NCBI RefSeq assembly: GCF_000422545.1
Contig: NZ_AULZ01000010.1
Coordinates: 1 to 64,000 of the forward strand
Origin: Desulfocurvibacter africanus subsp. africanus DSM 2603
Lineage (GTDB): Bacteria > Desulfobacterota > Desulfovibrionia > Desulfovibrionales > Desulfovibrionaceae
Direction of reading: 5' to 3'
Length of the DNA: 64,000 nucleotides
The notes below the pieces were generated by a model that ran no database searches, was not told the DNA's origin, and worked only from the letters and a program-made list of their open reading frames with translations. Made by a program: the position numbers and the translations under genes. Position 1 is the first letter of the stretch. Every line of letters starts with the position of its first letter. Below, in pieces: positions 1 through 64,000 of the stretch.

Positions 1-395
1 GGCGGACGGGCTATCTAGGCTGTTTGCCTTGCGCCGTCAACTCCCCATTCAATCTTTTTTTGCGACCACCCCACTGGGCAGCCCCTATTCAAATATGGTC
101 GGGGAATCTTCGTCCAAACGGAAAAATTCAGCTTTCACAGAACCGCCGCCTCTCCTTACGGAGACTTGGCCCACCTCGTGGCGGACGAGCTATCTATGCC
201 CTCTTGCCCTCACCGTCAAGCCCGCATGGAATCTTTTTTCCACCAGACCGACGGGCGTGATCGCCAACCCACCGGAAGCTTTGCTTCCCTGACGCGGGTC
301 GACCGCGGGACAAGAAGCCCTTGTGCTTCAACCGTCAGAGCGAACGTGGTTTCTATGCCTTTCGATCATACCCGTCAATCACAGTTTTTCCTTCA
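1..395. repeat. Degenerate repeats in a noncoding leader
   Basis: No convincing gene is seen in the first 699 bases. The segments starting at 1 and 180 are clearly related over about 60 bp: both begin GGCGGACGRGCTATCTA, continue to CCGTCAA and end in AATCTTTTTT. A weaker third copy lies around 350-392 (CTATGCC, CCGTCAA, then a T-run). The spacing is about 179 and 160 bp. In the first copy, GACGG/CCGTC and AGGC/GCCT could pair as a nested hairpin, but the later copies do not keep this well. The short reading frames here have no codon character and no ribosome site. Function is unknown. Confidence 0.45.
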
Positions 396-699
396 TTCTC
401 TCGACAATGAGCACGATGGTGCCGTACGGGCGCTAGCAGCAATTTCATCACATCTGCAGAGCAACTGGGCTTTGCAAACACGGCTTCACCACCACGGAGA
501 TTATTGTTCACGCGCCTGAAAGCTAACATTTGCTGGTGGACATCTTTACCTTTATTTAATCTTTCGTTTTTAATTTAAGGGCTTACAAGAGAAGCATGTT
601 TTCCTGTACACGATCACTTCTAATTCGAAATATATTGTGATATTATTAAGTTAATTATCAAACCATAAGGTCATATATTTTGTTAAAGGAGCTCGGCTC
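396..699 (+). other. AT-rich leader of the chemoreceptor gene
   Basis: This gene-free stretch turns strongly AT-rich from about 530 to 680, unlike the G+C-rich surroundings, and probably holds the promoter of the chemoreceptor gene. I cannot pick a convincing -35/-10 or -24/-12 pair. A ribosome site AAAGGAG (685-691) lies 8 nt before the ATG at 700. Confidence 0.4.
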
Positions 700-3114
700 A
701 TGCCCAAAGCATTGAGTTTCAATACTAAGCTACTGTTAAGCACCATCGGCGTTGTCATCGTCTCCATTATCATACTCACCTCGGTCAACCTCTGGCAGTC
801 CAACCAGTCATTGACCAACCTGGGCCTTTCCACAATAGGCGCCGTTGGAGACACTCTTTACCGAGATATTGAAATCCAACATCAATTGACTCAAGAAAAA
901 GTTCATGCCGACCTCGCAACACTCGAACGTGAACTGAGCAATATTGGCCTGCTTTTCCTCAACAAGCGCCAAGCGCAGACCATGACCATCGTCAATCAGG
1001 TCACGCAGGCTCAGGAAACAGCCGAGGTCCCGTCCATGTTCGTCGGCGGCAACCGCATCGACGACCACCATCTCGTGGATCGCGTGCAGCAAATGGCGGG
1101 GGGCACCGCCACCGTATTCCAGGTCCTACCCGGCAAGCTGTTGCGCATATCCACCAATGTGCGCAAGACCAACGGCGATCGGGCCGTGGGCACCTACATT
1201 CCTGAATCGAGCCCTGTCTACCAGGCTGTCATGCGCGGGGAAACCTACCTTGGACGGGCTTTTGTGGTGAACGCCTGGTACGTCACCGCCTACAAACCCA
1301 TCAAGGACATCCAGGGCGAAATCGCCGCGGTGCTCTACGTGGGCCGCCCCATAATGAATCCCCAGAACCGCAAGCTCATCATCGAGGCCAGCATGGGCGG
1401 GAAGGGTCAAGCTTTCGTCTATAACACCCAAGGCGAGATTCTCCTGCACCCCGACGAGAGCATGGTTGGTAAGCGCATTGAGGATCAGTCCTTTGGCGAC
1501 AGGCTTCTTTCGGTCACCAACGGCTATGTCGATTATGATTCCGAAGGCCAGCACACTCTGGCCTATGCTCGCTATTTCGAGCCCTGGGATTGGAACATAG
1601 TAGTAGGCATCACTGATGATGACTTGCTCAGCAAAGCCAGGCAGCGCATTTACATTGTCAGCGCCGTGGCTGCAACGGCCCTGCTCGGCCTGGCCGCGCT
1701 GCTGGCCATGGGCGTGGTGCGCACCGTGGCCAAGCCGCTGCACCGTCTGGAAGCCTATACGCGCGAAGTGGCCACAGGCAATTTCAATGCGACCATCGAC
1801 TATTCCGGCCGGGATGCCATTGGCGAAACCATCGAGGCCGTGCGTACGATGGTGGCCGAAATGAAGCACAAGCTTGGCTACGCCCGCGGCATTCTCGACG
1901 GCATGACCACGCCCTGTCTTGTGGTGGATACGAGCGAGCGCATTACGTTTATCAACAAAGAATGTCTCGCCATGCTCCAGCTCGATGGTCCGCCGGAACG
2001 TCACCACGGCGAGCTTATGTCTCAAGTCTTTTATAACGATCCCACGCGCCAGACAGTAGTGGGCAAAAGCATGAAAACCGGCGAGATTACACGTAATCTG
2101 GACGTTCAGATCAAGGGCCACAAGGGTGGGCTCGTGCATGTGCTGGCCAACATCGCACCTCTGGCGGACCTGGACGGTAAAATCATCGGCGGCTTCTGTA
2201 TCTACGTGGATCTGACCACCATCAAAGAGCATGAAACGCAAATCCATCAACAGAACGAACGCATCGCCCAGGTGGCTCGCGAAGCCGACCACATCTCCGA
2301 AATCGTCTCCTCTGCCGCCGAAGAGCTTTCAGCTCAGGTGGAGCAGGCCAGCCGAGGCTCCGAAATCCAGAGCAGTCGCGCCGGAGAAACCGCCACGGCC
2401 ATGGAGCAGATGAACGCCTCGGTGCTTGAGGTCGCCAAGAGCGCTTCCAATGCTGCCGAAAGCGCGGACCAGGCCAAGGAGAAAGCCGCGGCAGGCGAGG
2501 CCAAGGTGCGTCAGGTCATCGCGGCCATCTCCGAAGTCGACCGGCAGGCCGCCACTCTGCAGCAGTACATGAGCGAACTCGGTCAGCGGGCCGATGGCAT
2601 CGGCCAGATCATCACGGTCATCGAGGACATTGCTGACCAGACCAACCTGCTGGCGCTCAACGCGGCCATTGAGGCCGCCCGCGCCGGTGACGCGGGAAGA
2701 GGCTTCGCGGTCGTGGCTGACGAAGTGCGCAAACTGGCCGAGAAGACCATGAACGCCACGAAAGAGGTGGCCTCGGCCATTGCCTCCATTCAACAGGGAG
2801 CTTCGAAATCCATCGAAGCCACGCGCTCGGCGACCGAGGCGGTAGGACGATCCACTCGCCTGGCCGAGGAATCGGGCCAAGCCATGCACGAGATCGTACG
2901 CATCGCCGATGCGACGGCCGGGCAGGTGCAATCCATCGCCACGGCCAGCGAGGAGCAATCCGCGGCCAGCGAAGAAATCAACCATGCCGTGGAAGAGATC
3001 AACCGCATATCCTCCGAGACAGCCGACGGCATGTCCCAGTCCGCCAAGGCCGTATCCGACTTGGCTAAACAGGCCTTGGAGCTCAAGCGACTAATCGAGG
3101 GGTTGAACGAATAA
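700..3114 (+). CDS. Methyl-accepting chemotaxis protein (Cache-HAMP-PAS-MCP signal)
   Basis: Inner-membrane chemoreceptor of 804 residues that would pass ligand binding to CheA/CheW. A membrane segment at about residues 11-32 is followed by a periplasmic Cache-type sensor (about 40-310, with the pattern GTATVFQ...LRISTNV...YVTAYKPI). A second membrane segment lies at about 316-340, then HAMP, a PAS domain from about 398 and a long methyl-accepting coiled coil. The conserved hairpin tip [20 protein letters not shown] is near 645-665. The extra PAS between HAMP and the signalling domain suggests a second, cytoplasmic input such as redox or a bound cofactor. The start is supported by AAAGGAG. 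It stands alone, with a terminator after it. The ligand cannot be read from sequence. Confidence 0.95.
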
Positions 3115-3162
3115 GGCGGGATGGGTAGTGCGGAAATGAACGTATAATTTGTAATAATTAGA

Positions 3163-3199
3163 GGGCCGGGCGAGGTTGAATCCTCTCCCGGCCCTTATT
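3163..3199. terminator. Bidirectional terminator between convergent genes
   Basis: GGGCCGGGCGAGG (3163-3175) pairs with CCTCTCCCGGCCC (3182-3194) across a short loop, followed by TTATTGCTT. It lies between the chemoreceptor and the convergent TorD-like gene and can serve both. Confidence 0.7.
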
Positions 3200-3223
3200 G
3201 CTTAAGATGCCAGCGAACCCGCG

Positions 3224-3805
3224 TCAGTCAAGAAAACCAGGCTCGGCCACTGCCATGGTCAGCCGCCCCAGGGTCTTGTAAGTCACTGTCTTCGCGGTGT
3301 TCAAGAGCTGTTCGCCATACTCCCTGGCCCATGTGGCGATGTGCTCGCCGTGGAAAGCGCGAGCCGTGGCCAGCAGGCTTTCCCGTTCGGCATCCGGCAG
3401 TTCGGCGCTACGCAGGAGCACGCTAAGGAAAGCCAGCTCAAAGCCCAGGTGGTCAGGGGCGGACATGAGTTTCCAATGCGCCTCACACTCCAATTCAGCG
3501 GGATCGAAGCCCTCGCGTTCAAAGACTTCGCGCACCTGAGCGCTGCATTCGCCCTGCATGCGCCGCTCGCGGAGGAGTGATTCATAAGGAGGAATGTACG
3601 CACCCGATTCAGAGCCAATGAACAAATCATGATATTCAAGGCGCACCCTGTCGATCACGTCGCTAGACTCGTCATCCCCGCCCAGGCCAGACATGACCTT
3701 GACCGCATCCTCGCTGGGATTCGTGAGGTAAAGGACCGCCATGACATCGAGAAGGCGATCCGCGGGGACCTCGTGGATGAGCGAATTCCAATCTTTTGCC
3801 TTCAT
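3224..3805 (-). CDS. TorD/DmsD-family molybdoenzyme chaperone
   Basis: Cytoplasmic chaperone of 193 residues in the TorD family, which binds Tat signal peptides and helps load cofactor into molybdopterin oxidoreductases. Family marks are visible: EYHDLF followed by PPYES, then the helix DHLGFELAFL, then FHGEHI..W near the C-terminus. It is all helical in pattern, with no signal peptide or membrane segment. The usual partner, a molybdoenzyme operon, is not adjacent: the neighbours are a chemoreceptor and, across a repeat element, proB. It therefore either serves an enzyme encoded elsewhere or is a relic. The start ATG (3803-3805) is a reasonable choice, with no strong alternative. Confidence 0.85.
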   Translation of the reverse strand: MKAKDWNSLIHEVPADRLLDVMAVLYLTNPSEDAVKVMSGLGGDDESSDVIDRVRLEYHDLFIGSESGAYIPPYESLLRERRMQGECSAQVREVFEREGFDPAELECEAHWKLMSAPDHLGFELAFLSVLLRSAELPDAERESLLATARAFHGEHIATWAREYGEQLLNTAKTVTYKTLGRLTMAVAEPGFLD

Positions 3806-3861
3806 GGATGATTACCTAACCTGAGTGCAACCATCTGTCGAGCGACGCAGCCAGCTTGGGT

Positions 3862-3991
3862 CTAGAGCAGATTGCTTTTAAGACGCCCGCTCCGGCGTTG
3901 ACGGCGCAAGTGAATTGCGCCTGCGCCGAAGCTAGCGGCAAGCCATGCCGACGCATGGCTTGCAGAGCATTTTCAAAAGCAAAATGCTCTA
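3862..3991 (+). repeat. MITE-like dispersed repeat, copy 1
   Basis: This 130-bp element recurs in reverse complement at 10063-10188 with high identity. Its ends are imperfect inverted repeats (AGAGCAGATTGCTTTTAAG against the complement of the right end, AGAGCATTTTGCTTTTGAA). Inside are three hairpins: GGCGCAA/TTGCGCC, GCAAGCCATG/CATGGCTTGC and AGAGCATTTT/AAAATGCTCT. It has no coding capacity. It sits in the 386-bp gap between the TorD-like gene and proB; nothing else was recognised in that gap. Confidence 0.75.
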
Positions 3992-4191
3992 AAGGCGACG
4001 AACCTGGCCGGTCGGACAGCTTTTCAAGAAAACGAACTCCACGACTTGGCGCGTTGTGGGTGTATTCGCAAACCCGCCAGAGAAGTAGGCCTGGCCTCAA
4101 AAATTCCAGTAGCTGCGGGGTCCGATAGGTGTCCCTAGCGGGAGAAGCTGGAGGAGTGCAGTATCCTTTTCCGGGACTTTGAAGACAGCTC

Positions 4192-5349
4192 CTACAATGC
4201 CGGATCCAGCAGCATGTTGTCGCGGTGCACGACCTCGGGGTACAGGCCGGGGCCGAGCAATTCCTCGATCGAGCCCGTGCGGCGGCCCATGATTTTCTTG
4301 AGGTCCTGGGCCGCGTAGTTGGTCACGCCTACGCCGATGGTCTGGCCTTGCCAATCGAGGATGCGCACGTGGGCACCCTTGCCGAAGCGGCCCTCCACGC
4401 GACTGATGCCCGCCGGCAGCAAACTCTTGCCTTTCTCGCGCAGGGCGCGGGCCGCGCCCTCGTCCACCCAGATCTCGCCCATGGGCTTGGAGTGATAGGC
4501 CAGCCAGAACTTGCGGCTAGGGATGGCCTGCGCCTCGGGCATGATCCAAGTGCCCATGTCCTCGCCGGCCATGGCCTTCTCCAACGCATAGCGCTCCTTG
4601 CCTGAAACGATGAGCGTGGGAACGGCCAGTTGCGCCGCGCGCTTGGCGGCCAGCAGCTTGGAGTACATGCCGCCGCTGCCGACCGTGGTCTTGCCATGAC
4701 ACATGGCTTCGACGTCAAGGTGCGCGATCTCCTGGATGCACTCCAGTCGGCAAGCCTTGGGATTCTCGGATGGGTTGGCCTCGAACACGCCGGTGGCCGA
4801 GGTCAGGTTGACGAACAGATCCGCATCCACCAGCCCGAGGACCATGCTGGCCAGGGCGTCGTTGTCACCAAAGGCCAACTCGGCCACGGCCACGGAATCG
4901 TTCTCGTTGATGATGGGGATGACCCGCCACTCCAGGAGGGTGGTCAAGGTATTGCGAGCGTTGAGGAAACGCTGGCGACTCTGAAAGTCGTCGCGGGTAA
5001 GCAGGATCTGGGCAGTGGTCTTGCCGCAGCGAGCGAAGGCCTCATCATATTCGTGCATGAGCCGGCTCTGGCCGATGGAGGCCGCGGCCTGCTTGGCCGG
5101 TAGCCCAAAAATGTCCTTGCCGCAGGGGGGACAAGCCAGCAAAGCCTGCCGGCCGGCGGCAACCGCGCCCGAGGTGACCAGGATGACGTCCTGCCCCCGG
5201 TCGTGCAGCGAGGCGATCTGGTCCGTCAGGCGGTTGACCACCCGCAGGTTCAGGCCGTGCTCATCCGTGAGCACCGCGCTGCCCACTTTCACAAGCACTC
5301 GTTTCGCATTCTCCAACACAGTACGCTTGTGCTCGCGCCAATCCTGCAT
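4192..5349 (-). CDS. proB: Glutamate 5-kinase
   Basis: Phosphorylates glutamate with ATP in the first step of proline synthesis; cytoplasmic. The 385-residue protein has the amino-acid-kinase core (VLVKVGSAVL near the N-terminus, VTSGAVAAGR, then NENDSVAV...FGDNDALAS) and a C-terminal PUA domain from about residue 285. The length fits the two-domain bacterial enzyme. I start at the ATG giving MQDWREHKR; an upstream GTG (5406) in frame would add 19 unconserved residues. It follows obgE on the same strand after a 250-bp gap that holds a perfect hairpin (5543-5561). That fits the common obgE-proB order, although the gap allows separate expression. Confidence 0.95.
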   Translation of the reverse strand: MQDWREHKRTVLENAKRVLVKVGSAVLTDEHGLNLRVVNRLTDQIASLHDRGQDVILVTSGAVAAGRQALLACPPCGKDIFGLPAKQAAASIGQSRLMHEYDEAFARCGKTTAQILLTRDDFQSRQRFLNARNTLTTLLEWRVIPIINENDSVAVAELAFGDNDALASMVLGLVDADLFVNLTSATGVFEANPSENPKACRLECIQEIAHLDVEAMCHGKTTVGSGGMYSKLLAAKRAAQLAVPTLIVSGKERYALEKAMAGEDMGTWIMPEAQAIPSRKFWLAYHSKPMGEIWVDEGAARALREKGKSLLPAGISRVEGRFGKGAHVRILDWQGQTIGVGVTNYAAQDLKKIMGRRTGSIEELLGPGLYPEVVHRDNMLLDPAL

Positions 5350-5600
5350 GTTCCGATTTTCCACCCGTTGAAAGATGTAGTTTGTCCGCCCAGCGTTGCT
5401 TCGCACTAACCGCTAACGTCCGTTTGCGCAAGCACGCGGGAAGGTTGTTCCTTCAAGATTCCCTGGATGACTTGAGGTAGGCGCGGCCCTCCTCAAACTA
5501 CTCCCGCCAGAGGGACCCTACTTGGCCGTTTAGTTCGGGACAGGCTTCCTCGAAGGAAGCCGGAGTGCTTCACACATCGGTTCGGAGTGCAGGCCTAACG

Positions 5601-6854
<1,254 letters not shown>

Positions 6855-7451
6855 CTACCCTTTGGGGAAAAGCCTGGCCACGATCTGGCGCGCTTCGTCT
6901 AGCCAAGTCTCGCGCTGCTCCCGCGTGGACACGCAGACAACGCCGAAAGTACGCCGGTGCACGTCCGTCACACCGCACAGCCTGAACACGCAGTCCTTCC
7001 AGATGCGTTCCAGCGGGTCGCCGAAAACAGCCCGCTCGCGCTCCTCGAAGGTATTGGAAGTATTAAAGACCACCGCCCGCCTAGCCTTGAGCAGCCCACG
7101 CGGCACACCCTCGCCGCCATCGCCCTCCACGAACTCATAACATACGCCAGGCCGTATGACCCGGTCCACCCAGCCCGTAAGTATGGCCGGCGGCATGCCC
7201 CACCAGTTTGGATGCACAACGACGATGCCATCGGCCTCGACAATTTCGCGGCAGTGCTCGTCCACCAGCGTGGGCAGGGCTGCTTCGCGCGGAATCTCAC
7301 CTGCCGGCAGCAGCGGATCGAAACCCTCGGCGTACAGATCGCGCAGGCGGACCTTATGCCCCATGCCGCGCAACGTCTCGGCTGCCGTCTGAGCGATGCC
7401 GTGGTTCAGACTACCCGGATTGGGATGGGCGAGAATGATTGAGACGCGCAC
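6855..7451 (-). CDS. Flavodoxin-fold NAD(P)H:quinone oxidoreductase-like protein
   Basis: Predicted cytoplasmic FMN or FAD oxidoreductase (flavodoxin-2 / NQO1-KefF type) of 198 residues. The N-terminal IILAHPNPGSLNHG is the flavin-phosphate loop. VVVHPNWWGMPPAILTGWVDRV is the quinone/flavin-binding stretch typical of the family. It probably makes two-electron reductions of quinones or electrophiles. Its position is unusual: it splits the normally adjacent rpmA and obgE, with a terminator hairpin on its 5' side and a 9-bp gap to obgE on its 3' side. It could thus be read with obgE from its own promoter or by read-through. Confidence 0.88.
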   Translation of the reverse strand: MRVSIILAHPNPGSLNHGIAQTAAETLRGMGHKVRLRDLYAEGFDPLLPAGEIPREAALPTLVDEHCREIVEADGIVVVHPNWWGMPPAILTGWVDRVIRPGVCYEFVEGDGGEGVPRGLLKARRAVVFNTSNTFEERERAVFGDPLERIWKDCVFRLCGVTDVHRRTFGVVCVSTREQRETWLDEARQIVARLFPKG

Positions 7452-7485
7452 GACCTAGCTCCTGTCGGATTATGAAAAGGGCAAA

Positions 7486-7518
7486 TAGAAAAAGGGCGGA
7501 AGATCGCTCTTCCACCCT
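7486..7518 (-). terminator. Terminator after rpmA
   Basis: Read on the minus strand, GGGTGGAAGA, loop GCGA and TCTTCCGCCC form a stem followed by TTTTTC. It lies between rpmA and the oxidoreductase gene, so much of the ribosomal-protein transcript should stop here. Confidence 0.75.
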
Positions 7519-7543
7519 AAAAATCGACTCCGAAAAAAAACTT

Positions 7544-7813
7544 CTAGGCCTCGGCCGGGACGATGGTGACCCTAGTCTTGACCTTGTTCTTGCGGGTGTA
7601 CTTCTCGTACTTGACCACGCCGTCCACCATGGCGAACAGGGTATAATCCCTGCCCATGCCGACATTGATGCCGGGATGAATGGTGGTGCCGACCTGACGC
7701 ACGAGGATATTGCCCGCCAGGACCTGCTGGCCGCCGTAGCGCTTGACGCCGCGGCGTTGGCCCTGCGAGTCGCGGCCGTTGCGTGAACTGCCGCCTGCTT
7801 TTTTGTGAGCCAT
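7544..7813 (-). CDS. rpmA: 50S ribosomal protein L27
   Basis: 89-residue L27 of the large subunit, whose N-terminus reaches the peptidyl-transferase centre. The sequence [20 protein letters not shown] followed by LGVK-type KRYGGQ and GNILVRQRG-type [10 protein letters not shown] is diagnostic. It begins MAHKK without the extended cleavable N-terminus of Firmicutes. It follows rplU after 15 bp, as a two-gene ribosomal operon. Confidence 0.98.
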
Positions 7814-7828
7814 GGCTTGCTCCTTGCC

Positions 7829-8140
7829 TTAAGCGGAAATAGTTTTGACTTTCAGCTTGGTGAAGTCTTGCCGATGGCCCTGGGTCTTCTTGGAGTCCTT
7901 GCGGCGGCGCTTCTTGAAGACGATGATCTTCTCGCCGCGGCCGTGCTCGACCACTTCGACAGTGACCTTGGCGCTCTGCACGTAGGGCTGGCCAAACGTC
8001 ATATCAGCGCCGCTGCCCACGGCCAGGACCTTGTCCAGGACGACCTCGGAGCCGGCTTCGGCCACGAGCTTCTCCACACTGAAAACAAGGCCTTCTTGGA
8101 CCTTGTACTGCTTTCCGCCGGTTTCGATAATCGCGTACAT
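7829..8140 (-). CDS. rplU: 50S ribosomal protein L21
   Basis: 103-residue L21, a 23S-rRNA-binding protein of the large subunit. MYAIIETGGKQYKV at the N-terminus and VFKKRRRKDSKKTQGHRQ near the C-terminus are the family signature. The start is fixed by GGAGGAAT just upstream of the ATG; a longer in-frame reading adds 15 residues that do not belong to the family. It is the first gene of the rplU-rpmA unit, with a sigma-70 promoter about 30 bp upstream. Confidence 0.98.
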   Translation of the reverse strand: MYAIIETGGKQYKVQEGLVFSVEKLVAEAGSEVVLDKVLAVGSGADMTFGQPYVQSAKVTVEVVEHGRGEKIIVFKKRRRKDSKKTQGHRQDFTKLKVKTISA

Positions 8141-8167
8141 GCTATTCCTCCGTAAAGCGGGACGAGT

Positions 8168-8197
8168 GATATAGCCACCTATCACCCTTCAAGTCAA
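8168..8197 (-). promoter_or_regulatory. Sigma-70 promoter of rplU-rpmA
   Basis: On the minus strand, TTGACT (8192-8197) and TATATC (8168-8173) are separated by 18 bp and lie about 28 bp before the rplU start. They fit a housekeeping promoter. The next gene on the other side is divergent. Confidence 0.65.
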
Positions 8198-8343
8198 GAG
8201 CCGCTTTGCGTTTTTTTGTCGTTCTCAGCGGCCTGCCCGCTCTGATTTCCCATCCGATGTTGCCCGGCATTGATCCCGAGCCCGCTTTTGGAATAGGCTG
8301 TGAGTATCGGATTCCTGTCCGCAACGTCAAGCGAGGGTGCGCC

Positions 8344-9450
8344 ATGCCAAGCTTCGACCTGCCACCAGACCACAGGCCATATACCGACACCTACTTTCTG
8401 CGCGCCAAGCGCATTCTGGAAGCCGACGACCTGAACCCGCGCGTGACCTATCAGGTCTTCATCCGCAAGGGACCCGGCCTCGTGAGCGGCATGGACGAGG
8501 CAGTGGCCATCCTGGCCAAGTATGCGCACATCCATGGCCACGACCAAGGCACTCACGTTTACGCCCTGCCCGAAGGCAACGAGTTCCAACCCGGCGACAG
8601 CCTCATGCACATCGAAGCGCCCATCCAGCAGATCGTTGAGCTGGAAACCATGTACCTGGGCGTCATCTCCGCAGCCACGACCATGAACAACGCCCACGGC
8701 TTGGACCTGCAGGCCGTGCGTGATCGCGGCCGGGCCATCCGCGATCTGTGCCCCGACAAGCAGCTCATCTACTTCGGCGCGCGCCATTGGCACTGGTCCA
8801 TGGACCCGGAGATCAGCCGCATCCTGGTGGAAGAGTGCGGGTGGAATGCCTGTTCCACCGACGCCGGAGCCCACGGCGCAGGCCTGGACAAGGGCGTCGG
8901 CACCATCCCGCATGCCCTGGTGCTGACCTATGCCCATAGCCATGGCGTAGCGCGGGCCACGGTCGAGGCTACCCTGGCTTTTGACCGGCACATGGAGCCC
9001 GAGGCCAAACGCATTGCCCTGGTGGATACCTTCAACAGGGAGATCGACGATACCCTGGCCACGGCTCGGGCCATGCCCGGCCGACTGCACGGCGTGCGCC
9101 TGGACACGGCCGGAGAGCTGGTAGCTCAGGGCAGCCCGGCCCAAGGCGAGCGCTACTGGGCCGGCAAGGGCGTGACAGTGGAAGGCACGGCCGCCGTGCG
9201 CAGCGCCCTGGACGAGGCAGGATTCGAAAAGGTGAATATCACCCTGTCCAGCGGCTTCGGCAAATTAGACAAGCTGCGCGCCTTCGTGGAAGGCGAGCGC
9301 AAACATGGCCGGCTGTTCGAGGCCCTGGGCATCGGCGGCGTATTCGATTCCTGGCATGCCACCTCGGACATAGTACGTATCGAGGGCCGCGAAATGTCCA
9401 AGACCGGACGCGGCTACCTGCCCAACCCGAATATGCGCCGAGTGCTGTAA
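8344..9450 (+). CDS. Nicotinate phosphoribosyltransferase family protein
   Basis: Predicted to convert nicotinate and PRPP to nicotinate mononucleotide in NAD salvage. The 368-residue protein has an N-terminal YTDTYFL motif, the central FGARHWHW stretch and the C-terminal TLSSGFGKLDKLRAF...FDSWHATSDIVRIEG of the type II phosphoribosyltransferase barrel. I start at the ATG (8344) after GCGAGGG, since upstream residues look unconserved. It is followed 48 bp later by a nicotinamidase-like gene in the same direction. That pairing supports salvage of nicotinamide via nicotinate. It belongs to the shorter, archaeal-like branch rather than classical PncB, so substrate choice is inferred. Confidence 0.85.
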   Translation: MPSFDLPPDHRPYTDTYFLRAKRILEADDLNPRVTYQVFIRKGPGLVSGMDEAVAILAKYAHIHGHDQGTHVYALPEGNEFQPGDSLMHIEAPIQQIVELETMYLGVISAATTMNNAHGLDLQAVRDRGRAIRDLCPDKQLIYFGARHWHWSMDPEISRILVEECGWNACSTDAGAHGAGLDKGVGTIPHALVLTYAHSHGVARATVEATLAFDRHMEPEAKRIALVDTFNREIDDTLATARAMPGRLHGVRLDTAGELVAQGSPAQGERYWAGKGVTVEGTAAVRSALDEAGFEKVNITLSSGFGKLDKLRAFVEGERKHGRLFEALGIGGVFDSWHATSDIVRIEGREMSKTGRGYLPNPNMRRVL

Positions 9451-9498
9451 AACCAGCCGCGCGGCCAATTACGCTGCGGCACAAGCCAAGAGGACACC

Positions 9499-10065
9499 AT
9501 GAAGCCAGCCCTGCTCATCATCGACATGCTCGTGGACTTCGTACACGAGGACGGCGCGTTGCATGTCCCAGGCGCACAAGAAGCCATTCCGGTCATTCGC
9601 AAGGTACACGACACACTGCGCGAACGCGGAGTGCCTATCCTGTATCTCTGCGACGCGCATTCGCTGGATGATCCGGAAATGGCCGATTGGCCGCCCCACG
9701 CCATCCAAGGCACCAAGGGGGCCGAGATCATTTCCAGCCTGGAGCCGGCCCCGGACGACCTCGTCATCCAGAAGACACACATCCGCGGTTTCGACGAGCC
9801 CGAGGTGGCCGAGAAAATCGAGGAGTTGGAGGCCGATTATCTCATCATTACCGGTGTGGCCACGGAATACTGCGTCAAGGAAACGGCCTTGCAGGCCCGC
9901 GAGCACGGCCTTGCCGTCACCATCGTCACCGACGGCGTAGCCGGAGTGGAGCGCAATACCGGCGACATCGAGCGGGCCGTGGAGGAACTGCGCTTGGCCG
10001 GGGCTCAATTCCTGAGCAGCAAGGAACTGCTCGGCGACCTGGAAGGACGGGTGCACGCGGCGTAG
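9499..10065 (+). CDS. Isochorismatase-fold nicotinamidase-like hydrolase
   Basis: Cysteine hydrolase of 188 residues, probably deaminating nicotinamide to nicotinate. The catalytic triad of the fold is visible: Asp9 in LLIIDMLVDF, Lys92 in VIQKTHIRGF and Cys125 in GVATEYCVKETA. The cis-peptide GVAT precedes the cysteine. Asp52, His54 and His67 could be the metal site typical of nicotinamidases. It follows the phosphoribosyltransferase gene closely, which favours nicotinamidase over isochorismatase. A dispersed repeat begins exactly at its stop codon. Confidence 0.85.
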   Translation: MKPALLIIDMLVDFVHEDGALHVPGAQEAIPVIRKVHDTLRERGVPILYLCDAHSLDDPEMADWPPHAIQGTKGAEIISSLEPAPDDLVIQKTHIRGFDEPEVAEKIEELEADYLIITGVATEYCVKETALQAREHGLAVTIVTDGVAGVERNTGDIERAVEELRLAGAQFLSSKELLGDLEGRVHAA

Positions 10066-10188
10066 AGCATTTGCTTTTGAAAATGCTCTGCAAGCCATGC
10101 GCGGCATGGCTTGCCGCCGTGTAGGCGTAGGCGCAATTCACTTGCGCCGTTAACGCCGGAGCGGGTGTCTTAAAAGCAATCTGTCTAG
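10063..10188 (-). repeat. MITE-like dispersed repeat, copy 2 (inverted)
   Basis: Reverse-complement copy of the element at 3862-3991. It keeps both ends, the GCAAGCCATG/CATGGCTTGC hairpin and the GGCGCAA/TTGCGCC hairpin; a few internal bases differ. Its left end supplies the TAG stop of the nicotinamidase-like gene, and it ends 9 bp before the stop of comF. It therefore fills the whole gap between two convergent genes and may act as their terminator. Confidence 0.75.
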
Positions 10189-10196
10189 TAGGACAC

Positions 10197-11039
10197 TCAC
10201 GCCCGCGCCAGCACCAGCACGTCAACCACGCTTGCGCCCGCCGCTTTGAGCACCAGGGCGCACTGCTCGATGGTCGCACCAGTGGTCATGATGTCGTCCA
10301 CCAGCAGCACGCGGCGGCCCTCGACCTGGGCCTCGTCCGCGCGGAAGGCTCCTAGCAGGTTGATGCGCCTGGTTCTGGCGTCCAGCCGGGCCTGGGGCGG
10401 CGTGTGCCGGATGCGCATGAGCGCCGAGTGACACAGGGGCCGGTCAAGCGCATGGGCCAGGTCGCGGGCCAGCTCCAAAGATTGATTGTAGCCGCGCCAG
10501 GCCAAGCGGCGTGGATGCAAGGGCACGGGAGCCAGCAGGTCTGGCAGACCCGAGCCGCCGCGAAGGAAGAAGGCCTCGGCAGCCAATGCTTGCAAGAGTC
10601 TTGCATGGCCAAGCCCCTGGCGGAACTTGAAGGCCAGCAGGATGTCCTTGAGCAGCCCGGCATACGGGCCATGGAAGAAGAAGGAATCCCAAGGCTTGGG
10701 CGTGCGCAGACACTCCGCGCACAGATGCGGCGGATCGTCCGCCTGGGCGTACAGCTCGCCGCAACTGGGGCAGTAGCCGGCCAGGCGCGGGGCCAGTTCG
10801 CGGGCGCAGGCAGCACAGAGCACGACATCGCAGACGGGCGAATCGGTCGCGCGCAGATCATAACAGGCAAGGCAGCGCTCTTTGAATAGCGCCACGCCGG
10901 CGGCCAGCCTCAGAACCCGCATTGCGGCTCGACCGAAGGCCGCAGGCATGACTTGTCCAGACATGCGCAGCAGGGTCGCAAGCCTGCCAGCCAGGTTCAG
11001 GCGCGCCAGACCGAACCACTCTTTTCCCAGCCTGCTCAT
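10197..11039 (-). CDS. comF: ComF-family phosphoribosyltransferase-like protein
   Basis: 280-residue cytoplasmic protein of the ComF/GntX family, linked in other bacteria to DNA uptake and use. It has two zinc-type Cys clusters (CLACYD...CAACA, CPSCGE...CAEC), then a phosphoribosyltransferase domain with HPRRLAWRGYNQS and the PRPP loop VLLVDDIMTTGAT near the C-terminus. The start ATG at 11039 gives MSRLGKEW and avoids overlap with the upstream gene; a longer reading (to 11162) would run inside that gene. It is the last gene of a five-gene minus-strand run. Confidence 0.85.
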   Translation of the reverse strand: MSRLGKEWFGLARLNLAGRLATLLRMSGQVMPAAFGRAAMRVLRLAAGVALFKERCLACYDLRATDSPVCDVVLCAACARELAPRLAGYCPSCGELYAQADDPPHLCAECLRTPKPWDSFFFHGPYAGLLKDILLAFKFRQGLGHARLLQALAAEAFFLRGGSGLPDLLAPVPLHPRRLAWRGYNQSLELARDLAHALDRPLCHSALMRIRHTPPQARLDARTRRINLLGAFRADEAQVEGRRVLLVDDIMTTGATIEQCALVLKAAGASVVDVLVLARA

Positions 11040-11067
11040 CGCCGATTCGAGCCGTCCTGGGGCGAGC

Positions 11068-11673
11068 TCAAGCCGGATGATCCAAGGACCGCCAAGCAGC
11101 CGCTCCGCTTTCGCGCAGCAGGGCGCAGGCGGCCTCATCGGCAGCCAAGTCGTCCGGTCCATCCTTGCCGCGCAAGGTCAGCGGCTCGGACAAGGCGTAT
11201 TTGAAATTGACTAGGAAGTACTTGAGGGTCAGCAGGCTGCCCTCGAACAGACGTTCGCCCGTGGGCCGCCCGGCGACCAGCATCACGTGGGCCGTGCGCC
11301 GGGGCAAGCCGGTGATGGACGGGTCCAGGGCCATGCCCTTCTCGTAGTAGGACTGGCTGCGGTCGATGAAGGCCTTGAAGTGCGCGGGCAGATGGTAAAA
11401 ATAGATGGGCGAGGCGAACAATACGAAGGGCGCTGTGAGCAGGAGGCCGAACAGCTCCTCGGCCTGGTCCCTGTCGGCCAGCACGCAACGCCGGCCTGGT
11501 GAACGGCGGCAGGCCCCGCAGCCGAGGCAAGGCTCGATGGCATAGTCGGCAAGGCGCACTTCGCGCGCATCGCCGCCCGCCTGGCGCAATCCCGCCAGGA
11601 ACATTCGCGCCGCCATGTCGCTGTTGCCGCCCTGGCGCGGGCTGCAGCGGAAGATTACGGGCGGCGCTGTCAC
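11068..11673 (-). CDS. NADPH-dependent FMN reductase / iron-sulfur flavoprotein-like
   Basis: Flavodoxin-fold protein of 201 residues, probably binding FMN (CSPRQGGNSD at the N-terminus, FASPIYFYHLPAHFKAFIDR for the flavin site). A Cys cluster (Cys49, 52, 55 and 63) sits where iron-sulfur flavoproteins carry a cluster, which suggests one-electron transfer. The C-terminal part (from about 150) looks variable. The gene starts 10 bp after the stop of the predicted selenoprotein gene, so the two are almost certainly co-transcribed. Confidence 0.85.
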   Translation of the reverse strand: MTAPPVIFRCSPRQGGNSDMAARMFLAGLRQAGGDAREVRLADYAIEPCLGCGACRRSPGRRCVLADRDQAEELFGLLLTAPFVLFASPIYFYHLPAHFKAFIDRSQSYYEKGMALDPSITGLPRRTAHVMLVAGRPTGERLFEGSLLTLKYFLVNFKYALSEPLTLRGKDGPDDLAADEAACALLRESGAAAWRSLDHPA

Positions 11674-11683
11674 GGCAATACCC

Positions 11684-11905
11684 TCAGGCCGTCCGCGTCA
11701 GGCGCACCAGCATGTGGCCTTCGCGCGGCTCGGAAGTCAGGTTCCAGCCCATGTCCGGAGCCAGATGCGCCTGGATCTGGCGCACGGCCTTGTCCTGGAC
11801 CAAGGCTTCCACCACGTCGACCCGACCGAAACGGAGATACCAACCTATCTCCAGTCCGACCCCTCAACACTTCTCGCGCAGGTCGAGGAATATGCTCCCG
11901 GCCAT
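11684..11905 (-). CDS. Candidate TusA/SirA-like selenoprotein with in-frame UGA
   Basis: A 73-codon gene interrupted only by UGA at codon 14 (11864-11866), giving LDLREKC-U-GVGLEIGWYL. The start has a strong ribosome site (AAGGAGAG, 7 nt before ATG), and reading continues to TGA at 11684. The residues fit the TusA/SirA two-layer fold: LD.R..C at the usual active site (Cys13, with UGA at 14 in place of Pro of CPxP), then DKAVRQIQAHLAPDMGW and a closing beta hairpin. A perfect stem-loop starts 11 nt after the UGA. It lies between the MBL hydrolase and FMN reductase genes, so a sulfur- or selenium-transfer or redox role is plausible. The alternative is a nonsense-mutated pseudogene. No selA/B/C/D gene is in the window. 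Confidence 0.75.
11833..11852 (-). promoter_or_regulatory. Predicted bacterial SECIS hairpin
   Basis: On the minus strand GGAGATA pairs perfectly with TATCTCC around a GGTTGG loop. The stem starts 11 nt, and the loop 18 nt, after the in-frame UGA. The loop opens with G. This matches the known spacing and loop rule for bacterial SECIS elements read by SelB. Confidence 0.75.
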
Positions 11906-11962
11906 GGCGCTCTCCTTGTGTTCCGATTTTCACAAGGATTCTGACCGACTTCCGTGCGCAGG

Positions 11963-12589
11963 TCAATCGGCGAAGGCGGACAAAAAAGGGTTGTTCAACT
12001 CCTCATCCCCCACGCTCGTCTCCGGGCCGTGGCCCGAATAGACCACGGTCTCCTTGGGCAGGCTGAATATCTTGTCGCGCACCGAGCGCTTGAGGGCCTC
12101 CAGGCTTCCGCCCGGAAAGTCCGTGCGGCCGACGGAGCGGTAGAACAGCAGATCGCCCACGAATACGGAACGTCCCTGGGGGAAATGGAAAGACAGGCTG
12201 CCGGGCGTGTGGCCGGGAGTGGCCAACACATGGCAGGCCAGGCCGATGAACTCCGCGGGGCCTTCCTCCAGAGGAGTGAACTCGAAGTCTGGAACCTTGG
12301 GAAAGCCCATGAACCCGCCGCCGCCCACTGGCGTGTCCAGCAAAAACTCGTCGGCTCGGCTGGCCATGATCGGCGCGCCCGTGGCCTTGGCCAGAACCGA
12401 GTTGCCGAAGATGTGATCAAAGTGCAGATGCGTGGCCAGGATGGTTTCCAGGCTCAGCTTCTCGTCGCGCAGGAAGTCGAGGATCTCCCGCGGGTCGCCG
12501 CCCGGATCGATAGCCAGGGCGCGGCCTGCGTTGTCCACGACATAGGCGTTGGTTTCCAGCGGTCCGAGAGCGAAGGACGTCACACGCAT
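11963..12589 (-). CDS. MBL-fold metallo-hydrolase (glyoxalase II-like)
   Basis: Metal-dependent hydrolase of 208 residues with the canonical THLHFDH motif (His54, His56, Asp58, His59), a later GHTPGS, VGDLLF (bridging Asp) and YSGHGPET. It belongs to the glyoxalase II / persulfide-dioxygenase-like group, but I see no feature that separates thioester hydrolase from sulfur-oxidising activity. The start at 12589 follows GGAGGAATT and overlaps the tail of the nitroreductase gene region. A longer frame upstream is just the nitroreductase gene read out of frame. It lies immediately upstream of the candidate selenoprotein gene. Confidence 0.9.
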   Translation of the reverse strand: MRVTSFALGPLETNAYVVDNAGRALAIDPGGDPREILDFLRDEKLSLETILATHLHFDHIFGNSVLAKATGAPIMASRADEFLLDTPVGGGGFMGFPKVPDFEFTPLEEGPAEFIGLACHVLATPGHTPGSLSFHFPQGRSVFVGDLLFYRSVGRTDFPGGSLEALKRSVRDKIFSLPKETVVYSGHGPETSVGDEELNNPFLSAFAD

Positions 12590-12590
12590 G

Positions 12591-13109
12591 CTATAATTCC
12601 TCCAAAAGCAGTTCTGCCAATTCCTTTCGCGAGGACACGCCAGGATGCGCCGGCCGTCCCAGGGCGATGACCGCCTGCAACTCCAAAAGCCGCGAATCCA
12701 GAGACAGCGCGTCCATGACTTGCGGCGAGTGGTTGATGATCTCTCCGAGCCACACCCCGCCCAAGTCCAGGGCATGCGCGGCCAGCAACATGTTCTGGAT
12801 GCACGCGCCCGCGCTCTGATGGTCCTTGGCCTCGTGGTACATGGCCTCGCGGTCCAGGAATACACAGATCAAGGCCGAGGCGGAGCGCAGGATGGGCGCA
12901 TACTTGCTGCATGAGGCCAAAGCTTCCTGGCGGGCGTCGCCGGCCTGGATCACCAGAAAGCGCCAAGGCTGATTATTTAGCCCGCTGGGCGCCCAACGGC
13001 CGGCTTCGAGTATGCGCAGAAGCTCCTCGCGCGTCACCGGATCGCCCGTGTACCTGCGCACGCTGCGACGTTCGCGGATGGCGGTAAGGACAGGATTTTG
13101 CCGTTCCAT
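12591..13109 (-). CDS. Nitroreductase-family protein
   Basis: FMN-dependent NAD(P)H oxidoreductase of 172 residues. AIRERRSVRRYTGDPV and LEAGRWAPSGLNNQPWRF are the family's FMN-binding segments, and QNMLLAAHALDLGGVWLGE is the dimer-interface helix. The start at 13109 follows AAGGAGGAG; residues from a longer reading upstream are not part of the family. It heads the five-gene run nitroreductase, MBL hydrolase, TusA-like, FMN reductase, comF. The substrate cannot be told from sequence. Confidence 0.9.
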   Translation of the reverse strand: MERQNPVLTAIRERRSVRRYTGDPVTREELLRILEAGRWAPSGLNNQPWRFLVIQAGDARQEALASCSKYAPILRSASALICVFLDREAMYHEAKDHQSAGACIQNMLLAAHALDLGGVWLGEIINHSPQVMDALSLDSRLLELQAVIALGRPAHPGVSSRKELAELLLEEL

Positions 13110-13244
13110 GCGCTCCTCCTTCGCTTCGAAATGATTCATATAGGTTAACCTGGAGTCAACGGGCGCGGCAACACCTTTCCGTATCTGGCGATCCCATTCG
13201 GGACGCTTGTGTAAACACACCTGACACTGTAAGTGATCTGGCTC

Positions 13245-15701
13245 ATGAGAACCGACATGAATCTGCTCCGGGCGGATAAAGTAAGGCTGACCAAGCGCGA
13301 TCTCGTGCGCTGGGAGCACTTCATCAAGGACGAACTCTCCGAGTTCGTTGCTTTCACTTCCTATAGCCTATACTTCCCCCACTCGGGATCACAGGCCGAA
13401 GCAGCTTGGAAGAGCCGTTCCTTCGATCCAGCGCGGGGCGAGGCCCTGTACCTGCCGGACGAACAACGCCTGTTCCTGCCCCTGTCCTCGGGCGGCGACG
13501 TGCTCGGCGTCTTCGTGGCCAAGGGCGTGGCCCTGCCCGCGCCTCAAGTCCTGCCGCACCTGCTGACCCAGATCGGCGAACTGGTGCTGGACAAGCTCCT
13601 GCTTTACAGAGCCGGCATCTCCGACCCCCTGACCGGCCTGTTCAACTCCTCGGCCTTCCTGCACGCTCTGGAACGCGAGATCGAGCTCATCCAGAACTGC
13701 ATGTTGCCCGAAGAGGACGTTGGACCCGATACGGCGCTTACGCCCTTCAGCGGCCGCTGCGGCCTGCTGGTGATGGACGTGGATCATTTCCAGCGCATCA
13801 ATGACGCCTGCGGCTACACCTTCGGCGAGCAGTGCTTGGCCGAACTGGGCAAGCTGCTCAAGGAGCTGTGCCCGGACCCGAGCATCGCCGGGCGCATCGG
13901 CGAGGACCAGTTCGCCCTGCTCTGCCCCGACGCCTCGCCCTCAGCCTGCCAGCGCCTCGCCGAACGCATCCAGCGGGCCGTAGCCGGCAAAATTTTCGAG
14001 GATCCCCTCACGGGCGAGCAGCTCGCGCTCACGGTGAGCATCGGCAGCGCCAACTACCCTGCCGACCTGCGCGGCAGCCAGCTGCGCCAAGCCGTGCCCG
14101 AGCGCGCGCGCATCCTGCTGCGCAAGGCGCGCAAGGCCTTGGCCACGGCCAAGGCCCACGGCCGCAGCCGCAGCTTTGCCTTCGAGCGCATTCTGGCCGA
14201 TGGCGGCAACGTGCTGGAGATCCTGCCGCTCAACCGCCTGAGCGTAAGCCTGGGTCGGCGCGTGGACGCGCAGGAGGGCATGCGCTTCCTGGTGGCCAGC
14301 CGCGAGTGGGACCGCGAAGCCGAGGTCACCTCCGGCGACGGCGAACGGCTCACGGGCCGCTATCCGGCCATGTACAAGGGCGAGGTCATGCTCGTGGAAG
14401 TCCAGGAGGACATGGCCTTCGCCGACGTGCTGCACATGAGCGACGCGGCTTGGCCAATCGCTCCGGGCGACCGGCTGACGCTGGTGCCCAAGGCCGACAC
14501 GCTGCCCGGCGATGGCGCTACGGCTTCCGGCGCAGCCAGCCCGGACTTGCTCACGGGCCTGCACGCCTATCGGGGATTCATGGAGTCCTTTGCCCAGGCT
14601 CGCCTGGACGCGGAGAGCTTCACCTTGGCCCTGGTGCGCATCACGGCCGGCGAGCAACGCAGCCTGCAACCTTCCGCCTTCCTCAAGGAAGTCGACACGC
14701 ACGTGCGCGAGGTGGCCGAACTGAGCCGGGACCTTTTCGGCGCCGATGTGCTGGCCGGCCGCTACAGCCTGAACAGCATCTGCTATTATCTGCCTGGCCA
14801 GCCTCCGAAAGCGCACGTGGAGCGCTTCACCGAGCTGGTCACAGCCGCCCAGGAACGCCTGGGGCTGATCCTCGCCGCGGGCTTGGCCAGCTACCCGTTC
14901 CTGGCCTACACCAAGGCCGAGATAGTCGAGAACTGCCGCAAGGCGTTGGACCACGCGCTCATGCTGCCCCAGCCCATGGTGGCCATGTTCGACAGCATAT
15001 CGCTCAACGTGAGCGCCGACCGTCATTTCGCCCAGGGCGATCTGTACGCGGCCGTGGAGGAGTACAAGCGTTCGCTGCTGGCCGACCAGGAGAACCACCT
15101 CGCGGCCAACTCCCTGGGCATTTGCTACGCCCGGCTGGGCCGGCCCGAGCAGGCCCTGACACTGTTCGAAAGCGTTGCTGCCAAGCATCCCGAGGACCTC
15201 ATGGCCGCATACAACCTGGGCACGACCTCCCTGCGCCTGGGCGAGTTCGAGCGGGCGCGCGCGGCCTTCGAGCGCTGCCTGAAGCTCAAGCCCGGCCATG
15301 TTTACAGCCTCATCCGCCTGGGCCAACTGGCCGAGCGCGACAACGATCTGCCCACGGCCGGCGAGTACTACCTGCGGGCATCCGAGACCAAAATCGGCCG
15401 CATACTGACCATGCGCCACCTGGCCAGACTCGACCTGGCCGAGGGCCGCTTCGAGGAAGCGCGCGAGAACCTGCACCAGGCGCTCATCCTCAACCCCTAT
15501 GACGCCATGGCCGTGCACCTCATGGCCAAGCTCTACCTGGAGGCCGGCGAAGACCCGGAAATCGCCGAGACCCTGGCTCGCCAAAGCGTGACCCTCAAGC
15601 CGGACAAAGCCCAGTATTGGAGGCTTCTGGCCCAGGCCCTGGAAGCATGCGGAAAGCCCGACGAGGCCCGCAAGGCCATGGAACGCGCCGAGAGCCTGTA
15701 A
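13245..15701 (+). CDS. Degenerate GGDEF protein with C-terminal TPR repeats
   Basis: 818-residue cytoplasmic protein. A GAF-like N-terminal region (about 1-120) is followed by a GGDEF-type domain (DPLTGLFNSSAF ... VMDVDHFQRIND). Its signature reads GEDQF instead of GGDEF, so diguanylate cyclase activity is doubtful. A second, more eroded domain (LLTGLHAYRGF ... AGRYSLNSI) follows at about 435-590. At least five TPR units from about 610 to the end suggest protein partners. It is probably a c-di-GMP-related scaffold or sensor rather than an enzyme. Possible starts are GTG 13233, ATG 13245 and ATG 13257; none has a strong ribosome site. Confidence 0.85.
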   Translation: MRTDMNLLRADKVRLTKRDLVRWEHFIKDELSEFVAFTSYSLYFPHSGSQAEAAWKSRSFDPARGEALYLPDEQRLFLPLSSGGDVLGVFVAKGVALPAPQVLPHLLTQIGELVLDKLLLYRAGISDPLTGLFNSSAFLHALEREIELIQNCMLPEEDVGPDTALTPFSGRCGLLVMDVDHFQRINDACGYTFGEQCLAELGKLLKELCPDPSIAGRIGEDQFALLCPDASPSACQRLAERIQRAVAGKIFEDPLTGEQLALTVSIGSANYPADLRGSQLRQAVPERARILLRKARKALATAKAHGRSRSFAFERILADGGNVLEILPLNRLSVSLGRRVDAQEGMRFLVASREWDREAEVTSGDGERLTGRYPAMYKGEVMLVEVQEDMAFADVLHMSDAAWPIAPGDRLTLVPKADTLPGDGATASGAASPDLLTGLHAYRGFMESFAQARLDAESFTLALVRITAGEQRSLQPSAFLKEVDTHVREVAELSRDLFGADVLAGRYSLNSICYYLPGQPPKAHVERFTELVTAAQERLGLILAAGLASYPFLAYTKAEIVENCRKALDHALMLPQPMVAMFDSISLNVSADRHFAQGDLYAAVEEYKRSLLADQENHLAANSLGICYARLGRPEQALTLFESVAAKHPEDLMAAYNLGTTSLRLGEFERARAAFERCLKLKPGHVYSLIRLGQLAERDNDLPTAGEYYLRASETKIGRILTMRHLARLDLAEGRFEEARENLHQALILNPYDAMAVHLMAKLYLEAGEDPEIAETLARQSVTLKPDKAQYWRLLAQALEACGKPDEARKAMERAESL

Positions 15702-15815
15702 TCCGGGCTAATCCAGCATAACGCAATGGGCGCCGCCGTATCGCCGAGGGCTGGCGCATCCTCTGCCAAGGCTCACCAGCCGAGGTCACTGTAATGAGTG
15801 AAACAGGAGTGAACG

Positions 15816-16094
15816 ATGCAAGATGACAAGGGGCTTTTCTACTACCCCTTTCCGCAAAATAAGCATGTGCGCATGTACGTGAAGGAAGAGGAAGGGACCT
15901 TGTGGTTCCGCATGTGGAACGCCAACGATGCCCAGCTGTGGGAAGACCACGGCTGGGTTCCATACGGGGCGGTGAAGCGGGCCAAGGAACTCTTCAAAAA
16001 GAAAGGCCCGTCCCAGGGCGGTCCCCAGGCGTTTGACCCGGACAAGGCCTACGACCCCGAAGTGGCCCGGCTCATCATCAAGGAAGGCAAATAG
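15816..16094 (+). CDS. Conserved small hypothetical protein
   Basis: 92 residues, with CAGGAG just before the start. The first half is aromatic and charged (YYPFPQNKHVRMYV, LWFRMWN, LWEDHGWVPYGAV) and looks like a small beta fold. The second half is a Lys/Gly/Pro-rich linker ending in a short helix (PEVARLIIKEG). No signal peptide and no known motif. It resembles short uncharacterised proteins found in Desulfovibrio-like genomes; no function is offered. It converges with the receiver gene, 7 bp apart. Confidence 0.75.
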   Translation: MQDDKGLFYYPFPQNKHVRMYVKEEEGTLWFRMWNANDAQLWEDHGWVPYGAVKRAKELFKKKGPSQGGPQAFDPDKAYDPEVARLIIKEGK

Positions 16095-16101
16095 CTCCGG
16101 C

Positions 16102-16476
16102 TCAGGCCACTTTTTGCACTGCTTCGGCCAGGCCTTGCACCAAGTGCAGCTTGGACACGAAAGCGTTCATTTCCGCGTTCCCACCCACCGGCCGCAGATC
16201 GCAAAGGTCCGCGGCCGAAACGCCGATGATGGGCACGCTGCCAAGCCGTTTGCTTCTGCCCCGGATGATGCGGATGATTTCCAGTCCCCGTGGGCGGCCG
16301 TGCAGATGCATGTCCACCACGATGAGCGCTGGATCGATACGCGGCAAGAGGCTCATGGCCTCCTTCTCGCTATGCGCCGCGACTGTTTGGTAGTTCATCT
16401 TCTCCAAGACCTCCGTGATGATCGCCACATAGATGGGCTCGTCTTCGATGACGAAGCACACTGGCTTGTCTGACAC
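16102..16476 (-). CDS. Stand-alone response-regulator receiver domain
   Basis: Single-domain receiver of 124 residues. Acidic pair Glu11-Asp12 (FVIEDEP), phosphoacceptor Asp55 (LIVVDMHLHG), a switch Ser in GVSA and Lys in VSKLHL are all in place. There is no output domain, so it would act by phosphotransfer or protein contact, as CheY-like proteins do. I choose the GTG start at 16476 because GGGAGGA precedes it at good spacing; the longer frame adds 39 unrelated residues. No histidine kinase is adjacent. Confidence 0.9.
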   Translation of the reverse strand: MSDKPVCFVIEDEPIYVAIITEVLEKMNYQTVAAHSEKEAMSLLPRIDPALIVVDMHLHGRPRGLEIIRIIRGRSKRLGSVPIIGVSAADLCDLRPVGGNAEMNAFVSKLHLVQGLAEAVQKVA

Positions 16477-16591
16477 GGCGCTCGTCCTCCCTGTAGGCGG
16501 AAGGGAACGGTGCGGCAGAATGCCTATTATACTTGCCACACCTTTGGTCCACCAAACTACGCCGCACAATACGCATTGCGAAGTATCTGTC

Positions 16592-16623
16592 AATAATAAC
16601 GAGTAATTTTATCCGTTATTATT
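16592..16623. promoter_or_regulatory. Perfect 10-bp inverted repeat in AT-rich gap
   Basis: AATAATAACG (16592-16601) and CGTTATTATT (16614-16623) flank a 12-nt AT-rich centre. It lies in the 320-bp gap upstream of the receiver gene and downstream of the M16 gene, which holds no gene. It could be an operator or a weak hairpin. Confidence 0.4.
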
Positions 16624-16725
16624 CTTGAACAGCTTTCCTCCAATCGTTGTATTCCGACAGAGAATTCTGCATGCGGTTTCGTGTACGGGTTCTAAACTGA
16701 CCGGTGTTCTCTTGCCCACGAAACA

Positions 16726-16761
16726 ACGTCAGGGGAAGCGGTCCGCCGCCTCCCCTGACGT
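16726..16761 (-). terminator. Terminator after the M16 peptidase gene
   Basis: ACGTCAGGGGA (16726-16736) pairs with TCCCCTGACGT (16751-16761). On the minus strand it is followed by TTGTTTCG. It lies 35 bp past the M16 stop. Confidence 0.6.
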
Positions 16762-16796
16762 GATGTATTCTCGTAGCGAGAGTTCTCTGGCAGTAG

Positions 16797-19463
16797 CTAA
16801 GGCTGTACGATCACGAGATACGAGTCATCCATGCGCAGGTACTTGCGGGCAAGGCTGCGGATGTCCTCGGGCGTAAGCTGCTGCGCCTTGCCGATGAGCT
16901 CGTGGTTGTAATCGAGATCCAGGCTCTTGACCTTGAGGCCGGCGGCCTCACGGCTGCGGGCCAGCAGGCTCTGGTGGTCGCGGTAGTAATCGCCCCACAG
17001 GAGGTTCTTGGCCCGCGCCAGCTCCTCCTGCGGCAAGGGCTGCTTCTGCAGGTTGGCGATAGCCTGGTCGAAGCCGGCCAAGGCCTGCTCTCTCTTGGCT
17101 GGATCGGTGCCGATGTAGAAAGCCATGAAGCCCACGTTGGGAGCCTGCCAGGTGAAAGCGGTCACTGTGTAGCCCAGGCCCTGCTTGTCGCGCAGATCGC
17201 GGAACAGGATGCCGCTCTGACCGGCCAGCGCCGCGCGCATGAGTTCCAGCCCGGCCGAGTCGGCATGGCCCTCACCGGGGATGGGGAACACGCGCAGGAT
17301 GTGCAATTGGTTGCGGCCCGGCAGCTTGAGATCCAGGGTGCGATCGCTGTTCCATTGCGGCGCGGCGTAGCTGAAAGCGGTTTCCGGAGCTTTCAGGGAT
17401 TTCTGCAAGCTCTTGGCGAGATCCACGATGCGCTGGCGATCGAATGTTCCGCACACGGCCAGCACAAAGGGCTGGCGAGCCTGCTCCTGCCAATAGGCGC
17501 GAATGTCCTGCCGTTTCAACGCGGCCAGTGTTTCGGGCGTGCCCTGATGAAAGATGCCGTAGCCCTGACCCGTGAACAGGAAGGGGAACATGTGCCGGAA
17601 AGCCAACCCCGTGGGCTGGTCCTCGCGCTGTTTGATCTCGGCCAGGATCTCGTCCCTGGCCCGCTCAAGCTCGTCCTGGGACATGGCCGGCGCGGTGAGC
17701 ACGTCCTTGATGAGCTTAAGCATGTCCGCCTCGAAGCGGCTCGGATACTTGGCCGACAAGGAGAACGTCTCCCGTCCGGCCGCGGCCGCCATGGATGCCG
17801 CCCGATCCGACAGGTACTCCTGAATCTCTGGTGCCGAAAGATCCTTGGTTCCGCGGGTGAGCACCTTGGAGGTCAATTCCGTGAGACCGGCCCGCTCGGG
17901 CGTGATGAGCCCGTCGCCGCCGGGCCAGGACAGGCTGAAGGCCGTGTAGGGCAGGGTCGCGTCGGGCAGGAGCACCAACGCGTGCGGGCCCACCTGGATG
18001 ACTTCGGCTTCGGCCGCCAAGGTTTCCATGAGCTTGGCTTTCTGGGTCTCGGCGCGCGGCCAGCTTTCCGCCACGGTCTTTTCCATTGCCTTGGCATCGA
18101 CCTGCGCGCCAGCGGGCGTGAGCAGCACGGACGCGAGCTTGTCGGGCTGGAAATAGGCGTCCAGCAAGCCCTGGATCTGCGGTTTGTTCACGTTGCGCAG
18201 GCTGTAGAGATAGTTCTCCTCGGCCTCCACCACGCTGCCCTCGAAGAACTGGAAGTAGCCCACTTTCGACGCCAGGCCCGAGATGGTCTCCTTGGCCTGG
18301 AATAGGCTGTCCTCCAGATTGAGCTGAGCCCTGGCCAGTTCCGTGTCGCTGAAGTCGGCGGCATCCAGTTTCGCGAAGGTATCCACGAGTTCGCGCCAGA
18401 AGGTGGCGACCTTGTCCACGTCCAGGGTGGCCGAGACGTACAGCAGTCCTCCGCGCTCGAGCGTCATGGAGAAGGCGGATATCTCGTCCACCAGGCGCTT
18501 GTCGTACTTGAAGCGCTTGTACAGGAGAGAAGTCCGGTCGCCGCCCAGCATCTGCGCGAAGACGTCCAAGCCCACGGTTTCATCCGAGTGCAGGCCGGGA
18601 ATGGGGAACGCGATGGACAGATAGGCCTTGTTCCATTCGCCGGGCATGACCTTGACCTGCGGCCCAGGACCCTTGGCCTGCAACGGGAAAGGCTGGGGCG
18701 GGGTCACCGGGCGGTCGTTGGTCAGGCCGCCGTAGACGCGCTTGGCTTCGGCCAACACATCCTTGGCATCCACCTTGCCTACCACCACGAGCAGCATGGA
18801 TTGCGGCTGGTAGCGGTCGTGTATGTAGTCCTTGATGCCCTGGCGAGTGAGCGAAGACACGCTCTCGCGCGTGCCGATGATGGGCCAGCCGTAGGTGGAG
18901 CCGTCCCAGACCATGCCCTGCACGGTCTTGAACAGAAGCTGGCTCGGATTGTCCTCGCCACGCACCAGCTCGGACAGGACCACGTTCTTCTCCTGCTCCA
19001 ACTCGGTCGGATCGACTTGCGCGCCGAAGGTCATGTCCTGGATCACATCCAGGCCCAGACGCCACTGATCCGAGGGCACGTCCACGTAGTAGACCGTGTA
19101 GTCGAAACTGGTGGCCGCGTTCAGGTAGCCGCCCACCCCCTCGATGGTCGCGGCGATCTCGCCGGGCTTGCGCTTGGCCGTGCCCTTGAAGACCATGTGC
19201 TCCAGCACGTGGCTGATGCCGGCTTGGGCCGGGTCCTCATAGGCCGAGCCCGTGCGCACGTAGAGCCGCACCGAAGCCAGCGGGAAACGCTCATCCTCCA
19301 AAACGAGCACGGTCAGCCCATTTTCGAGCACCGCGATCCGGGGTTCGGCGGCCGCCCCGGTTTCTGGCAGCGGCGTTACCTGTTTGCCTCCTTGGGCCTG
19401 GACACTACCCACGGTTGCCATGGTCAGCACCACAAGCAGAGAAACGATTGCTAGTATTTTCAT
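16797..19463 (-). CDS. Secreted M16 (pitrilysin/insulinase-like) metallopeptidase
   Basis: 888 residues with an N-terminal signal peptide (about 1-24). The inverted zinc motif HVLEH lies at His85-Glu88-His89, with EKNVVLSE supplying the distal Glu about 75 residues on. It contains two tandem M16 modules: the active one, then an inactive-type C-terminal half (from about 450) with the R-Y-type pattern G.GYTVTAFTWQ that closes the substrate chamber. The length is typical of fused two-module enzymes. It probably degrades peptides in the periplasm. The start follows GGAGGATAG. It appears to be a single-gene unit. Confidence 0.92.
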   Translation of the reverse strand: MKILAIVSLLVVLTMATVGSVQAQGGKQVTPLPETGAAAEPRIAVLENGLTVLVLEDERFPLASVRLYVRTGSAYEDPAQAGISHVLEHMVFKGTAKRKPGEIAATIEGVGGYLNAATSFDYTVYYVDVPSDQWRLGLDVIQDMTFGAQVDPTELEQEKNVVLSELVRGEDNPSQLLFKTVQGMVWDGSTYGWPIIGTRESVSSLTRQGIKDYIHDRYQPQSMLLVVVGKVDAKDVLAEAKRVYGGLTNDRPVTPPQPFPLQAKGPGPQVKVMPGEWNKAYLSIAFPIPGLHSDETVGLDVFAQMLGGDRTSLLYKRFKYDKRLVDEISAFSMTLERGGLLYVSATLDVDKVATFWRELVDTFAKLDAADFSDTELARAQLNLEDSLFQAKETISGLASKVGYFQFFEGSVVEAEENYLYSLRNVNKPQIQGLLDAYFQPDKLASVLLTPAGAQVDAKAMEKTVAESWPRAETQKAKLMETLAAEAEVIQVGPHALVLLPDATLPYTAFSLSWPGGDGLITPERAGLTELTSKVLTRGTKDLSAPEIQEYLSDRAASMAAAAGRETFSLSAKYPSRFEADMLKLIKDVLTAPAMSQDELERARDEILAEIKQREDQPTGLAFRHMFPFLFTGQGYGIFHQGTPETLAALKRQDIRAYWQEQARQPFVLAVCGTFDRQRIVDLAKSLQKSLKAPETAFSYAAPQWNSDRTLDLKLPGRNQLHILRVFPIPGEGHADSAGLELMRAALAGQSGILFRDLRDKQGLGYTVTAFTWQAPNVGFMAFYIGTDPAKREQALAGFDQAIANLQKQPLPQEELARAKNLLWGDYYRDHQSLLARSREAAGLKVKSLDLDYNHELIGKAQQLTPEDIRSLARKYLRMDDSYLVIVQP

Positions 19464-19564
19464 GAGCCACTCTATCCTCCTTAGAATAAGACTAATGCTG
19501 TACTACCCACACGAAGGGAGCTGTCAATGATTGCCCGGCCCATGCCGGACCGGTGGACGCTTGG

Positions 19565-19599
19565 CAAAAAAAAGCGAGGGGGCTGTTCCCCCTCGCTTT
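19565..19599 (-). terminator. Strong intrinsic terminator
   Basis: AAAGCGAGGGGG and CCCCCTCGCTTT pair around CTGTT. On the minus strand a run of eight T follows. It serves the small gene ending at 19618. Confidence 0.85.
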
Positions 19600-19617
19600 G
19601 ACCGGCTGTTCGCGCGG

Positions 19618-19887
19618 CTATTGGCAGGACTTGTCGCCTCGCAGGCAGTAGGCTTCCACGAAGCGCGACAGTTGCGTATTTAGATAGACGCACTTGGTGC
19701 CGCTCAGGCAATCCTCGGCGTCCTGGGATTCGATGTGCGTTTCCAAGGTGTTGCCGCCCTTGGCAAGCCGGATCATCCAGGCTTTGGTCACGTCGTCCCA
19801 GTGGCTGCTCATGTCGATGCCGTATTGGTCGATCTCCGGGTAGAGCTGCTTGATCTTGCCTTCCAGGGCCTTGGGATCCACGCTCAT
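19618..19887 (-). CDS. Conserved small hypothetical protein
   Basis: 89-residue soluble protein starting MSVDPKALEGKIKQLYPEI after AAGGAGG. A helical N-terminus is followed by a short beta segment (WMIRLAKGGNTLETHIES) and two Cys pairs (DCLSGTKC and YCLRGDKSC). This looks like the small 'acyl-carrier-like or dissimilatory-sulfite-associated' proteins common in sulfate reducers, but I cannot name a family. It has its own strong terminator, suggesting a well-expressed single gene. The 262 bp upstream hold no gene I can support. Confidence 0.75.
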   Translation of the reverse strand: MSVDPKALEGKIKQLYPEIDQYGIDMSSHWDDVTKAWMIRLAKGGNTLETHIESQDAEDCLSGTKCVYLNTQLSRFVEAYCLRGDKSCQ

Positions 19888-20149
19888 GTGCGCCTCCTTG
19901 ACTGTGCTGTGCGAAACGGGAAGTCGGCGATTCTCCGCGGGGCTCCTCATGCCGCGCCGACAGACGATCCACCCCGAGGAATGCACGGGTATCCCGTCAT
20001 AGCAGGCCCGGAAACTTGTGGCAAGGCTGCTCCAGGATAAAGCCGGTTCCCCTGCGTTGTCACTGCCGCGCAGCAGTCGCGCAAGCTTCATTCCGCAGGA
20101 GTCCGCATTCCTGGACGTAACCCGCCGAGGATGCGCCCTGACCGGCTCA

Positions 20150-22831
20150 TCAAACATCCGCATGCGCACCCTGGTCGGATTCCCCGAAATGCTGGGCAGT
20201 CTTGGTCACGCGCCACTGCGTGGGCGGCAAGCCCGACAGCACCTCGCGCACGGCGAACAAAGGGCTCACGTAGCGTTCGCTCCAGTCGCAGGACAAGCGC
20301 GCCCATCCCTCGCCCACGTCAAGCACGCTGACGACCTTGCGCAGGTCCATGGAGCTGTGTCCCCGCTTGGTCTCGCGCACCACGGGGAAGCTCTCGGCCG
20401 CTGCAAAGGCCTCCCAGGCCCGGCGGAACTCGTCGGCGCGCTCCCCTGGCCCGGTATAGATGACCTCGTATTCCTCGATCACTGCTTGGGGCTGCTTGCG
20501 GCCCATGGACAGCCGCTCCACGCGGGTCAGGCTCAAGCCCTCGGGCAGGGCCGGCCCAAGCAGCCGTTCCAGTTGCTCGGGTTCATAGGGCTTGCTGGTA
20601 AACAGGTTGATCCACTCCACCCGGCTCTCCACGCCCACGGGCAAGGCCCTGCCAAAGGAGACGAGCGGCAGCGGGTGGAAGCCCTGGGAAAAGGACGGCT
20701 TGATGCCGGCACGGCGCAGGCAGCGCTCGAACACTGCCTGCAGCTCAAGGGTTGACAGCCAAGCCGCCGGGCCGGTCTTGGCGAACCAGATGCGGAAGTG
20801 GCCAGCGCGGCGGGTGAGGTCCTCGGCCACAATTGGCGGTTTGGGCCTGACCCAAGGCTTGGAGCCCTGGCCGGAGGCAGCGGGCGTCGATGTCGCATCG
20901 GCGTCTACGGCGGCCGGTTCGGAAGCTCCGCAAACTTCAGGGACTTCGTCCGGCATGGGGACATCATGGCCCTCGGGTGCCTGGTCACGCTCCGGGAATA
21001 CGAGTAGGGGCCGTAGCTCCGCGTCCTTGATCTGGGCCAGGGACGATGTGCGGCCCTGAAAGGCGCAAACGCCGCAATTGCGGCAGGCGTCATAGCGGCA
21101 GTCGGGCGTGATCTTGGCTTCCCCTGCCCTCTTACGCTCGGTCAGCAAAAATTTCTTCGTCACGCCGGGATTGAGGTGGTCCCAGGGCAGGGGCTCGTCC
21201 TCGCCGCGTTCACGCAGGAAGTCCCCGGCCGTAAGGCCCTCCTCCTCCAGCGTCTCCAGCCATTTGTCCAGATCCAGATGATCTACCCAGCTCGTGAACA
21301 ACGCGCCCTTGCGGTAGGCGCGCTCCACCACGGGCGCAAGCTCGCGGCCCGCGCGCGAGAACACGCCTTCCAAAAGGCTCATGTCCGGCTCGTGCCAGCG
21401 CAGCTTGATGCGCTTGTAGGGCCGCATGATCTCCCTGAGCAAGGCGATCTTGCCCTGGATCTCCTTGAGCGAGGCTTGGCGTTCCCACTGGAAGGGAGTG
21501 TGCGGCTTGGGCACGAAGGGCGAAACGGCGGCCGTGACCTGCAGCCGTTTGGTGCCCCTGCCCTGCGCTTCGACCTTGCGGCACAGATCCAGGATGGCCC
21601 GAATGTCCTCCTCGGTCTCCGTGGGCAGGCCGATCATGAAGTACAGTTTGACCTGCTGCCAGCCGTTCTCGAACAGCCGGCGCACGTGGTCCATCAAATC
21701 CTGTTCGCTCACGCCCTTGTTGATGACGTCGCGCAACCGCTGGCTGCCGGCCTCAGGGGCGAGCGTCACGCCCGTGCGCCGGATGCGCGACATGAGCCCC
21801 ATGAGCCGCCCCGAGATGGAGCCCACGCGCAACGAGGGCAGCGAGATGGATACCTGCTCGCTCATGCAGCGCTCGAAACTCTGCTCGAAGAGGCCGTCCA
21901 GGGCTGAGTAGTCGCCTGTGGACAAGGACAGGAAGGAGATTTCCTCGTAACCCGTGCCGGCCAGACTGGTGCCGATGATTTCGTCCAGCCGGTCCAGGCC
22001 GCGCTCGCGCACGGGACGGTAGACCATGCCTGCGTGGCAGAAACGGCAGCCGCGTGTGCAACCGCGCGCGATCTCCACGGTCAGCCGGTCGTGTACGGCC
22101 TGGCCCAGGGCCATGATGGGCTGCAACGGGAATTCGGCCTGGTTCAGGTCGGACATAACGGCCTTGTCCACGCGTTCATAGCCGGCTATCAGCGGCTTGA
22201 GCGGCTTGCCCGGACCCTGAAATTCGAAAAAGGCGGGCACGTACACGCCCGGCAAGTCCTTGAGCCGCAGGAGCAGCTCGCGCTTGGCCAACCCTTCGCG
22301 CTTGGCCGTGGCGATGACTTCCAGTATCTCGCACAACACGGCCTCGCCGTCGCCCAGGACCAGGACATCCATGAACGGAGCCAGGGGCTCGGCGTTGAAG
22401 GCACAGCCGCCGCCGGCCATGACCAGCGGGTGGCGTTCGTCTCGCTCCTCGGCCCGCAACGGGATGCCTGCCAGGTCAAGCATGAACAGCACGTTTGTGT
22501 AGCAGAGCTCGTGCGTGACGTGGAAGGCCACGGCGTCGAGCTGCGCCAGCGGCGTGTCCGACTCCAGCGTGGCCAGGGGAACCTTATGCTCACGCAGCAC
22601 GGCCGCGGCCTCGGCGTCCGGGCTGTACACGCGCTCGGCCCAGAACTCGGTCCGATTGTTGACCAGGGAATACAGGATCTTCTGCCCGAGGTAGGACATG
22701 CCCACTTCGTACAGGTCCGGGAAAGCCAGGGCCAGGCGGGCGGTGACCTGGGACGGGTCCTTGCGCACCGAGCCCCACTCGGTGCCTATGTAGCGGCTAG
22801 GCCGCTGCAGGAGCGGAAGGAGTTCGCGCAT
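20150..22831 (-). CDS. B12-binding-like/radical SAM protein fused to DUF2344
   Basis: 893 residues. The N-terminal part (about 1-240) resembles the cobalamin-binding-like region of MiaB-type and TIGR03960 proteins. The radical SAM core carries CTRGCRFCHAG (three Cys of the 4Fe-4S site near residue 260) and GLPTETEED. A Cys group (CRYDACRNCGVC) lies near 630. After a low-complexity linker, a DUF2344 (TIGR03936) domain follows from about 680 (FRIWFAKTGPAAWLSTLEL, SFSQGFHPLPLVSFG). The two domains are often separate adjacent genes and are fused here. The role is unknown; RNA or cofactor modification is a guess. The start at 22831 gives MRELLPLLQRP. Confidence 0.9.
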   Translation of the reverse strand: MRELLPLLQRPSRYIGTEWGSVRKDPSQVTARLALAFPDLYEVGMSYLGQKILYSLVNNRTEFWAERVYSPDAEAAAVLREHKVPLATLESDTPLAQLDAVAFHVTHELCYTNVLFMLDLAGIPLRAEERDERHPLVMAGGGCAFNAEPLAPFMDVLVLGDGEAVLCEILEVIATAKREGLAKRELLLRLKDLPGVYVPAFFEFQGPGKPLKPLIAGYERVDKAVMSDLNQAEFPLQPIMALGQAVHDRLTVEIARGCTRGCRFCHAGMVYRPVRERGLDRLDEIIGTSLAGTGYEEISFLSLSTGDYSALDGLFEQSFERCMSEQVSISLPSLRVGSISGRLMGLMSRIRRTGVTLAPEAGSQRLRDVINKGVSEQDLMDHVRRLFENGWQQVKLYFMIGLPTETEEDIRAILDLCRKVEAQGRGTKRLQVTAAVSPFVPKPHTPFQWERQASLKEIQGKIALLREIMRPYKRIKLRWHEPDMSLLEGVFSRAGRELAPVVERAYRKGALFTSWVDHLDLDKWLETLEEEGLTAGDFLRERGEDEPLPWDHLNPGVTKKFLLTERKRAGEAKITPDCRYDACRNCGVCAFQGRTSSLAQIKDAELRPLLVFPERDQAPEGHDVPMPDEVPEVCGASEPAAVDADATSTPAASGQGSKPWVRPKPPIVAEDLTRRAGHFRIWFAKTGPAAWLSTLELQAVFERCLRRAGIKPSFSQGFHPLPLVSFGRALPVGVESRVEWINLFTSKPYEPEQLERLLGPALPEGLSLTRVERLSMGRKQPQAVIEEYEVIYTGPGERADEFRRAWEAFAAAESFPVVRETKRGHSSMDLRKVVSVLDVGEGWARLSCDWSERYVSPLFAVREVLSGLPPTQWRVTKTAQHFGESDQGAHADV

Positions 22832-23257
22832 TATATATCCGGGTTTGTGTGGTATGAAGCAGGGCGCTGCCCCGCACCTCGCCGGGGGAACTCGTCCCCC
22901 CGGACCTCCCGCATGGCGGCCCGGGGCGCTGCACCGGCAGGCCTTTATCACGCCTCGGGGAAGCGGGCGCAGGCGCTCGAAATGTGCGGCCCTTAAGCCT
23001 CCATGCCTTGGGGCTCTAAGGCGGACCAAGCCATTGGCTTTGTTTCGTCAAAAGAGGCGGACACGCGGCGCGCATCCCCTCGCGCCGAACCGCGCCTTGA
23101 ACAAATACTATACCAAATTATCGCCCTTGGCCCAAGGACACTTTGCGAGCGGTCCCCCGCGGCCGGCCGGAGCATGGCTCAAGCCTGCGCGGGCCTCGGC
23201 CGAGCCGAATGATGGGTCCAAGGGTCCCATTCGGATAAGTCCCTTGGCGATCAGGGG

Positions 23258-23299
23258 CTGGGAGGGAGCGAGCCGCTCTGGCAAGCGGCCCTCTCCCAG
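23258..23299. repeat. Repeated GAGCCGCTCTGGC hairpin, copy 1
   Basis: CTGGGAGGG pairs with CCCTCTCCCAG across a centre containing GAGCCGCTCTGGC. The same centre and a matching stem occur at 27225-27267. This is probably a family of dispersed hairpins or terminators of this genome. Confidence 0.5.
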
Positions 23300-23317
23300 T
23301 TCCCTTAAAACGAAAAA

Positions 23318-23335
23318 AGGGTGGCGCGCCACCCT
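23318..23335 (-). terminator. Terminator, palindromic stem plus T-run
   Basis: AGGGTGGCGCGCCACCCT is a perfect palindrome. On the minus strand TTTTTTCG follows. It lies 46 bp after the stop of the 119-residue hypothetical gene. Confidence 0.75.
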
Positions 23336-23381
23336 GCGACATTTCGTACGGCCGGGCGCGATGCGCGCTCGCCGCCTGATG

Positions 23382-23744
23382 CTACTTCTTGAGGAACTGC
23401 GAGGCGAAGTCGCTCGCGGGTCCGCGGCCGGCCTGGGCCATGCGCTCCAGGTTGCGCAACTCGCCGCCCGAGGCCAGAGTCAGGTTGCTGATCGCCTCAA
23501 GGTACTTGGTCTTGAGCTCCTCGGGGAACTTCTTGAACACGTACATGACGTGCTGGCCGTCGATTTCGCCGGTGATCTCGGCCTCGAAGGGGTAGCCGAA
23601 GGGCAGGAGCATCATCTGCGCGCCCTGGGCCGTGGGTATGGTCTGAATGACGGCCACGTCCTTGAGCTTCTTGCCCTGCTCGTCCCACTTGCCAAGGACC
23701 GTATCGCCGTTGATGAGCTTAACGAGTCTGACATCATGTGCCAT
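23382..23744 (-). CDS. Conserved hypothetical protein, possible Sm-like fold
   Basis: 119-residue soluble protein starting MAHDVRLVKLINGDTVLGKW after AAGGAGA. The opening pattern (V.L.NGD.V.GKW followed by short beta strands, then KFPEELKTKYLEAISNL) resembles small LSm/SH3-like barrels with a C-terminal helix, which are seen in phages and sulfate reducers. The tail (about 95-119) is low complexity. It is a single gene with its own terminator. The function is not known, and the fold guess is weak. Confidence 0.75.
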   Translation of the reverse strand: MAHDVRLVKLINGDTVLGKWDEQGKKLKDVAVIQTIPTAQGAQMMLLPFGYPFEAEITGEIDGQHVMYVFKKFPEELKTKYLEAISNLTLASGGELRNLERMAQAGRGPASDFASQFLKK

Positions 23745-24031
23745 GTTATTGGTCTCCTTGGTCGAATTTGCAATCAAGGCAAGCTAGGGCCTTGATATGC
23801 GGCTGTCAAGGAGTGCCCGAGTTTTGCATGCACCGATACGCTGTAAAGTCAGCAGGATCAGGAAGCACGCGACTTGCCCCTTGCCCGCGCGCGGCGGCCG
23901 AGGTATTCAGGGCCGTCACCAACAAGTCCACTCCACGAAGCAATGTGGCTTGATTGACCAGGATGGATCGGACGTGGGTCCAACGCCCACAACTCCGGAT
24001 CGACACAAATAGCATTCACACGGAAAGAGGC

Positions 24032-25147
24032 ATGGCACAGCAGCACGAGCCCAAGGAGCCGATCCAGACCGGCAAGGAAGCCGCACCGGCCTGGAACAGT
24101 CCCGCCGCCAAGGCTGCGCACGAAATAACCAGCGGCGTATTCCGCTTCGCGGACCTCAGCCATCCGGCCGTGGCGATGCTCTTCACGCTGGGGCAATCCT
24201 CCCGGCGCACGCGTCTGGAGAGCCGTCGACGCAGCCCCGTGCTCGAAAAGGAGCGCCGCTTCTTCGCCCAGCTCCCGGCGGACCGCCCTGACGAAAACGA
24301 CCGGCAACCCGGCGTCGAGCCTGACCTGATGGCCTTGGCCGACCTGGAGCTGCCTTCCCCGCCGCATGTCTATCTCGCCCTGCAGACCGCCCTTGCCGAT
24401 CGGCACAAGACGACCGGAGACATCGCGGACATCGTCAGCGCCGACCCCAGCCTGGCCACACGGGTGCTCAAGCTGGTCAACAGCCCCTTGTATGCGTCCG
24501 GCCGCAAGGTCGACTCCATTCTGCGGGCCGTATCACTGGTGGGCACCGAACAGATCACCCTGCTGGCTGCGGCCATGTCGGTCATGACCCACTTCCGGGA
24601 TATCCCACAAGAACTCCTGGATATGTCTGCCTTCTGGCAGCATTCCCTGTCCACGGGCGTGCTGGCCCGCCTGCTGGCCGAGCGGGCCGGCGTTCGCGAC
24701 AAGGAATACCATTTCCTGGGCGGGCTGCTGCACGACATCGGCCGGCTTGTGCTCTTCCAGGCCATGCCCGAGCTATCGCGCAAGGCCCTGCTCAAGGCAA
24801 AATCCAAACAGATGTACTTGTACTATGCCGAGCAGGACGAGATCGGCTACGACCACTCCACCATCGGCAGCGTGCTCTTCCGCAAGTGGGAGTTGCCCCC
24901 GGCCCTGCGGCTGACCGTGCTCTACCACCACATCCCGGAAATCTCCGAGCAGGTGCGCGAGAACGCGGTCGTGCACCTGGCCGACATCATGAGCCATGCC
25001 TTGGGCCTGGGTCTGTCGGGCGAATTTTTCCTGCCGCCCCTTTCGGAGCAGGCCTGGGACAGCCTGGGCCTCAAGCCTTCCGATCTGGTGGCCGTGGCCG
25101 ACGCGGCCGAGGCTTCCCTGCCGTCGCTGTTCGATTCGCTCTGCTAG
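24032..25147 (+). CDS. HDOD-domain signalling protein
   Basis: 371 residues. The HDOD domain spans about 110-310 (LPSPPHVYLALQ, TTGDIADIVSADPSLATRVLKLVNSPLYA, FLGGLLHDIGRLVLF), a non-enzymatic relative of HD phosphohydrolases found in signal-transduction proteins. HD-type residues are partly kept (HDIGR, YDHSTIG) but a full metal set is not obvious. The N-terminal 100 residues are Arg/Pro-rich and not conserved in appearance. The start at 24032 follows GGAAAGAGG. It is probably a regulator in motility or c-di-GMP networks; no partner gene is nearby. Confidence 0.88.
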   Translation: MAQQHEPKEPIQTGKEAAPAWNSPAAKAAHEITSGVFRFADLSHPAVAMLFTLGQSSRRTRLESRRRSPVLEKERRFFAQLPADRPDENDRQPGVEPDLMALADLELPSPPHVYLALQTALADRHKTTGDIADIVSADPSLATRVLKLVNSPLYASGRKVDSILRAVSLVGTEQITLLAAAMSVMTHFRDIPQELLDMSAFWQHSLSTGVLARLLAERAGVRDKEYHFLGGLLHDIGRLVLFQAMPELSRKALLKAKSKQMYLYYAEQDEIGYDHSTIGSVLFRKWELPPALRLTVLYHHIPEISEQVRENAVVHLADIMSHALGLGLSGEFFLPPLSEQAWDSLGLKPSDLVAVADAAEASLPSLFDSLC

Positions 25148-25169
25148 CAGCTTGCATTAAATAGAGGGT

Positions 25170-25225
25170 CCAGGGGAATCATTTCCCTGGTGGGAGGGGT
25201 CTGGGGAGGGCAAAGCCCTTCCCAG
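25170..25225 (+). terminator. Tandem hairpins after the HDOD gene
   Basis: CCAGGG/CCCTGG (25170-25190) and CTGGGGAGGGC/GCCCTTCCCAG (25201-25225, then CTCTT) lie between the convergent HDOD and cmk genes and probably stop both. Confidence 0.55.
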
Positions 25226-25242
25226 CTCTTGCACGAAGGGCC

Positions 25243-25908
25243 CTAGGCGCCCCTAATGTGCGCAAGGATCTTTTGGAATACGCCTTCCACGTCAAGACTG
25301 GACGTATCCACGATGACCGCATCGGCGGCAGGCTTGAGAGGCGCCACTGCCCGGTTGCGGTCCTGGTCGTCGCGGGCCTTGATCTGGCCTAGAATCTCAT
25401 CGAAATCGGCGGGCTGGCCGCTCTGGCGAAGCTGGAGCATGCGGCGGTCGGCGCGCACCTCGGGCGCGGCGTCGAGGAAAAATTTGCAGGGAGCGTCCGG
25501 GAAGACCACGGTGCCCATGTCCCGGCCCTCGACCACAAGCGACGTGCCGCGCCCGATGTCCTGTTGCGCCTGCTTGAGGGCTTGGCGCACCACGGGCAGC
25601 CGAGCGACGTTTGAAGCCCAGCGGGCCACCGTCTCGCTGCGAATTTCCTCGCCCACGGGCTCGCCGTCCAGGGCGATGCGCGAATCTCCTCCCTGCCCGA
25701 CAAGGCTGAACCGCATGGCCGACAAGACCTTGCCCAAGCGCTCCTCGGGCCAGTCCCATGCGCCCTCCCCAAGCTTCCAGGCCACGGCCCGGAACATGGC
25801 CCCGGTATCCAGGTAAGCCACGCCCAAGGCCTCGGCCAGGCGCTTGGCCAAGGTGGTCTTGCCCACGCCGGCCGGTCCGTCCAGGGTCACGACAAGTCGT
25901 TCGCTCAT
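25243..25908 (-). CDS. cmk: Cytidylate kinase
   Basis: Phosphorylates CMP and dCMP with ATP in pyrimidine nucleotide metabolism. 221 residues with P-loop LDGPAGVGKTT, YLDTGAMFRAVAW for nucleotide binding, VVEGRDMGTVVFPDA and the lid region with R.DQDRNRAVAPLKPA. The length is that of the common bacterial enzyme. Its ATG overlaps the hisC stop (ATGA), so the two genes are translationally coupled. Confidence 0.96.
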   Translation of the reverse strand: MSERLVVTLDGPAGVGKTTLAKRLAEALGVAYLDTGAMFRAVAWKLGEGAWDWPEERLGKVLSAMRFSLVGQGGDSRIALDGEPVGEEIRSETVARWASNVARLPVVRQALKQAQQDIGRGTSLVVEGRDMGTVVFPDAPCKFFLDAAPEVRADRRMLQLRQSGQPADFDEILGQIKARDDQDRNRAVAPLKPAADAVIVDTSSLDVEGVFQKILAHIRGA

Positions 25909-27017
25909 GCTCCCAACACCTCGCGCAAAGCCGATACAAAGGCCTGGTTCTCGTCCATGCGTCCCACACTGACGCGGATCTTGTCGGCCAGGCCGTAGCT
26001 GGCCAGCGGCCGCACGATGATCCCGCGCCGCAGCAGGCCCTCGAAAACGGCCTTGGCTTCCTGGTGCGGAGTGAACATGATGAAGTTGGACTGCGACGGC
26101 TGCGGCGCGCAGTTCAGGGCCGCCAGCTCCGACATGAGGTAGGTGCGGCCCTCGCGGGTCACGCGCAGAGTCTCCTCATAAAAGATATGGTCCGACAGGG
26201 CGGCGATGCCCGCCTCTTCGGCCAGCAGGTTCACGCTGAAGGGAATCTGCACGCGCAGCATGATGTCGGTCAGCTCGGGCGGCAGCACGCCCAGGCCCAG
26301 GCGCAGCCCGGCCAGGCCATAGGCCTTGGAGAAGGTGCGCAGCAGCGCCACATTGGGCAGGCTCGCCAGACGCGGCAACAGGCTTGCGCGCTGCTCGTCG
26401 TCCACAAAATGAATATAGGCCTCGTCCACGGCCAACAGCGTGCGCTTGGGCAAGGCGCGGGCCAGGGCTTCCAGGTCGTCGGTTTTGGCGGCCACGCCCG
26501 TGGGGTTGTCCGGGCTGGTGACGAAGACCAAAGCCGTGCGCTCGTCCGCCATTTCGGCCAGGCGAGTCAGCGGCAGCGAATAATCGGGGTTCAGGTCTAC
26601 CTGGCGGAACTCCACGCCGCAGATGAGCGCCTGGGAGCCGTAGACCGAGAAGCATGGCCGGGCGGCCAGGACATGGTCCTGGCCGGGGCGGCACAGGACG
26701 CGCACGAGCAGGTCGATGATCTCGTCCGAGCCGTTGCCTGCCACGATGCGCGCGACGTCCACGCCCAGGGCCTCGGCCATGGCTTGGCGCAGGCGCGGAT
26801 AGCCGCACTGCGGGTAGCGGAAGGCCAGGGCCGCCTTGCTCTCCAGGACCTTGCGCACCACGGGCGATACGCCCAGGGGGTTCTCGTTGCTGGCCAACTT
26901 GATGACCTGGGCCAGGCCGTAGCGTTGCTTGATCTCGTCGATGGACAGGCCCGGCGAGTAGGGCTTGAAGCCTTGGGCCTCGGGCCGGACGGAAATCGTT
27001 GAAATGGGCGTGCTCAT
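25905..27017 (-). CDS. hisC: Histidinol-phosphate aminotransferase
   Basis: PLP enzyme of histidine synthesis (imidazole acetol-phosphate to histidinol phosphate), 370 residues. IKLASNENPLGVSP near the N-terminus, GNGSDEIIDLLVR, VTSPDNPTG, VDEAYIHF and the PLP lysine in FSKAYGLAGLRLG are all present. I start at the ATG giving MSTPISTISVRPEA; the longer reading adds a non-family extension. It is coupled to cmk through a 4-bp overlap, an odd functional pairing that is seen in related genomes. Confidence 0.95.
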   Translation of the reverse strand: MSTPISTISVRPEAQGFKPYSPGLSIDEIKQRYGLAQVIKLASNENPLGVSPVVRKVLESKAALAFRYPQCGYPRLRQAMAEALGVDVARIVAGNGSDEIIDLLVRVLCRPGQDHVLAARPCFSVYGSQALICGVEFRQVDLNPDYSLPLTRLAEMADERTALVFVTSPDNPTGVAAKTDDLEALARALPKRTLLAVDEAYIHFVDDEQRASLLPRLASLPNVALLRTFSKAYGLAGLRLGLGVLPPELTDIMLRVQIPFSVNLLAEEAGIAALSDHIFYEETLRVTREGRTYLMSELAALNCAPQPSQSNFIMFTPHQEAKAVFEGLLRRGIIVRPLASYGLADKIRVSVGRMDENQAFVSALREVLGA

Positions 27018-27224
27018 GGGGGCTGCCTGGTCGATGGGTGAACGAAAGGGGGTACTTTGGGCCAGGAGGCTGGCCTTGGTCAAGCCCGTAAAACAAGAAG
27101 GATTGCTTCTCAATGAGATGATCTGACCGAGGATGCCCTCTACGGCGGCAAGCCGTGGCAAGCTGCCAATGTAATGCAAGTCCAGGGATCCACGGTCCCT
27201 ACGGACGAGGGTTCGGGAAGAGTT

Positions 27225-27267
27225 CGGGAGAGGGGCGAGCCGCTCTGGCGGGCGACGCCCTCTCCCG
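27225..27267. repeat. Repeated GAGCCGCTCTGGC hairpin, copy 2
   Basis: CGGGAGAGGGGCG pairs with CGCCCTCTCCCG and shares the GCGAGCCGCTCTGGC centre with 23258-23299. It lies 15 bp past the stop of uspA and may serve as its terminator. Confidence 0.5.
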
Positions 27268-27281
27268 GTCATCATGCAGCG

Positions 27282-27734
27282 TTATGCGTACGACGCGCCT
27301 GGCCGTACCGTGAGCACCGGGCACTGCGCGTTCTTGACCACGCGCTCGGCCACGGAACCGAACAGGATGCGATCGATGCCTCGGCGTCCATGGGTGCCCA
27401 TGACGATGAGCTCCACCTTCTCCTCAGCCGCGATATTGAGGATCTCCTCGGCGGCGTAGCCCGTGACAACCTCGCCTCGGGCGTTCACGTCCTTGAACTG
27501 CTCGCCCAGGAAGGACTCCATGGACTTGTCAGCGCCGGCCACGATCTCCTTGACGAAGCTCTCGATGGAGCTTGGCGGCACATGGAAGCCCACATACTGA
27601 CTGAGCGACGGGGCCACGTAAAGCACCAGGATCTCGGCGTTCAGGCCCTTGGCCAGGTAAGCCGCGTAGCTGGCGACTTCCTTGCTCGCTTCCGAGAAAT
27701 CCACCGCGCACAGAATCTTTTTCATTTGCACCAT
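27282..27734 (-). CDS. Universal stress protein A family
   Basis: 150-residue UspA protein, cytoplasmic. The N-terminal KKILCAVDFSEASKEV and the ATP-binding signature GTHGRRGIDRILFGSVAE (G-2x-G-9x-G-S) indicate an ATP-binding type. The start at 27734 follows GGAGG at 6-7 nt; a longer frame lacks family residues. It is monocistronic, and the 316 bp upstream carry the divergent sigma-54-type promoter. Confidence 0.93.
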   Translation of the reverse strand: MVQMKKILCAVDFSEASKEVASYAAYLAKGLNAEILVLYVAPSLSQYVGFHVPPSSIESFVKEIVAGADKSMESFLGEQFKDVNARGEVVTGYAAEEILNIAAEEKVELIVMGTHGRRGIDRILFGSVAERVVKNAQCPVLTVRPGASYA

Positions 27735-27997
27735 ATCATCCTCCGGTCGGTGGACCCGCCCGCGTTCGGCATTCTGGCCCGGCCTTGCCGTCCGGGCGGC
27801 CGGTCGCGAGGGGCCGGTAGTAAACACCTTAAAGACTTGTCTTTTCATAGCAAAGCAGGCGATGCATAGACAAGGCCTTTCTGGCCGCGTAGTCTGAAGT
27901 CACCTTATGCGCTTCCCACGGCCCCGATGAAGGGAAAAAAATTCCCCAGATAACAACCAAGCCCCCGAAATATCGTGATTTCCGGCGAGAAAACCCT

Positions 27998-28013
27998 TGG
28001 CAGGAATCTTGCT
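27998..28013 (+). promoter_or_regulatory. Sigma-54 (-24/-12) promoter
   Basis: TGGCAG-GAATC-TTGCT matches the TGGCAC-N5-TTGCW consensus with exact spacing of the GG and GC pairs. It ends 37 bp before the ATG at 28051, leaving room for a short leader and the AGGAGA ribosome site. Confidence 0.75.
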
Positions 28014-28050
28014 TGATAGCCAATAGCCATGGATCAGCCAGGAGACAGCC

Positions 28051-28530
28051 ATGAAAATCCGCACTGAACATTTAGAACAGCTCCGCGAGGAGCAACAGCT
28101 CCGACGCAAGCAGACTGAATCGGCTGCCACCAGCAAATTCGGTGACCTGCTGGCGAAGGAGGTGGATAAGGCCTCGGGCGCGAACGCCCAGGTTCCAGTC
28201 GCCAGGCTTGGAGCCGACCTGCGCTACAGCCCGCAGACATCAGACAGCTCCATGGGCGCTGTCCCGACGGAGGGCAGAATCATGGAGAACATGGACGCGC
28301 TGCTCGACCAGTGGGAAATGTATGCCCAGCAACTGGAATCGCCCGCTAAGCGAGCGAATCTGCGCGAGGCGTACTCCGTGCTGGAACAGATCTCCCAGAC
28401 CGTGAGCGAACTGAAACAGGATGTCCCTAAGCTCGTCGCTACCAACCCCAGCCTCGAATCCATGGTCAACGAGCTGGAGGTCCTCACTGTCACGGAGACG
28501 TTCAAGTTCAATCGCGGGGACTACAGCTAG
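28051..28530 (+). CDS. Conserved hypothetical, probably flagellum-associated
   Basis: 159-residue, helix-rich soluble protein. The N-terminal half is polar with FGDLLAKEVDKA. The C-terminal half forms amphipathic helices (DALLDQWEMYAQQLESPAKR, AYSVLEQISQTVSELKQDV) and ends TETFKFNRGDYS. There are no membrane segments. The sigma-54 promoter suggests a flagellar or motility link, since sigma-54 drives flagellar genes in many Proteobacteria; this is inference. Its stop overlaps the thpR stop by 4 bp in convergent orientation. Confidence 0.75.
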   Translation: MKIRTEHLEQLREEQQLRRKQTESAATSKFGDLLAKEVDKASGANAQVPVARLGADLRYSPQTSDSSMGAVPTEGRIMENMDALLDQWEMYAQQLESPAKRANLREAYSVLEQISQTVSELKQDVPKLVATNPSLESMVNELEVLTVTETFKFNRGDYS

Positions 28531-29105
28531 GACCCGCCGCGACCGGAGCCGGCCTGCGATGCCTTGATCTGGCAGAGCGCTTCGTAGGCCGGTCCGCCCG
28601 GTCCGAGTTTGCTTTGCCATAGCACGAGCCCTTCCACTCGCACAGCCGGCCACTCCTCCCTATCCGCATCACGCGCCAGCGCCGCCCAGTCGTCGCGCCG
28701 AGCCTCCTTGACTCTGGCCAGGGTCAGGTGCGGCCGAAAATCCCGTTCCTCGCGCGCGAAGCCCAGCGGCTCCATGGCATCCTCGATCATGGCCGCCCAC
28801 TGCGCGCACTCCTCGCCGCCGCGCGCCAGACCTACCCAGAATACCCTCGGCTTCCTGGGATTGGGAAAGAATCCGGCCCCGGCGGCCTGCAGCGTGAATG
28901 GCGTCAGGCACAGCCCTGCCAAGGCCTGACCCACGTCGCGGGCAAGCTCTTCATCCACCTCGCCCAGGAACTTGAGCGTCATGTGCCAGTTGCCTTGCCT
29001 GGTCCAACCCAGCTTGGAGCGCACGCAGGACCCAAGCCTGTCTCGCAAGCGGGCCAAGCCTTGCTGGTATTCCTCGGGTAGCGGGATGCCTATGAACAGA
29101 CGCAT
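28527..29105 (-). CDS. thpR: RNA 2',3'-cyclic phosphodiesterase (2H family)
   Basis: 192-residue 2H phosphoesterase that opens 2',3'-cyclic phosphates; formerly called 2'-5' RNA ligase. The two HxTx motifs are His41 (HMTL) and His126 (HLTL). The opening MRLFIGIPLPEE and FFPNPRKPRVFWVG are typical. It is followed in the cell's transcript order by no other gene, and preceded by the CinA-type gene 13 bp upstream, so these two may be co-transcribed. Confidence 0.94.
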   Translation of the reverse strand: MRLFIGIPLPEEYQQGLARLRDRLGSCVRSKLGWTRQGNWHMTLKFLGEVDEELARDVGQALAGLCLTPFTLQAAGAGFFPNPRKPRVFWVGLARGGEECAQWAAMIEDAMEPLGFAREERDFRPHLTLARVKEARRDDWAALARDADREEWPAVRVEGLVLWQSKLGPGGPAYEALCQIKASQAGSGRGGS

Positions 29106-29118
29106 GCCGCCCCCCGGC

Positions 29119-29616
29119 CTATGCCAGCACCGTAGAGCGCCCGATGCGCTCGGCCAGGCCCTTTACCGCCTGCTCCACCGTGGCCCTGCGCACGGCCTCC
29201 CGGTCGCCGGGAAAGAGATAGCGCACGGCCTGCTCGCCTCCGGGCCAGGCCCAGGCGATCCATACCGTGCCCACCGGCTTGTCGGGAGTGCCGCCCGTGG
29301 GCCCGGCCACGCCCGACACGGCCACGGCCACCTGGGCGTCCAGGGCATCCAGCGCGCCGCGGGCCATGGCCAGCACCACGGCCTCGCTCACGGCCCCATG
29401 GGTTAGGAGCGTCTCCTGAGGCACGCTTAGAAGCTTGATCTTTACGACGTTGGCGTAGGCGACCACTCCGCCCCGAAACCAGTCCGAGCTGCCCGAAACT
29501 TCCGTAAGCGCGCCTGCGATGAGCCCGCCGGTGCACGATTCAGCCGTGGCCAGCATCAGCCCGCGCGCCTTGAGCGCCGAGCCCAGGCCCAGAATGGTTT
29601 GTTCGATTTCCAGCAT
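29119..29616 (-). CDS. pncC: Nicotinamide-nucleotide amidase (CinA C-terminal family)
   Basis: 165 residues, a stand-alone CinA C-terminal domain that deamidates NMN to nicotinate mononucleotide. ATAESCTGGLIAGALTEVSGSSDWFRGGVVAYAN contains the catalytic Ser region, and VSGVAGPTGGTPDKPVGTVW the second signature. The start at 29616 follows AAGGAGG. With the phosphoribosyltransferase/nicotinamidase pair at 8344-10065 it gives the organism two routes of pyridine-nucleotide recycling in this window. Confidence 0.92.
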   Translation of the reverse strand: MLEIEQTILGLGSALKARGLMLATAESCTGGLIAGALTEVSGSSDWFRGGVVAYANVVKIKLLSVPQETLLTHGAVSEAVVLAMARGALDALDAQVAVAVSGVAGPTGGTPDKPVGTVWIAWAWPGGEQAVRYLFPGDREAVRRATVEQAVKGLAERIGRSTVLA

Positions 29617-29668
29617 GACCGCCTCCTTGTGCGCGTAAGGATACGCCAGGCAGGCCGGCGATGTCGAT

Positions 29669-29701
29669 GCATGCGGCCCGGCTCGTGACCGGGCCGCATG
29701 C
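29669..29701. terminator. Hairpin between HAF gene and pncC
   Basis: GCATGCGGCCCGG and CCGGGCCGCATGC pair perfectly around CTCGTGA. There is no T-run in the minus direction, so it may be a weak terminator or an mRNA-stabilising hairpin after the HAF-repeat gene. Confidence 0.5.
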
Positions 29702-29711
29702 CCGAGAGGGA

Positions 29712-30938
29712 TCAGTGCAGGAGCAGGTAGCGCGCAGCCGTGATCTGCCTTGGCGTTTCGACATCGTCCCTGGGTGTGAACGTTATCCGCCACGAGCAAT
29801 GCGTGCCTTCGGGGTCCACGCCGGACCCGGCTATCATAAGTATATCGTTGCGATCCTCGACAGTGAGGTTCGTGGCGATGGACGTGGCGGCATCCAGGGT
29901 CCATCCCGCGAGGTCCGTTTCCAGCCCGAACTCATCGGCCACCAGAGCGCGCAGGTCGCGCATGCCGTACACGCTGTCCCAGACAAAAGCCGTCTCACCC
30001 TGATCCGTGTTCGATGAGCCCACGACATACGTACCGGTTTCGTCCACGTCCCTGGCCACGCTTGCGTAGGTGCCCCCGGCCAGGTCGCCCAACCCTTGCA
30101 TGCCGCCCGACTGAGTCCAGCGGAAGGCCTCCTGGCCCCGAGCCGACGTGCCCACGCCCACCACGGCCTGCAATGCCGAGTTTTCGGGCTTGGCCACTGC
30201 ACGCGCCGAACTGTAGTACGCGCCGCCGCTCAGATCGCCCAGACCGCTCATGTTTCCGCCCGGAGTCCACAAAAAGGCTTGCGTGCCTTGGGCCGACTGG
30301 GCCTCGCCCACGATGGCCTCGTTGTCCTGGGCCACGGACCAGGCCTTGCTTTCCACGGTTCCGCCGTCGAGGTCGCCCAAGTCCACAACGCCTCCATTAG
30401 CCGTCCAGTAGTAAGCTTCCAGACCGCGGGAAGTCTGCCTCTGCCCTGCAATCATGGGGCCGGACAGCGACATGCCGTTGGCTTCACTACGCACGCCGTC
30501 GAGCCCCGGCAGGGACTGAAAGCCCTCATCGTAAACCCACAAGAAGGCTTGGCCGCCCGAGGAGTTGTTCAGGACGCCGACAACCGCCATCTTGTACACG
30601 GTCTGGCCGTTCTCCTGGAACCCTCGCCAGCCCGCGGCTCGGCCCGAGCCCGTGGTGCCGGAGGGCAGGCCGTTCAAAGGATAGACGACCCGCTCGCGCC
30701 ACGCAAAGGGCACTTCGCCGTCCGCTGTCGCGCCGTGTCCGGTCATGACCCAGCCGTCTTCCGAGTCGCCCACGGTAGTTAATGATGTGAAACCACTCTC
30801 CAATGGCGGCCGGATGGGAATAAAGCGAGCTATGTGGCGCCTGGGCGTAAGTTGGGCGAACACCTGGTCCGCCATGGCGTGCACGAATAGGCACATCAGC
30901 ACTCCCCCCAAGGCCAGCGCGAAAACACGCCGGATCAT
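29712..30938 (-). CDS. Exported HAF-repeat protein
   Basis: 408 residues with a signal peptide (about 1-28, MIRRVFALALGGVLMCLFVH). The rest is made of repeats with an A(F/Y).W-(6-8)-(M/L)..LG.L.GG pattern (QAFLWTPGGNMSGLGDLSGG, EAFRWTQSGGMQGLGDLAGG), the 'HAF' extracellular repeat. It probably folds as a beta-propeller-like array in the periplasm or outside. A terminal region (about 340-408) differs from the repeats. The start follows GGAGGGG. Function is unknown. Confidence 0.88.
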   Translation of the reverse strand: MIRRVFALALGGVLMCLFVHAMADQVFAQLTPRRHIARFIPIRPPLESGFTSLTTVGDSEDGWVMTGHGATADGEVPFAWRERVVYPLNGLPSGTTGSGRAAGWRGFQENGQTVYKMAVVGVLNNSSGGQAFLWVYDEGFQSLPGLDGVRSEANGMSLSGPMIAGQRQTSRGLEAYYWTANGGVVDLGDLDGGTVESKAWSVAQDNEAIVGEAQSAQGTQAFLWTPGGNMSGLGDLSGGAYYSSARAVAKPENSALQAVVGVGTSARGQEAFRWTQSGGMQGLGDLAGGTYASVARDVDETGTYVVGSSNTDQGETAFVWDSVYGMRDLRALVADEFGLETDLAGWTLDAATSIATNLTVEDRNDILMIAGSGVDPEGTHCSWRITFTPRDDVETPRQITAARYLLLH

Positions 30939-31213
30939 GCGACCCCTCCGTATGCTTACGTTATTATGCCCGCGCCAATAATAATTCCGCTATCTCCGAA
31001 TCATTCCCTCTTCGCGCGGACATTGGTTATCCAGGGCGGAGATTCGGCAATGGCGATACCATCCGCCTTCGACAGGGTGCGGACAATGATCAAACCTCGC
31101 TAAGATTGTAAGGCCATGCCGCTAGCCAGCCCTCGCCACGCAAGCCGGGGGTTTATTGTCGGCCGGACTTGTTGTAGATGCCAAGGCCAGTCAGCACGAC
31201 GAAGGAGACACGG

Positions 31214-32494
31214 ATGCTCGATCTAAAATTTCTGCGGGGCAACATGGACTTGGTGCGTCAGGCCTTGGCCAACCGCAACTCCAGCCTGTCCCTGGACCAT
31301 TTCGAGGAGCTGGACCGCAAGCGCCGCGAACTGCTGCTGGAATCCGAGACGCTCAAGAGCGAGCGCAACAAGGCCTCAGTCGAAGTAGCCCGGCTTAAGC
31401 GCGAGGGTCAGGACGCCCAACCACTGCTGGGCGAATTGTCGGCCAAAAGCGAGCGCATCAAGATACTGGACGATCTTCTGAAGGGAGTGGACGATGAGGT
31501 ACAGGGCTTCCTGCTGACCATCCCCAACATCCCCCATGCCAGCGTGCCCGTTGGCAAAAGCGAAGAAGACAACCAGGTCGTGCGCACCTGGGGTGAGCCC
31601 AAAACTTTCGACTTCACGCCCAAGGAACACTGGGAATTGGGAACGGCCCTGGGCGGCCTCGACTTCGAGCGCGCCGCCAAGCTGGCCGGCAGCCGTTTCG
31701 TCGTGCTGCGCGGCTGGGCCGCCCGCCTGGAGCGAGCCCTGGCCGCTTTCATGCTCGACGTGCAGACCTGTGAGCACGGCTACACCGAGATCGTCCCGCC
31801 TTACATGGTCAACCGCCAGACCATGACCGGCACGGGCCAGCTGCCCAAGTTCGAGGAGGATCTATTCAAGCTGGAGGGCTGCGATTACTACCTCATCCCC
31901 ACGGCCGAGGTGCCCCTGACCAACCTGCACGCCGACGAAACCCTGGACGAGGACAAGCTTCCGCTGACCTTCTGCGCCTTCACGCCCTGCTTCCGTTCCG
32001 AGGCCGGCTCCTACGGCAAGGACACCAGGGGCCTCGTCCGCCTGCATCAGTTCCACAAGGTCGAGCTGGTGCGCATCGCCCACCCGGACCACTCCTATGA
32101 AGATCTGGAGCTCATGACCTCCCACGCCGAAACCATCCTCCAGAAGCTCGGCCTGCCCTATCGCGTGCTGGCCCTGTGCACCGGCGACATGGGCTTCTCC
32201 GCGACCAAGACCTACGATCTGGAAGTCTGGCTGCCTGGGCAAGGCAAGTACCGCGAGATTTCCAGCTGCTCCAACTGCGAGGACTTCCAGGCCAGACGCG
32301 CAGGCATTCGCTGCAAGGAAAAGAGCGCCAAGAAAAGCCGCCTGACGCACACGCTCAACGGCTCCGGGCTGGCCGTGGGCCGGACCATGGTCGCCGTGCT
32401 GGAGAACTATCAGCAGGCCGACGGCTCAATTCTGGTGCCCGAAGCGCTGAAATCATACATGGGGGGGCTAGACATCATCCGCCCGGAAGTATAA
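31214..32494 (+). CDS. serS: Seryl-tRNA synthetase
   Basis: 426-residue class II synthetase charging tRNA-Ser. The N-terminal long coiled-coil arm (about 1-110) binds the tRNA variable arm. Motif 2 ([21 protein letters not shown]) and motif 3 ([18 protein letters not shown]) of the catalytic core are intact. The start at 31214 has AAGGAG upstream; 12 extra codons in frame are not part of the enzyme. The gene is followed by two tRNA genes in the same direction. The 275 bp upstream show no T-box or other leader I could recognise. Confidence 0.97.
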
Positions 32495-32553
32495 TGAACC
32501 TCCTGCGCAAACGCGCATGGACGGGTCCGTTGGATCGAATATCCCGGATTCAC

Positions 32554-32582
32554 TTGACAGGCTGATACGAAACCGTTACCAA
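32554..32582 (+). promoter_or_regulatory. Possible promoter of the tRNA pair
   Basis: A perfect -35 TTGACA (32554-32559) is followed after 17 bp by a weak -10 TACCAA (32577-32582), about 15 bp before tRNA-Lys. The -10 is poor, so this is tentative. Confidence 0.4.
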
Positions 32583-32596
32583 GACCCTCCTCGCGC

Positions 32597-32671
32597 GGGC
32601 CGTTAACTCAGCGGTAGAGTATCTGCCTTTTAAGCAGAGAGTCGTTGGTTCGAACCCAACACGGCCCACCA
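32597..32671 (+). tRNA. tRNA-Lys (anticodon TTT)
   Basis: 75 nt. Acceptor arms GGGCCGT and ACGGCCC pair fully. The anticodon loop CTTTTAA gives TTT, the T arm reads GTTGGTTCGAACCCAAC, the discriminator is A and CCA is encoded. Confidence 0.96.
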
Positions 32672-32679
32672 AATAGCGC

Positions 32680-32755
32680 GTCCCCATCGTCTAGTGGCCT
32701 AGGACGTCGGCCTCTCACGCCGATAACACCGGTTCAAACCCGGTTGGGGACGCCA
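32680..32755 (+). tRNA. tRNA-Glu (anticodon CTC)
   Basis: 76 nt. GTCCCCA pairs with TGGGGAC; the anticodon loop reads CTCTCAC with anticodon CTC; the T arm is CCGGTTCAAACCCGG; the discriminator is G and CCA is encoded. The phage integrase gene begins about 100 bp downstream, so the 3' end of this tRNA is the likely attachment site. Confidence 0.96.
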
Positions 32756-32798
32756 AGAAATTCAAGGTGTTAGACCCAAAAGCACCTTAGCCATACTC

Positions 32799-32823
32799 CC
32801 GGGGTCAAAATCCGGGGTCAAAA
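32799..32823. repeat. Direct repeat near the presumed attachment site
   Basis: CCGGGGTCAAAA occurs twice (32799-32810 and 32812-32823) between tRNA-Glu and the integrase stop. Such direct repeats are often integrase arm-binding sites; that role is inference. A hairpin AAGGTG/CACCTT lies just upstream (32764-32788). Confidence 0.45.
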
Positions 32824-32848
32824 CGCTCCGAGCTATCACCTCGGAGCG
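32824..32848. terminator. Bidirectional terminator beside the integrase
   Basis: CGCTCCGAG and CTCGGAGCG pair around CTATCAC, with T-rich flanks on both strands (AAAA before, TTTTCATTTT after). It would end the tRNA transcript and the integrase transcript. Confidence 0.8.
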
Positions 32849-32851
32849 TTT

Positions 32852-34030
32852 TCATTTTGCCTCCGCTACACGGGCCAGGTGGATAACCTTGCCCCCGCCG
32901 AAGGTCCGCTCCAGAGCCTCGCGCGTGGCCGCGAGGTCAACGCCCAGGCTCTCCAAATACCGCTCCGTCGTCGTCGGCCGCTCGTGCCGCAGGATACGCT
33001 GGATCGTGCTGATCCTCGCGCCCGACTCGTACAAGTCGATGGCCCCACGGTGCCGGATGCTATGGTGGTCAAAAGCCGGTTTGACCCCGGCCCGCTCGCA
33101 CCAGCGCTCCATGACATGCTGCCTCGACGTGAACGGATTGCCGTAGTGCGCCTCGCAGAACTTGAACGTGTCCAAGACCAGGAACAGGTTCTGCTTGTCC
33201 TTGATCGGCCGCTCCCGGTCCCACAGCAGCATCCTCTCGCGCAGAGGCTGGATCATGGGCACCCACTTGCCCTCCATGTCGCCCGTGCGCGTCTTGCGGC
33301 TCCACAGCCGCACCATGCCGCCCACCAGATTCACGTCAGCCGGCGACATCCTGTGTACCTCGCCCTTGCGGGCCATCAGCCAGCGGAACACGCCGAACAT
33401 GACCCAGTCCTGCACCCGCGCCGGATCGCCCGAGGCGCACTCCCGGCGCAGGTATTCGTCCACGGCCTCCACGTGCTCGCGCGGCGGCACATAGCGCGGC
33501 ATGCGCACCTCCGGCACCCGCTCCACCAGGCGGAACGGATTCTCGACCATCGGCCAGCCCGGCAAGTGCTTGCGCGCCCAATCCCAGCCGGCGGCCAGGT
33601 TCTTGCGCGCCTTGTTCGCCGCGTTGGGCGAGCGACTCTTGGCCTGCTCTTGCAGATAGGCCTCAGCCTCGCCCCGAGCCGCCCCAAACACGTCCGCCGG
33701 CACCGAGGAGTAGTTCGCCGCGGCTATGCCCTTCGGCACGGCCCCCAGGAACTTGTGCAGCTCGATGCGCTTCTCCACGTAGGTCTTCTCGGCCTTGTAC
33801 GTGCTCACGTGGTCCATGTACCTTTCGCCCCATTCATACAGGCTTGGGCAGGCCGTGCTTGCTTGGCTGCACTCCCGCTTGAGCTGCGCCTTGGCCTCGG
33901 CTTCCCACGTTGCGGCAGCGCGTTGACTGTCCTTGCTGTCGTCCGTGAACCACTTCTTTCTGCACTGGCCGTCCACCATTACGGACGCGCGCCAGCGTCG
34001 CTTGCCTCTCTTCAACACCAGACTCGGCAT
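32852..34030 (-). CDS. int: Tyrosine-recombinase phage integrase
   Basis: 392-residue site-specific recombinase for prophage integration and excision. An N-terminal arm-binding-like region (KRGKRRWRASVMVDG) and a core-binding helix domain precede the catalytic domain. That domain has Arg in RWLMARKGEVHRM, HSIRHRG (His-x-x-Arg), His in LRHERPTTTERY and the Tyr nucleophile in the same stretch. I choose the ATG at 34030, which follows TTGGAG; the longer reading runs through the upstream HTH gene. It lies next to tRNA-Glu and is transcribed towards it. Confidence 0.93.
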   Translation of the reverse strand: MPSLVLKRGKRRWRASVMVDGQCRKKWFTDDSKDSQRAAATWEAEAKAQLKRECSQASTACPSLYEWGERYMDHVSTYKAEKTYVEKRIELHKFLGAVPKGIAAANYSSVPADVFGAARGEAEAYLQEQAKSRSPNAANKARKNLAAGWDWARKHLPGWPMVENPFRLVERVPEVRMPRYVPPREHVEAVDEYLRRECASGDPARVQDWVMFGVFRWLMARKGEVHRMSPADVNLVGGMVRLWSRKTRTGDMEGKWVPMIQPLRERMLLWDRERPIKDKQNLFLVLDTFKFCEAHYGNPFTSRQHVMERWCERAGVKPAFDHHSIRHRGAIDLYESGARISTIQRILRHERPTTTERYLESLGVDLAATREALERTFGGGKVIHLARVAEAK

Positions 34031-34208
34031 CCAATCGCTCCAATATTCTTTTTTCAAAGAACTTCTGGCGTCCCGGAGTAACGGCGACACCCCCGTAGAG
34101 GTGGGGATAGCGGCGAACGGTACGGACATCAACACCGAACACCTCGGCTACTTGCTTAGGGGTCATCTCCTCACCCAATGCCTCGCGCATGCGCTCAACA
34201 ACGCTCAC
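33834..34208 (-). CDS. Small HTH protein, excisionase/regulator-like
   Basis: 124 residues from a GTG start preceded by GGAGGAG. EEMTPKQVAEVFGVDVRTVRRY is a MerR/AlpA-type helix-turn-helix, followed by PHLYGGVAVTPGRQKFFEKRIL, which fits the wing of excisionase-like proteins. It sits directly upstream of the integrase gene and overlaps its start by about 200 nt. The C-terminal 40 residues, which lie entirely in that overlap, look like shadow sequence, so the functional part is about residues 1-85. It probably controls integrase or assists excision. Confidence 0.7.
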   Translation of the reverse strand: MSVVERMREALGEEMTPKQVAEVFGVDVRTVRRYPHLYGGVAVTPGRQKFFEKRILERLDAESGVEERQATLARVRNGGRPVQKEVVHGRQQGQSTRCRNVGSRGQGAAQAGVQPSKHGLPKPV

Positions 34209-34210
34209 GC

Positions 34211-34309
34211 CTAGCCCCTCCTCCAGAACTTGCGGATCTCTCTCCACAGCAACCAGCAGCCCAGGCCGGCCAGCGCGACATAGAAAAGGATCTCGATGGC
34301 GACGCTCAT
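34211..34309 (-). CDS. Tiny membrane protein (32 residues)
   Basis: The frame MSVAIEILFYVALAGLGCWL continues to a basic tail WREIRKFWRRG. It is a single predicted membrane helix with positive C-terminus. Its ATG overlaps the stop of the upstream membrane-protein gene (ATGA), and its stop lies 2 bp before the HTH gene start. This tight packing is what suggests it is translated. The role is unknown. Confidence 0.6.
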   Translation of the reverse strand: MSVAIEILFYVALAGLGCWLLWREIRKFWRRG

Positions 34310-34677
34310 GACGCGGCCCCCGACAGCTTGGCCCTTGCCCGCTCGGCCGCTTCACGCATGACCGGCCCGATGAAGATGGTCAGGAACCACAGGCCGCCGG
34401 CGACGGGACTGCCCACGATCACGAGCATGGCCGCGAACCAGACGGCTACAGGCAGCGAAATCCAGCGCGGCCAGGGCTTATTCGTGAACTGCTTGGCCGC
34501 CAGTTCCGTGTTGAACATAAGGAGCAGCGACAACCCGAGCAGGATCAACACGAACCAGGCATATGCGGTGGAGAACACCACGACCCACTCCAGCTTCAGC
34601 CAGTAACCGGCGTTGATCGCGGCCAGCATGATCAACTGTACGATGGGACCTTTCATTACTTCCTCCGAGTCTTTCAT
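34306..34677 (-). CDS. Phage membrane protein, three or four helices
   Basis: 123 residues with hydrophobic segments at about 8-30, 36-55, 73-92 and possibly 93-110. The start at 34677 (MKDSEEVMKG) follows GGGAGGTG. It overlaps the next tiny membrane gene by ATGA. No family is recognised. Early-region membrane proteins of temperate phages often serve in superinfection exclusion, but there is no direct evidence here. Confidence 0.7.
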   Translation of the reverse strand: MKDSEEVMKGPIVQLIMLAAINAGYWLKLEWVVVFSTAYAWFVLILLGLSLLLMFNTELAAKQFTNKPWPRWISLPVAVWFAAMLVIVGSPVAGGLWFLTIFIGPVMREAAERARAKLSGAAS

Positions 34678-34679
34678 GG

Positions 34680-35162
34680 CTACACCTCCCGCCCGACCAG
34701 TCGGGCCAGTTCGTCCAGCTCCGGCCACTCCTCGTATGCCTGTCCGGGCCGCTTGGGCTCCAGATTATCCAACAGCTTTTTGATTCCCCGGCGCATGGCC
34801 GACCATTCATTGAACAGCTTCATCGGCTCGGACTCCAGGGCCAACGTCGCCAACTGGACGCACTCCGGCCGACTACAGTCCGCCTTGATCTGCTCCAGCG
34901 CGTCGGCCATGGCACCGGAGCGCATCTTCTCAGCGCCGATCTCGGCGAGAGCCTTGCCGTGCGCCTTGGCCTCGGCTACGCCACCTTCGACGAACCCGCG
35001 CACCACCTCAGGCAAGTCGGCTAGGTCGGCGTCCATGGCCCCGGTCGCCTCGCGGATCTGCGCGAGCACGACGAACACGAGGCCCTGCTCGTAAGGACAT
35101 CTGTCGCAGTCAGGCATCTCGCAACCCTGGAACGCCGGGCAGTCAACGCGATTCTTGGCCAT
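34680..35162 (-). CDS. Phage hypothetical protein with N-terminal Cys cluster
   Basis: 160 residues. Four Cys near the N-terminus (Cys8, 14, 19 and 22: CPAF..CEMPDCDRC) could bind zinc or an iron-sulfur cluster. The rest is helical, with the pattern AEAKAHGKALAEIGAEKM. It sits in the overlapping early operon, 2 bp from the membrane-protein gene and abutting the kinase-like gene. No function can be assigned. Confidence 0.75.
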   Translation of the reverse strand: MAKNRVDCPAFQGCEMPDCDRCPYEQGLVFVVLAQIREATGAMDADLADLPEVVRGFVEGGVAEAKAHGKALAEIGAEKMRSGAMADALEQIKADCSRPECVQLATLALESEPMKLFNEWSAMRRGIKKLLDNLEPKRPGQAYEEWPELDELARLVGREV

Positions 35163-35597
35163 CTAACCTTCCTCCTCGATCACGAGGTCAAATACGTCCC
35201 GAGTGACACGCTCCAGCATGAGATTGCGGTCCATCCGCTCTATGTGCTCGCGGGTAACGGCCGTACCCGCCCGCCTGCGCACGCACACTTCCAGGTCGCA
35301 GACGATGCGGTGCAGGACAACTCCCGCTGCGTGTTCACGGCCCATGCGCACCCAGCGCATGACGTTCCTGGCGCTCGTGTGCGTGTCGTCCACGACCACG
35401 TCCCGGCCGCCGATGAGGTGCGAGCGCACCGAGGCCTCGGCGATGGCCAGGACCATGGTCTCGGTCGCCGGGTTGAACACTTGGCCGAGCGCCAGGCGGA
35501 TGTCGTCCAGGCACACGACCTGGAGGCCTTTGTAATCCCTGGCCACGACGCGACTCTTGCCGCTGCCAGGCAGGCCCTGCATGATCACCAGCCGCAT
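35163..35597 (-). CDS. P-loop kinase, polynucleotide-kinase-like
   Basis: 144 residues with Walker A GLPGSGKS near the N-terminus, CLDDIR, VVVDDTHTSARNVMRW and a lid with RRRAGTAVTREHIERM. The order is that of the T4 polynucleotide 5'-kinase domain, without the phosphatase part. It may repair nicked nucleic acid or tRNA during infection. The start at 35597 shares one base with the upstream stop (TGATG). Confidence 0.8.
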   Translation of the reverse strand: MRLVIMQGLPGSGKSRVVARDYKGLQVVCLDDIRLALGQVFNPATETMVLAIAEASVRSHLIGGRDVVVDDTHTSARNVMRWVRMGREHAAGVVLHRIVCDLEVCVRRRAGTAVTREHIERMDRNLMLERVTRDVFDLVIEEEG

Positions 35598-35800
35598 CAA
35601 ATCCTCTCCTTGGTCTTCATGCCCAACAGGCACGACAGTTCCTTCTCCAGCCTCCTGACCAGCCCCAGCACTACGACCGGCTCGGGCAGCTGCTCACCGT
35701 GGGCCCCGAGCTGCTCGCCAAGCTCGGCGAACAGACTTACGGCCTCGTCCCTGGCTTGCTCTTCTTGGTCCCGGATTGCCCGGGCGCGATTGTCACTCAC
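35597..35800 (-). CDS. Small phage coiled-coil protein
   Basis: 67 residues, highly charged and helical (RAIRDQEEQARDEAVSLFAELGEQL). The start overlaps the upstream stop (ATGA), and its own stop shares a base with the kinase-like start. The position inside the coupled operon supports it; the function is unknown. Confidence 0.65.
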   Translation of the reverse strand: MSDNRARAIRDQEEQARDEAVSLFAELGEQLGAHGEQLPEPVVVLGLVRRLEKELSCLLGMKTKERI

Positions 35801-36276
35801 AGCAAACTCCCTTGCTCGAAGCGGATGGCCCTGGAGGGTGAGCCGGCAGGTACGCGCGTGGGCGACTTGGCCGGCCCTGTGCCGGTTGTCGCCGCGCCGG
35901 CTCCCCCTCCGGAGACGTCCGAATCGAGTGATGCTGGCCGCCTGACGAAAGCCACGACCGTGCCCCGCACCGAGGTCTCCAGCGCCTGGCGCGCGGCCAG
36001 ATCCGGATCTCCAGCGTCCTGGCGGTAGACACAGGCCGTAATCCGCTGGCCGATGCAGTCCACGTATTTGCGGTCGACGAGCACGACCTCGCCCAGGAAG
36101 CGGCAGTCGCCAAAACCCTCTCGGAATACCGGCCGAAAACCGCAGCCCACGCAGTCCCCGCGCGCTTTGGCCTGAGCCGTGCTCACGATCTTGCCGCCCT
36201 CGATGCGGAACGCGGCCGGGAAGCTGCGCACGGGCTCACCTAGCCGGAACAAATGAGCGCCGACGAAACCGCTCAT
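35797..36276 (-). CDS. Phage hypothetical protein
   Basis: 159 residues from the ATG at 36276 (overlapping the upstream stop as ATGA, with GGAG before it). The first 110 residues look like a compact beta-rich domain with Cys44, 47, 59 and 75; the last 45 are a Gly/Thr/Pro-rich tail. No known motif. It is part of the early operon. Confidence 0.7.
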   Translation of the reverse strand: MSGFVGAHLFRLGEPVRSFPAAFRIEGGKIVSTAQAKARGDCVGCGFRPVFREGFGDCRFLGEVVLVDRKYVDCIGQRITACVYRQDAGDPDLAARQALETSVRGTVVAFVRRPASLDSDVSGGGAGAATTGTGPAKSPTRVPAGSPSRAIRFEQGSLL

Positions 36277-37079
36277 GCGCACATCTCCAGCAGGCTGCCC
36301 TGCACCAGCTTCTGGACCACTTGCGCCTCGCCTGGCTTACTGATGCGGAATAACACCCTCACGGCGGTGAAAAGGGGCAGGCCCCGCAGGTGCGCATTGG
36401 CCCGCTCGGGAAGGTATCCGGAGCCGCCAACTCCAAAGCGGGGATTGTCGCCGCCGATGTGGTGCTCCCCGATTAGCCCAGGCCCCGAACTGCCCCCTCC
36501 GAGCCCCCACTGGTAGCCGAGCCACTCCCGTATCTGGGCATCGGAAGCCCCTGTCCTCTCCCATCCGCGCAGCGTGGCCCGCGCCGTATCCCAGTTGGCT
36601 AGGGCATCTAATAACCTCTCGTAGAACGCCCGCTTGCCCACAGGCTCCACTCCGGCCTTACGCACGGGGTCGGGCAGATCGGCCAGGGCCAGGTCGAGAC
36701 GCGCCCTGGCCTCCTCGGCTGGGTCGCCGTAATGGGCGTACTGCTCGTCCACTATGGCCCTGCACAGCTCCCGACGGTTCTTTCCCTCGCAGTTAATGCC
36801 CCGCGCACGGGCAATCACCAGGATGCGCGCGATCGGATACTCGTGCTCCATGAGCAGGCCATGGTAGACCTTGTCCCGCGACACCGGCTGCGCCTCATCG
36901 CCAGGCACATACTCGGCCACACGCCCGTACATCATGTAGGGGTACCCGCGCGAATACACCGGACAGAACCCGCGCGACTCGGCAATGGCCGCGAATTCCT
37001 CGCCAGACAACCTGCATAGCTCGTCGCGCGACCAGCGGCGCTCCAGGAGGTCGTGTTGTGAGATCGCGCCTATACTCAC
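36273..37079 (-). CDS. Phage hypothetical protein, SAP-like segment
   Basis: 268 residues from a GTG start that overlaps the PAPS-reductase-like stop (GTGA). A region near 85-120 (ARILVIARARGINCEGKNRRELCRAIV) resembles a SAP or HeH nucleic-acid-binding helix pair. The part from 200 is Gly-rich (YQWGLGGGSSGPGLIGEH). No enzyme motif is recognised. Confidence 0.7.
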   Translation of the reverse strand: MSIGAISQHDLLERRWSRDELCRLSGEEFAAIAESRGFCPVYSRGYPYMMYGRVAEYVPGDEAQPVSRDKVYHGLLMEHEYPIARILVIARARGINCEGKNRRELCRAIVDEQYAHYGDPAEEARARLDLALADLPDPVRKAGVEPVGKRAFYERLLDALANWDTARATLRGWERTGASDAQIREWLGYQWGLGGGSSGPGLIGEHHIGGDNPRFGVGGSGYLPERANAHLRGLPLFTAVRVLFRISKPGEAQVVQKLVQGSLLEMCA

Positions 37080-38134
37080 GCACACACCCCCAGCAGCGAG
37101 CACTGCTCTGCCTTGACCTGGGCCGGCCACGGATTAAACCGCTCGGACACGGCCGCCGAGGGCACGTGCGCGCGGCAGTAGTCGAGCACCTGGAGCATTC
37201 CGAGCTTGTGCATGCAGAACTCCCACAGTCGCGGGTGCGTCTCGGCCATGCGCTGGAAGCGCGTTGGCGTCTCGTCCATGTGCAGGCCAAAGCCACAGAA
37301 GACGCAGCCTGTATTGCGGACGCCGGTCGTGCTGAGCTGGCCGGATTCGTCCTCGACGATATCTCCATACACATTGGCGATCTGGATCTTGTACTTACGG
37401 ATGCAGGCGAGCACGTCCTGCTCGGTCCAGAAGCCAAGCGGCGTCGAGCGCGGGTTCTTCAGGTCGTAGGCGTTGCAACCGTGCTGCAAGTAGTTCTTCT
37501 CTCGTGCGTCGCTATCGCTGGCCACGATGCCCAGGATCGGCATGCGGCCCGTCTCGCGCTGCCACGGCTTGATCGGGGCCTTCTTCATCAGGTTGCAGCA
37601 TTCGTCCGAGACGGGAAACGGAGCCGTGACCAGGAAGCGCCATCGGTTCGGCACGCGGAAGCGCGCCACCGGCTCGCCAAAACGGTTGATGCCCTCGTCG
37701 TAGAGTCGATAAACATTCGCGTTCGCGCTGGTCGGGTTGCGCAGGATGTTGATGCCGCGCGCCACGCGCTTGGAGATAAGCGGCCAGCCGTAATCCTGAA
37801 TCACCTTGTGGAACGGCATCTTGGGTCGGAGCATGATCGCGCCTGACTCACGAGCGCGGCGCAGGACCTCGGGATACTCCAGGCCGGTGTTCACGCACAC
37901 GGCAGGCACGTCCTTGAACACCTGACCCACGAGCCAGCGCACCAGCTCGGAGTCCTTGCCGCCGGAGTAGGACACCGCGACCTTGCCGTCCCAGGCCTCG
38001 TACCAGCACGAGATAACCTGCAGGCTCCTCTCGATCTTCGCTTCGAGCGGCAGCTCGCGCAGCATGCGCAACTGCTCCTGCGCCTCTGGCGTGACCGGCT
38101 TGCCGCCGTAGTGATGTCCTGCTTTCGTCGCCAC
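37076..38134 (-). CDS. Phage PAPS-reductase-family PP-loop protein
   Basis: 352 residues. AVSYSGGKDSELVRWLV is the PP-loop of the ATP-pyrophosphatase / PAPS-reductase family, and NTGLEYPEV is also typical. A Cys group (CCNLMKK and CVFCGFGLH) near the C-terminal half may hold a metal or an iron-sulfur cluster, as in DndC-like proteins. In phages such proteins may adenylate or sulfurate a base or nucleotide rather than reduce sulfate. The start is GTG at 38134 after GGAGG, overlapping the upstream TAG by one base. Confidence 0.85.
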   Translation of the reverse strand: MATKAGHHYGGKPVTPEAQEQLRMLRELPLEAKIERSLQVISCWYEAWDGKVAVSYSGGKDSELVRWLVGQVFKDVPAVCVNTGLEYPEVLRRARESGAIMLRPKMPFHKVIQDYGWPLISKRVARGINILRNPTSANANVYRLYDEGINRFGEPVARFRVPNRWRFLVTAPFPVSDECCNLMKKAPIKPWQRETGRMPILGIVASDSDAREKNYLQHGCNAYDLKNPRSTPLGFWTEQDVLACIRKYKIQIANVYGDIVEDESGQLSTTGVRNTGCVFCGFGLHMDETPTRFQRMAETHPRLWEFCMHKLGMLQVLDYCRAHVPSAAVSERFNPWPAQVKAEQCSLLGVCA

Positions 38135-38631
38135 TACCTCACCCCTCCAATCGCTTCCCGCCACTTGTCCCCAAGCTTCCCGCCCAAATCCATGGACTCC
38201 CGCGCCTCCAGGTCCGGATCGAGCGTCGCGGCGAGCCAGGCCAGCGCGGCCTCCAGCTCGCCCCATTCGGCGTGGCCACGGTTGCCAGGCCGGATCAGCC
38301 CGCGTTGGCGGGCGGCAAGGGCCAGGAGCGCGTACACGTAGGCCCGCGCGTCCTTGGCCTGCTCTTGATCGAACCACGCATCGATCTCGTCGCGCAGCTT
38401 GCCGAGCCGCTCCATGTAGTCGCCGTACTGGCCAGGCCCGAACACTGCCCGCCGGCCAGGGACGAGCACCCGCTTGACCGCCCGGCGCGTGCGCCCCACA
38501 TCGGCCAGCGCCAGGCGCACGTCATCGGGAATGCCGCCCAGGTCGGCGTGCCCCTCGCGCATCGCCTTGAAAATCGTGCGCACGAGGTCCAGCGCCGCGA
38601 GCTGCTGGCGAACGGAAGCGGAGACGCTCAT
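38134..38631 (-). CDS. Phage hypothetical protein
   Basis: 165-residue helical protein (RQQLAALDLVRTIFKAMREG, LEAALAWLAATLDPDLEARES) with a basic middle (RTRRAVKRVLVPGRRAV). No known motif. It lies immediately upstream of the PAPS-reductase-like gene and shares one base with it, so it is co-translated. Confidence 0.7.
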   Translation of the reverse strand: MSVSASVRQQLAALDLVRTIFKAMREGHADLGGIPDDVRLALADVGRTRRAVKRVLVPGRRAVFGPGQYGDYMERLGKLRDEIDAWFDQEQAKDARAYVYALLALAARQRGLIRPGNRGHAEWGELEAALAWLAATLDPDLEARESMDLGGKLGDKWREAIGGVR

Positions 38632-38634
38632 CGG

Positions 38635-39006
38635 CTAGGCCTTCCACCGGATCAGCCGCCCCTCGAAGGGCAGCTCGTGGTTGCGCTCGAAAAATTCGCG
38701 GAACTCCACCGCATCGTGGAAGCCGTCCGCCTTGGCCAGGCCTTCCAGGTCGTCCACGCGGCTGCCGGCCAGGACAACGACCAAGCGGCCGTCCATGTCT
38801 TGGTCCATGTAGATGGGCAGGCTGGAGACGCACACAGGATCAGGCGTCACGAGCTTGCGGCAATACCGCGTGCGCATGCCGGTGTAGAGCTGCACGGCCT
38901 CGCCCTGGCGGGCGTGCCGACGCTTGCCCAGCGCGCGGATGGTCTGCCGCTTGCGGCCGGACTCCACGGCCTCGGAGAAGCGGGACTTGAAGCTATACGC
39001 GACCAT
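38635..39006 (-). CDS. ASCH-like domain protein
   Basis: 123 residues from MVAYSFKSRFSEAVESGRKRQTIRA. This opening (a beta strand, helix, then GRK.QTIR) is that of small ASCH/PUA-fold proteins, which bind RNA or modified nucleotides. VQLYTGMRT and FFERNHELPFEGRLIRW complete the barrel. It overlaps the upstream DUF5131 gene by 14 bp. A role with modified nucleotides fits the neighbouring genes but is inference. Confidence 0.75.
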   Translation of the reverse strand: MVAYSFKSRFSEAVESGRKRQTIRALGKRRHARQGEAVQLYTGMRTRYCRKLVTPDPVCVSSLPIYMDQDMDGRLVVVLAGSRVDDLEGLAKADGFHDAVEFREFFERNHELPFEGRLIRWKA

Positions 39007-39994
39007 TGGCCACCTCCGGCAGCTGCTCGATGATCTCGCCGTTGAGTGCGTTGCCGGCGACCTTGGTGCCGACGCGCTCGGAATAGTAGGAATCATCGAA
39101 CCAGTGGCCCTTGGGATCGTCCTTCAGGTAATGTTGGCCGTTGGAGTCGCATACGACCTGATTAGATGCGCGCGCCCCGTTCTGGAGCGTAGCGGCCTCA
39201 TACAGGCTCTCGGCAGGGCACCACTCACCCCACTGCTTGAACCAGAACGGGACTCGATAGCGTCGGCAATGCTCCGAGAGCTTCCGTGCCCAATCAGGAT
39301 GCATCGGCCGCGCGCCTGGCCCAGACTCACCGCCGCAAACAACCCAGTCCAAGCCGAACGCACAGTCACACTCCCGGCGAGCATGTGCCCTCCCGTAGTG
39401 ACAAGTGATCGAGCCTTCCGGCAGCGCTCCGCAGATTGCTTCCAAATTCACCGGCCCCAGCGCCGGCTCGTAGCTCACCCAGCGCACGGCCGCGGGAGTG
39501 GCAAGCAGGGGCGGGATGTTGCGCTTGGCCGAGGGTTGATCCCAGATGGATGTGCCGAGCCAGACGTTGCGGAGCGGCCAGCCGTTGATCCATTTCAAGC
39601 CCAGGGTCCGCTTCCAGCTCTCTTCGTCGGCAAGCGCCGTCAGGTACTCGTGCATCCGTTGCGGGCGCTTGGTGAGCACCAGGAAAGTATGCTGCGGGCA
39701 CAGGCTCATGTAGGCAAACACCTGGTGCAGCCATGCGCCTGGCACGTCCTCGTGAAACAGGTCGCCCATGAACGTGACGCCGATCCTGGATGGCTTCTGC
39801 AGCTGCATCGGCTCGATCAGCCGGTCAGGATGGAACGTAGCGGAAAAAGGTTTGTCCTTCGGATACCCGACCCGTCCGGCCAACCGCTTGGCCATCTTCT
39901 CGGCCCAACAGTTGTCGCAGGCCGGTGAGCACTTGGAGCAGCCGGTGATCGGGTTCCAGGTGTAGTCGAGATATGGGATGCCGGTGCGGTTCAT
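38993..39994 (-). CDS. DUF5131 (phage Gp37/Gp68) family protein
   Basis: 333 residues. YTWNPITGCSKCSPACDNCWAEKMAKR carries the Cys motif (C-x2-C-x3-C-x2-C) of the Gp37Gp68 family, a distant radical-SAM-like group found in many phages. VTFMGDLFHEDVP, VLTKRP, WLGTSIWDQ and VVCGGESGPGARPM are further family marks. Biochemical activity is not established as far as I know. It is coupled to the small gene upstream by ATGA. Confidence 0.88.
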   Translation of the reverse strand: MNRTGIPYLDYTWNPITGCSKCSPACDNCWAEKMAKRLAGRVGYPKDKPFSATFHPDRLIEPMQLQKPSRIGVTFMGDLFHEDVPGAWLHQVFAYMSLCPQHTFLVLTKRPQRMHEYLTALADEESWKRTLGLKWINGWPLRNVWLGTSIWDQPSAKRNIPPLLATPAAVRWVSYEPALGPVNLEAICGALPEGSITCHYGRAHARRECDCAFGLDWVVCGGESGPGARPMHPDWARKLSEHCRRYRVPFWFKQWGEWCPAESLYEAATLQNGARASNQVVCDSNGQHYLKDDPKGHWFDDSYYSERVGTKVAGNALNGEIIEQLPEVANGRV

Positions 39995-40221
39995 GCTTCC
40001 ACCTCATCCAGTTCATCCTGCACGCGAGCCCACACAGACGAGGCCTTGATCCTGTCCAGCATCTCGCTGTCCTTGTGCAGTTCGGCAAGGTGGTCACCTG
40101 CGCAGAAGTAGAACAGCTTCTTGCCGCACAGCGGACAGGGCTGATCAGCCTCCTCCACTATGTCGGCCAGAGAGTAGGCGTGCCCGCCCTCGCAGATCCC
40201 CGCCAAGAGAATACGTTCCAC
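39991..40221 (-). CDS. Small zinc-ribbon-like phage protein
   Basis: 76 residues from a GTG start after GAAGGAG. CEGGHAYSL, CPLCGKKLFYFC and a helical end suggest a small zinc ribbon. Its stop overlaps the start of the DUF5131 gene (ATGA). Function is unknown. Confidence 0.7.
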   Translation of the reverse strand: MERILLAGICEGGHAYSLADIVEEADQPCPLCGKKLFYFCAGDHLAELHKDSEMLDRIKASSVWARVQDELDEVEA

Positions 40222-40224
40222 GGC

Positions 40225-40758
40225 CTACTCCTTCACTCCGGCAAACCGCCGGAACTCAGTATTTCCAACCAACAGGCACTTGCCCCGGCCGCCCTGGACC
40301 GGGTAGCTCACGGCCGACACACGTAGGCGCCAGCGCCGCAGCCGCGCGGCGACCTGAACGGCCCTGATCGGCTGCCAGCCGTGCTCCTGGGCGCGGGCGT
40401 TGTAACGCTCGGTCAGGTGGCCGATCCTGATCCGGCCACCCTCGGCCTCGGGCGCGATCTGCTTGATCGTGTCGGCCAGCAGGTCATTTAGGGAGGCAAA
40501 TCGCCGCTCGCGCTGCTTGGGCTGCCGAGGCGTGCGTGGCTTGGCCTGCCGCATCTCCCGGGCGATCTTGCGCTGCTCAGCCTTGGCAGCCTTACGTGCC
40601 GGGCAATCCGTGTGCTCGGCCAGGAATGCGCGCAGTTTGGCGGCCAGGTCCCTGGCCAAGATCACCGGCCCAAGGGCGAGCGTCTCGTGACAGCACATAC
40701 AGCCGTACATCGCGCCGTCACAGGCCTGGACGATGTGGGGAGCGTAGGTCAGGTGCAC
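40225..40758 (-). CDS. Phage hypothetical, basic protein
   Basis: 177 residues from a GTG start preceded by GGGGAGG. An N-terminal Cys group (YGCMCCHETL ... CPARK) is followed by a very basic segment (QRKIAREMRQAKPRTPRQPKQ). The C-terminal part, LTERYNARAQEHGWQPIRAVQVAARLRRW, looks like a winged helix. It probably binds DNA. No family is recognised. Confidence 0.65.
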   Translation of the reverse strand: MHLTYAPHIVQACDGAMYGCMCCHETLALGPVILARDLAAKLRAFLAEHTDCPARKAAKAEQRKIAREMRQAKPRTPRQPKQRERRFASLNDLLADTIKQIAPEAEGGRIRIGHLTERYNARAQEHGWQPIRAVQVAARLRRWRLRVSAVSYPVQGGRGKCLLVGNTEFRRFAGVKE

Positions 40759-40760
40759 GG

Positions 40761-40850
40761 CTAGAGCCTCCCCTCGATGACGGACACAATCCCCAGCAAC
40801 AGCACCAGGGCCAACAGGCACGCCGCAGCCAGAATCCGTTGCCTAATCAT
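40761..40850 (-). CDS. Tiny membrane protein (29 residues)
   Basis: MIRQRILAAACLLALVLLLG is one hydrophobic helix with a short polar tail VSVIEGRL. It overlaps the upstream gene stop by 8 bp, and its stop lies 2 bp before the next gene. It has no strong ribosome site, so it is supported mainly by packing and composition. Confidence 0.45.
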   Translation of the reverse strand: MIRQRILAAACLLALVLLLGIVSVIEGRL

Positions 40851-41163
40851 TGGGACACCCCCGCTCGATGCGCGTGGCGCAGCTCTCGCGGCGCTCCACG
40901 CGCCGCAGCGTCTGCCGGCCGTGCGAGGTCAACGGGTAGTTGTTACCCAGCCGACCCAGGGTCGACTGCAGCGACCGGAGCAGCAGCCGGTCGGAGTTGC
41001 TGGCCTGTGGATGCGCACTCAGCTCCATTACCGAGGCGCGCAATTCCGAAATCTTGTGTCTGTACTTGGCCCGCTCCAACTCGCTCCGATCCTGGCCGGC
41101 CTGCTCCAGGTGCTCCTGAGCCTGCGACAGCCTGGCCCGTATCAAATCGCTATTGCCGCTCAT
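40843..41163 (-). CDS. Phage hypothetical, helical protein
   Basis: 106 residues, mainly one long charged helix (RARLSQAQEHLEQAGQDRSE ...) followed by a short domain with RLGNNYPLTSHGRQTLRR that looks like a winged-helix end. The start overlaps the DUF4258-like stop (ATGA). Function is unknown. Confidence 0.65.
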   Translation of the reverse strand: MSGNSDLIRARLSQAQEHLEQAGQDRSELERAKYRHKISELRASVMELSAHPQASNSDRLLLRSLQSTLGRLGNNYPLTSHGRQTLRRVERRESCATRIERGCPND

Positions 41164-41378
41164 GATGCCCTCCTCTCGAAAACGGTGATGATCGCACCGC
41201 CCAGCGGGTCGATCACGGCCCGAAATCCCAGCAGCTCACAGACCACGCGCAGGCCGTGACTCTCGTGCGACCAGTACATTTCTCCGTGCCGGAGCACGGC
41301 CTGCAGCGTCGGCATCCCGATGCCCCTCTCGTCCATGCGTCGATGCGCGTGTCGCGTCACAAACAACTGCTCTGCCAT
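41160..41378 (-). CDS. DUF4258-like small protein
   Basis: 72 residues with VTRHAHRRMDERGIGMPTLQ, the His-Arg-Met-Arg pattern of DUF4258-type proteins, distant relatives of RelE-fold toxins, and a C-terminal strand GGAIITVFERR. No antitoxin-like partner is clear. It heads the sub-operon running down to the integrase; a terminator lies just upstream, at 41436-41470. Confidence 0.7.
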   Translation of the reverse strand: MAEQLFVTRHAHRRMDERGIGMPTLQAVLRHGEMYWSHESHGLRVVCELLGFRAVIDPLGGAIITVFERRAS

Positions 41379-41435
41379 GTCGGACTGCCTCTTTGGGTAG
41401 TAGGGTTTCCACCTACAAGCCTAGGCCGCAAAAAA

Positions 41436-41470
41436 AGCCGAGCAGCTCGCCCTGATGGGCGTGCCCGGCT
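41436..41470 (-). terminator. Terminator within the early region
   Basis: On the minus strand AGCCGGGCACGCCC folds with GGGCGAGCTGCTCGGCT and is followed by a seven-T run. It separates the three-gene Cro/CII block from the genes transcribed towards the integrase and may be an antitermination point. Confidence 0.7.
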
Positions 41471-41594
41471 AACCGATGGTCTGCGCTCGTCCTGCCGGCA
41501 GTCCAATCCGTATGGCTGCTGGCGTTTTACCATTGCTGCGGGCGCGGGACACTGCGACCGTGCAGACTATGCGCGCTACATGTCCCTGCACGGC

Positions 41595-41966
41595 CTAGCC
41601 CTCGCCCCCGGCCAGCCGCACGCCGTAGTTGACCTTGTTGATCGGGCTAACGATCGGGTAGCCGCGGGCGCGCATCCAGCGCCCCCAGGCGTGCATGGTC
41701 GCGGGCTGCTGGCCCAGCTCGCGGCAGAAGCCGACGAACGCCGCATAGAGGTCCTTGGCCTGCGTGCGTGCGCGGGGATGGACCTCCAGCCGTTGCGTCC
41801 AGGCCGTGAACTCTTCGCTCTCTTCCTCGCTGCCGGGCTGGCTGCCGATCAGGCTGCAGTAGCGCAGGAAGACCTTCTCCACCTGGGCCACGTCCACCGG
41901 CTCGCCATTCACACGCACAGCCCGCTCGGCCATGCGCAGCAGGGTCAGCTTCTGTTCGGCGCGCAT
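41595..41966 (-). CDS. Phage hypothetical protein
   Basis: 123 residues. AKDLYAAFVGFCRELGQQPATMHAWGRWMRARGY resembles the winged-helix module that follows phage primase/D5-type helicases, here on its own. It lies 2 bp after the CII-like gene. A role in replication or regulation is a guess. Confidence 0.65.
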   Translation of the reverse strand: MRAEQKLTLLRMAERAVRVNGEPVDVAQVEKVFLRYCSLIGSQPGSEEESEEFTAWTQRLEVHPRARTQAKDLYAAFVGFCRELGQQPATMHAWGRWMRARGYPIVSPINKVNYGVRLAGGEG

Positions 41967-41968
41967 GG

Positions 41969-42553
41969 CTATTCCCGCCCCTCGGCCACCAGCTCGCCGA
42001 TAAGCAGGCGGATGCTGCGCTTGATCTCCAGCGAGTGCGTCACGAGATCTCCGGCCTCTTTGTCCAGGCGCACCAACTCGGACTTGGTCAGGTGCTCCCC
42101 GCCCGAACTGTCCTCGGCCGTGTACTCATGGAGCTTGCCAGCCAGGTCGCCGTACTCGCGCGCGACCTCGGCCAGGCGATGGTAGAGGCTCAGCACGTTG
42201 ACCGGCCTGCGCTTGCTCACGCCGCCAGTGGACAGCAGGTACAACCATCGGCCCACGAGCCAGCGCAGCACGGCATCGGTCTTCATGGCCACGGCCAGCT
42301 CGGGCAGCTTGTCGGCGCGAATAAAGTACGGCGCGTCGTCAACGTTGAAAGAAAACGAGCGGTCGAGGGTTGACTTGTCCACCTTGATGGCGTCGGCCAG
42401 CTCGGCTCTGGTTGCCTTGGATTCGCGGTCGGCCTGCATCATGGCAGTGGCAAAATCGAGCCGGCCGAAGGCCAGCAAGGCACGCACGTCCATGAGGTGC
42501 ATCAGCTCGGGCAACACGGCGTCGCCGTCTATGCTCTTGTTCCTGTCTGCCAT
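41969..42553 (-). CDS. CII-like phage regulatory protein
   Basis: 194 residues. The N-terminal 90 contain SKATRAELADAIKVDKSTLDRSFS, which reads as a helix-turn-helix of the type in phage CII/CP76-like regulators, and LPELAVAMKTDAVLRWLVGR follows. The C-terminal half is helical. It begins after CAGGAG and lies downstream of the Cro-like gene, matching the cro-cII order of temperate phages. Confidence 0.7.
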   Translation of the reverse strand: MADRNKSIDGDAVLPELMHLMDVRALLAFGRLDFATAMMQADRESKATRAELADAIKVDKSTLDRSFSFNVDDAPYFIRADKLPELAVAMKTDAVLRWLVGRWLYLLSTGGVSKRRPVNVLSLYHRLAEVAREYGDLAGKLHEYTAEDSSGGEHLTKSELVRLDKEAGDLVTHSLEIKRSIRLLIGELVAEGRE

Positions 42554-42625
42554 GGGGAATCTCCTGGTATTTGTTCACCTTGCAGGGGCAAGGCTCTGGA
42601 CGTATGCGGTCCGGGTCGTTCCTAT

Positions 42626-42913
42626 CTATGCCGCGTCGCCGTGACTTTCCGACTTGGCCTTCGGGCCTGGACGCTTCAACTCGCGCGGATCAGGAAGAAT
42701 GTGAGCAGGAATCTCCAGCACCTCGGTGCACAGCCTGTGGCGATCCTCGGTCATGCGCTCACCACTGATGACCATGTGGAAGAGCTGCTTTGACATGCCA
42801 ATCTTCCGTGCGGCCTCGGTTTTGGTGATGCGGTTCAGACGGAACCAGGTCTCAAGCTGTTCTTGACGTGGTGGTTCCGTTCCGTTTACCAGTACACAAA
42901 ACGTATTGCTCAT
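42626..42913 (-). CDS. Cro-like HTH regulator
   Basis: 95 residues. RLNRITKTEAARKIGMSKQLFHMVISGERM is a Cro/CI-type helix-turn-helix in the middle; the C-terminus is basic and disordered. It is divergent from the S24 repressor gene across a 119-bp intergenic region, the standard lysis-lysogeny switch. The tail KRPGPKAKSES may add nonspecific DNA contact. Confidence 0.8.
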   Translation of the reverse strand: MSNTFCVLVNGTEPPRQEQLETWFRLNRITKTEAARKIGMSKQLFHMVISGERMTEDRHRLCTEVLEIPAHILPDPRELKRPGPKAKSESHGDAA

Positions 42914-43061
42914 CTTCTTTCCGATGGTTGCGTAAGGTTTACCGTTCTTTCGTCGTCCATTGACGTGTCCACGGTGCCCATGAGTTGATGGGTAAACGAA
43001 AACTAGAAGTCTATCAAGCGGAAACTTAAATTTTGTCTAGCAAATCTTCAAAACTAGAAGT
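42884..43061. promoter_or_regulatory. Candidate operator region of the phage switch
   Basis: GTTTACC occurs three times (42884-42890 and 42937-42943 on the plus strand, 42991-42997 as GGTAAAC). A 12-bp direct repeat AAAACTAGAAGT occurs at 42999-43010 and 43050-43061, the second inside the start of the repressor gene. These are the best candidates for binding sites of the divergent repressor pair. Confidence 0.5.
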
Positions 43062-43785
43062 GCGACAATCGCTACTCCCATTTAGCCAGCGTCTACAGCT
43101 TGTTATCGACAAGCTTGGGCTTGAGAAGAAGGCCTTCGCGCAAGCTGGTGAAGTTGCTCAACCGACTTTGACCGCATACCTGAACGCTCAAAGTCAGCCT
43201 TCTCAAGACGTAATCGCGAAGTGGATTCTAGTTTACGGCATTAATGCCAATTGGCTCTTGACTGGCGATGGTCCGATGTTCCTAGGCGGGAAGGACGTGG
43301 CGGCCGGGCCGACCTATCAGATCACAACCTTGGGGCATAACGGCCACGTGCGGCGGGCGGAAGTGGTGCGCGGGACTGGTGAGGTGGATCTCGGCTATCT
43401 CATCGACGTGCACGCCGAGGCCGGGGCCGGACCGGCGAGCATGCGCTGGGAGCCGGAAGCCATTGCCTCGGTGTGCATTCCGCCGGACTACTACAAGCCC
43501 GGCGTCTTCGGCCTGCGCATCAAGGGCAAATCCATGGAGCCGCTCATCAGCCGCGACGCTTTCGTCGGCGTTGATGCGCAGGACCGGGAACTCGTGAGCG
43601 GGGATATCTACGCCGTATTCATCCCGCACGAGGGCTTAAGGGTTAAGCAGCTTTTCCTCGACCCATCCGCCGGCGAGTACGTACTGCACTCCGTCAACCC
43701 GACACACCCTGACATGCGACTGTCCATCGCAGATGGCGAGCACCTGATCGTGGGCCGGGTCGTGTGGGTGCTGCAGAAGTTTTGA
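43033..43785 (+). CDS. CI-type phage repressor with S24 peptidase domain
   Basis: Up to 250 residues from TTG at 43033; a GTG at 43060 is an alternative and neither has a strong ribosome site, which is common for leaderless repressor transcripts. The N-terminal HTH covers KKAFAQAGEVAQPTLTAYLN. The C-terminal LexA/S24 domain has IKGKSMEPLI with the Ser nucleophile and, about 35 residues on, the Lys-containing LRVKQLF, so RecA-triggered self-cleavage is expected. It should hold the lytic genes off in the lysogen. Confidence 0.9.
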   Translation: MSSKSSKLEVRQSLLPFSQRLQLVIDKLGLEKKAFAQAGEVAQPTLTAYLNAQSQPSQDVIAKWILVYGINANWLLTGDGPMFLGGKDVAAGPTYQITTLGHNGHVRRAEVVRGTGEVDLGYLIDVHAEAGAGPASMRWEPEAIASVCIPPDYYKPGVFGLRIKGKSMEPLISRDAFVGVDAQDRELVSGDIYAVFIPHEGLRVKQLFLDPSAGEYVLHSVNPTHPDMRLSIADGEHLIVGRVVWVLQKF

Positions 43786-43840
43786 TGCGTCCAGGAGTTG
43801 AGTAGCTGCTTACAGAACCGCAACGAAACGGAGGCGCATC

Positions 43841-44056
43841 ATGTTCGGGATCGGCGGCTTCGAAGCTCTTCTCAGCCTAGCCTTTCTCTTGATCATCTTT
43901 CTCGTCTGTCGCGAGCTCATCTGCTGGTATTGGAAGCTCAACTCCATCGACACGACCCTGAAGCGCATCGCAGACCGCCTGGATCGAATGGACGGCGCCA
44001 CTCCGACCAAGGCCAGGAGGCAGGACGTTAGCGAAGATCCGGTCAAGGCGATCTAG
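43841..44056 (+). CDS. Small phage membrane protein
   Basis: 71 residues with a hydrophobic segment (EALLSLAFLLIIFLVCRELI) at the N-terminus, then a charged amphipathic part (LNSIDTTLKRIADRLDRMDG). CGGAGG precedes the start. It lies after the repressor on the same strand, where lysogen-expressed cargo genes are common. Function is unknown. Confidence 0.7.
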   Translation: MFGIGGFEALLSLAFLLIIFLVCRELICWYWKLNSIDTTLKRIADRLDRMDGATPTKARRQDVSEDPVKAI

Positions 44057-44094
44057 TCAACACTGTTCGGCATCGAAGCACAGGAGAGAACGCC

Positions 44095-44445
44095 ATGTCA
44101 GGATTGATGAGCGACAACTGGCTCTATGACTCTTCGCCCGGAAAGCTCGGTACATCGAAATCTGGCGGCCCATTCCTGCCCGACACCATCGCCCGGGTCT
44201 GGCTCAATGCCAACCGTTCGCCCAATCACGACCCTGAGATGTACCGCCTGGATCCGTGCGGCAAGCTCATCCGGCGGGACCTCTATGGCGACTACTCGGA
44301 GATGGGCTGGGAGATCGACCATATCAAACCGGTCTTCCACGGCGGCACAGATGATATTTGGAACCTACAGGCCATGCACTGGCACAACAACCGAGTCAAA
44401 AGCGACACCTGGCCTTGGTCGCCTAGCGACTGCTCCAAGTACTAG
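44095..44445 (+). CDS. HNH-type nuclease-like protein
   Basis: 116 residues. GWEIDHIKPVFHGGTDDIWNLQAMHWHNNRVKSD holds the DH...N..H/N pattern of HNH endonucleases. The N-terminal part has no clear zinc ribbon. It is preceded by CAGGAGAG. A DNA-cleaving or structural HNH role is plausible. It is a stand-alone cargo gene, on the opposite strand to the structural genes. Confidence 0.75.
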   Translation: MSGLMSDNWLYDSSPGKLGTSKSGGPFLPDTIARVWLNANRSPNHDPEMYRLDPCGKLIRRDLYGDYSEMGWEIDHIKPVFHGGTDDIWNLQAMHWHNNRVKSDTWPWSPSDCSKY

Positions 44446-44467
44446 CAAACATAGGAGAGCCTACACC

Positions 44468-44776
44468 ATGGACGGATGGGTGATGGTTGCACTGACTCTG
44501 CCGGATACGGGAACCGCAGAGCGTAATGGCTTTTACAAGTTTCTTGAGGAATGTGGCTGGGATAAATCATCCGCAGAGCAGACGCTCTGGAGAAAGCAGT
44601 TCCCAGACATGAAGCTCCACGACATTAGAATGCAGATATTCCGGGATATGAAAAATGCCGCCAAGCTTGCTGATATAAAGCTCTTTTACGTCAGCTTCCA
44701 AGTCGGTGATACCCAGGCGGAAAGTCGAAGGTATACCATCAAGGAAGATGGATGGCACTATCGGGACATGTGGTGA
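44468..44776 (+). CDS. Hypothetical protein of the cargo segment
   Basis: 102 residues, starting MDGWVMVALTLPDTGTAERN after AGGAGAG. Short beta strands alternate with helices, ending RRYTIKEDGWHYRDMW. It looks soluble. It starts 22 bp after the HNH gene, likely in one transcript. Codon use is less G+C-rich than in the structural genes. No family is recognised. Confidence 0.65.
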   Translation: MDGWVMVALTLPDTGTAERNGFYKFLEECGWDKSSAEQTLWRKQFPDMKLHDIRMQIFRDMKNAAKLADIKLFYVSFQVGDTQAESRRYTIKEDGWHYRDMW

Positions 44777-44791
44777 TCAAGCCGCTTGCAC

Positions 44792-45008
44792 ATGCCAGAT
44801 CCACAATGCGACCTTTGCCATTATGAGCCGGAATGCTGGTCCCCATGGTCTGCACCGATCGGGAGCGCGCATGGCAAGGACGGTGCGGCCGTGGGTATCT
44901 GGTGCACAAATCTATCTCCCGCCAGGGCGGCCGGCGCTATACTCCTTAGAGCGGGCGGTGGGGAAGCCGAACGCATGCAGGAACTTTGAAACGCTGATGC
45001 CGTTCTGA
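44792..45008 (+). pseudogene. Frameshifted copy of a small Cys protein
   Basis: The first half reads MPDPQCDLCHYEPECWSPW, closely like the intact gene at 48069 (MPALQCDICAYEPEFWIPL). The last 20 codons are found only in another frame (YSLERAVGKPNACRNFETLMPF against YSITREWIGTVECKDFKSLVPF). Total length is 217 nt, one more than the 216 nt of the intact copy, so a single inserted base in the 44890-44950 G+C-rich stretch explains it. It is a decayed gene or a sequencing error. Confidence 0.65.
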
Positions 45009-45066
45009 TGAAAAAGGCCTGGACCATCTCCTAGACAGGATCCGATCAGTCATTTTCCTCAAACTC

Positions 45067-45162
45067 ATGCTCCTAGAGTACCTCGACATTGAACCCGCTG
45101 CTCCTGATAATGACCCGGTACGTTTGATTCTGGCCATGCTCATCTCCGTTTGGCTTCATTGA
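45067..45162 (+). CDS. Possible 31-residue ORF
   Basis: MLLEYLDIEPAAPDNDPVRL continues to ILAMLISVWLH. The frame stays open upstream to about 45000, with coding-like composition (DHLLDRIRSVIFLKL) but no start codon there and no ribosome site. It could be a short gene or the remnant of one. Confidence 0.25.
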   Translation: MLLEYLDIEPAAPDNDPVRLILAMLISVWLH

Positions 45163-45239
45163 TGCCTTCCATAGCGACGAATACAGCATGTGCTCAAGAG
45201 GTAGTTGCCCTTCTCAATCCTGCGCGCTACACCCCGCCC

Positions 45240-45893
45240 ATGCGATACATCCTTCTGCTTTTTCTTCTCCTCTGGCCAGTCCTCGCCTTCGCCTTCCCCG
45301 CCAAGGTCATTAAGATCAGCGACGGCGACACCATCATTGTCCTCACCGAGGATAAGCGCCAGGTGCGCGTCCGTCTCTTCGGCGTGGATACGCCGGAGAA
45401 GCGCCAAGCCAGGGGCAGACAAGCCGCCGACTACACCAAAAGCATCGCCGCACTGCAGACCGTCGACGTCCAGGAGATGGACGTGGACCGCTATGGCCGA
45501 CTCGTTGGTCGCGTCACCCTGGCCGATGGCCGTGTGCTGAATGCCGAGCTCGTCGCCAATGGTTGGGCATGGGTCTATCAGGATTACTGCCGGACGACTG
45601 AGTGCCGCGCATGGGAGCAGTTGGAGCAGCAGGCCCGGGCAAAGCGCGTGGGCATATGGCAGGACAAGAACCCACAAGCGCCATGGGAGTGGCGCCGGGA
45701 ACAGAGAGAGGGCGGAAGGCCAGCGGAGCCGAAGAAGGAGGCTGCGGCATCCTACCGAGGAAACACCAGCAGCCATGTATTCCACGCGCCTGGGTGCAAG
45801 CACTACGATTGCAAGAACTGCACGGAGAGCTTCGCCAGCAGGGAGGCGGCTATACGTGCTGGTTACACGCCGTGTGGTGTCTGCAAACCATAA
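45240..45893 (+). CDS. Secreted staphylococcal-nuclease-like protein
   Basis: 217 residues with a signal peptide (MRYILLLFLLLWPVLAFA). The SNase fold follows with the active-site Arg and Glu in VRLFGVDTPEK and a second Arg in DVDRYGRLVG. The C-terminal 45 residues hold a Cys motif (CKHYDCKNC ... CGVCKP), like the Ada-type metal-binding module often fused to such nucleases. It would cut nucleic acid outside the cytoplasm. There is no good ribosome site, so the start is by homology to the signal peptide. It is probably a phage-borne cargo gene. Confidence 0.85.
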   Translation: MRYILLLFLLLWPVLAFAFPAKVIKISDGDTIIVLTEDKRQVRVRLFGVDTPEKRQARGRQAADYTKSIAALQTVDVQEMDVDRYGRLVGRVTLADGRVLNAELVANGWAWVYQDYCRTTECRAWEQLEQQARAKRVGIWQDKNPQAPWEWRREQREGGRPAEPKKEAAASYRGNTSSHVFHAPGCKHYDCKNCTESFASREAAIRAGYTPCGVCKP

Positions 45894-45919
45894 GTAAAAG
45901 CCACAACCTGGGAAGCAAT

Positions 45920-47857
45920 ATGAAATACAGGCCAGAGATTGATGGATTGCGAGCAATAGCCGTCCTAAGCGTCATTTTTTTTCATCTGAAGCTAATGCCC
46001 TTGAAAGGCGGCTATCTTGGTGTCGATATTTTTTTTGTGATCTCTGGGTATCTCATTACATCCATTATACTAAAAGAAATTAATTCTACTGGATCTTTTT
46101 CTTTTACCAATTTTTACATAAGAAGAGCAAAACGAATACTACCAGCGCTATTCACTATGCTGGCTACTACCTCAATAATTTCATGTTTTGTTTTGCCCCT
46201 TAACTTTTTTTACGATTTTATAAAATCCTCCATAGCTGCAATTGCATCTGTTTCAAACATTACTTTTTATTATCAAAGCGGATACTTCGACGTAGACAGC
46301 GAACTTAAGCCACTCCTCCATACATGGTCTCTGGGCATAGAAGAGCAATTCTATATCATCTTACCAATGCTTCTGTTTATATTGGCAGCCAAGTGGAAGC
46401 TCTCTTGGTTAAAAACCATCTTAGCTTTAACCGCCTTATCCTTTCTATCATGGCTCTTATGCATTAAGACTAATAATACAAACACAAACTTCTCTTTCTA
46501 CTTTCTACCAGCACGAGCATGGGAACTGCTATCCGGCTCTCTAGTGGCTCTCATTCTCTCCAGATCTGAAATTTCAATAAAGAAGCCATACCTCCACGCA
46601 GTGGAAATATTATCAATAGCTGCAATTGCAACATCCTTCTACATGGCTCCTGGTGGCACTGGAAAATGGAATACCGTCGTAGTGGCATTCTCATCAATTT
46701 TAATTTTCACGAGAGGCGGCATAGTAACATCTGTCCTTTCAACCAAGCCGTTCACCTTTATTGGTAAAATCTCATATTCTTTATACTTATGGCATTGGCC
46801 TTTATTCGTACTGCTCACATTGAATACACTCCTTGAGTTTAAGACTCCTACACTCACCATGTCTGTGCTCATTGCCATTCTTTGCCTAGTTGTATCCTAT
46901 TTTTCTTGGAGATACATTGAACAACCTTTCCGTCAGGCGCAAATTAATTTGAATCATTTATCCAAGTTAATTGCCCCAGCCTGCCTAATCATCCTATTCT
47001 TTAGCGTATATGGAGTAGCCAGCAACAGGCATTACGTATCTAGATTAGAGCCTAGAGATAGTCTGCATACCGCTTCGGCGGAAAGAACCTCAACAGAAAT
47101 TGATAACAACGACCTTTTGCATATTGGGAGTAAAGATATTGATTTTTTAATTACCGGAGATAGCCACGCTAGCGTCCTTATCCCTGCCCTAGCGAGTTTG
47201 GCAGAAGAATTCAGCCTGGGCGGCATGGTAGCAACGTCAAGCGGAACTCTCATTACGCCAGAATACCAGACAACGGCAAATTTTCAGCAACACTCTGCCT
47301 TTGCGAGTAGCGTTCAGGACTATATCAGACGACAAAAGATAAAAAATATCCTGTTTATTTGCAGATGGAACTACTACGCACACAGAACTGGATACGATAC
47401 AAGCTATGTTCCAATGTCTTACAATGGAACACAAGACAATGATGTCCCAGAAAAAGTCTTCAGCGCAGCATTAACGCATACCCTGAGAGAGCTGCTTAAC
47501 AACGATGCAGTTGTGTATATTCTTGAGCAAGTTCCTGAACATCCTTACAGAAGCATTGATTACGCCTTGTCTAAAAGCATCTACTCATCACCTCTCTCAT
47601 ACAATACTGCGAGATCTCAAACGCTTCGGAATGTTGTTAATGATATAAACCACCCAAACTTACATCTTATTCCGACGCACATATTGTTCCAAAAGAACGA
47701 TCAAGCCTTTTTTTCAAATAGCGAGGCAGTTCTCTACCATGACGATGATCACGTTAATTACTACGGAACTCAGTACGTGAAAAAGGCTCTGCGGGTTTTC
47801 TTTGAACACGTGGCTTCACAAAAAGAAAGTCATGGAATTAACCTTTTATCTTCCTGA
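45920..47857 (+). CDS. Acyltransferase-3 with SGNH domain (OafA type), low G+C
   Basis: 645 residues. Ten or so membrane helices form the acyltransferase-3 domain (MKYRPEIDGLRAIAVLSVIF, FFVISGYLIT, LLHTWSLGIEEQFY with the conserved His). A periplasmic SGNH hydrolase part follows (LITGDSHASVLIP, with DDDHVNYYG at the end). Such proteins O-acetylate surface polysaccharide. By eye the gene is near 40% G+C, against well over 60% around it, so it was acquired separately. It is probably a lysogenic-conversion gene that alters the host surface and blocks related phages. The start is not backed by a strong ribosome site; a longer frame reads out of the SNase gene. Confidence 0.92.
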   Translation: MKYRPEIDGLRAIAVLSVIFFHLKLMPLKGGYLGVDIFFVISGYLITSIILKEINSTGSFSFTNFYIRRAKRILPALFTMLATTSIISCFVLPLNFFYDFIKSSIAAIASVSNITFYYQSGYFDVDSELKPLLHTWSLGIEEQFYIILPMLLFILAAKWKLSWLKTILALTALSFLSWLLCIKTNNTNTNFSFYFLPARAWELLSGSLVALILSRSEISIKKPYLHAVEILSIAAIATSFYMAPGGTGKWNTVVVAFSSILIFTRGGIVTSVLSTKPFTFIGKISYSLYLWHWPLFVLLTLNTLLEFKTPTLTMSVLIAILCLVVSYFSWRYIEQPFRQAQINLNHLSKLIAPACLIILFFSVYGVASNRHYVSRLEPRDSLHTASAERTSTEIDNNDLLHIGSKDIDFLITGDSHASVLIPALASLAEEFSLGGMVATSSGTLITPEYQTTANFQQHSAFASSVQDYIRRQKIKNILFICRWNYYAHRTGYDTSYVPMSYNGTQDNDVPEKVFSAALTHTLRELLNNDAVVYILEQVPEHPYRSIDYALSKSIYSSPLSYNTARSQTLRNVVNDINHPNLHLIPTHILFQKNDQAFFSNSEAVLYHDDDHVNYYGTQYVKKALRVFFEHVASQKESHGINLLSS

Positions 47858-48068
47858 CTTGGCATAATCATACCCAACGATCATGCGTTTATAGAAAAAG
47901 CGCACAGGTTCAACTGAATCAAAGGCCAGACTCACGCCGGGGCTGGAGGCGGCTTCAAGATCAGGCGCAGGAGGAGAGGGTTTTAAGTTGTGGGCAGAAG
48001 AGACGCCGACGGAGACTTGGATGTGGAGAAGGCTTCACAAGCAATAGGTCTCGCGCTATCCCTGCCCT

Positions 48069-48284
48069 ATGCCTGCCTTGCAATGCGACATCTGCGCCTA
48101 CGAGCCTGAGTTCTGGATTCCGCTCTTTTCTATGGAACAAGAGCGGATATGGTCCGGGGAGTGTCGCAAGAGGCACCGCGTTACCAAGAGCCAGTGGTCT
48201 GGCAAGCCGCCGACATACAGCATAACTCGCGAGTGGATCGGCACGGTGGAGTGCAAGGATTTCAAAAGTCTTGTGCCGTTCTGA
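48069..48284 (+). CDS. Small Cys-containing phage protein (intact paralog)
   Basis: 71 residues. MPALQCDICAYEPEFWIPL has a CxxC pair near the N-terminus; the rest is basic and aromatic and ends WIGTVECKDFKSLVPF. It is the intact relative of the frameshifted copy at 44792-45008; the two flank the SNase and acyltransferase genes. A strong terminator follows at once. A zinc-binding role is possible. Function is unknown. Confidence 0.7.
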   Translation: MPALQCDICAYEPEFWIPLFSMEQERIWSGECRKRHRVTKSQWSGKPPTYSITREWIGTVECKDFKSLVPF

Positions 48285-48285
48285 A

Positions 48286-48326
48286 CCGAACAGGCCCCGA
48301 CTCACGCCGGGGCCTGTTCGGTTTTC
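48286..48326 (+). terminator. Strong terminator of the cargo segment
   Basis: CCGAACAGGCCCCG pairs perfectly with CGGGGCCTGTTCGG around ACTCACGC, followed by TTTTCTCTT. A truncated look-alike (GACTCACGCCGGGG) lies at 47931-47944, suggesting a partial duplication. Confidence 0.85.
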
Positions 48327-48418
48327 TCTTCCCAGCACGCCCACCCGCACAGCCTCACACCAGCCCACATGATCCAGGCCATCAATGGATGGCCCCGGTC
48401 GCGGATGCACTCGCGCAT
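48302..48418 (-). CDS. Possible 38-residue membrane ORF
   Basis: MRECIRDRGHPLMAWIMWAG continues to VRLCGWACWEEKTEQAPA. It is Trp/Cys-rich with one hydrophobic stretch. It is the last frame of the late operon before the terminator hairpin. There is no ribosome site. Weakly supported. Confidence 0.3.
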   Translation of the reverse strand: MRECIRDRGHPLMAWIMWAGVRLCGWACWEEKTEQAPA

Positions 48419-48539
48419 GCGCCGGTCGGCTGCGGATCTGGATATGCTGCCACTACGCCCGTAGTGGTGATCGTGCTCGGCTCATCATTCCCACCAGTCG
48501 CCGTCCCACCAGCAAGTGCAGTAGTCGCGGGCGGCCACG

Positions 48540-49211
48540 CTACACCTCGGGGATGATGTAGCTCTCGGGGGTGTCCGGGATGGCCTCCAGCCCGGCCAGC
48601 GTGAGCGCTGCCTTGGCCAGCGTCTCCCTGGCCTGCTGTTGGCCCATGATTGCCGCCGAGATAGTCCTCGCCCGCTCCACGTTGGCCAAGACCTTGTCGC
48701 GCAGCTCGGTCTCGGAGATGCCGCGAGCCAGGGCCATGGCGCGAATGAGCGGCGCAGGCGCATCCGGATCGGCTAGGAGCGCCAGGGCGTCGGCGCGCTG
48801 CTCGGGCCATGAATCCTGCTCCAGGCGGCTGTAGCCCTCATAGATGACTTGGCCGACAGCGTCGGCGCTGGACAGGATGGCCACCAGCTTGGTCTTGCGC
48901 ACGTCCTCCAGACTCGGCGGCGGCAGTTCGGCTACAAGCCCCTCGGGCACAGGGCCAAGCTCGGAGATCTTTACGGCCTCGCGCGTGTCGGGCTGATACC
49001 AGGTCTCGCCCCTGTGATCCTCGACAACCTCCCAGCCCGTGGACGTCGCGCGGGCCGCATACCTCTCCGGGGCCGCTGGCGGGGCATCCTCGCGGCAGTT
49101 GGCCGGCAGGGCGTAGCGGTCGGGCTGCTTGGGGTCGGCATAGGCGCGGGCCGGGCCGAGGTACTCGCGAGTGATTTGGTCGAAGCCGTAGACGGTAATG
49201 TATGCGCTCAC
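48540..49211 (-). CDS. Tail-fibre assembly / tail-end protein
   Basis: 223 residues. The N-terminal half has a short beta domain (ITVYGFDQITREYLGPARAYADPKQP) typical of proteins encoded right after tail fibres. The C-terminal part is helical (RDKVLANVERARTISAAIMGQ). It probably helps assemble or cap the fibre encoded 10 bp upstream. It is the last sizeable gene of the late operon. Confidence 0.75.
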   Translation of the reverse strand: MSAYITVYGFDQITREYLGPARAYADPKQPDRYALPANCREDAPPAAPERYAARATSTGWEVVEDHRGETWYQPDTREAVKISELGPVPEGLVAELPPPSLEDVRKTKLVAILSSADAVGQVIYEGYSRLEQDSWPEQRADALALLADPDAPAPLIRAMALARGISETELRDKVLANVERARTISAAIMGQQQARETLAKAALTLAGLEAIPDTPESYIIPEV

Positions 49212-49220
49212 GACTGGCTC

Positions 49221-50114
49221 CTAGTATTTGATGAGTGGCAGCTTGGAGGTGTTCTTGCCACGGGTTTCTGCGCCACCAACGCTGGAGGTCTTGTGGCCAA
49301 CCGTTATGTTACTTGCGGAGAGAGAGGTCTCCTCATCATATCGTGCTGCTGGGGCTCCGGTATCCTCGTGCCCATACCGGCTAAGCCCAGAGCCAGACGA
49401 GGCCAACCCGTCCACGTGGTAGTGGGTCTTAGTCGCATCATCCTGCTCCGAACCGACCACATCTCCCACCACAATCCGCAACTCAACACCCGCTGCGCTA
49501 GCCGTGGCAGCCGCCGAGATGGTCAATTGCGTGGCCGAGTCGATGTTCACGATGGTCGCGCCGGCAGGGATGCCGGGGCCAGAGACAGCCTGGCCGACGG
49601 CGAACGGCACCGTGCCGTTGATGGCCGTGATGACCGCGCTGCCGCTGGCCGTTGTGCAGGTGCGGCGCATGAAGCGGCTGGCCGCATCCGGGTCCATGCC
49701 GCGCCCGAGGTCAGTGTAACGGGTCACCTTGCCGCGATCATCGGGCACACAGAAATTGTCGCCCACGCGGCCGTAGCGGTAACCGATTGCCGCGAAGAGA
49801 TTCGCATAATCCAGCGGTGCGTAGTTGGCCCCGTTGCGCACGAAAAAACCCGTGGGTGGCGTGTCGAGCGACCAATCCACGCACGTTCCTGCCGGCAGCA
49901 GATTGTCCTGGACGATCTTCTGGATCGCGGCCAGGAGCTGGCCGTTGTCGGCCTTGTTCAAGGCCGCGCCTCCGCCGTCAACAACGACCTTGACGATCTC
50001 CTCCTGGACGGAGTTGAGCCAGTCGTCGGTGACTACCGTTGCCGGCAATGCGGTCTGCGGGTCGCCCTCGGTGAACAGGCCGCCCTGGGCCGTTGCGTGG
50101 TCTATGCGATGCAT
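49221..50114 (-). CDS. Phage tail fibre / collar-domain protein
   Basis: 297 residues from MHRIDHATAQGGLFTEGDPQ (CGGAGGAT before the start). The N-terminal region fits a Mu-like fibre base. YANLFAAIGYRYGRVGDNFCVPD is the tail-collar motif, and the segment with AVGQAVSGPGIPAGATIV is the spacer found in many fibres. It would bind the host surface. It is short, so it may be one part of a longer fibre complex. Confidence 0.85.
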   Translation of the reverse strand: MHRIDHATAQGGLFTEGDPQTALPATVVTDDWLNSVQEEIVKVVVDGGGAALNKADNGQLLAAIQKIVQDNLLPAGTCVDWSLDTPPTGFFVRNGANYAPLDYANLFAAIGYRYGRVGDNFCVPDDRGKVTRYTDLGRGMDPDAASRFMRRTCTTASGSAVITAINGTVPFAVGQAVSGPGIPAGATIVNIDSATQLTISAAATASAAGVELRIVVGDVVGSEQDDATKTHYHVDGLASSGSGLSRYGHEDTGAPAARYDEETSLSASNITVGHKTSSVGGAETRGKNTSKLPLIKY

Positions 50115-50116
50115 GC

Positions 50117-50704
50117 TTATCCTCCGTAGGTGTAGATGACGACTGCTTGAGCCGGCTTGGCCCGGTTGATGGCGCACTCCAGCCGCTCGTTACCCCAGAT
50201 GGCCAGAGGCTCGCTTGCGGCCGACTTCCCGGCGCGAAAATGTGTGATCGTTGCTTCGACCGCGCGCACGGTGAACGTGTGCGCCCAACCTGCGTTGGTC
50301 AGGCTGCCGCCGGCCGTGCCTTGGCCCGCCCTAAATGGCCGGTGCTCGATGATCTCGATCTGATAGCCGAACTCCAAGGCCAGCTCCTGCAGGTAGGACA
50401 GCGACTGCCCGCCTGTCTCCGTGAGCCTGGCCAGAACGGCGGCCCGGCGCTCCTGGAGCACCTCATACGCGCGCGAGCAAGCGTCCGGCAGGCCACAGGC
50501 GCGTTCCCACTCAGGAAGCAGGCGCACGGTTGTCTGCGGGTCGGCCTCGTCGAGCAGGCCCCAGGCCGATGCCTCGACCCTGACCAGCTCCTCACCGAGC
50601 GCCGTGCACAGTTTGGACAGGATCGTGCCCGGCTCGCGCGGCCAGGCGCGACCCAGGGGCAGAAGCGCCAGGAGCATGCGGCCGTAATCGCTTGCGCTGC
50701 ACAT
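50117..50704 (-). CDS. YmfQ / DUF2313 baseplate protein (Mu gp48-like)
   Basis: 195 residues. YGRMLLALLPLGRAWPREPG and LPEWERACGLPD are the hallmarks of the YmfQ family, which links the baseplate to the fibre in Mu-like contractile tails. It lies between gp47-like and the fibre gene, as in Mu. Confidence 0.88.
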   Translation of the reverse strand: MCSASDYGRMLLALLPLGRAWPREPGTILSKLCTALGEELVRVEASAWGLLDEADPQTTVRLLPEWERACGLPDACSRAYEVLQERRAAVLARLTETGGQSLSYLQELALEFGYQIEIIEHRPFRAGQGTAGGSLTNAGWAHTFTVRAVEATITHFRAGKSAASEPLAIWGNERLECAINRAKPAQAVVIYTYGG

Positions 50705-50707
50705 GGC

Positions 50708-51766
50708 TTACAGGTCTCCGAAGGTCAGGACGCCCAGGACAGGGATCTGGCCGGCCCCGGCCACGACGTTGCCAGATGGGCTCACCACGGCGTGATCCAC
50801 CTCGCCGGCCGCGATGCTCACGGCCTCGCGGATGTGGGAGAGCAGGATCGTCCCGCCCACCTCGGCCGTACGCGCAAAGAGCGCCTGCAGCTCTGCCGTG
50901 ACCGAGGCGCGCACGCTTACGCTGTTGGGGCTCAGGTTGATGGTCATGTCCACGGCCAGCAGCACCGGCGCAAGCACGTACACCTCGGCCGTTACGGGCC
51001 TGCGCTCCTCGATGTAGGCGGACACGGCATCGAGCATAGCCTGCGGCGGAGTGATCGGGCTCGCGTTGTCGTTGACGACATAGACGCTCACCGTGCCAGG
51101 CCCGAGCAGGCCGCCGAACACCCAGGCGCGCGTGACGCCGCTTACCTCCAGCGCCCATGCCTCGTAGTCGTGCGCGGCCCCACCGGCCGGAGGCTGGCGC
51201 AGCCGGGCCAGGAGCCTGGCGCGCAGCTCCGCGTCGGTCTCCTCGTCCGCGCCGCCCGCGATGCCGCCCGTGGCCACGGTGGCCGAGGACTGCACGCCGG
51301 AGACAGGTGACGAGAAGGACAGCGCCACGCCGGCAACAGCATCCCCGGACGCTCCGGGCTCCACAGCTTCGACCTGGGCCGTGGCCGTGCCTGCCGCGAT
51401 TATCGCGTCGGCCTGGGTCTCGTAGAGTACTCCGTCGGAACGCTGCAGCTCGGTCCCGGCCGGGACCGTCGAGCCGTCAATGCCGGTCATGGTCACGCTC
51501 CCGGCCGCGAATGCGCCGGCCTTGCGCGTAAGCCCCCAGATGCGCGCCCAGCGCTCCAGGTGCTCGGCCTCGGCAGTGTCGGGCAGAACCTGGCGCGAAA
51601 GCCAGTCCTGGAACCCGTGCAGCGAGTGCGCGGCACCGGCCACGGCACGCGCGAGCACGGCCAGGGCCGAGCGGCGCAAGAGCGCCTGCCCGCCCAGCAG
51701 ACGGCTGGACAGGTCCGACTCGATGCGGCCGGAGATTTCGGGAAGCGTGGGCCTGGTCCAGGGCAT
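50708..51766 (-). CDS. Baseplate J-like protein (Mu gp47)
   Basis: 352 residues. GSVTMTGIDGSTVPAGTELQRSDGVLYE and GGADEETDAELRARLLARLRQPP are the baseplate-J signature. It forms the wedge of the contractile-tail baseplate. Its order between gp46-like and gp48-like matches Mu. Confidence 0.92.
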   Translation of the reverse strand: MPWTRPTLPEISGRIESDLSSRLLGGQALLRRSALAVLARAVAGAAHSLHGFQDWLSRQVLPDTAEAEHLERWARIWGLTRKAGAFAAGSVTMTGIDGSTVPAGTELQRSDGVLYETQADAIIAAGTATAQVEAVEPGASGDAVAGVALSFSSPVSGVQSSATVATGGIAGGADEETDAELRARLLARLRQPPAGGAAHDYEAWALEVSGVTRAWVFGGLLGPGTVSVYVVNDNASPITPPQAMLDAVSAYIEERRPVTAEVYVLAPVLLAVDMTINLSPNSVSVRASVTAELQALFARTAEVGGTILLSHIREAVSIAAGEVDHAVVSPSGNVVAGAGQIPVLGVLTFGDL

Positions 51767-51768
51767 TG

Positions 51769-52191
51769 CTACACCTCGAAGTCGAAAGTTAACGAGTCGT
51801 CGGAGACATGGACCTCCACGGCCAGGCCGAGCACTCCACGCTCAAGCCACGAAGCCGAGACGCTCACCGCTTCGGCGTGGCCATCCTCGACCAGCCAGGC
51901 CAGGGCCTCGCGCGTATACTCCTCGGCCTTCTGGCGCACGGCCTCGGTCTGCTTTTCACGGGCGATGAGCCACAGCTTGGAGCCAATGGGACCATCGCTC
52001 TCCTCGGCCAAGCCGTCGCCCCACCAGCCGCGCGGATCGCTCTCGCCCTCGGGCAGTTCGTTTGCGTCGGCGCGGCGGTCGGTGAACAGGCTTACGGTCA
52101 CCGCCGTGCGCAAGCCGTCTTCCGTGGCCAAGTCGCAGCAGGACAGGGCCAGGTCACCGGAAGTCGAAAAACTCAGCAGAAAATCGCGCAT
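51769..52191 (-). CDS. Phage GP46 family baseplate protein
   Basis: 140 residues. TEDGLRTAVTVSLFTDRRADANELPEGESDPRGWWGD is the GP46-family stretch (a W25-like baseplate protein). It lies in the Mu order between gp45- and gp47-like genes. Confidence 0.9.
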   Translation of the reverse strand: MRDFLLSFSTSGDLALSCCDLATEDGLRTAVTVSLFTDRRADANELPEGESDPRGWWGDGLAEESDGPIGSKLWLIAREKQTEAVRQKAEEYTREALAWLVEDGHAEAVSVSASWLERGVLGLAVEVHVSDDSLTFDFEV

Positions 52192-52200
52192 GCCGGGCTC

Positions 52201-52791
52201 CTACATCTGCGACGTGGGCGCGCTGGTCGTCGTGCTGCCCGCCGTGTGTTGGTGCGCATTGAACACTTGGCGCATAGCGTCCATGGTGCCTGTGCCGTCG
52301 GCAACAGCACCGCTGGCCGCGAGCGAAGCGCACTGCACATCGCCGGTGAAAACAGCCGTGGGCGAATCCACGGTGACCGATGTGGACGCGACTATCTCGA
52401 CCTCGGGAGCCGTGACCGTGACCTTGGCCCCGGCCTGGATCTCGACCACGCGGCCGCGGCGAAGTGTGATCCTGTCGCCCTCGTCAGTGTAGAGGCACGT
52501 CTCACCGGCCTGCAGGTCGTTCGGCCTGTAGCGCCGGTCGGCCGTGGCCACGACGATGCCGTGCCCACGATGGCCGCCCACGAACATGACCGCCGCCTCG
52601 CAGCCTGGAAGCAAAGCACTGGCGAATCCGTACTCCTCGAAGCGCTCCACCTTGTCGCGAGTCTCGCCGGCCAGCAGATCAAGCTGCAGGTATTGGCACT
52701 TGCCTTCCTTGGCCAGGCGCACGACGCCGCGCGCGAGCATGAGTTCGATGCGGCGCCACAGCGGCGCGAGCACGCGCGACAGGCCGCTATC
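52201..52791 (-). CDS. Mu gp45-like baseplate spike protein
   Basis: 196 residues from GTG at 52791 (GAGGAGAA before it). GCEAAVMFVGGHRGHGIVVATADRRYRP and GEGVLYTDEGD-type GETCLYTDEGD are typical of the gp45/V family. The repeated beta C-terminus (GAKVTVTAPEVEIVASTSVT) forms the membrane-piercing spike, ending with HQHTAGSTTTSAP, a His motif as found around the spike's metal. The start overlaps the P-like gene by 5 bp. Confidence 0.88.
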   Translation of the reverse strand, partial: DSGLSRVLAPLWRRIELMLARGVVRLAKEGKCQYLQLDLLAGETRDKVERFEEYGFASALLPGCEAAVMFVGGHRGHGIVVATADRRYRPNDLQAGETCLYTDEGDRITLRRGRVVEIQAGAKVTVTAPEVEIVASTSVTVDSPTAVFTGDVQCASLAASGAVADGTGTMDAMRQVFNAHQHTAGSTTTSAPTSQM

Positions 52792-53857
52792 CACGGATGT
52801 TCTCCTCGGCGATGCCTTCCAGCGGGTCCTTCTCTTTTTTCTTCTCCGGGCCGGGCTGGTAGGCATCTGGCCTGCGCAGGTCCAGCTCCGAAAGCGTTCC
52901 GCCGTCCGAAAGCGTGTGCCGCACGCCCGCGATGAGCAGCTCCGTGTCCAGGCGCAAGTAGGGGCTCGTGACGTGAGCGAGCAGCCCAGGCCGCCAAAGC
53001 GATCCGTCGCCCTGGGTCCAGCCCTGCACCGTGACCTGCACCGAGCTGCCGCGCGCCGCGCGAATGGTCGCCTCCCACTGGGCGCGCTCGCGTCCCGTAG
53101 CCGTGTCCAGGCTCTGCTCGCCCACGATGATCAGCGGCCGGTAGCGCGTGATGCTGGCGTCCTTGCTCTCGGCGCTCGGCTGGGCCACCTCCGGGCCGCT
53201 GTCGAAGTCCGTGCCAGGGCGCTGCCCGAGCACGCGGTAGACGGAAAATCGGTCCTTGGTGGTGAAGCGGCCGCGCGCGGACAGGATGTTTTGGCCCTCG
53301 ACCAGGGCCGTAGCCGCCCGCTCGCTGCCCGTGCGGGTCAGCACGATTCCACCGGCAGCATCCGAGATGCACAGCACCGCGCGCTGCCGGCAGGCCCGCT
53401 CCAGGGTCTCCCAGGCGGACTCGCCAGGCTCCACGGCGATCTTGTCAAAGGCCTTGCCCACGTCCGTCTGGACGCTCACGGCCACGCCGAACGGCGCGGC
53501 CAGGATGCGCGCCAGGCGGTCGAGGCTGATGTTGGTCCACTCACCCGGCTCGTGCGGGGCCGAGCAGTCCACCAGGTCGCAGGCCCGGTCCCGGCCGGCC
53601 ACGGTCAGCTCGTGCGAGTTCGCGTCGAAGCTCGGCTCGCAGTCGTCCACGTAGCCGGTCACGACCGTCTGCCCGCCCAGGCGCACCTCGCAGGCCGCGC
53701 CAGGAGGCACGGGCAGGGCCTCGGACAGCCCGGCCCAGCGGTCGGTCAAGCGCAAGGAAAACGAGCCGCACAACGTCTCCAGGTGCCGCGACACCGAGAC
53801 CTCTTCCCAGCCCTCGAAAATTGTTCCGCCCACGAGCAGCTCGCACCTATCAGCCAC
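52787..53857 (-). CDS. Mu gpP-like baseplate hub protein
   Basis: 356 residues. CELLVGGTIFEGWEEVSVSR, GYVDDCEPSFDANSHELTVAGRD and WETLERACRQRAVLCISD fit the P/gpD hub of contractile tails. It joins tube and spike. Its order after N and before gp45 is that of Mu. Confidence 0.9.
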   Translation of the reverse strand: MADRCELLVGGTIFEGWEEVSVSRHLETLCGSFSLRLTDRWAGLSEALPVPPGAACEVRLGGQTVVTGYVDDCEPSFDANSHELTVAGRDRACDLVDCSAPHEPGEWTNISLDRLARILAAPFGVAVSVQTDVGKAFDKIAVEPGESAWETLERACRQRAVLCISDAAGGIVLTRTGSERAATALVEGQNILSARGRFTTKDRFSVYRVLGQRPGTDFDSGPEVAQPSAESKDASITRYRPLIIVGEQSLDTATGRERAQWEATIRAARGSSVQVTVQGWTQGDGSLWRPGLLAHVTSPYLRLDTELLIAGVRHTLSDGGTLSELDLRRPDAYQPGPEKKKEKDPLEGIAEENIRG

Positions 53858-55034
53858 CGAGCACCTCCAGGGCCGCGCCGGCAGGCAGGAAGCCGGGATG
53901 CGCTATGCCGTTGCGGGCGATGATGTCCGCCTCGGCCTCAAGGCTTTCCTGCTCGCGCCAGGCCAGCACGAGCGCGGGCACGGACTGCTGCAGCGTCACG
54001 CTTCGCAGGCGCGGGGCCAGCCTGCCGCGCGCGGACAGGTCACGCGCCACGGCCGCGCGCAGATCCGAGAGCGCGGCGAAAAGATCGTCGTCTTCCGTGG
54101 TGTCCAAAACCTGATCGATTACGGCGAGCACCAGCTCGCGCAGACGCGCGGCGTCGGCGTCGCTCTCGGGCGTCACGTCCGCCGAGGAGCGGGCGGCCTC
54201 GGCAGCGGCCAGGGCTCGCAAAAGGTCGTTTTGGGCGTTCACGTTGCGGGCGCTCTGTTTGGCAGCTGGCGCGGCAGGCTCGGAGCCGTTCTCCGGCGAG
54301 TCCTCCACAAGGCCGAGCATCTCCTCCAGCCTGCGGCGGGCTAGATCCGAGTCGCGCAGCCGCACGTCACCCAAGTCGGAGACGAGACCCTCGACCTCCT
54401 GGGCCAAATCCAAGGCCGCGAACTCCGCGCCGCTTGCGTCCAGCAGCTGCGACACGCGGCGCGTGAATCTGGCCGCATTAGCCACGACCTTGCGTGTGCC
54501 GCTCACCAAGCCGATGATCTTATTCTTTTGCGTCTCTGCGGCTTCCAGCGCCCAGGAGGCCAATTTAGCCAGGGAATAGACTTTGTCGAAGGCCTCGCGC
54601 GCAGCGTCCACGGCGCTCCTGGACTTCTCCACGACCTTCTCTGGCGTGGCCTGGGAGGGCATGGGGAATTGCGCCTCGCCTGCCTGCACAAAGGTCAGGT
54701 CTACAGCGACGAAGCGCCACTCCTTGAGGGAAACGCCTTCGCTGAATTCGGTGCACACGGCCATGAGCGAGGTGCGCCAGGGCAGCTCCAGCCGCGCCGG
54801 GCCTTTCTCCTCACAGGCGGCCAGAAAGGCTTCGGACTGCTCCTTGGCATCCGCGCCCACGAAGTAGGCCCGCACGCTGAAAGTCCTGGCCTTGCGGCCC
54901 AGGTCCTCCACGTAGGACTCGTCGCGCTGCGGGTACTCGTGCACTACCGCACGCCGACCGCCCTTGCGCTCGGAGCTGTCGACCAGGAAGCGGACGTTCC
55001 GGAAGGATGCTGGTTGGAGATCCTTGGCTTCCAT
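53850..55034 (-). CDS. Mu gpN-like DNA-circularisation / tail protein
   Basis: 394 residues. ASFRNVRFLVDSSERKGGRR and HEYPQRDESYVEDLGRKARTFSV are the opening of the DNA-circulation N family, a tail tip component in Mu-like phages. The C-terminal half is helical and variable. It overlaps the gpP-like start by 8 bp. Confidence 0.9.
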   Translation of the reverse strand: MEAKDLQPASFRNVRFLVDSSERKGGRRAVVHEYPQRDESYVEDLGRKARTFSVRAYFVGADAKEQSEAFLAACEEKGPARLELPWRTSLMAVCTEFSEGVSLKEWRFVAVDLTFVQAGEAQFPMPSQATPEKVVEKSRSAVDAAREAFDKVYSLAKLASWALEAAETQKNKIIGLVSGTRKVVANAARFTRRVSQLLDASGAEFAALDLAQEVEGLVSDLGDVRLRDSDLARRRLEEMLGLVEDSPENGSEPAAPAAKQSARNVNAQNDLLRALAAAEAARSSADVTPESDADAARLRELVLAVIDQVLDTTEDDDLFAALSDLRAAVARDLSARGRLAPRLRSVTLQQSVPALVLAWREQESLEAEADIIARNGIAHPGFLPAGAALEVLGG

Positions 55035-55037
55035 GCG

Positions 55038-56615
55038 CTATCTCCCGTACATGGTCACGCCGTTGTGCACGGCGAGATCCATGCCCTTGGTGCCCTCGAC
55101 CCGCGTGCGAGTGCCGGGCTGGCCGCGCACGTCGACGATGACCTTGGCTTCCTGGCGCTGTACGGAGAGGGAGCGGGTCTCCTGGATGGAGCGCTGCTGG
55201 CGGTCATACTCCCGCGCCGACTCTATGTTGCCTGCAGCCGTCTGGCCGAGGATCTTGCGCTGGGTATAGAACGCGTTCTTGTCCGATTGAGATTCGTCAA
55301 CGGACCCGGAAATGTGACCAGAAAGGCCAAGCTTGTCTTTCAGCCAGTCGGGCATCCAACCCGTGAGTGCGACAATGCCTTCCTTGATTCCATTCATGAG
55401 GTCGTCCCAGTTCTTCCACAAAGCAACAGCGGCCGCGCCGACGAGCGCCAGCCCGCCGATGATCCAGCCAATGGGCGTGGTCATAATAGCCGCACCCAAT
55501 GCGTAGACCGCAGGGATGAGCAACGCGATGGAGGCCAGGAGCGGCCCGAAGATCACGGCCGCGATGGTCCCGAGGATGACGTTCATGGGGCCGAGGGCAT
55601 CAACGATAGGCCCGATGAAGCTCCAGAACTTTTGCAGGGAGGCCCAGGCGGATTTTACGCCTTGCTCCATAGCCTCGAAGGCCGCGACAATCCGCTTGCC
55701 AATATCCTCGGCCAACTCCTTGAGGTTGCCGCTCTCGGTCATGGCCTGGATCTGGTCGAGGAGGCCCCGAAGCTTGTTCTGCAGCCAGTCGAACACGCCG
55801 GCGTCCATGATCATGTTGCGAAAGTTCGTCCACGAATCCATGAGGTTGGAGACCATGCCGGACCAGCCCTTGGAGCGATCGTCCATGGCCCCGGCAAACT
55901 TTTCGTTCCAGATGGATTCGATGGTCCCTTGGATCGCATCCCGGTTGCTGGCGCGAGCCGCTTTCTGGACCTGCTTCCCAACCTTGTTCGTGTAGTTGTA
56001 GATGATCCATTCGCCTTGCTTGCTGGCCGTAATGCCGAGTTCCTTGAGGCGCTCGTTTTCCCCCATGACCGCATCGGACATTGCCTCGACGACCTGGTCG
56101 ATTGGCTTGTTCATGGCCGAGGCCGTATCGCCGAGCGTCTTGAGCATTCCGCTCTTCGGGTCCAGGCCGAAGCTGCGCAGCTTCACAAAGGCGTCCGTCA
56201 CCTCCGCAAGCTGGTAGGGCGTCTTGGCCGTGAACTCCTGAATCCACTCCATGGACTTGCGGGCCTTGCCCTGATCGCCCTCCAGCGTGGTCAGCACGGC
56301 CCGGAAGTTCTGGAACTCGCTGGCCACGTCCACGAGTTGCGTCTTGAACAAGTAGCCAGCGCCGCCAAGGAGCACGCCGAGCTTGGCCCCGGTCGCGGCG
56401 ACCTGGCCCACGACGTTGCCCATGCGGTTGCCGACTTCGCCCAGCGAGGCCGTAAGCTTGCCAAGGCCTGACTGTACGCCGAGCTGGCCAAGCTCGGCCC
56501 GGAGCCTGCGCACCGGACCGAGCGCCGAATCCATGCGCTGGTTGAAGGCCTCGAAAGTCCGGCTGAACTGGTCGAGAGCCGCGATCTTGAACTCGAACTT
56601 GGATTCCTTGGCCAT
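55038..56615 (-). CDS. Tail tape-measure protein
   Basis: 525 residues. An N-terminal helical region precedes the tape-measure core (GKARKSMEWIQEFTAKTPYQLAEVTDAFVKL, then FGLDPKSGMLKTLGDTASAM). Two or three hydrophobic segments (about 318-365: MNVILGTIAAVIFGPLLASI) are typical of proteins that enter the host membrane. It fixes tail length, and 525 residues implies a fairly short tail. It directly follows the chaperone pair, as expected. Confidence 0.9.
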   Translation of the reverse strand: MAKESKFEFKIAALDQFSRTFEAFNQRMDSALGPVRRLRAELGQLGVQSGLGKLTASLGEVGNRMGNVVGQVAATGAKLGVLLGGAGYLFKTQLVDVASEFQNFRAVLTTLEGDQGKARKSMEWIQEFTAKTPYQLAEVTDAFVKLRSFGLDPKSGMLKTLGDTASAMNKPIDQVVEAMSDAVMGENERLKELGITASKQGEWIIYNYTNKVGKQVQKAARASNRDAIQGTIESIWNEKFAGAMDDRSKGWSGMVSNLMDSWTNFRNMIMDAGVFDWLQNKLRGLLDQIQAMTESGNLKELAEDIGKRIVAAFEAMEQGVKSAWASLQKFWSFIGPIVDALGPMNVILGTIAAVIFGPLLASIALLIPAVYALGAAIMTTPIGWIIGGLALVGAAAVALWKNWDDLMNGIKEGIVALTGWMPDWLKDKLGLSGHISGSVDESQSDKNAFYTQRKILGQTAAGNIESAREYDRQQRSIQETRSLSVQRQEAKVIVDVRGQPGTRTRVEGTKGMDLAVHNGVTMYGR

Positions 56616-56617
56616 GC

Positions 56618-57003
56618 TTACTTACCCTTCCATGCTTCCTGTCGTTCCAGCGCCCGCTCGGACCAGAACCGGATGTCGTCGGCTTCCATCTCCCACAGCT
56701 CGGAAGGCGGGAAGCCGAAGACCTCGGCTAGGATGCCGAACCACTGCTTCCAGCCGGCAGGCCACCGGGCAAAAAACCCTTCACGACCTCCATGCAGGAC
56801 ATGAGGTCCTCGGTGTCCAGCTCGTCGATGACGCTGGGCGGCTGGGCAGAAAGCCGGCCGATGAGCAAGAACATCTCGTCAAAGCCAAGGCTCGTGGGCA
56901 GGCCCTTGAAGTCCTTGGCCTTGAGCCGGCGCTCGAACGTCAGCTCCGTGATCGTCTGCGATCCCTGCTGAATGGGATGCTTGAGCGTGATGACCTTGCC
57001 CAT
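56618..57003 (-). CDS. Tail assembly chaperone, -1 frameshift product
   Basis: 128 residues by reading through the slippery run T-TTT-TTG (56770-56776, minus strand) with a -1 shift. The shifted end reads ARWPAGWKQWFGILAEVFGF then PPSELWEMEADDIRFWSERA and stops at 56618. That extension is the GpE-like tail-chaperone domain typical of gpG-gpT-type fusions. 386 nt plus one re-read base is exactly 129 codons. Both parts are of good composition. It precedes the tape-measure gene, where this frameshift is conserved among tailed phages. Confidence 0.85.
56728..57003 (-). CDS. Tail assembly chaperone, unshifted form (Mu gp41-like)
   Basis: 91 residues. MGKVITLKHPIQQGSQTITE and FKGLPTSLGFDEMFLLIGRL fit the phage tail-assembly protein family (Mu gp41). 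The last 15 residues, after the slippery site, are low complexity and end at TAG 56728; they probably matter little. It is made in excess over the shifted form. Confidence 0.88.
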   Translation of the reverse strand: MGKVITLKHPIQQGSQTITELTFERRLKAKDFKGLPTSLGFDEMFLLIGRLSAQPPSVIDELDTEDLMSCMEVVKGFLPGGLPAGSSGSAS

Positions 57004-57004
57004 G

Positions 57005-57376
57005 CTACTTGACCTCCTCGCCGCTCATGCCTTCAAAGCGCACGGCGATGGCCGCCTCTTCGGTCGTCACGGAGCCGTCGCCAGCGAACCAGGCCTCGCG
57101 CAGCACGAACACCTTGCCGTTGAGCATCTCCAGCGTAACGGTCGCGCCGTCGATGGTCACAAACTTCTCCAGATCGAGGCTGGCGCGGTCCGTGATCTCG
57201 CCCTCGATAAACGGGGCTTGCTGAGTTTCTTTGAATCCGTGCACGCCGTCCGCGCCGACAATCGCCTCGCGTTTCGGCTGACCGGTATTGTAGGTGAACG
57301 AGCCTTTGGCATCATAGAGAGTGCCGTCGACCTTGAAGAACAGTTTGCCCGCGCGTCCGTTGTTAGCCATTGCCAT
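57005..57376 (-). CDS. Tail tube protein (Mu gpM-like)
   Basis: 123 residues. GRAGKLFFKVDGTLYDAKGSF and REAIVGADGVHGFKETQQAPFIEGEI fit the Mu tail-tube family. It forms the inner tube around which the sheath contracts. It follows the sheath gene by 6 bp. An ATG two codons in (57370) is an alternative start. Confidence 0.92.
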   Translation of the reverse strand: MAMANNGRAGKLFFKVDGTLYDAKGSFTYNTGQPKREAIVGADGVHGFKETQQAPFIEGEITDRASLDLEKFVTIDGATVTLEMLNGKVFVLREAWFAGDGSVTTEEAAIAVRFEGMSGEEVK

Positions 57377-57382
57377 GCCCTC

Positions 57383-58855
57383 CTACAGCAGGAACTGGAT
57401 CTGCGCGGCGAAGACGCGGAGCTGGTTGACCAGATCCGGGCTCAGCTTCACATCCAGCCGGTTGGGGTCGGTTACGTTGCGTTCGATGATCAGATCTTCC
57501 TTGAACTGGCTCACGCCTTCGACCAAGCCCAGACTCTCCATGGTCCGGAACCAGGCGATTGTCTCGGCCTTGGCCAGCTTCGGCGTCATGACCGCTTGGC
57601 CAGCACCGTAGCGCGTGCCGTCATTGGCCAGCTTGTGGCGCGGGTACTTGCGCAGCCACAGGTTGCGGTAGTCGAAACGCAGATAGCTGAGCGTGAGCAG
57701 TGTCTCCAGGTCGAGGTAGGCCGTGTCGGTCGCGCCTGCCGCAGACGTGCGATAGGTCGTGATGGCCCGCTCCACGCGCACGACGCCGCTTGCGTCCACG
57801 GTCTGCGTGGCGATGCCCGAGTAGAGCAACAGGTCGCGCTCCTCGCGGGTAAAGCGGTCGGACTCGGCCGGGGCCAGGATGCCCGTGAGCGGCAAAGTCT
57901 GCAGCGGCCGGGCCGGGTCGATTTGGGCGTAGTAGGCGGCCACGCCGGCCAGGCAGGCGGCGACCTCCCAGGGGGCGGAGGGGTACTTGTTGGCCTCGGC
58001 GATGCTCAGGTGCGGATCGTTGGGCGTCTCGCCCAGCGTCGTCAGGTCCGCGAATGCGGCGTTCTTGGCCGCGAAGATGTGGCCGTCCAGAGACACGAGC
58101 GGCCCCCAGCGCCTTGCCATTTCGGTTTTGAACAGGGCGCGGTTGGCCGCATCGAGCCAAGGCGCTGCCGCGATGTTGAAGGACCTGTCGGCCATGGCAG
58201 CGATCAGCGTGGTCACGTCCGGGTTGCCCGTGCCGCCCGACATGGCCACGACCGTGGCCGTCAGGCCGGCGGGCAGGCGTTCGTCGCTGTAGTAGTTGAC
58301 CCGCACGTCCAGCTCATTGGCCGCCTCGCCCTTGTTCTTGGCCGTGACGTTGACCTTGGCCGTGTCCGTGCCGTCCACTGCAGCCGTGACGGCCAGGGAC
58401 GTATCCGCGCCGATGGCTGCAGCCAGGGCCGTGGCGATAGCCGCGGGAGTCTGGGCGCTGGCCACGGAGACACGCACACGCTTGCCGCCGATCCACACGG
58501 CGAGCGTTCCGGCAGCAGTGGGCGAACCGCCCAGAGTGATCGAGCCGGTCGCGGCAACGCCGGCCGCATCGTCGGCCATGGCCACGGCCACCATGCGCGT
58601 GGTCTTGTTGGCCTGGCGGAAGGCAAGGCACATCTGGGCCAGGACGCTGCCCGCGCCGAAGTAGGTCACGGGGTCCTGGTCATTGGTGATGGACAGGAAC
58701 TCCAGCGCGCCGGCCGTGCCGGCGGCCGTTTTCTGGCCCATGATCAGGGCCGTGTAATCCTGGACGGACGGACCCTGCTGCGCCCGGTCGGAGTTGAACT
58801 CCACATAGGCGCCGGGCGTGCGTAGGATCGGGATGGCATCGAAGCTGATGGCCAT
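57383..58855 (-). CDS. Contractile tail sheath protein (Mu gpL-like)
   Basis: 490 residues. IPILRTPGAYVEFNSDRAQQGP at the start, the middle domain with GGKRVRVSVASAQTPAAIAT, and the C-terminal region AMTPKL-like VMTPKLAKAETIAWF define the Mu-type sheath. It establishes that the tail is contractile (myovirus morphology). Its stop and start abut the tube gene and the DUF2635 gene. Confidence 0.95.
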   Translation of the reverse strand: MAISFDAIPILRTPGAYVEFNSDRAQQGPSVQDYTALIMGQKTAAGTAGALEFLSITNDQDPVTYFGAGSVLAQMCLAFRQANKTTRMVAVAMADDAAGVAATGSITLGGSPTAAGTLAVWIGGKRVRVSVASAQTPAAIATALAAAIGADTSLAVTAAVDGTDTAKVNVTAKNKGEAANELDVRVNYYSDERLPAGLTATVVAMSGGTGNPDVTTLIAAMADRSFNIAAAPWLDAANRALFKTEMARRWGPLVSLDGHIFAAKNAAFADLTTLGETPNDPHLSIAEANKYPSAPWEVAACLAGVAAYYAQIDPARPLQTLPLTGILAPAESDRFTREERDLLLYSGIATQTVDASGVVRVERAITTYRTSAAGATDTAYLDLETLLTLSYLRFDYRNLWLRKYPRHKLANDGTRYGAGQAVMTPKLAKAETIAWFRTMESLGLVEGVSQFKEDLIIERNVTDPNRLDVKLSPDLVNQLRVFAAQIQFLL

Positions 58856-59073
58856 TACTTATTCCCCCTGACGGCCTTGGCCTGGACGGCCGAGGGCTGA
58901 GCAGTTGCGGTCTCGGGCCTGGGCGCGGTGACCACGTCGCCGCCGGTAAGACGGCGAGTCCAGAACGAATTGCGCGGGACCTCGCGGCCCTCGGGCGACA
59001 AGGGCTCCTTGGTGACCGGATCGCGCACGACGAGGCCTGGGCGCGAAGGTTTTACGAACATTGTGTCGGGCAT
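58855..59073 (-). CDS. DUF2635 protein (Mu gp38-like)
   Basis: 72 residues. MFVKPSRPGLVVRDPVTKEPLSPEGREVP is diagnostic of DUF2635, encoded just upstream of the sheath in Mu-like phages. The C-terminus is Ala/Pro-rich. Its stop overlaps the sheath start by one base. Confidence 0.88.
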   Translation of the reverse strand: MPDTMFVKPSRPGLVVRDPVTKEPLSPEGREVPRNSFWTRRLTGGDVVTAPRPETATAQPSAVQAKAVRGNK

Positions 59074-59082
59074 GGCATCCTC

Positions 59083-59664
59083 CTAATCTTGCGGTAGCGA
59101 AATATCGGCGACGGCCTCGGGCGTGCCGTCGGGCAGATCCGCGCTCTCGGGCCCAAGGTCGACCAGGTCGAATTCGGTGTGCACCGTACGCAGATCCGAC
59201 AGCTCGGACGGGTACGGCTCGGGTAGCTCGGTCTCGTAGGTGATGGTCCAGGACAGCCGGGCCGATCCGCAAAGCTGCTCACCCGCGTCCGAGAATCCCA
59301 ACTCGGTGTTGGTCAGCTCGATGTCGTGCATGAGGTCCGAGACGCCTTCCGCATCGAGCAGCTCCTCGCGCAGCAGACAGTCCTCGACCTGTGCGGCCAG
59401 GGCGTCGAGCGCATCATCCAGATCCTCGTCGAGCCTGGCCAGGCACTCCACGCGCAGGGCAAGCTCGCGCGTGTAGCGCCTGGGCGCGGTTTCCTTATGG
59501 CTGGCCGGCTCGTCGTCGGTATAGATGAGCACGCACGGCAGCCGGCCCGGAGGCAGCGGGCTCACGCGACTGCGGAAAACCTTGTTGCCCACCAGGGCGG
59601 CCAGGCCTGCATGCGCCAGGAGCAGGGCCTGGACCTGGCGACGGATGAGTGCGCGCGGATGCAT
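59083..59664 (-). CDS. Tail terminator/completion-like protein
   Basis: 193 residues. RQVQALLLAHAGLAALVGNK, then PCVLIYTDDEPA and SARLSWTITYETELPEPYP resemble minor tail proteins of the gpU/terminator type that close the head-proximal tail end. It lies between the connector genes and the sheath gene, the expected place. The family call is moderate. Confidence 0.7.
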   Translation of the reverse strand: MHPRALIRRQVQALLLAHAGLAALVGNKVFRSRVSPLPPGRLPCVLIYTDDEPASHKETAPRRYTRELALRVECLARLDEDLDDALDALAAQVEDCLLREELLDAEGVSDLMHDIELTNTELGFSDAGEQLCGSARLSWTITYETELPEPYPSELSDLRTVHTEFDLVDLGPESADLPDGTPEAVADISLPQD

Positions 59665-59994
59665 CTAGCTGGCCTCCCTGAGCCGAAGCACGACCATGCC
59701 CTGGTTGTCCGGCTTGGGCTCCACGACTGTGTAGGCCTGGCCGTTCTTGGCCCGCACCGCGCGCCAGTCGTAGGGCAGCTCGGGCAGGGCCGACTCGGCC
59801 ACATGCAGCGCCGGGCCGTAGCCCATGACCGAGGCCGAAGACTCCGGATCACTGGGCTGGTAAGCCGCGTCGAAGATGCCGTTGACCATAATCGGCTCGC
59901 CCTCGGGCGGGGTCAGTGTCCAGGGCTCGGCAAACTCGTTTACGTTGAGGAACACGGCCGCGAGATCGGCATCGAGCTGCTCTTTGAAATCCAT
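59665..59994 (-). CDS. Head-tail joining protein (FII-like)
   Basis: 109 residues. LDADLAAVFLNVNEFAEPWTL and VNGIFDAAYQ fit the lambda FII-type head-tail attachment family. It connects the portal and head to the tail. The neighbours (gpZ-like and terminator-like) fit the same module. Confidence 0.78.
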   Translation of the reverse strand: MDFKEQLDADLAAVFLNVNEFAEPWTLTPPEGEPIMVNGIFDAAYQPSDPESSASVMGYGPALHVAESALPELPYDWRAVRAKNGQAYTVVEPKPDNQGMVVLRLREAS

Positions 59995-59995
59995 G

Positions 59996-60604
59996 CTAGT
60001 ATCCGTCCCTGAGCCGCTGCAGGCCGTGGCGCAGGTTGTTCTCCAGGATGCGCTGAGCCTCCTGCTTGATTAACGCCTGCTTGTCCGTGGACTTGAGAAT
60101 GCCGAAAATGCCAGGCCCGAACTTCTGATGGATGGGATAGCGCTGCGCACCAGGAGCACGCTGGGCTACCATGAGTCGGCCGGTCTTGCTGCTGCGGGCA
60201 ACAAAGTGGCTGGTCAGAGCCTTGCGGCCCGTGGCCTTGGTCACCAGCACGGACACGCCCTTCTTGGGCCGGTTCTTGTAGCTGGGCCGAGGATCGCTCG
60301 GCCGAGGGCTGAACGCGTAGAGCGGAATCGACGCTTTGCCCCAACCCCAGACCGAGGAATACCAGCTGTTCGGGGCGGCCTTCTTGACCCGCAGGACACG
60401 CAGGACCTCGCCATAGGCCACGTTGTGCGTCTCGCGCACGCTGCGCGCGATGTTCGTGCGCACGTTCTGCGCCGTGCGGGTCAAGGCCTGCACGATGTAC
60501 TTGTTCGCCCGCTTCTTGCTGTAGAGCTGCATCAAGCTCACAAGCTCGGAGGCCGTGGGCGACACGATGCGGATGTTCAGGCCGGACTTGTGGGGACCGC
60601 TCAC
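59996..60604 (-). CDS. Minor tail protein Z-like (GPZ)
   Basis: 202 residues, basic. RANKYIVQALTRTAQNVRTNIARSVRETHNVA is the opening of the Minor_tail_Z family, followed by RVLRVKKAA and a long basic tail. In lambda-like phages gpZ works at the tail tip/head interface. It overlaps the holin-like stop by 4 bp. Confidence 0.82.
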   Translation of the reverse strand: MSGPHKSGLNIRIVSPTASELVSLMQLYSKKRANKYIVQALTRTAQNVRTNIARSVRETHNVAYGEVLRVLRVKKAAPNSWYSSVWGWGKASIPLYAFSPRPSDPRPSYKNRPKKGVSVLVTKATGRKALTSHFVARSSKTGRLMVAQRAPGAQRYPIHQKFGPGIFGILKSTDKQALIKQEAQRILENNLRHGLQRLRDGY

Positions 60605-61164
60605 TTAGACCTCGCGACAGTCGGCACCGCGCCGGCCAGCATGACGTCCTTTTCCTTGGAGCCGCGGGAGCTGCCAAACTCAAACCCGTAGACGTCCTTG
60701 ACGATGGTCACCAGGCCGCCGGCCAGGATGAGCAGCACGTCACGGGCCGGGCCGTCTTCCAACTGCACGAACAACAGCGTGAGGATGAGCGCCACGAGCC
60801 CGCCGATAGCCACGAAGGCCAGTACGTCGCCGCGCACGTTGCGGCCTTTGGACATGTCGCGCTTGCGGGCCGAATCACGGTCCTCGATCTCCAGCTCGGC
60901 CATCTTCTGCTCGTGCTCGAGCTGCTTGCCGCGCCAGGCCAGGAGCATCTCCTGGTTGCGCAGCTCCAGCTCCTTGAGCTTGAGCAGGGCCTCGGGGTTG
61001 GCGGACAGGTGCTTTTCGATTGCCTCGGGCGTGGAATCCACGCCGAAGAAAGAAGCGATCAGCTCGCCGGCCGCGCCGGCTACTGCGCCGATAGGCCCGC
61101 CCAGCACGCCGCCCAGCACGGGCGCGGCCTTGGCCACGACCTTGCCGACATCCTTCCAGCTCAT
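60601..61164 (-). CDS. Holin-like protein (3-TM phage/GTA type)
   Basis: 187 residues. An N-terminal hydrophobic stretch (VLGGVLGGPIGAVAGAAGEL), a charged helical middle (ELELRNQEMLLAWRGKQLEH) and two later membrane helices (VLAFVAIGGLVALILTLLFV, DVLLILAGGLVTIVKDVYGF) fit the 3-TM holin family. Start 61164 follows GCGGAGGA. It overlaps the endolysin stop (ATGA), consistent with a lysis cassette. Confidence 0.8.
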   Translation of the reverse strand: MSWKDVGKVVAKAAPVLGGVLGGPIGAVAGAAGELIASFFGVDSTPEAIEKHLSANPEALLKLKELELRNQEMLLAWRGKQLEHEQKMAELEIEDRDSARKRDMSKGRNVRGDVLAFVAIGGLVALILTLLFVQLEDGPARDVLLILAGGLVTIVKDVYGFEFGSSRGSKEKDVMLAGAVPTVARSK

Positions 61165-61700
61165 GCGATTGTCCTCCGCACGTAGTCGTCGATAGCAAGC
61201 ACACGATTTAGCCAGCCGCGCATGAAAGCACGCAGGTCCGGCTTGGTCTCGCAGATGGTCAGGTAGTAGCGGCAGCGCTCCACGATGTAGCGGTCGCACA
61301 GGCGCGACTCGTCGGACATTTGCAGGCGCAGGCTGTTCATGGCGCGGGCCGTGGCCGGGCCGTACACACCGTCCTCTGCAAGCCCCGCGTCGAAGGCCAT
61401 GTTGAGCGAGCGCTGCAGGATCTTGACGGCACGGCCGATTCCGGCATTGACCGCCATGTCGAACACGAGGGCCGCCAGCCGGTTGGGCAGAACGTCCCCG
61501 CCGATCTTGGCCCAGTAGTCCCGGTGGTAGATCTCGGAGGCCTGCTCGCGAGTAAGCGCCTTGATGTCCATGTCGGGATAGGCCCGCTTGCTGATGCCGA
61601 AGTTGGTCTCGCCGCCTGGGTCGCGCGGGTCGTGCACGTAGCCGCCCTCGTGGGCGAGCACGAAGTCGAGCGCGAGAGCGAATGCTTGGGTTCCGGTCAT
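61161..61700 (-). CDS. Endolysin (glycoside hydrolase 108 family)
   Basis: 179 residues. FVLAHEGGYVHDPRDPGGETNFGIS carries the catalytic Glu (EGGY) of GH108 muramidases, and the C-terminal part (DGVYGPATARAMNSL) is the peptidoglycan-binding region of the family. It has no signal peptide, so holin-dependent release is expected. It is coupled to genes on both sides by ATGA overlaps. Confidence 0.9.
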   Translation of the reverse strand: MTGTQAFALALDFVLAHEGGYVHDPRDPGGETNFGISKRAYPDMDIKALTREQASEIYHRDYWAKIGGDVLPNRLAALVFDMAVNAGIGRAVKILQRSLNMAFDAGLAEDGVYGPATARAMNSLRLQMSDESRLCDRYIVERCRYYLTICETKPDLRAFMRGWLNRVLAIDDYVRRTIA

Positions 61701-62038
61701 TTCTCACCCCGCTCGTTGAGGATCTGCGCCTTGATGTCATTGGGCATATCGCTATGAGCGACCAGGGCGCGCAGCATGCGGAACATGATGCGGTTGTCTT
61801 CCTTGATGGCCCGCATGTCGTCGTCGCGCTCCTCGCGCACTTCCTGGATCTCCACGTTCAAAGAGGCGATGTCCTTGCACGCCGCCGCGTACTTCAGCTG
61901 ACAATCGCTCATGGGGACGAACTTCTTGAGCTGCTCACTGAATTCCTTGCGCAGCTGCTTGCTCGTCCATTCCCGGCCCAGGATGAACGAGACCAGCGTC
62001 AGTACGAGCCCGGCCAGTGAAATCTCGATCGCTGTCAT
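61697..62038 (-). CDS. Phage protein with N-terminal TM helix and coiled coil
   Basis: 113 residues from MTAIEISLAGLVLTLVSFIL (one membrane helix), then a long charged helix (VEIQEVREERDDDMRAIKED). This matches DUF2730-like Mu proteins; a spanin-like role is also possible given the lysis neighbours. It overlaps the endolysin start (ATGA). Weakly assigned. Confidence 0.7.
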   Translation of the reverse strand: MTAIEISLAGLVLTLVSFILGREWTSKQLRKEFSEQLKKFVPMSDCQLKYAAACKDIASLNVEIQEVREERDDDMRAIKEDNRIMFRMLRALVAHSDMPNDIKAQILNERGEK

Positions 62039-62064
62039 CGCTGCCTTCCATTTTGCTTGCTTGC

Positions 62065-62097
62065 CGCGAAAGCCTGGGAGGTTCCCAGGCTTTCGCG
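62065..62097 (-). terminator. Perfect 15-bp hairpin between capsid and lysis genes
   Basis: CGCGAAAGCCTGGGA and TCCCAGGCTTTCGCG pair with a 3-nt loop. No T-run follows on the minus strand, so it may be a partial terminator or an RNA-processing or stability element that lowers lysis expression relative to capsid. Confidence 0.6.
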
Positions 62098-62151
62098 GGG
62101 CCTCGGGGCGGAGCAACCCCGAGGCCTGCGAGTGGGGTGAGGCAGCGAAAC

Positions 62152-62730
62152 TTAGGCGAAGGGCCGGATCACGATGTAGTTGACCTTGTGGTCAGCGGCC
62201 GGGTCGCCGGAGAAGATGACGTCGATTTTGCCAGCGCCGGAGTTGACGCTGGAGACGGTGCGCGCCACGGCGCCGGCCGTGTGCAGCTGCACCACGGCCA
62301 CGTCCGTGGCCACGACGCCGGCCAGGGTGATGGACTCGGTTGCAGCGCCGCCGGCCGTGGTGTGGAGGCCGGCCGCGATGATGAGGCCGGCTCCGAGCAT
62401 GGGCCCGGCCAACTTGACCTCGGCTTCCGTGCCGGTTTCGGCTTTGGCTTTGGTGCACATGCCGGCGTAGACCGGGCCGGGCACATCGGTGAGCTTGCCG
62501 GTTGCGACGTCCCAGTACAGGTCTGCACCCAAGACAAAAGCTGCCGTGTTGATGGCCGGGAGCGTCCAGACCTCGCCGAGAGCAACGGACCCGGACAGGC
62601 CATTGGCGATGGCCGCCAGGGCGATGCCGATGATCCGGCCCAACACGACCACGGCGCCGGACGCGATCGCCGCGCCAGTGCCGTTGACCCAGTTGATGAC
62701 CTTGCCTTCCTGAACATGATTCGTAGCCAT
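62152..62730 (-). CDS. DUF2190 capsid decoration-type protein
   Basis: 192 residues, Ala/Gly/Val-rich, with VQEGKVINWVNGTGAAIASG and LYWDVATGKLTDV typical of the DUF2190 capsid cement family. It follows the capsid gene, as expected. It probably stabilises the shell. Confidence 0.88.
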   Translation of the reverse strand: MATNHVQEGKVINWVNGTGAAIASGAVVVLGRIIGIALAAIANGLSGSVALGEVWTLPAINTAAFVLGADLYWDVATGKLTDVPGPVYAGMCTKAKAETGTEAEVKLAGPMLGAGLIIAAGLHTTAGGAATESITLAGVVATDVAVVQLHTAGAVARTVSSVNSGAGKIDVIFSGDPAADHKVNYIVIRPFA

Positions 62731-62772
62731 GACTTCGTTCTCCTTAGTGAGTTGCTGCGCTTGCGCCTGGGC

Positions 62773-63999
62773 CTACTGGCCGGGGTTCTTGTAGAAGCCC
62801 ACGTGGTCCATGACGCCCGCGCCGATGTCGTGGCGAACCTTCATGCCGATGGCGTCGGTCGAGAACTCCTCGTGCTCGGCCATGTAGGGCTGCTCGTTGC
62901 CGTCCAGGTAGGCAACCTCGATGGTGTCCACCTGGTTCGGATCGCCGGTCAGATACCAGGCCTTGGTCGAATTGGCGTCCAGACGCGGCTCTGCGATGGG
63001 GATCAGGTCCTGCCACGGGTTCATGGTTCCGGCCGGCTGGTTGGCCACGGGCAGGGTCACGGAGCGGATGAGGATTTCGGTCTTGGTCTGCTGGGCCACG
63101 GGAACGAGCACATAGCGCGGGTTCACGTCGATGAGCGAGCCGTTGATGCCCTTCTGCTTGCGCATGGCCGCGCGGGCCAGGGACAGCTTGTCCGAGTCGA
63201 TTTCGCCCTTGCTCGCGGCCTCCAGGTTGCCGTGGTCGGCATGGAAAAGAGCCACGCTGTCGCTCATGGTCGGGTTGGCCAGGAGCAGGTTGTAGACGAT
63301 GTCGGCTTCCTTGCGCCGGGCGGCCGCGCCGAAGAGCTGCGGGATGCGCGTGAAGGCGCGCAGGTCGTCGTTGACGATCATCTGCCGAGTCAGGCGGACG
63401 ATCTTGCCGTAGGTGGCCACGGAGTAGGTTTCCTGCCTGTCCTTGAAGTTGCCGGTGCGGTATTCGCCGTTTTCGCCGATGAGCTCCAGGCTCGGGGCCT
63501 CGGACAGGGAAACGCCGTAGATGGTCTTGAAGTCGGGAGCCGGGATCACGTTGACCCAGGGGCGCCAGGTGGCCGGGGCTTCCATGTAGGCGGCCTGCAG
63601 CTTCTTGCCGGCCACGTCCCGGAAGATGCTGGCGAAGTCTGAGACGGACGTGCCGCCGATGCCGGACAGGGAGAAGACCTTGTCGGCGATCTGGCTCTTG
63701 CTCATGGTGAACACGTTGACGCCCTGGCGCGAGAGGATGAAGGCGGCCAGGCCCGAGAGGGTCATGCCGCGGAACTCCTCGTGGCCATCGACCGGCTTGG
63801 CGATCTTGACGCCGGACTGCAAGCACAGGCCGTCCACGATGGCCTTGCGCAGCTTGGCCGTGTCGGTCGTGCCCATGCTCACGATGCCGCCAAGCGGGCG
63901 GGAGCCGCTTGCCAGGTGCGCCATGATGCGCTCGCGGGCGGTCTCGACGGAGACGCCCTCGGAGAGCAGGGCTGTCTTGAGATCGCCGCACTTGTACGT
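62773..63999 (-). CDS. Capsid protease/major capsid fusion, 3' part
   Basis: Open to the window edge (5' end missing). The visible 408 residues start ...TYKCGDLKTALLSEGVSVET and contain the end of an S49/ClpP-type prohead protease, then a Mu-gpT/phage-capsid-like region (VSLSEAPSLELIGENGEYRTG, RLTRQMIVNDDLRAFTRIPQ). The internal ATG at 63924 may give a separate capsid protein. Protease and capsid in one gene are known in several phage families. Confidence 0.85.
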   Translation of the reverse strand, partial: TYKCGDLKTALLSEGVSVETARERIMAHLASGSRPLGGIVSMGTTDTAKLRKAIVDGLCLQSGVKIAKPVDGHEEFRGMTLSGLAAFILSRQGVNVFTMSKSQIADKVFSLSGIGGTSVSDFASIFRDVAGKKLQAAYMEAPATWRPWVNVIPAPDFKTIYGVSLSEAPSLELIGENGEYRTGNFKDRQETYSVATYGKIVRLTRQMIVNDDLRAFTRIPQLFGAAARRKEADIVYNLLLANPTMSDSVALFHADHGNLEAASKGEIDSDKLSLARAAMRKQKGINGSLIDVNPRYVLVPVAQQTKTEILIRSVTLPVANQPAGTMNPWQDLIPIAEPRLDANSTKAWYLTGDPNQVDTIEVAYLDGNEQPYMAEHEEFSTDAIGMKVRHDIGAGVMDHVGFYKNPGQ

Positions 64000-64000
64000 G

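Follow-up and report, generated by a model that had tools for sequence, protein, structure and literature searches.

The locus considered here raises the question of whether a UGA codon that interrupts a short reading frame is a stop at all, or rather the selenocysteine (Sec) codon of a small protein and, if the latter, what such a protein might do. It lies in the first 64,000 nucleotides of contig NZ_AULZ01000010.1 of Desulfocurvibacter africanus subsp. africanus DSM 2603, the whole of which stretch was analysed and is called the window below. The original prediction was of a selenoprotein with a TusA/SirA-like fold, and what it described in the DNA is all present: on the minus strand there is a 73-codon frame with a ribosome site, whose sole internal UGA comes after a Cys codon; 11 nt past the UGA begins a 7-bp stem with a GGUUGG loop, to which folding adds one flanking U-G pair; and the gaps are as claimed, with 57 nt from the stop of the MBL gene to the ATG and 10 nt from the stop of the interrupted gene to the GTG that begins the FMN reductase gene. 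The features, all on the minus strand, are as follows.

11684..11905, minus strand: putative selenoprotein coding sequence, 73 residues counting Sec14, then stop
11684..11905, minus strand: predicted product from translation and homologues, MAGSIFLDLREKCUGVGLEIGWYLRFGRVDVVEALVQDKAVRQIQAHLAPDMGWNLTSEPREGHMLVRLTRTA
11905..11903, minus strand: start codon ATG, first of 13 codons of which the last is Cys, then UGA, then 59 codons
11912..11917, minus strand: Shine-Dalgarno-like AAGGAG, 6 nt 5' of the ATG
11864..11866, minus strand: in-frame UGA, predicted to be read as Sec (residue 14), immediately after Cys13
11686..11684, minus strand: terminal stop TGA of the same gene
11833..11852, minus strand: putative bSECIS hairpin, stem GGAGAUA/UAUCUCC, starting 11 nt past the UGA
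11845..11840, minus strand: loop GGUUGG of that hairpin, 18 nt from UGA to loop
11068..11673, minus strand: NADPH-dependent FMN reductase family gene (PF03358), downstream, GTG start, CxxCxxC...C motif, conserved neighbour
11963..12589, minus strand: MBL-fold hydrolase gene (PF00753), upstream, conserved neighbour
12591..13109, minus strand: nitroreductase family gene (PF00881), start codon picked by eye
10197..11162, minus strand: ComF-like phosphoribosyltransferase open reading frame, start uncertain, overlapping the FMN reductase gene; conserved neighbour

Two adjacent tRNA genes are recognized by Rfam elsewhere in the window (32597-32752, plus strand). Neither a plasmid match nor a PADLOC match was found.

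Judged from homologues carrying the UGA, from the bSECIS-like hairpin and from the sel genes of the genome, the locus almost certainly encodes a selenoprotein, as had been claimed; under the direction of the hairpin, SelB and tRNA-Sec would insert Sec at the UGA of codon 14. That it is a selenoprotein, has a TusA-like fold and bears its Sec at the position of the TusA Cys, all three together, is on sequence comparison and structure prediction highly probable.

Conservation of the UGA and of the selenium machinery

When the Cys version of the protein was used to search 59 related genomes, that of the window included, 40 gave a match at E <= 1, and a UGA homologue with one in-frame TGA, at E <= 1.4e-4, was found in 29 of the 59 (again counting its own). 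Left out of the resulting alignment, A1, were 11 matching genomes, namely G042 and G044, with weak TGA matches, and nine with weak matches only, including G038 with two internal TGA codons; one match among the relatives that lacks a TGA (L030) was set aside. An ATG or GTG start, picked by eye, lies at a similar place in 29/29 members, many of them with ribosome-like sites. Only D8, C13, Sec14, L24 and W54 are invariant among the 29, and the DLRxKC segment on the N-terminal side of Sec is also conserved. The motif at Sec is CUG[VLI] in most, with CUH, CUR, CUA or CUK in others.

A wider scan of named genomes, in which the Sec codon was left open (X) and the pattern demanded a Cys before it, returned TGA at the open codon in 41/41 loci, from records named Desulfovibrio, Pseudodesulfovibrio, Solidesulfovibrio, Humidesulfovibrio, Nitratidesulfovibrio, Desulfonatronovibrio and others. 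Across the class, represented by one genome per species, the family profile matches 170 of 348 genomes at E <= 0.01. An in-frame TGA is present in 161 of these (150 rows, one per genome and all with TGA, plus 11 of 16 further genomes inspected) and absent in five, which comprise one Cys ortholog, three Cys paralogues and one chance match; the remaining four, G107, G108, G111 and G282, were uninspected. Two of the 150 rows have two TGA codons and one has an additional TAA. Where the original prediction had looked to homologues with Cys or Sec at this site and a hairpin downstream, one thus finds Sec in 161 genomes of the class, few Cys forms and a conserved hairpin. In a sample of the phylum, 7/395 genomes matched, these being its own, five more of its own family and one weak match elsewhere, so that the protein family looks essentially confined to Desulfovibrionia. 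Within those bounds it is, as these genome counts indicate, common to well over a hundred species of sulfate reducers and their relatives.

The residue that precedes the UGA could be assessed by direct reading of the site, a procedure in which Cys contributed one of ten points, with seven needed, and so was not demanded. From 124 loci given, L147, L148 and L153 were dropped because they have no TGA, leaving 121 loci and 100 distinct sequences, among which the residue before the TGA is Cys in 99 and Gly in one; an earlier pass had sought Cys-TGA only, and its "always Cys" is circular. The sole sequence with Gly before Sec, L154 (G227:C13:34072-34260), suggests that the protein may be able to do without the vicinal Cys. 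Downstream of the UGA, dN/dS is below 1 in 181/185 pairs, with a median of 0.29 (codons 12-30 after the UGA; 190 pairs at 70-95% DNA identity, of which 5 were saturated).

Some outlying sequences may be recorded here. L135 (G295) has an extra TAA and looks degenerate, and L155 (G313) has diverged and does not pass the hairpin test described below; either may represent a loss in progress. Outside the class, L167 (G627:C46:20960-21178) reads DSRKDCUK with one in-frame TGA, a weak match (E 0.0044) from a genome with a tRNA-Sec at 74.4 bits, and is a possible distant member.

The genome of the window has selA, selB, selD and selC (tRNA-Sec, 86.1 bits), the machinery for which a check had been proposed; its selD itself contains a TGA, and there are two formate dehydrogenases with an in-frame TGA. 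Among the 59 relatives, a tRNA-Sec above 70 bits accompanies the gene in 29/29 carriers and SelB is over cut-off in 28/29, the exception being G014, an assembly of 430 contigs. The gene is absent from all six relatives without a tRNA-Sec above 70 bits (Fisher p 0.024), two of these six being less than 70% complete. A natural replacement is seen in G074, whose ortholog L147 (G074:C7:10374-10589), situated between the MBL and FMN reductase genes, has Cys-Pro-Cys in place of Cys-UGA and lacks any hairpin that fits the bSECIS rules. No true tRNA-Sec was found in G074, where the best match, at 46.8 bits, is at the level of other tRNAs; with the genome about 85% complete, its absence is suggestive only. 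The genus-mates G042 and G073 keep Cys-UGA, hairpin and tRNA-Sec. The gene and selB converge in G030 (G030:C6:66763-69978), about 1.1 kb apart, possibly by chance.

The hairpin downstream of the UGA

The rules for bacterial SECIS (bSECIS) elements, as given in a 2026 review, specify a loop of 3-9 nt on a stem of 4-16 bp, a G in the first two loop positions, a spacing of 16-37 nt and an energy of at most -7.5 kcal/mol (PMC13188914). The window hairpin satisfies every one of these, with a stem of 7 to 8 pairs, a loop of 6 beginning GG, a spacing of 18 and energies of -10.3 to -17.7 in cuts of 31-56 nt, in agreement with the original prediction. The GGU of its loop is the seventh codon past the UGA, the same place as the GGU in E. 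coli fdhF, for which a 48-nt sequence was compared and confirmed as identical. Taken alone, the window fold is mildly unusual (z -2.01, -1.03 and -2.07 in three cuts and -2.38 in a fourth), and it is conservation across the family, not the fold of a single sequence, that places the hairpin beyond chance. With the stem required to be >= 6 bp, 94/100 distinct family sequences fit the bSECIS rules, vs 12.2% of TGA sites drawn at random from those loci (n = 3000), the six failures being L017, L020, L027, L029, L152 and L155. A shifted hairpin of GAUGCC/GGCAUC type, with the loop AGUU, takes the place of the common 7-bp stem in L020, L021, L027, L029, L142 and L144.

Because the hairpin lies within coding sequence, its pairing has to be set against what the protein would impose. 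A mean of 6.47 of the 7 stem pairs is formed over the 100 distinct sequences, vs 4.54 +- 0.09 on synonymous resampling with the codon usage of the same genes (2000 runs; a small pool, with only three Tyr codons, all TAC) and 4.60 +- 0.10, maximum 4.98, with the usage of 162 neighbouring genes (2000 runs). Synonymous permutation within columns gives 6.07 pairs, with a maximum of 6.18 (2000 runs). At the Leu position where the stem closes, 90/100 sequences use CTC, as set against 722/3483 Leu codons in the neighbouring genes. Counted for the named structure in 92 distinct rows, 92.2% of cells are paired and 45 cells are changed on both sides, vs 5.4 in shuffles, with the proviso that the 100 sequences are related to one another, so that shuffle counts are not probabilities. 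Structures slid along the alignment all score lower for pairing, for double changes and for covariation, though two of them are equal in the number of pair types; the measure of further pair types is reached by 42/500 shuffles and by two slid versions. RNAalifold gives no consensus pair on the 100-sequence alignment, and Rfam has no match on the hairpin. As far as these alignments can tell, the hairpin is under RNA-level selection beyond the protein code.

Fold, Cys paralogues and the position of Sec

The claim of a TusA/SirA-like fold is borne out by prediction and structural alignment, the likeness being one of fold only. AlphaFold2, given 29 sequences, predicts a beta-alpha-beta-alpha-beta-beta order with pLDDT 92.8 and pTM 0.80, in which the first strand precedes the UGA and the vicinal pair Cys13-Sec14 stands just before the first helix. 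The best alignment by VIA-align is to SirA-like 3hz7 (Z 10.1, 69 aligned, rmsd 2.0), followed by the SirA-like domain of TsuA-TsuB (Z 9.8) and TusA (Z 8.5); an unrelated Alba protein, at Z 7.7, comes above the TusA entry 1dcj, at Z 7.5. Foldseek likewise ranks 3hz7 first among PDB entries, at E 8.3e-3, with unrelated folds from 2.4e-2 and no PDB match at E <= 0.001. At the level of sequence, Pfam TusA (PF01206) has no match at E <= 1 in the 29 members, and no Pfam or NCBIfam (release 20.0, June 2026) model matches them, the best NCBIfam hit being an unrelated model at E 0.077. Against local TusA proteins (20 loci, with L185, L187 and L188 left out of alignment A3) hhalign gives a weak probability of 30%, and the family profile finds only two entries among PDB sequences, both from one unrelated plant protein (E about 0.75).

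The closest relatives found of the putative selenoprotein belong to a second small family of Cys-only "xCGLVPxI" proteins in the same genomes (alignment A4), with members L031/L158 (in its own genome, G000:C1:480978-481184), L032, L148, L153, L157, L159-L161, L168 and L169. The two families align in hhalign with a probability of 98.6% and E 5.8e-16, Cys falling on Sec. They are of similar length and differ in that the paralogues have no UGA, lie in other surroundings and have another C-terminal tail, often ending L-x-L-L-D-Y/F. No gene of the selenoprotein operon was found within about 1.5 kb at nine paralogue loci, and no Pfam or NCBIfam model matched the three paralogues tested.

Where exactly the Sec stands is a point on which the original prediction does not survive. 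It had Sec replacing the Pro of the CPxP site, and counting from the conserved D8 it is instead the TusA Cys that Sec matches, with Gly at the place of Pro. The Cys of the paralogues aligns, in turn, to the Cys of CPxP in TusA (probability 74%). The structural alignments begin by pairing residue 2 with 7 of 1dcj and residue 4 with 1 of 3hz7, chains whose Cys is at 19 and 11, respectively, and these offsets fit the register of Sec on Cys if there is no gap before residue 14. The paralogue alignments and the structural offsets together indicate that Sec would stand for the sulfur-carrying Cys and that Gly follows where TusA has Pro; the CPxP motif itself is absent from the family.

It is against this fold and this hairpin that other readings of the UGA are best weighed. 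One might suppose that the locus makes a short peptide of about 13 codons and a separate downstream product, reached by re-initiation or frameshift, with the hairpin regulating translation, and the conservation of DLRxKC in the peptide part is something that such an arrangement would also accommodate. Yet the segments on the two sides of the UGA join in a single, confidently predicted TusA-like fold with its first strand ahead of the UGA, the Cys paralogues and the Cys-Pro-Cys ortholog are uninterrupted frames that align across the site, and the spacing and loop of the hairpin fit the bSECIS rules; we reject this reading as scarcely credible. Slighter still is the chance that the gene is decaying and the UGA a plain stop codon. 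A nonsense-mutated pseudogene could claim the degenerate look of two genomes, G295 with its extra TAA and the diverged G313, but not the in-frame TGA of the 161 class genomes, at the same codon in the 121 loci read, nor the purifying selection after the UGA, the conserved hairpin and the start codon at a similar place in every aligned member. That the UGA is read as Trp or some other residue with no involvement of selenium is a general possibility only, of negligible probability here, for the residue that replaces UGA is Cys, tRNA-Sec accompanies the gene in all 29 carriers and the six genomes without it lack the gene, and UGA also serves as terminal stop in 24/29 family genes and is thus not reassigned throughout.

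Neighbouring genes and possible function

In the distinct sequences whose flanking DNA was long enough to judge, the FMN reductase gene lies downstream within 1.2 kb in 84/99, the ComF gene downstream in 80/95, the MBL gene upstream in 69/97 and the nitroreductase gene upstream in 56/97. All 84 of the 84 neighbouring flavoproteins have the CxxCxxC...C motif, as do archaeal iron-sulfur flavoproteins. The flavoprotein gene is not next door in 15/99. In six of nine loci read that lack the usual operon (L038, L061, L062, L066, L068 and L079, from Solidesulfovibrio-type genomes and another genome), a GDT1-type divalent cation transporter gene immediately precedes the selenoprotein gene, an assignment (PF01169) tested against Pfam on the L068 piece only. 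The loci without an adjacent flavoprotein and the lineage with the GDT1-type gene together indicate that partnership with the flavoprotein is not obligatory.

A sulfur/selenium relay or redox role had been suggested for the protein at the outset. Our own suggestion, offered tentatively as a real possibility, is that the Cys-Sec pair makes the protein a redox or chalcogen carrier, with the flavoprotein encoded alongside as its probable partner. The small, soluble protein would present the vicinal pair Cys13-Sec14, the Sec attacking a polysulfide, persulfide, selenide or disulfide substrate and Cys13 then closing a selenenylsulfide, which in most sequences the adjacent FMN-reductase-family protein, with its CxxCxxC...C motif, would re-reduce. 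Mammalian thioredoxin reductase has a C-terminal Gly-Cys-Sec-Gly that is reduced by a flavin centre; it is an unrelated protein which shares Cys-Sec-Gly and provides an analogy for the mechanism, with the difference that the flavin here would be on a separate protein.

Two other functions deserve consideration, both conditional on selenoprotein identity. The protein may be strictly a TusA-type sulfur/selenium carrier that transfers persulfide or perselenide (SelD as donor or acceptor would be one example, the tRNA and molybdenum cofactor pathways others), and not a carrier of electrons. A TusA fold in which Sec takes the place of the TusA Cys speaks for this, as does the connection that two papers draw between SirA-like proteins and selenium metabolism (PMC2432076, PMC5322559). 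Against it are the replacement of CPxP by CUG and similar motifs, the retention of the vicinal Cys in 99/100 sequences and the character of the neighbours tested for and found, which are redox-type or MBL genes, and on balance we regard it as rather unlikely. Less probable again is a Cys-Sec pair that serves as a metal or metalloid ligand, in trafficking or detoxification. The gene of one lineage does follow that for a GDT1-type cation transporter, and several of the "CU" selenoproteins in the 2026 catalogue are metal-linked (PMC13188914), but the GDT1-like neighbour is confined to the six of nine operon-less loci noted above and no other conserved ligand residues appear among the 29 aligned members.

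Several known systems resemble the protein. With TusA/SirA (PF01206; E. coli TusA, 3lvj; Desulfitobacterium SirA-like, 3hz7) it shares the fold over the whole length and an active residue that likewise follows the first strand, and it differs in having Sec for Cys, Gly for the first Pro, an extra vicinal Cys and weak profile similarity. YedF (TIGR03527) shares the SirA-like fold and a selenium setting and has a second DsrE-like domain and CPxP (PMC5322559), whereas the protein considered here is a single domain of 73 residues with no TIGR03527 match. The vicinal Cys-Sec is shared with the "CU" selenoproteins KCU-star, MerB-like SaoL, HgcA, SaoC, SaoB, MbdU and CopZ-like form 2, all listed in the 2026 review (PMC13188914); these are other families, and no NCBIfam model matches the 29 members here.

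That review tabulates 119 selenoprotein families and subfamilies, and no TusA-fold selenoprotein of this kind is in its table (PMC13188914). Nor is there a Sec-containing SirA/TusA protein in the accessible text of the literature matches listed (including PMC9312934, PMC12013277, PMC1914089, PMC2432076, PMC5322559 and PMC4210487). An old entry, "Hypothetical protein GOS_A", carries neither accession nor domain in the 2022 table and so is not separable by name (PMC9312934). Set against the catalogues checked, its fold and its near-constant Sec apparently make this a new family of bacterial selenoproteins. Gene callers that stop at UGA presumably overlook the gene or annotate it wrongly. The authors of deep-Sep remark that every known selenoprotein now appears to have a Cys homologue, and that selenoproteins lacking one may be lost by their method (PMC12013277). 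The present family comes close to that blind spot, and more such families may therefore be hidden.

If the selenoprotein reading is correct, the family would tend to escape any prediction method that requires Cys homologues, and the list of about 119 would gain a widespread member, with TGA in 161 genomes of the class. It is possible, if on the doubtful side, that the whole picture holds: a family almost exclusively in the Sec form and widely kept in Desulfovibrionia, which would be the first of TusA fold to bear Sec at the sulfur-carrier position, and whose product acts as a small, diffusible carrier of the Cys-Sec type that is coupled to an Fe-S flavoprotein. In bacteria responsible for much of the anaerobic sulfur cycle, Sec would then occupy a fold familiar from sulfur carriers, and a small carrier so coupled would amount to a novel type of electron or chalcogen shuttle based on selenium.
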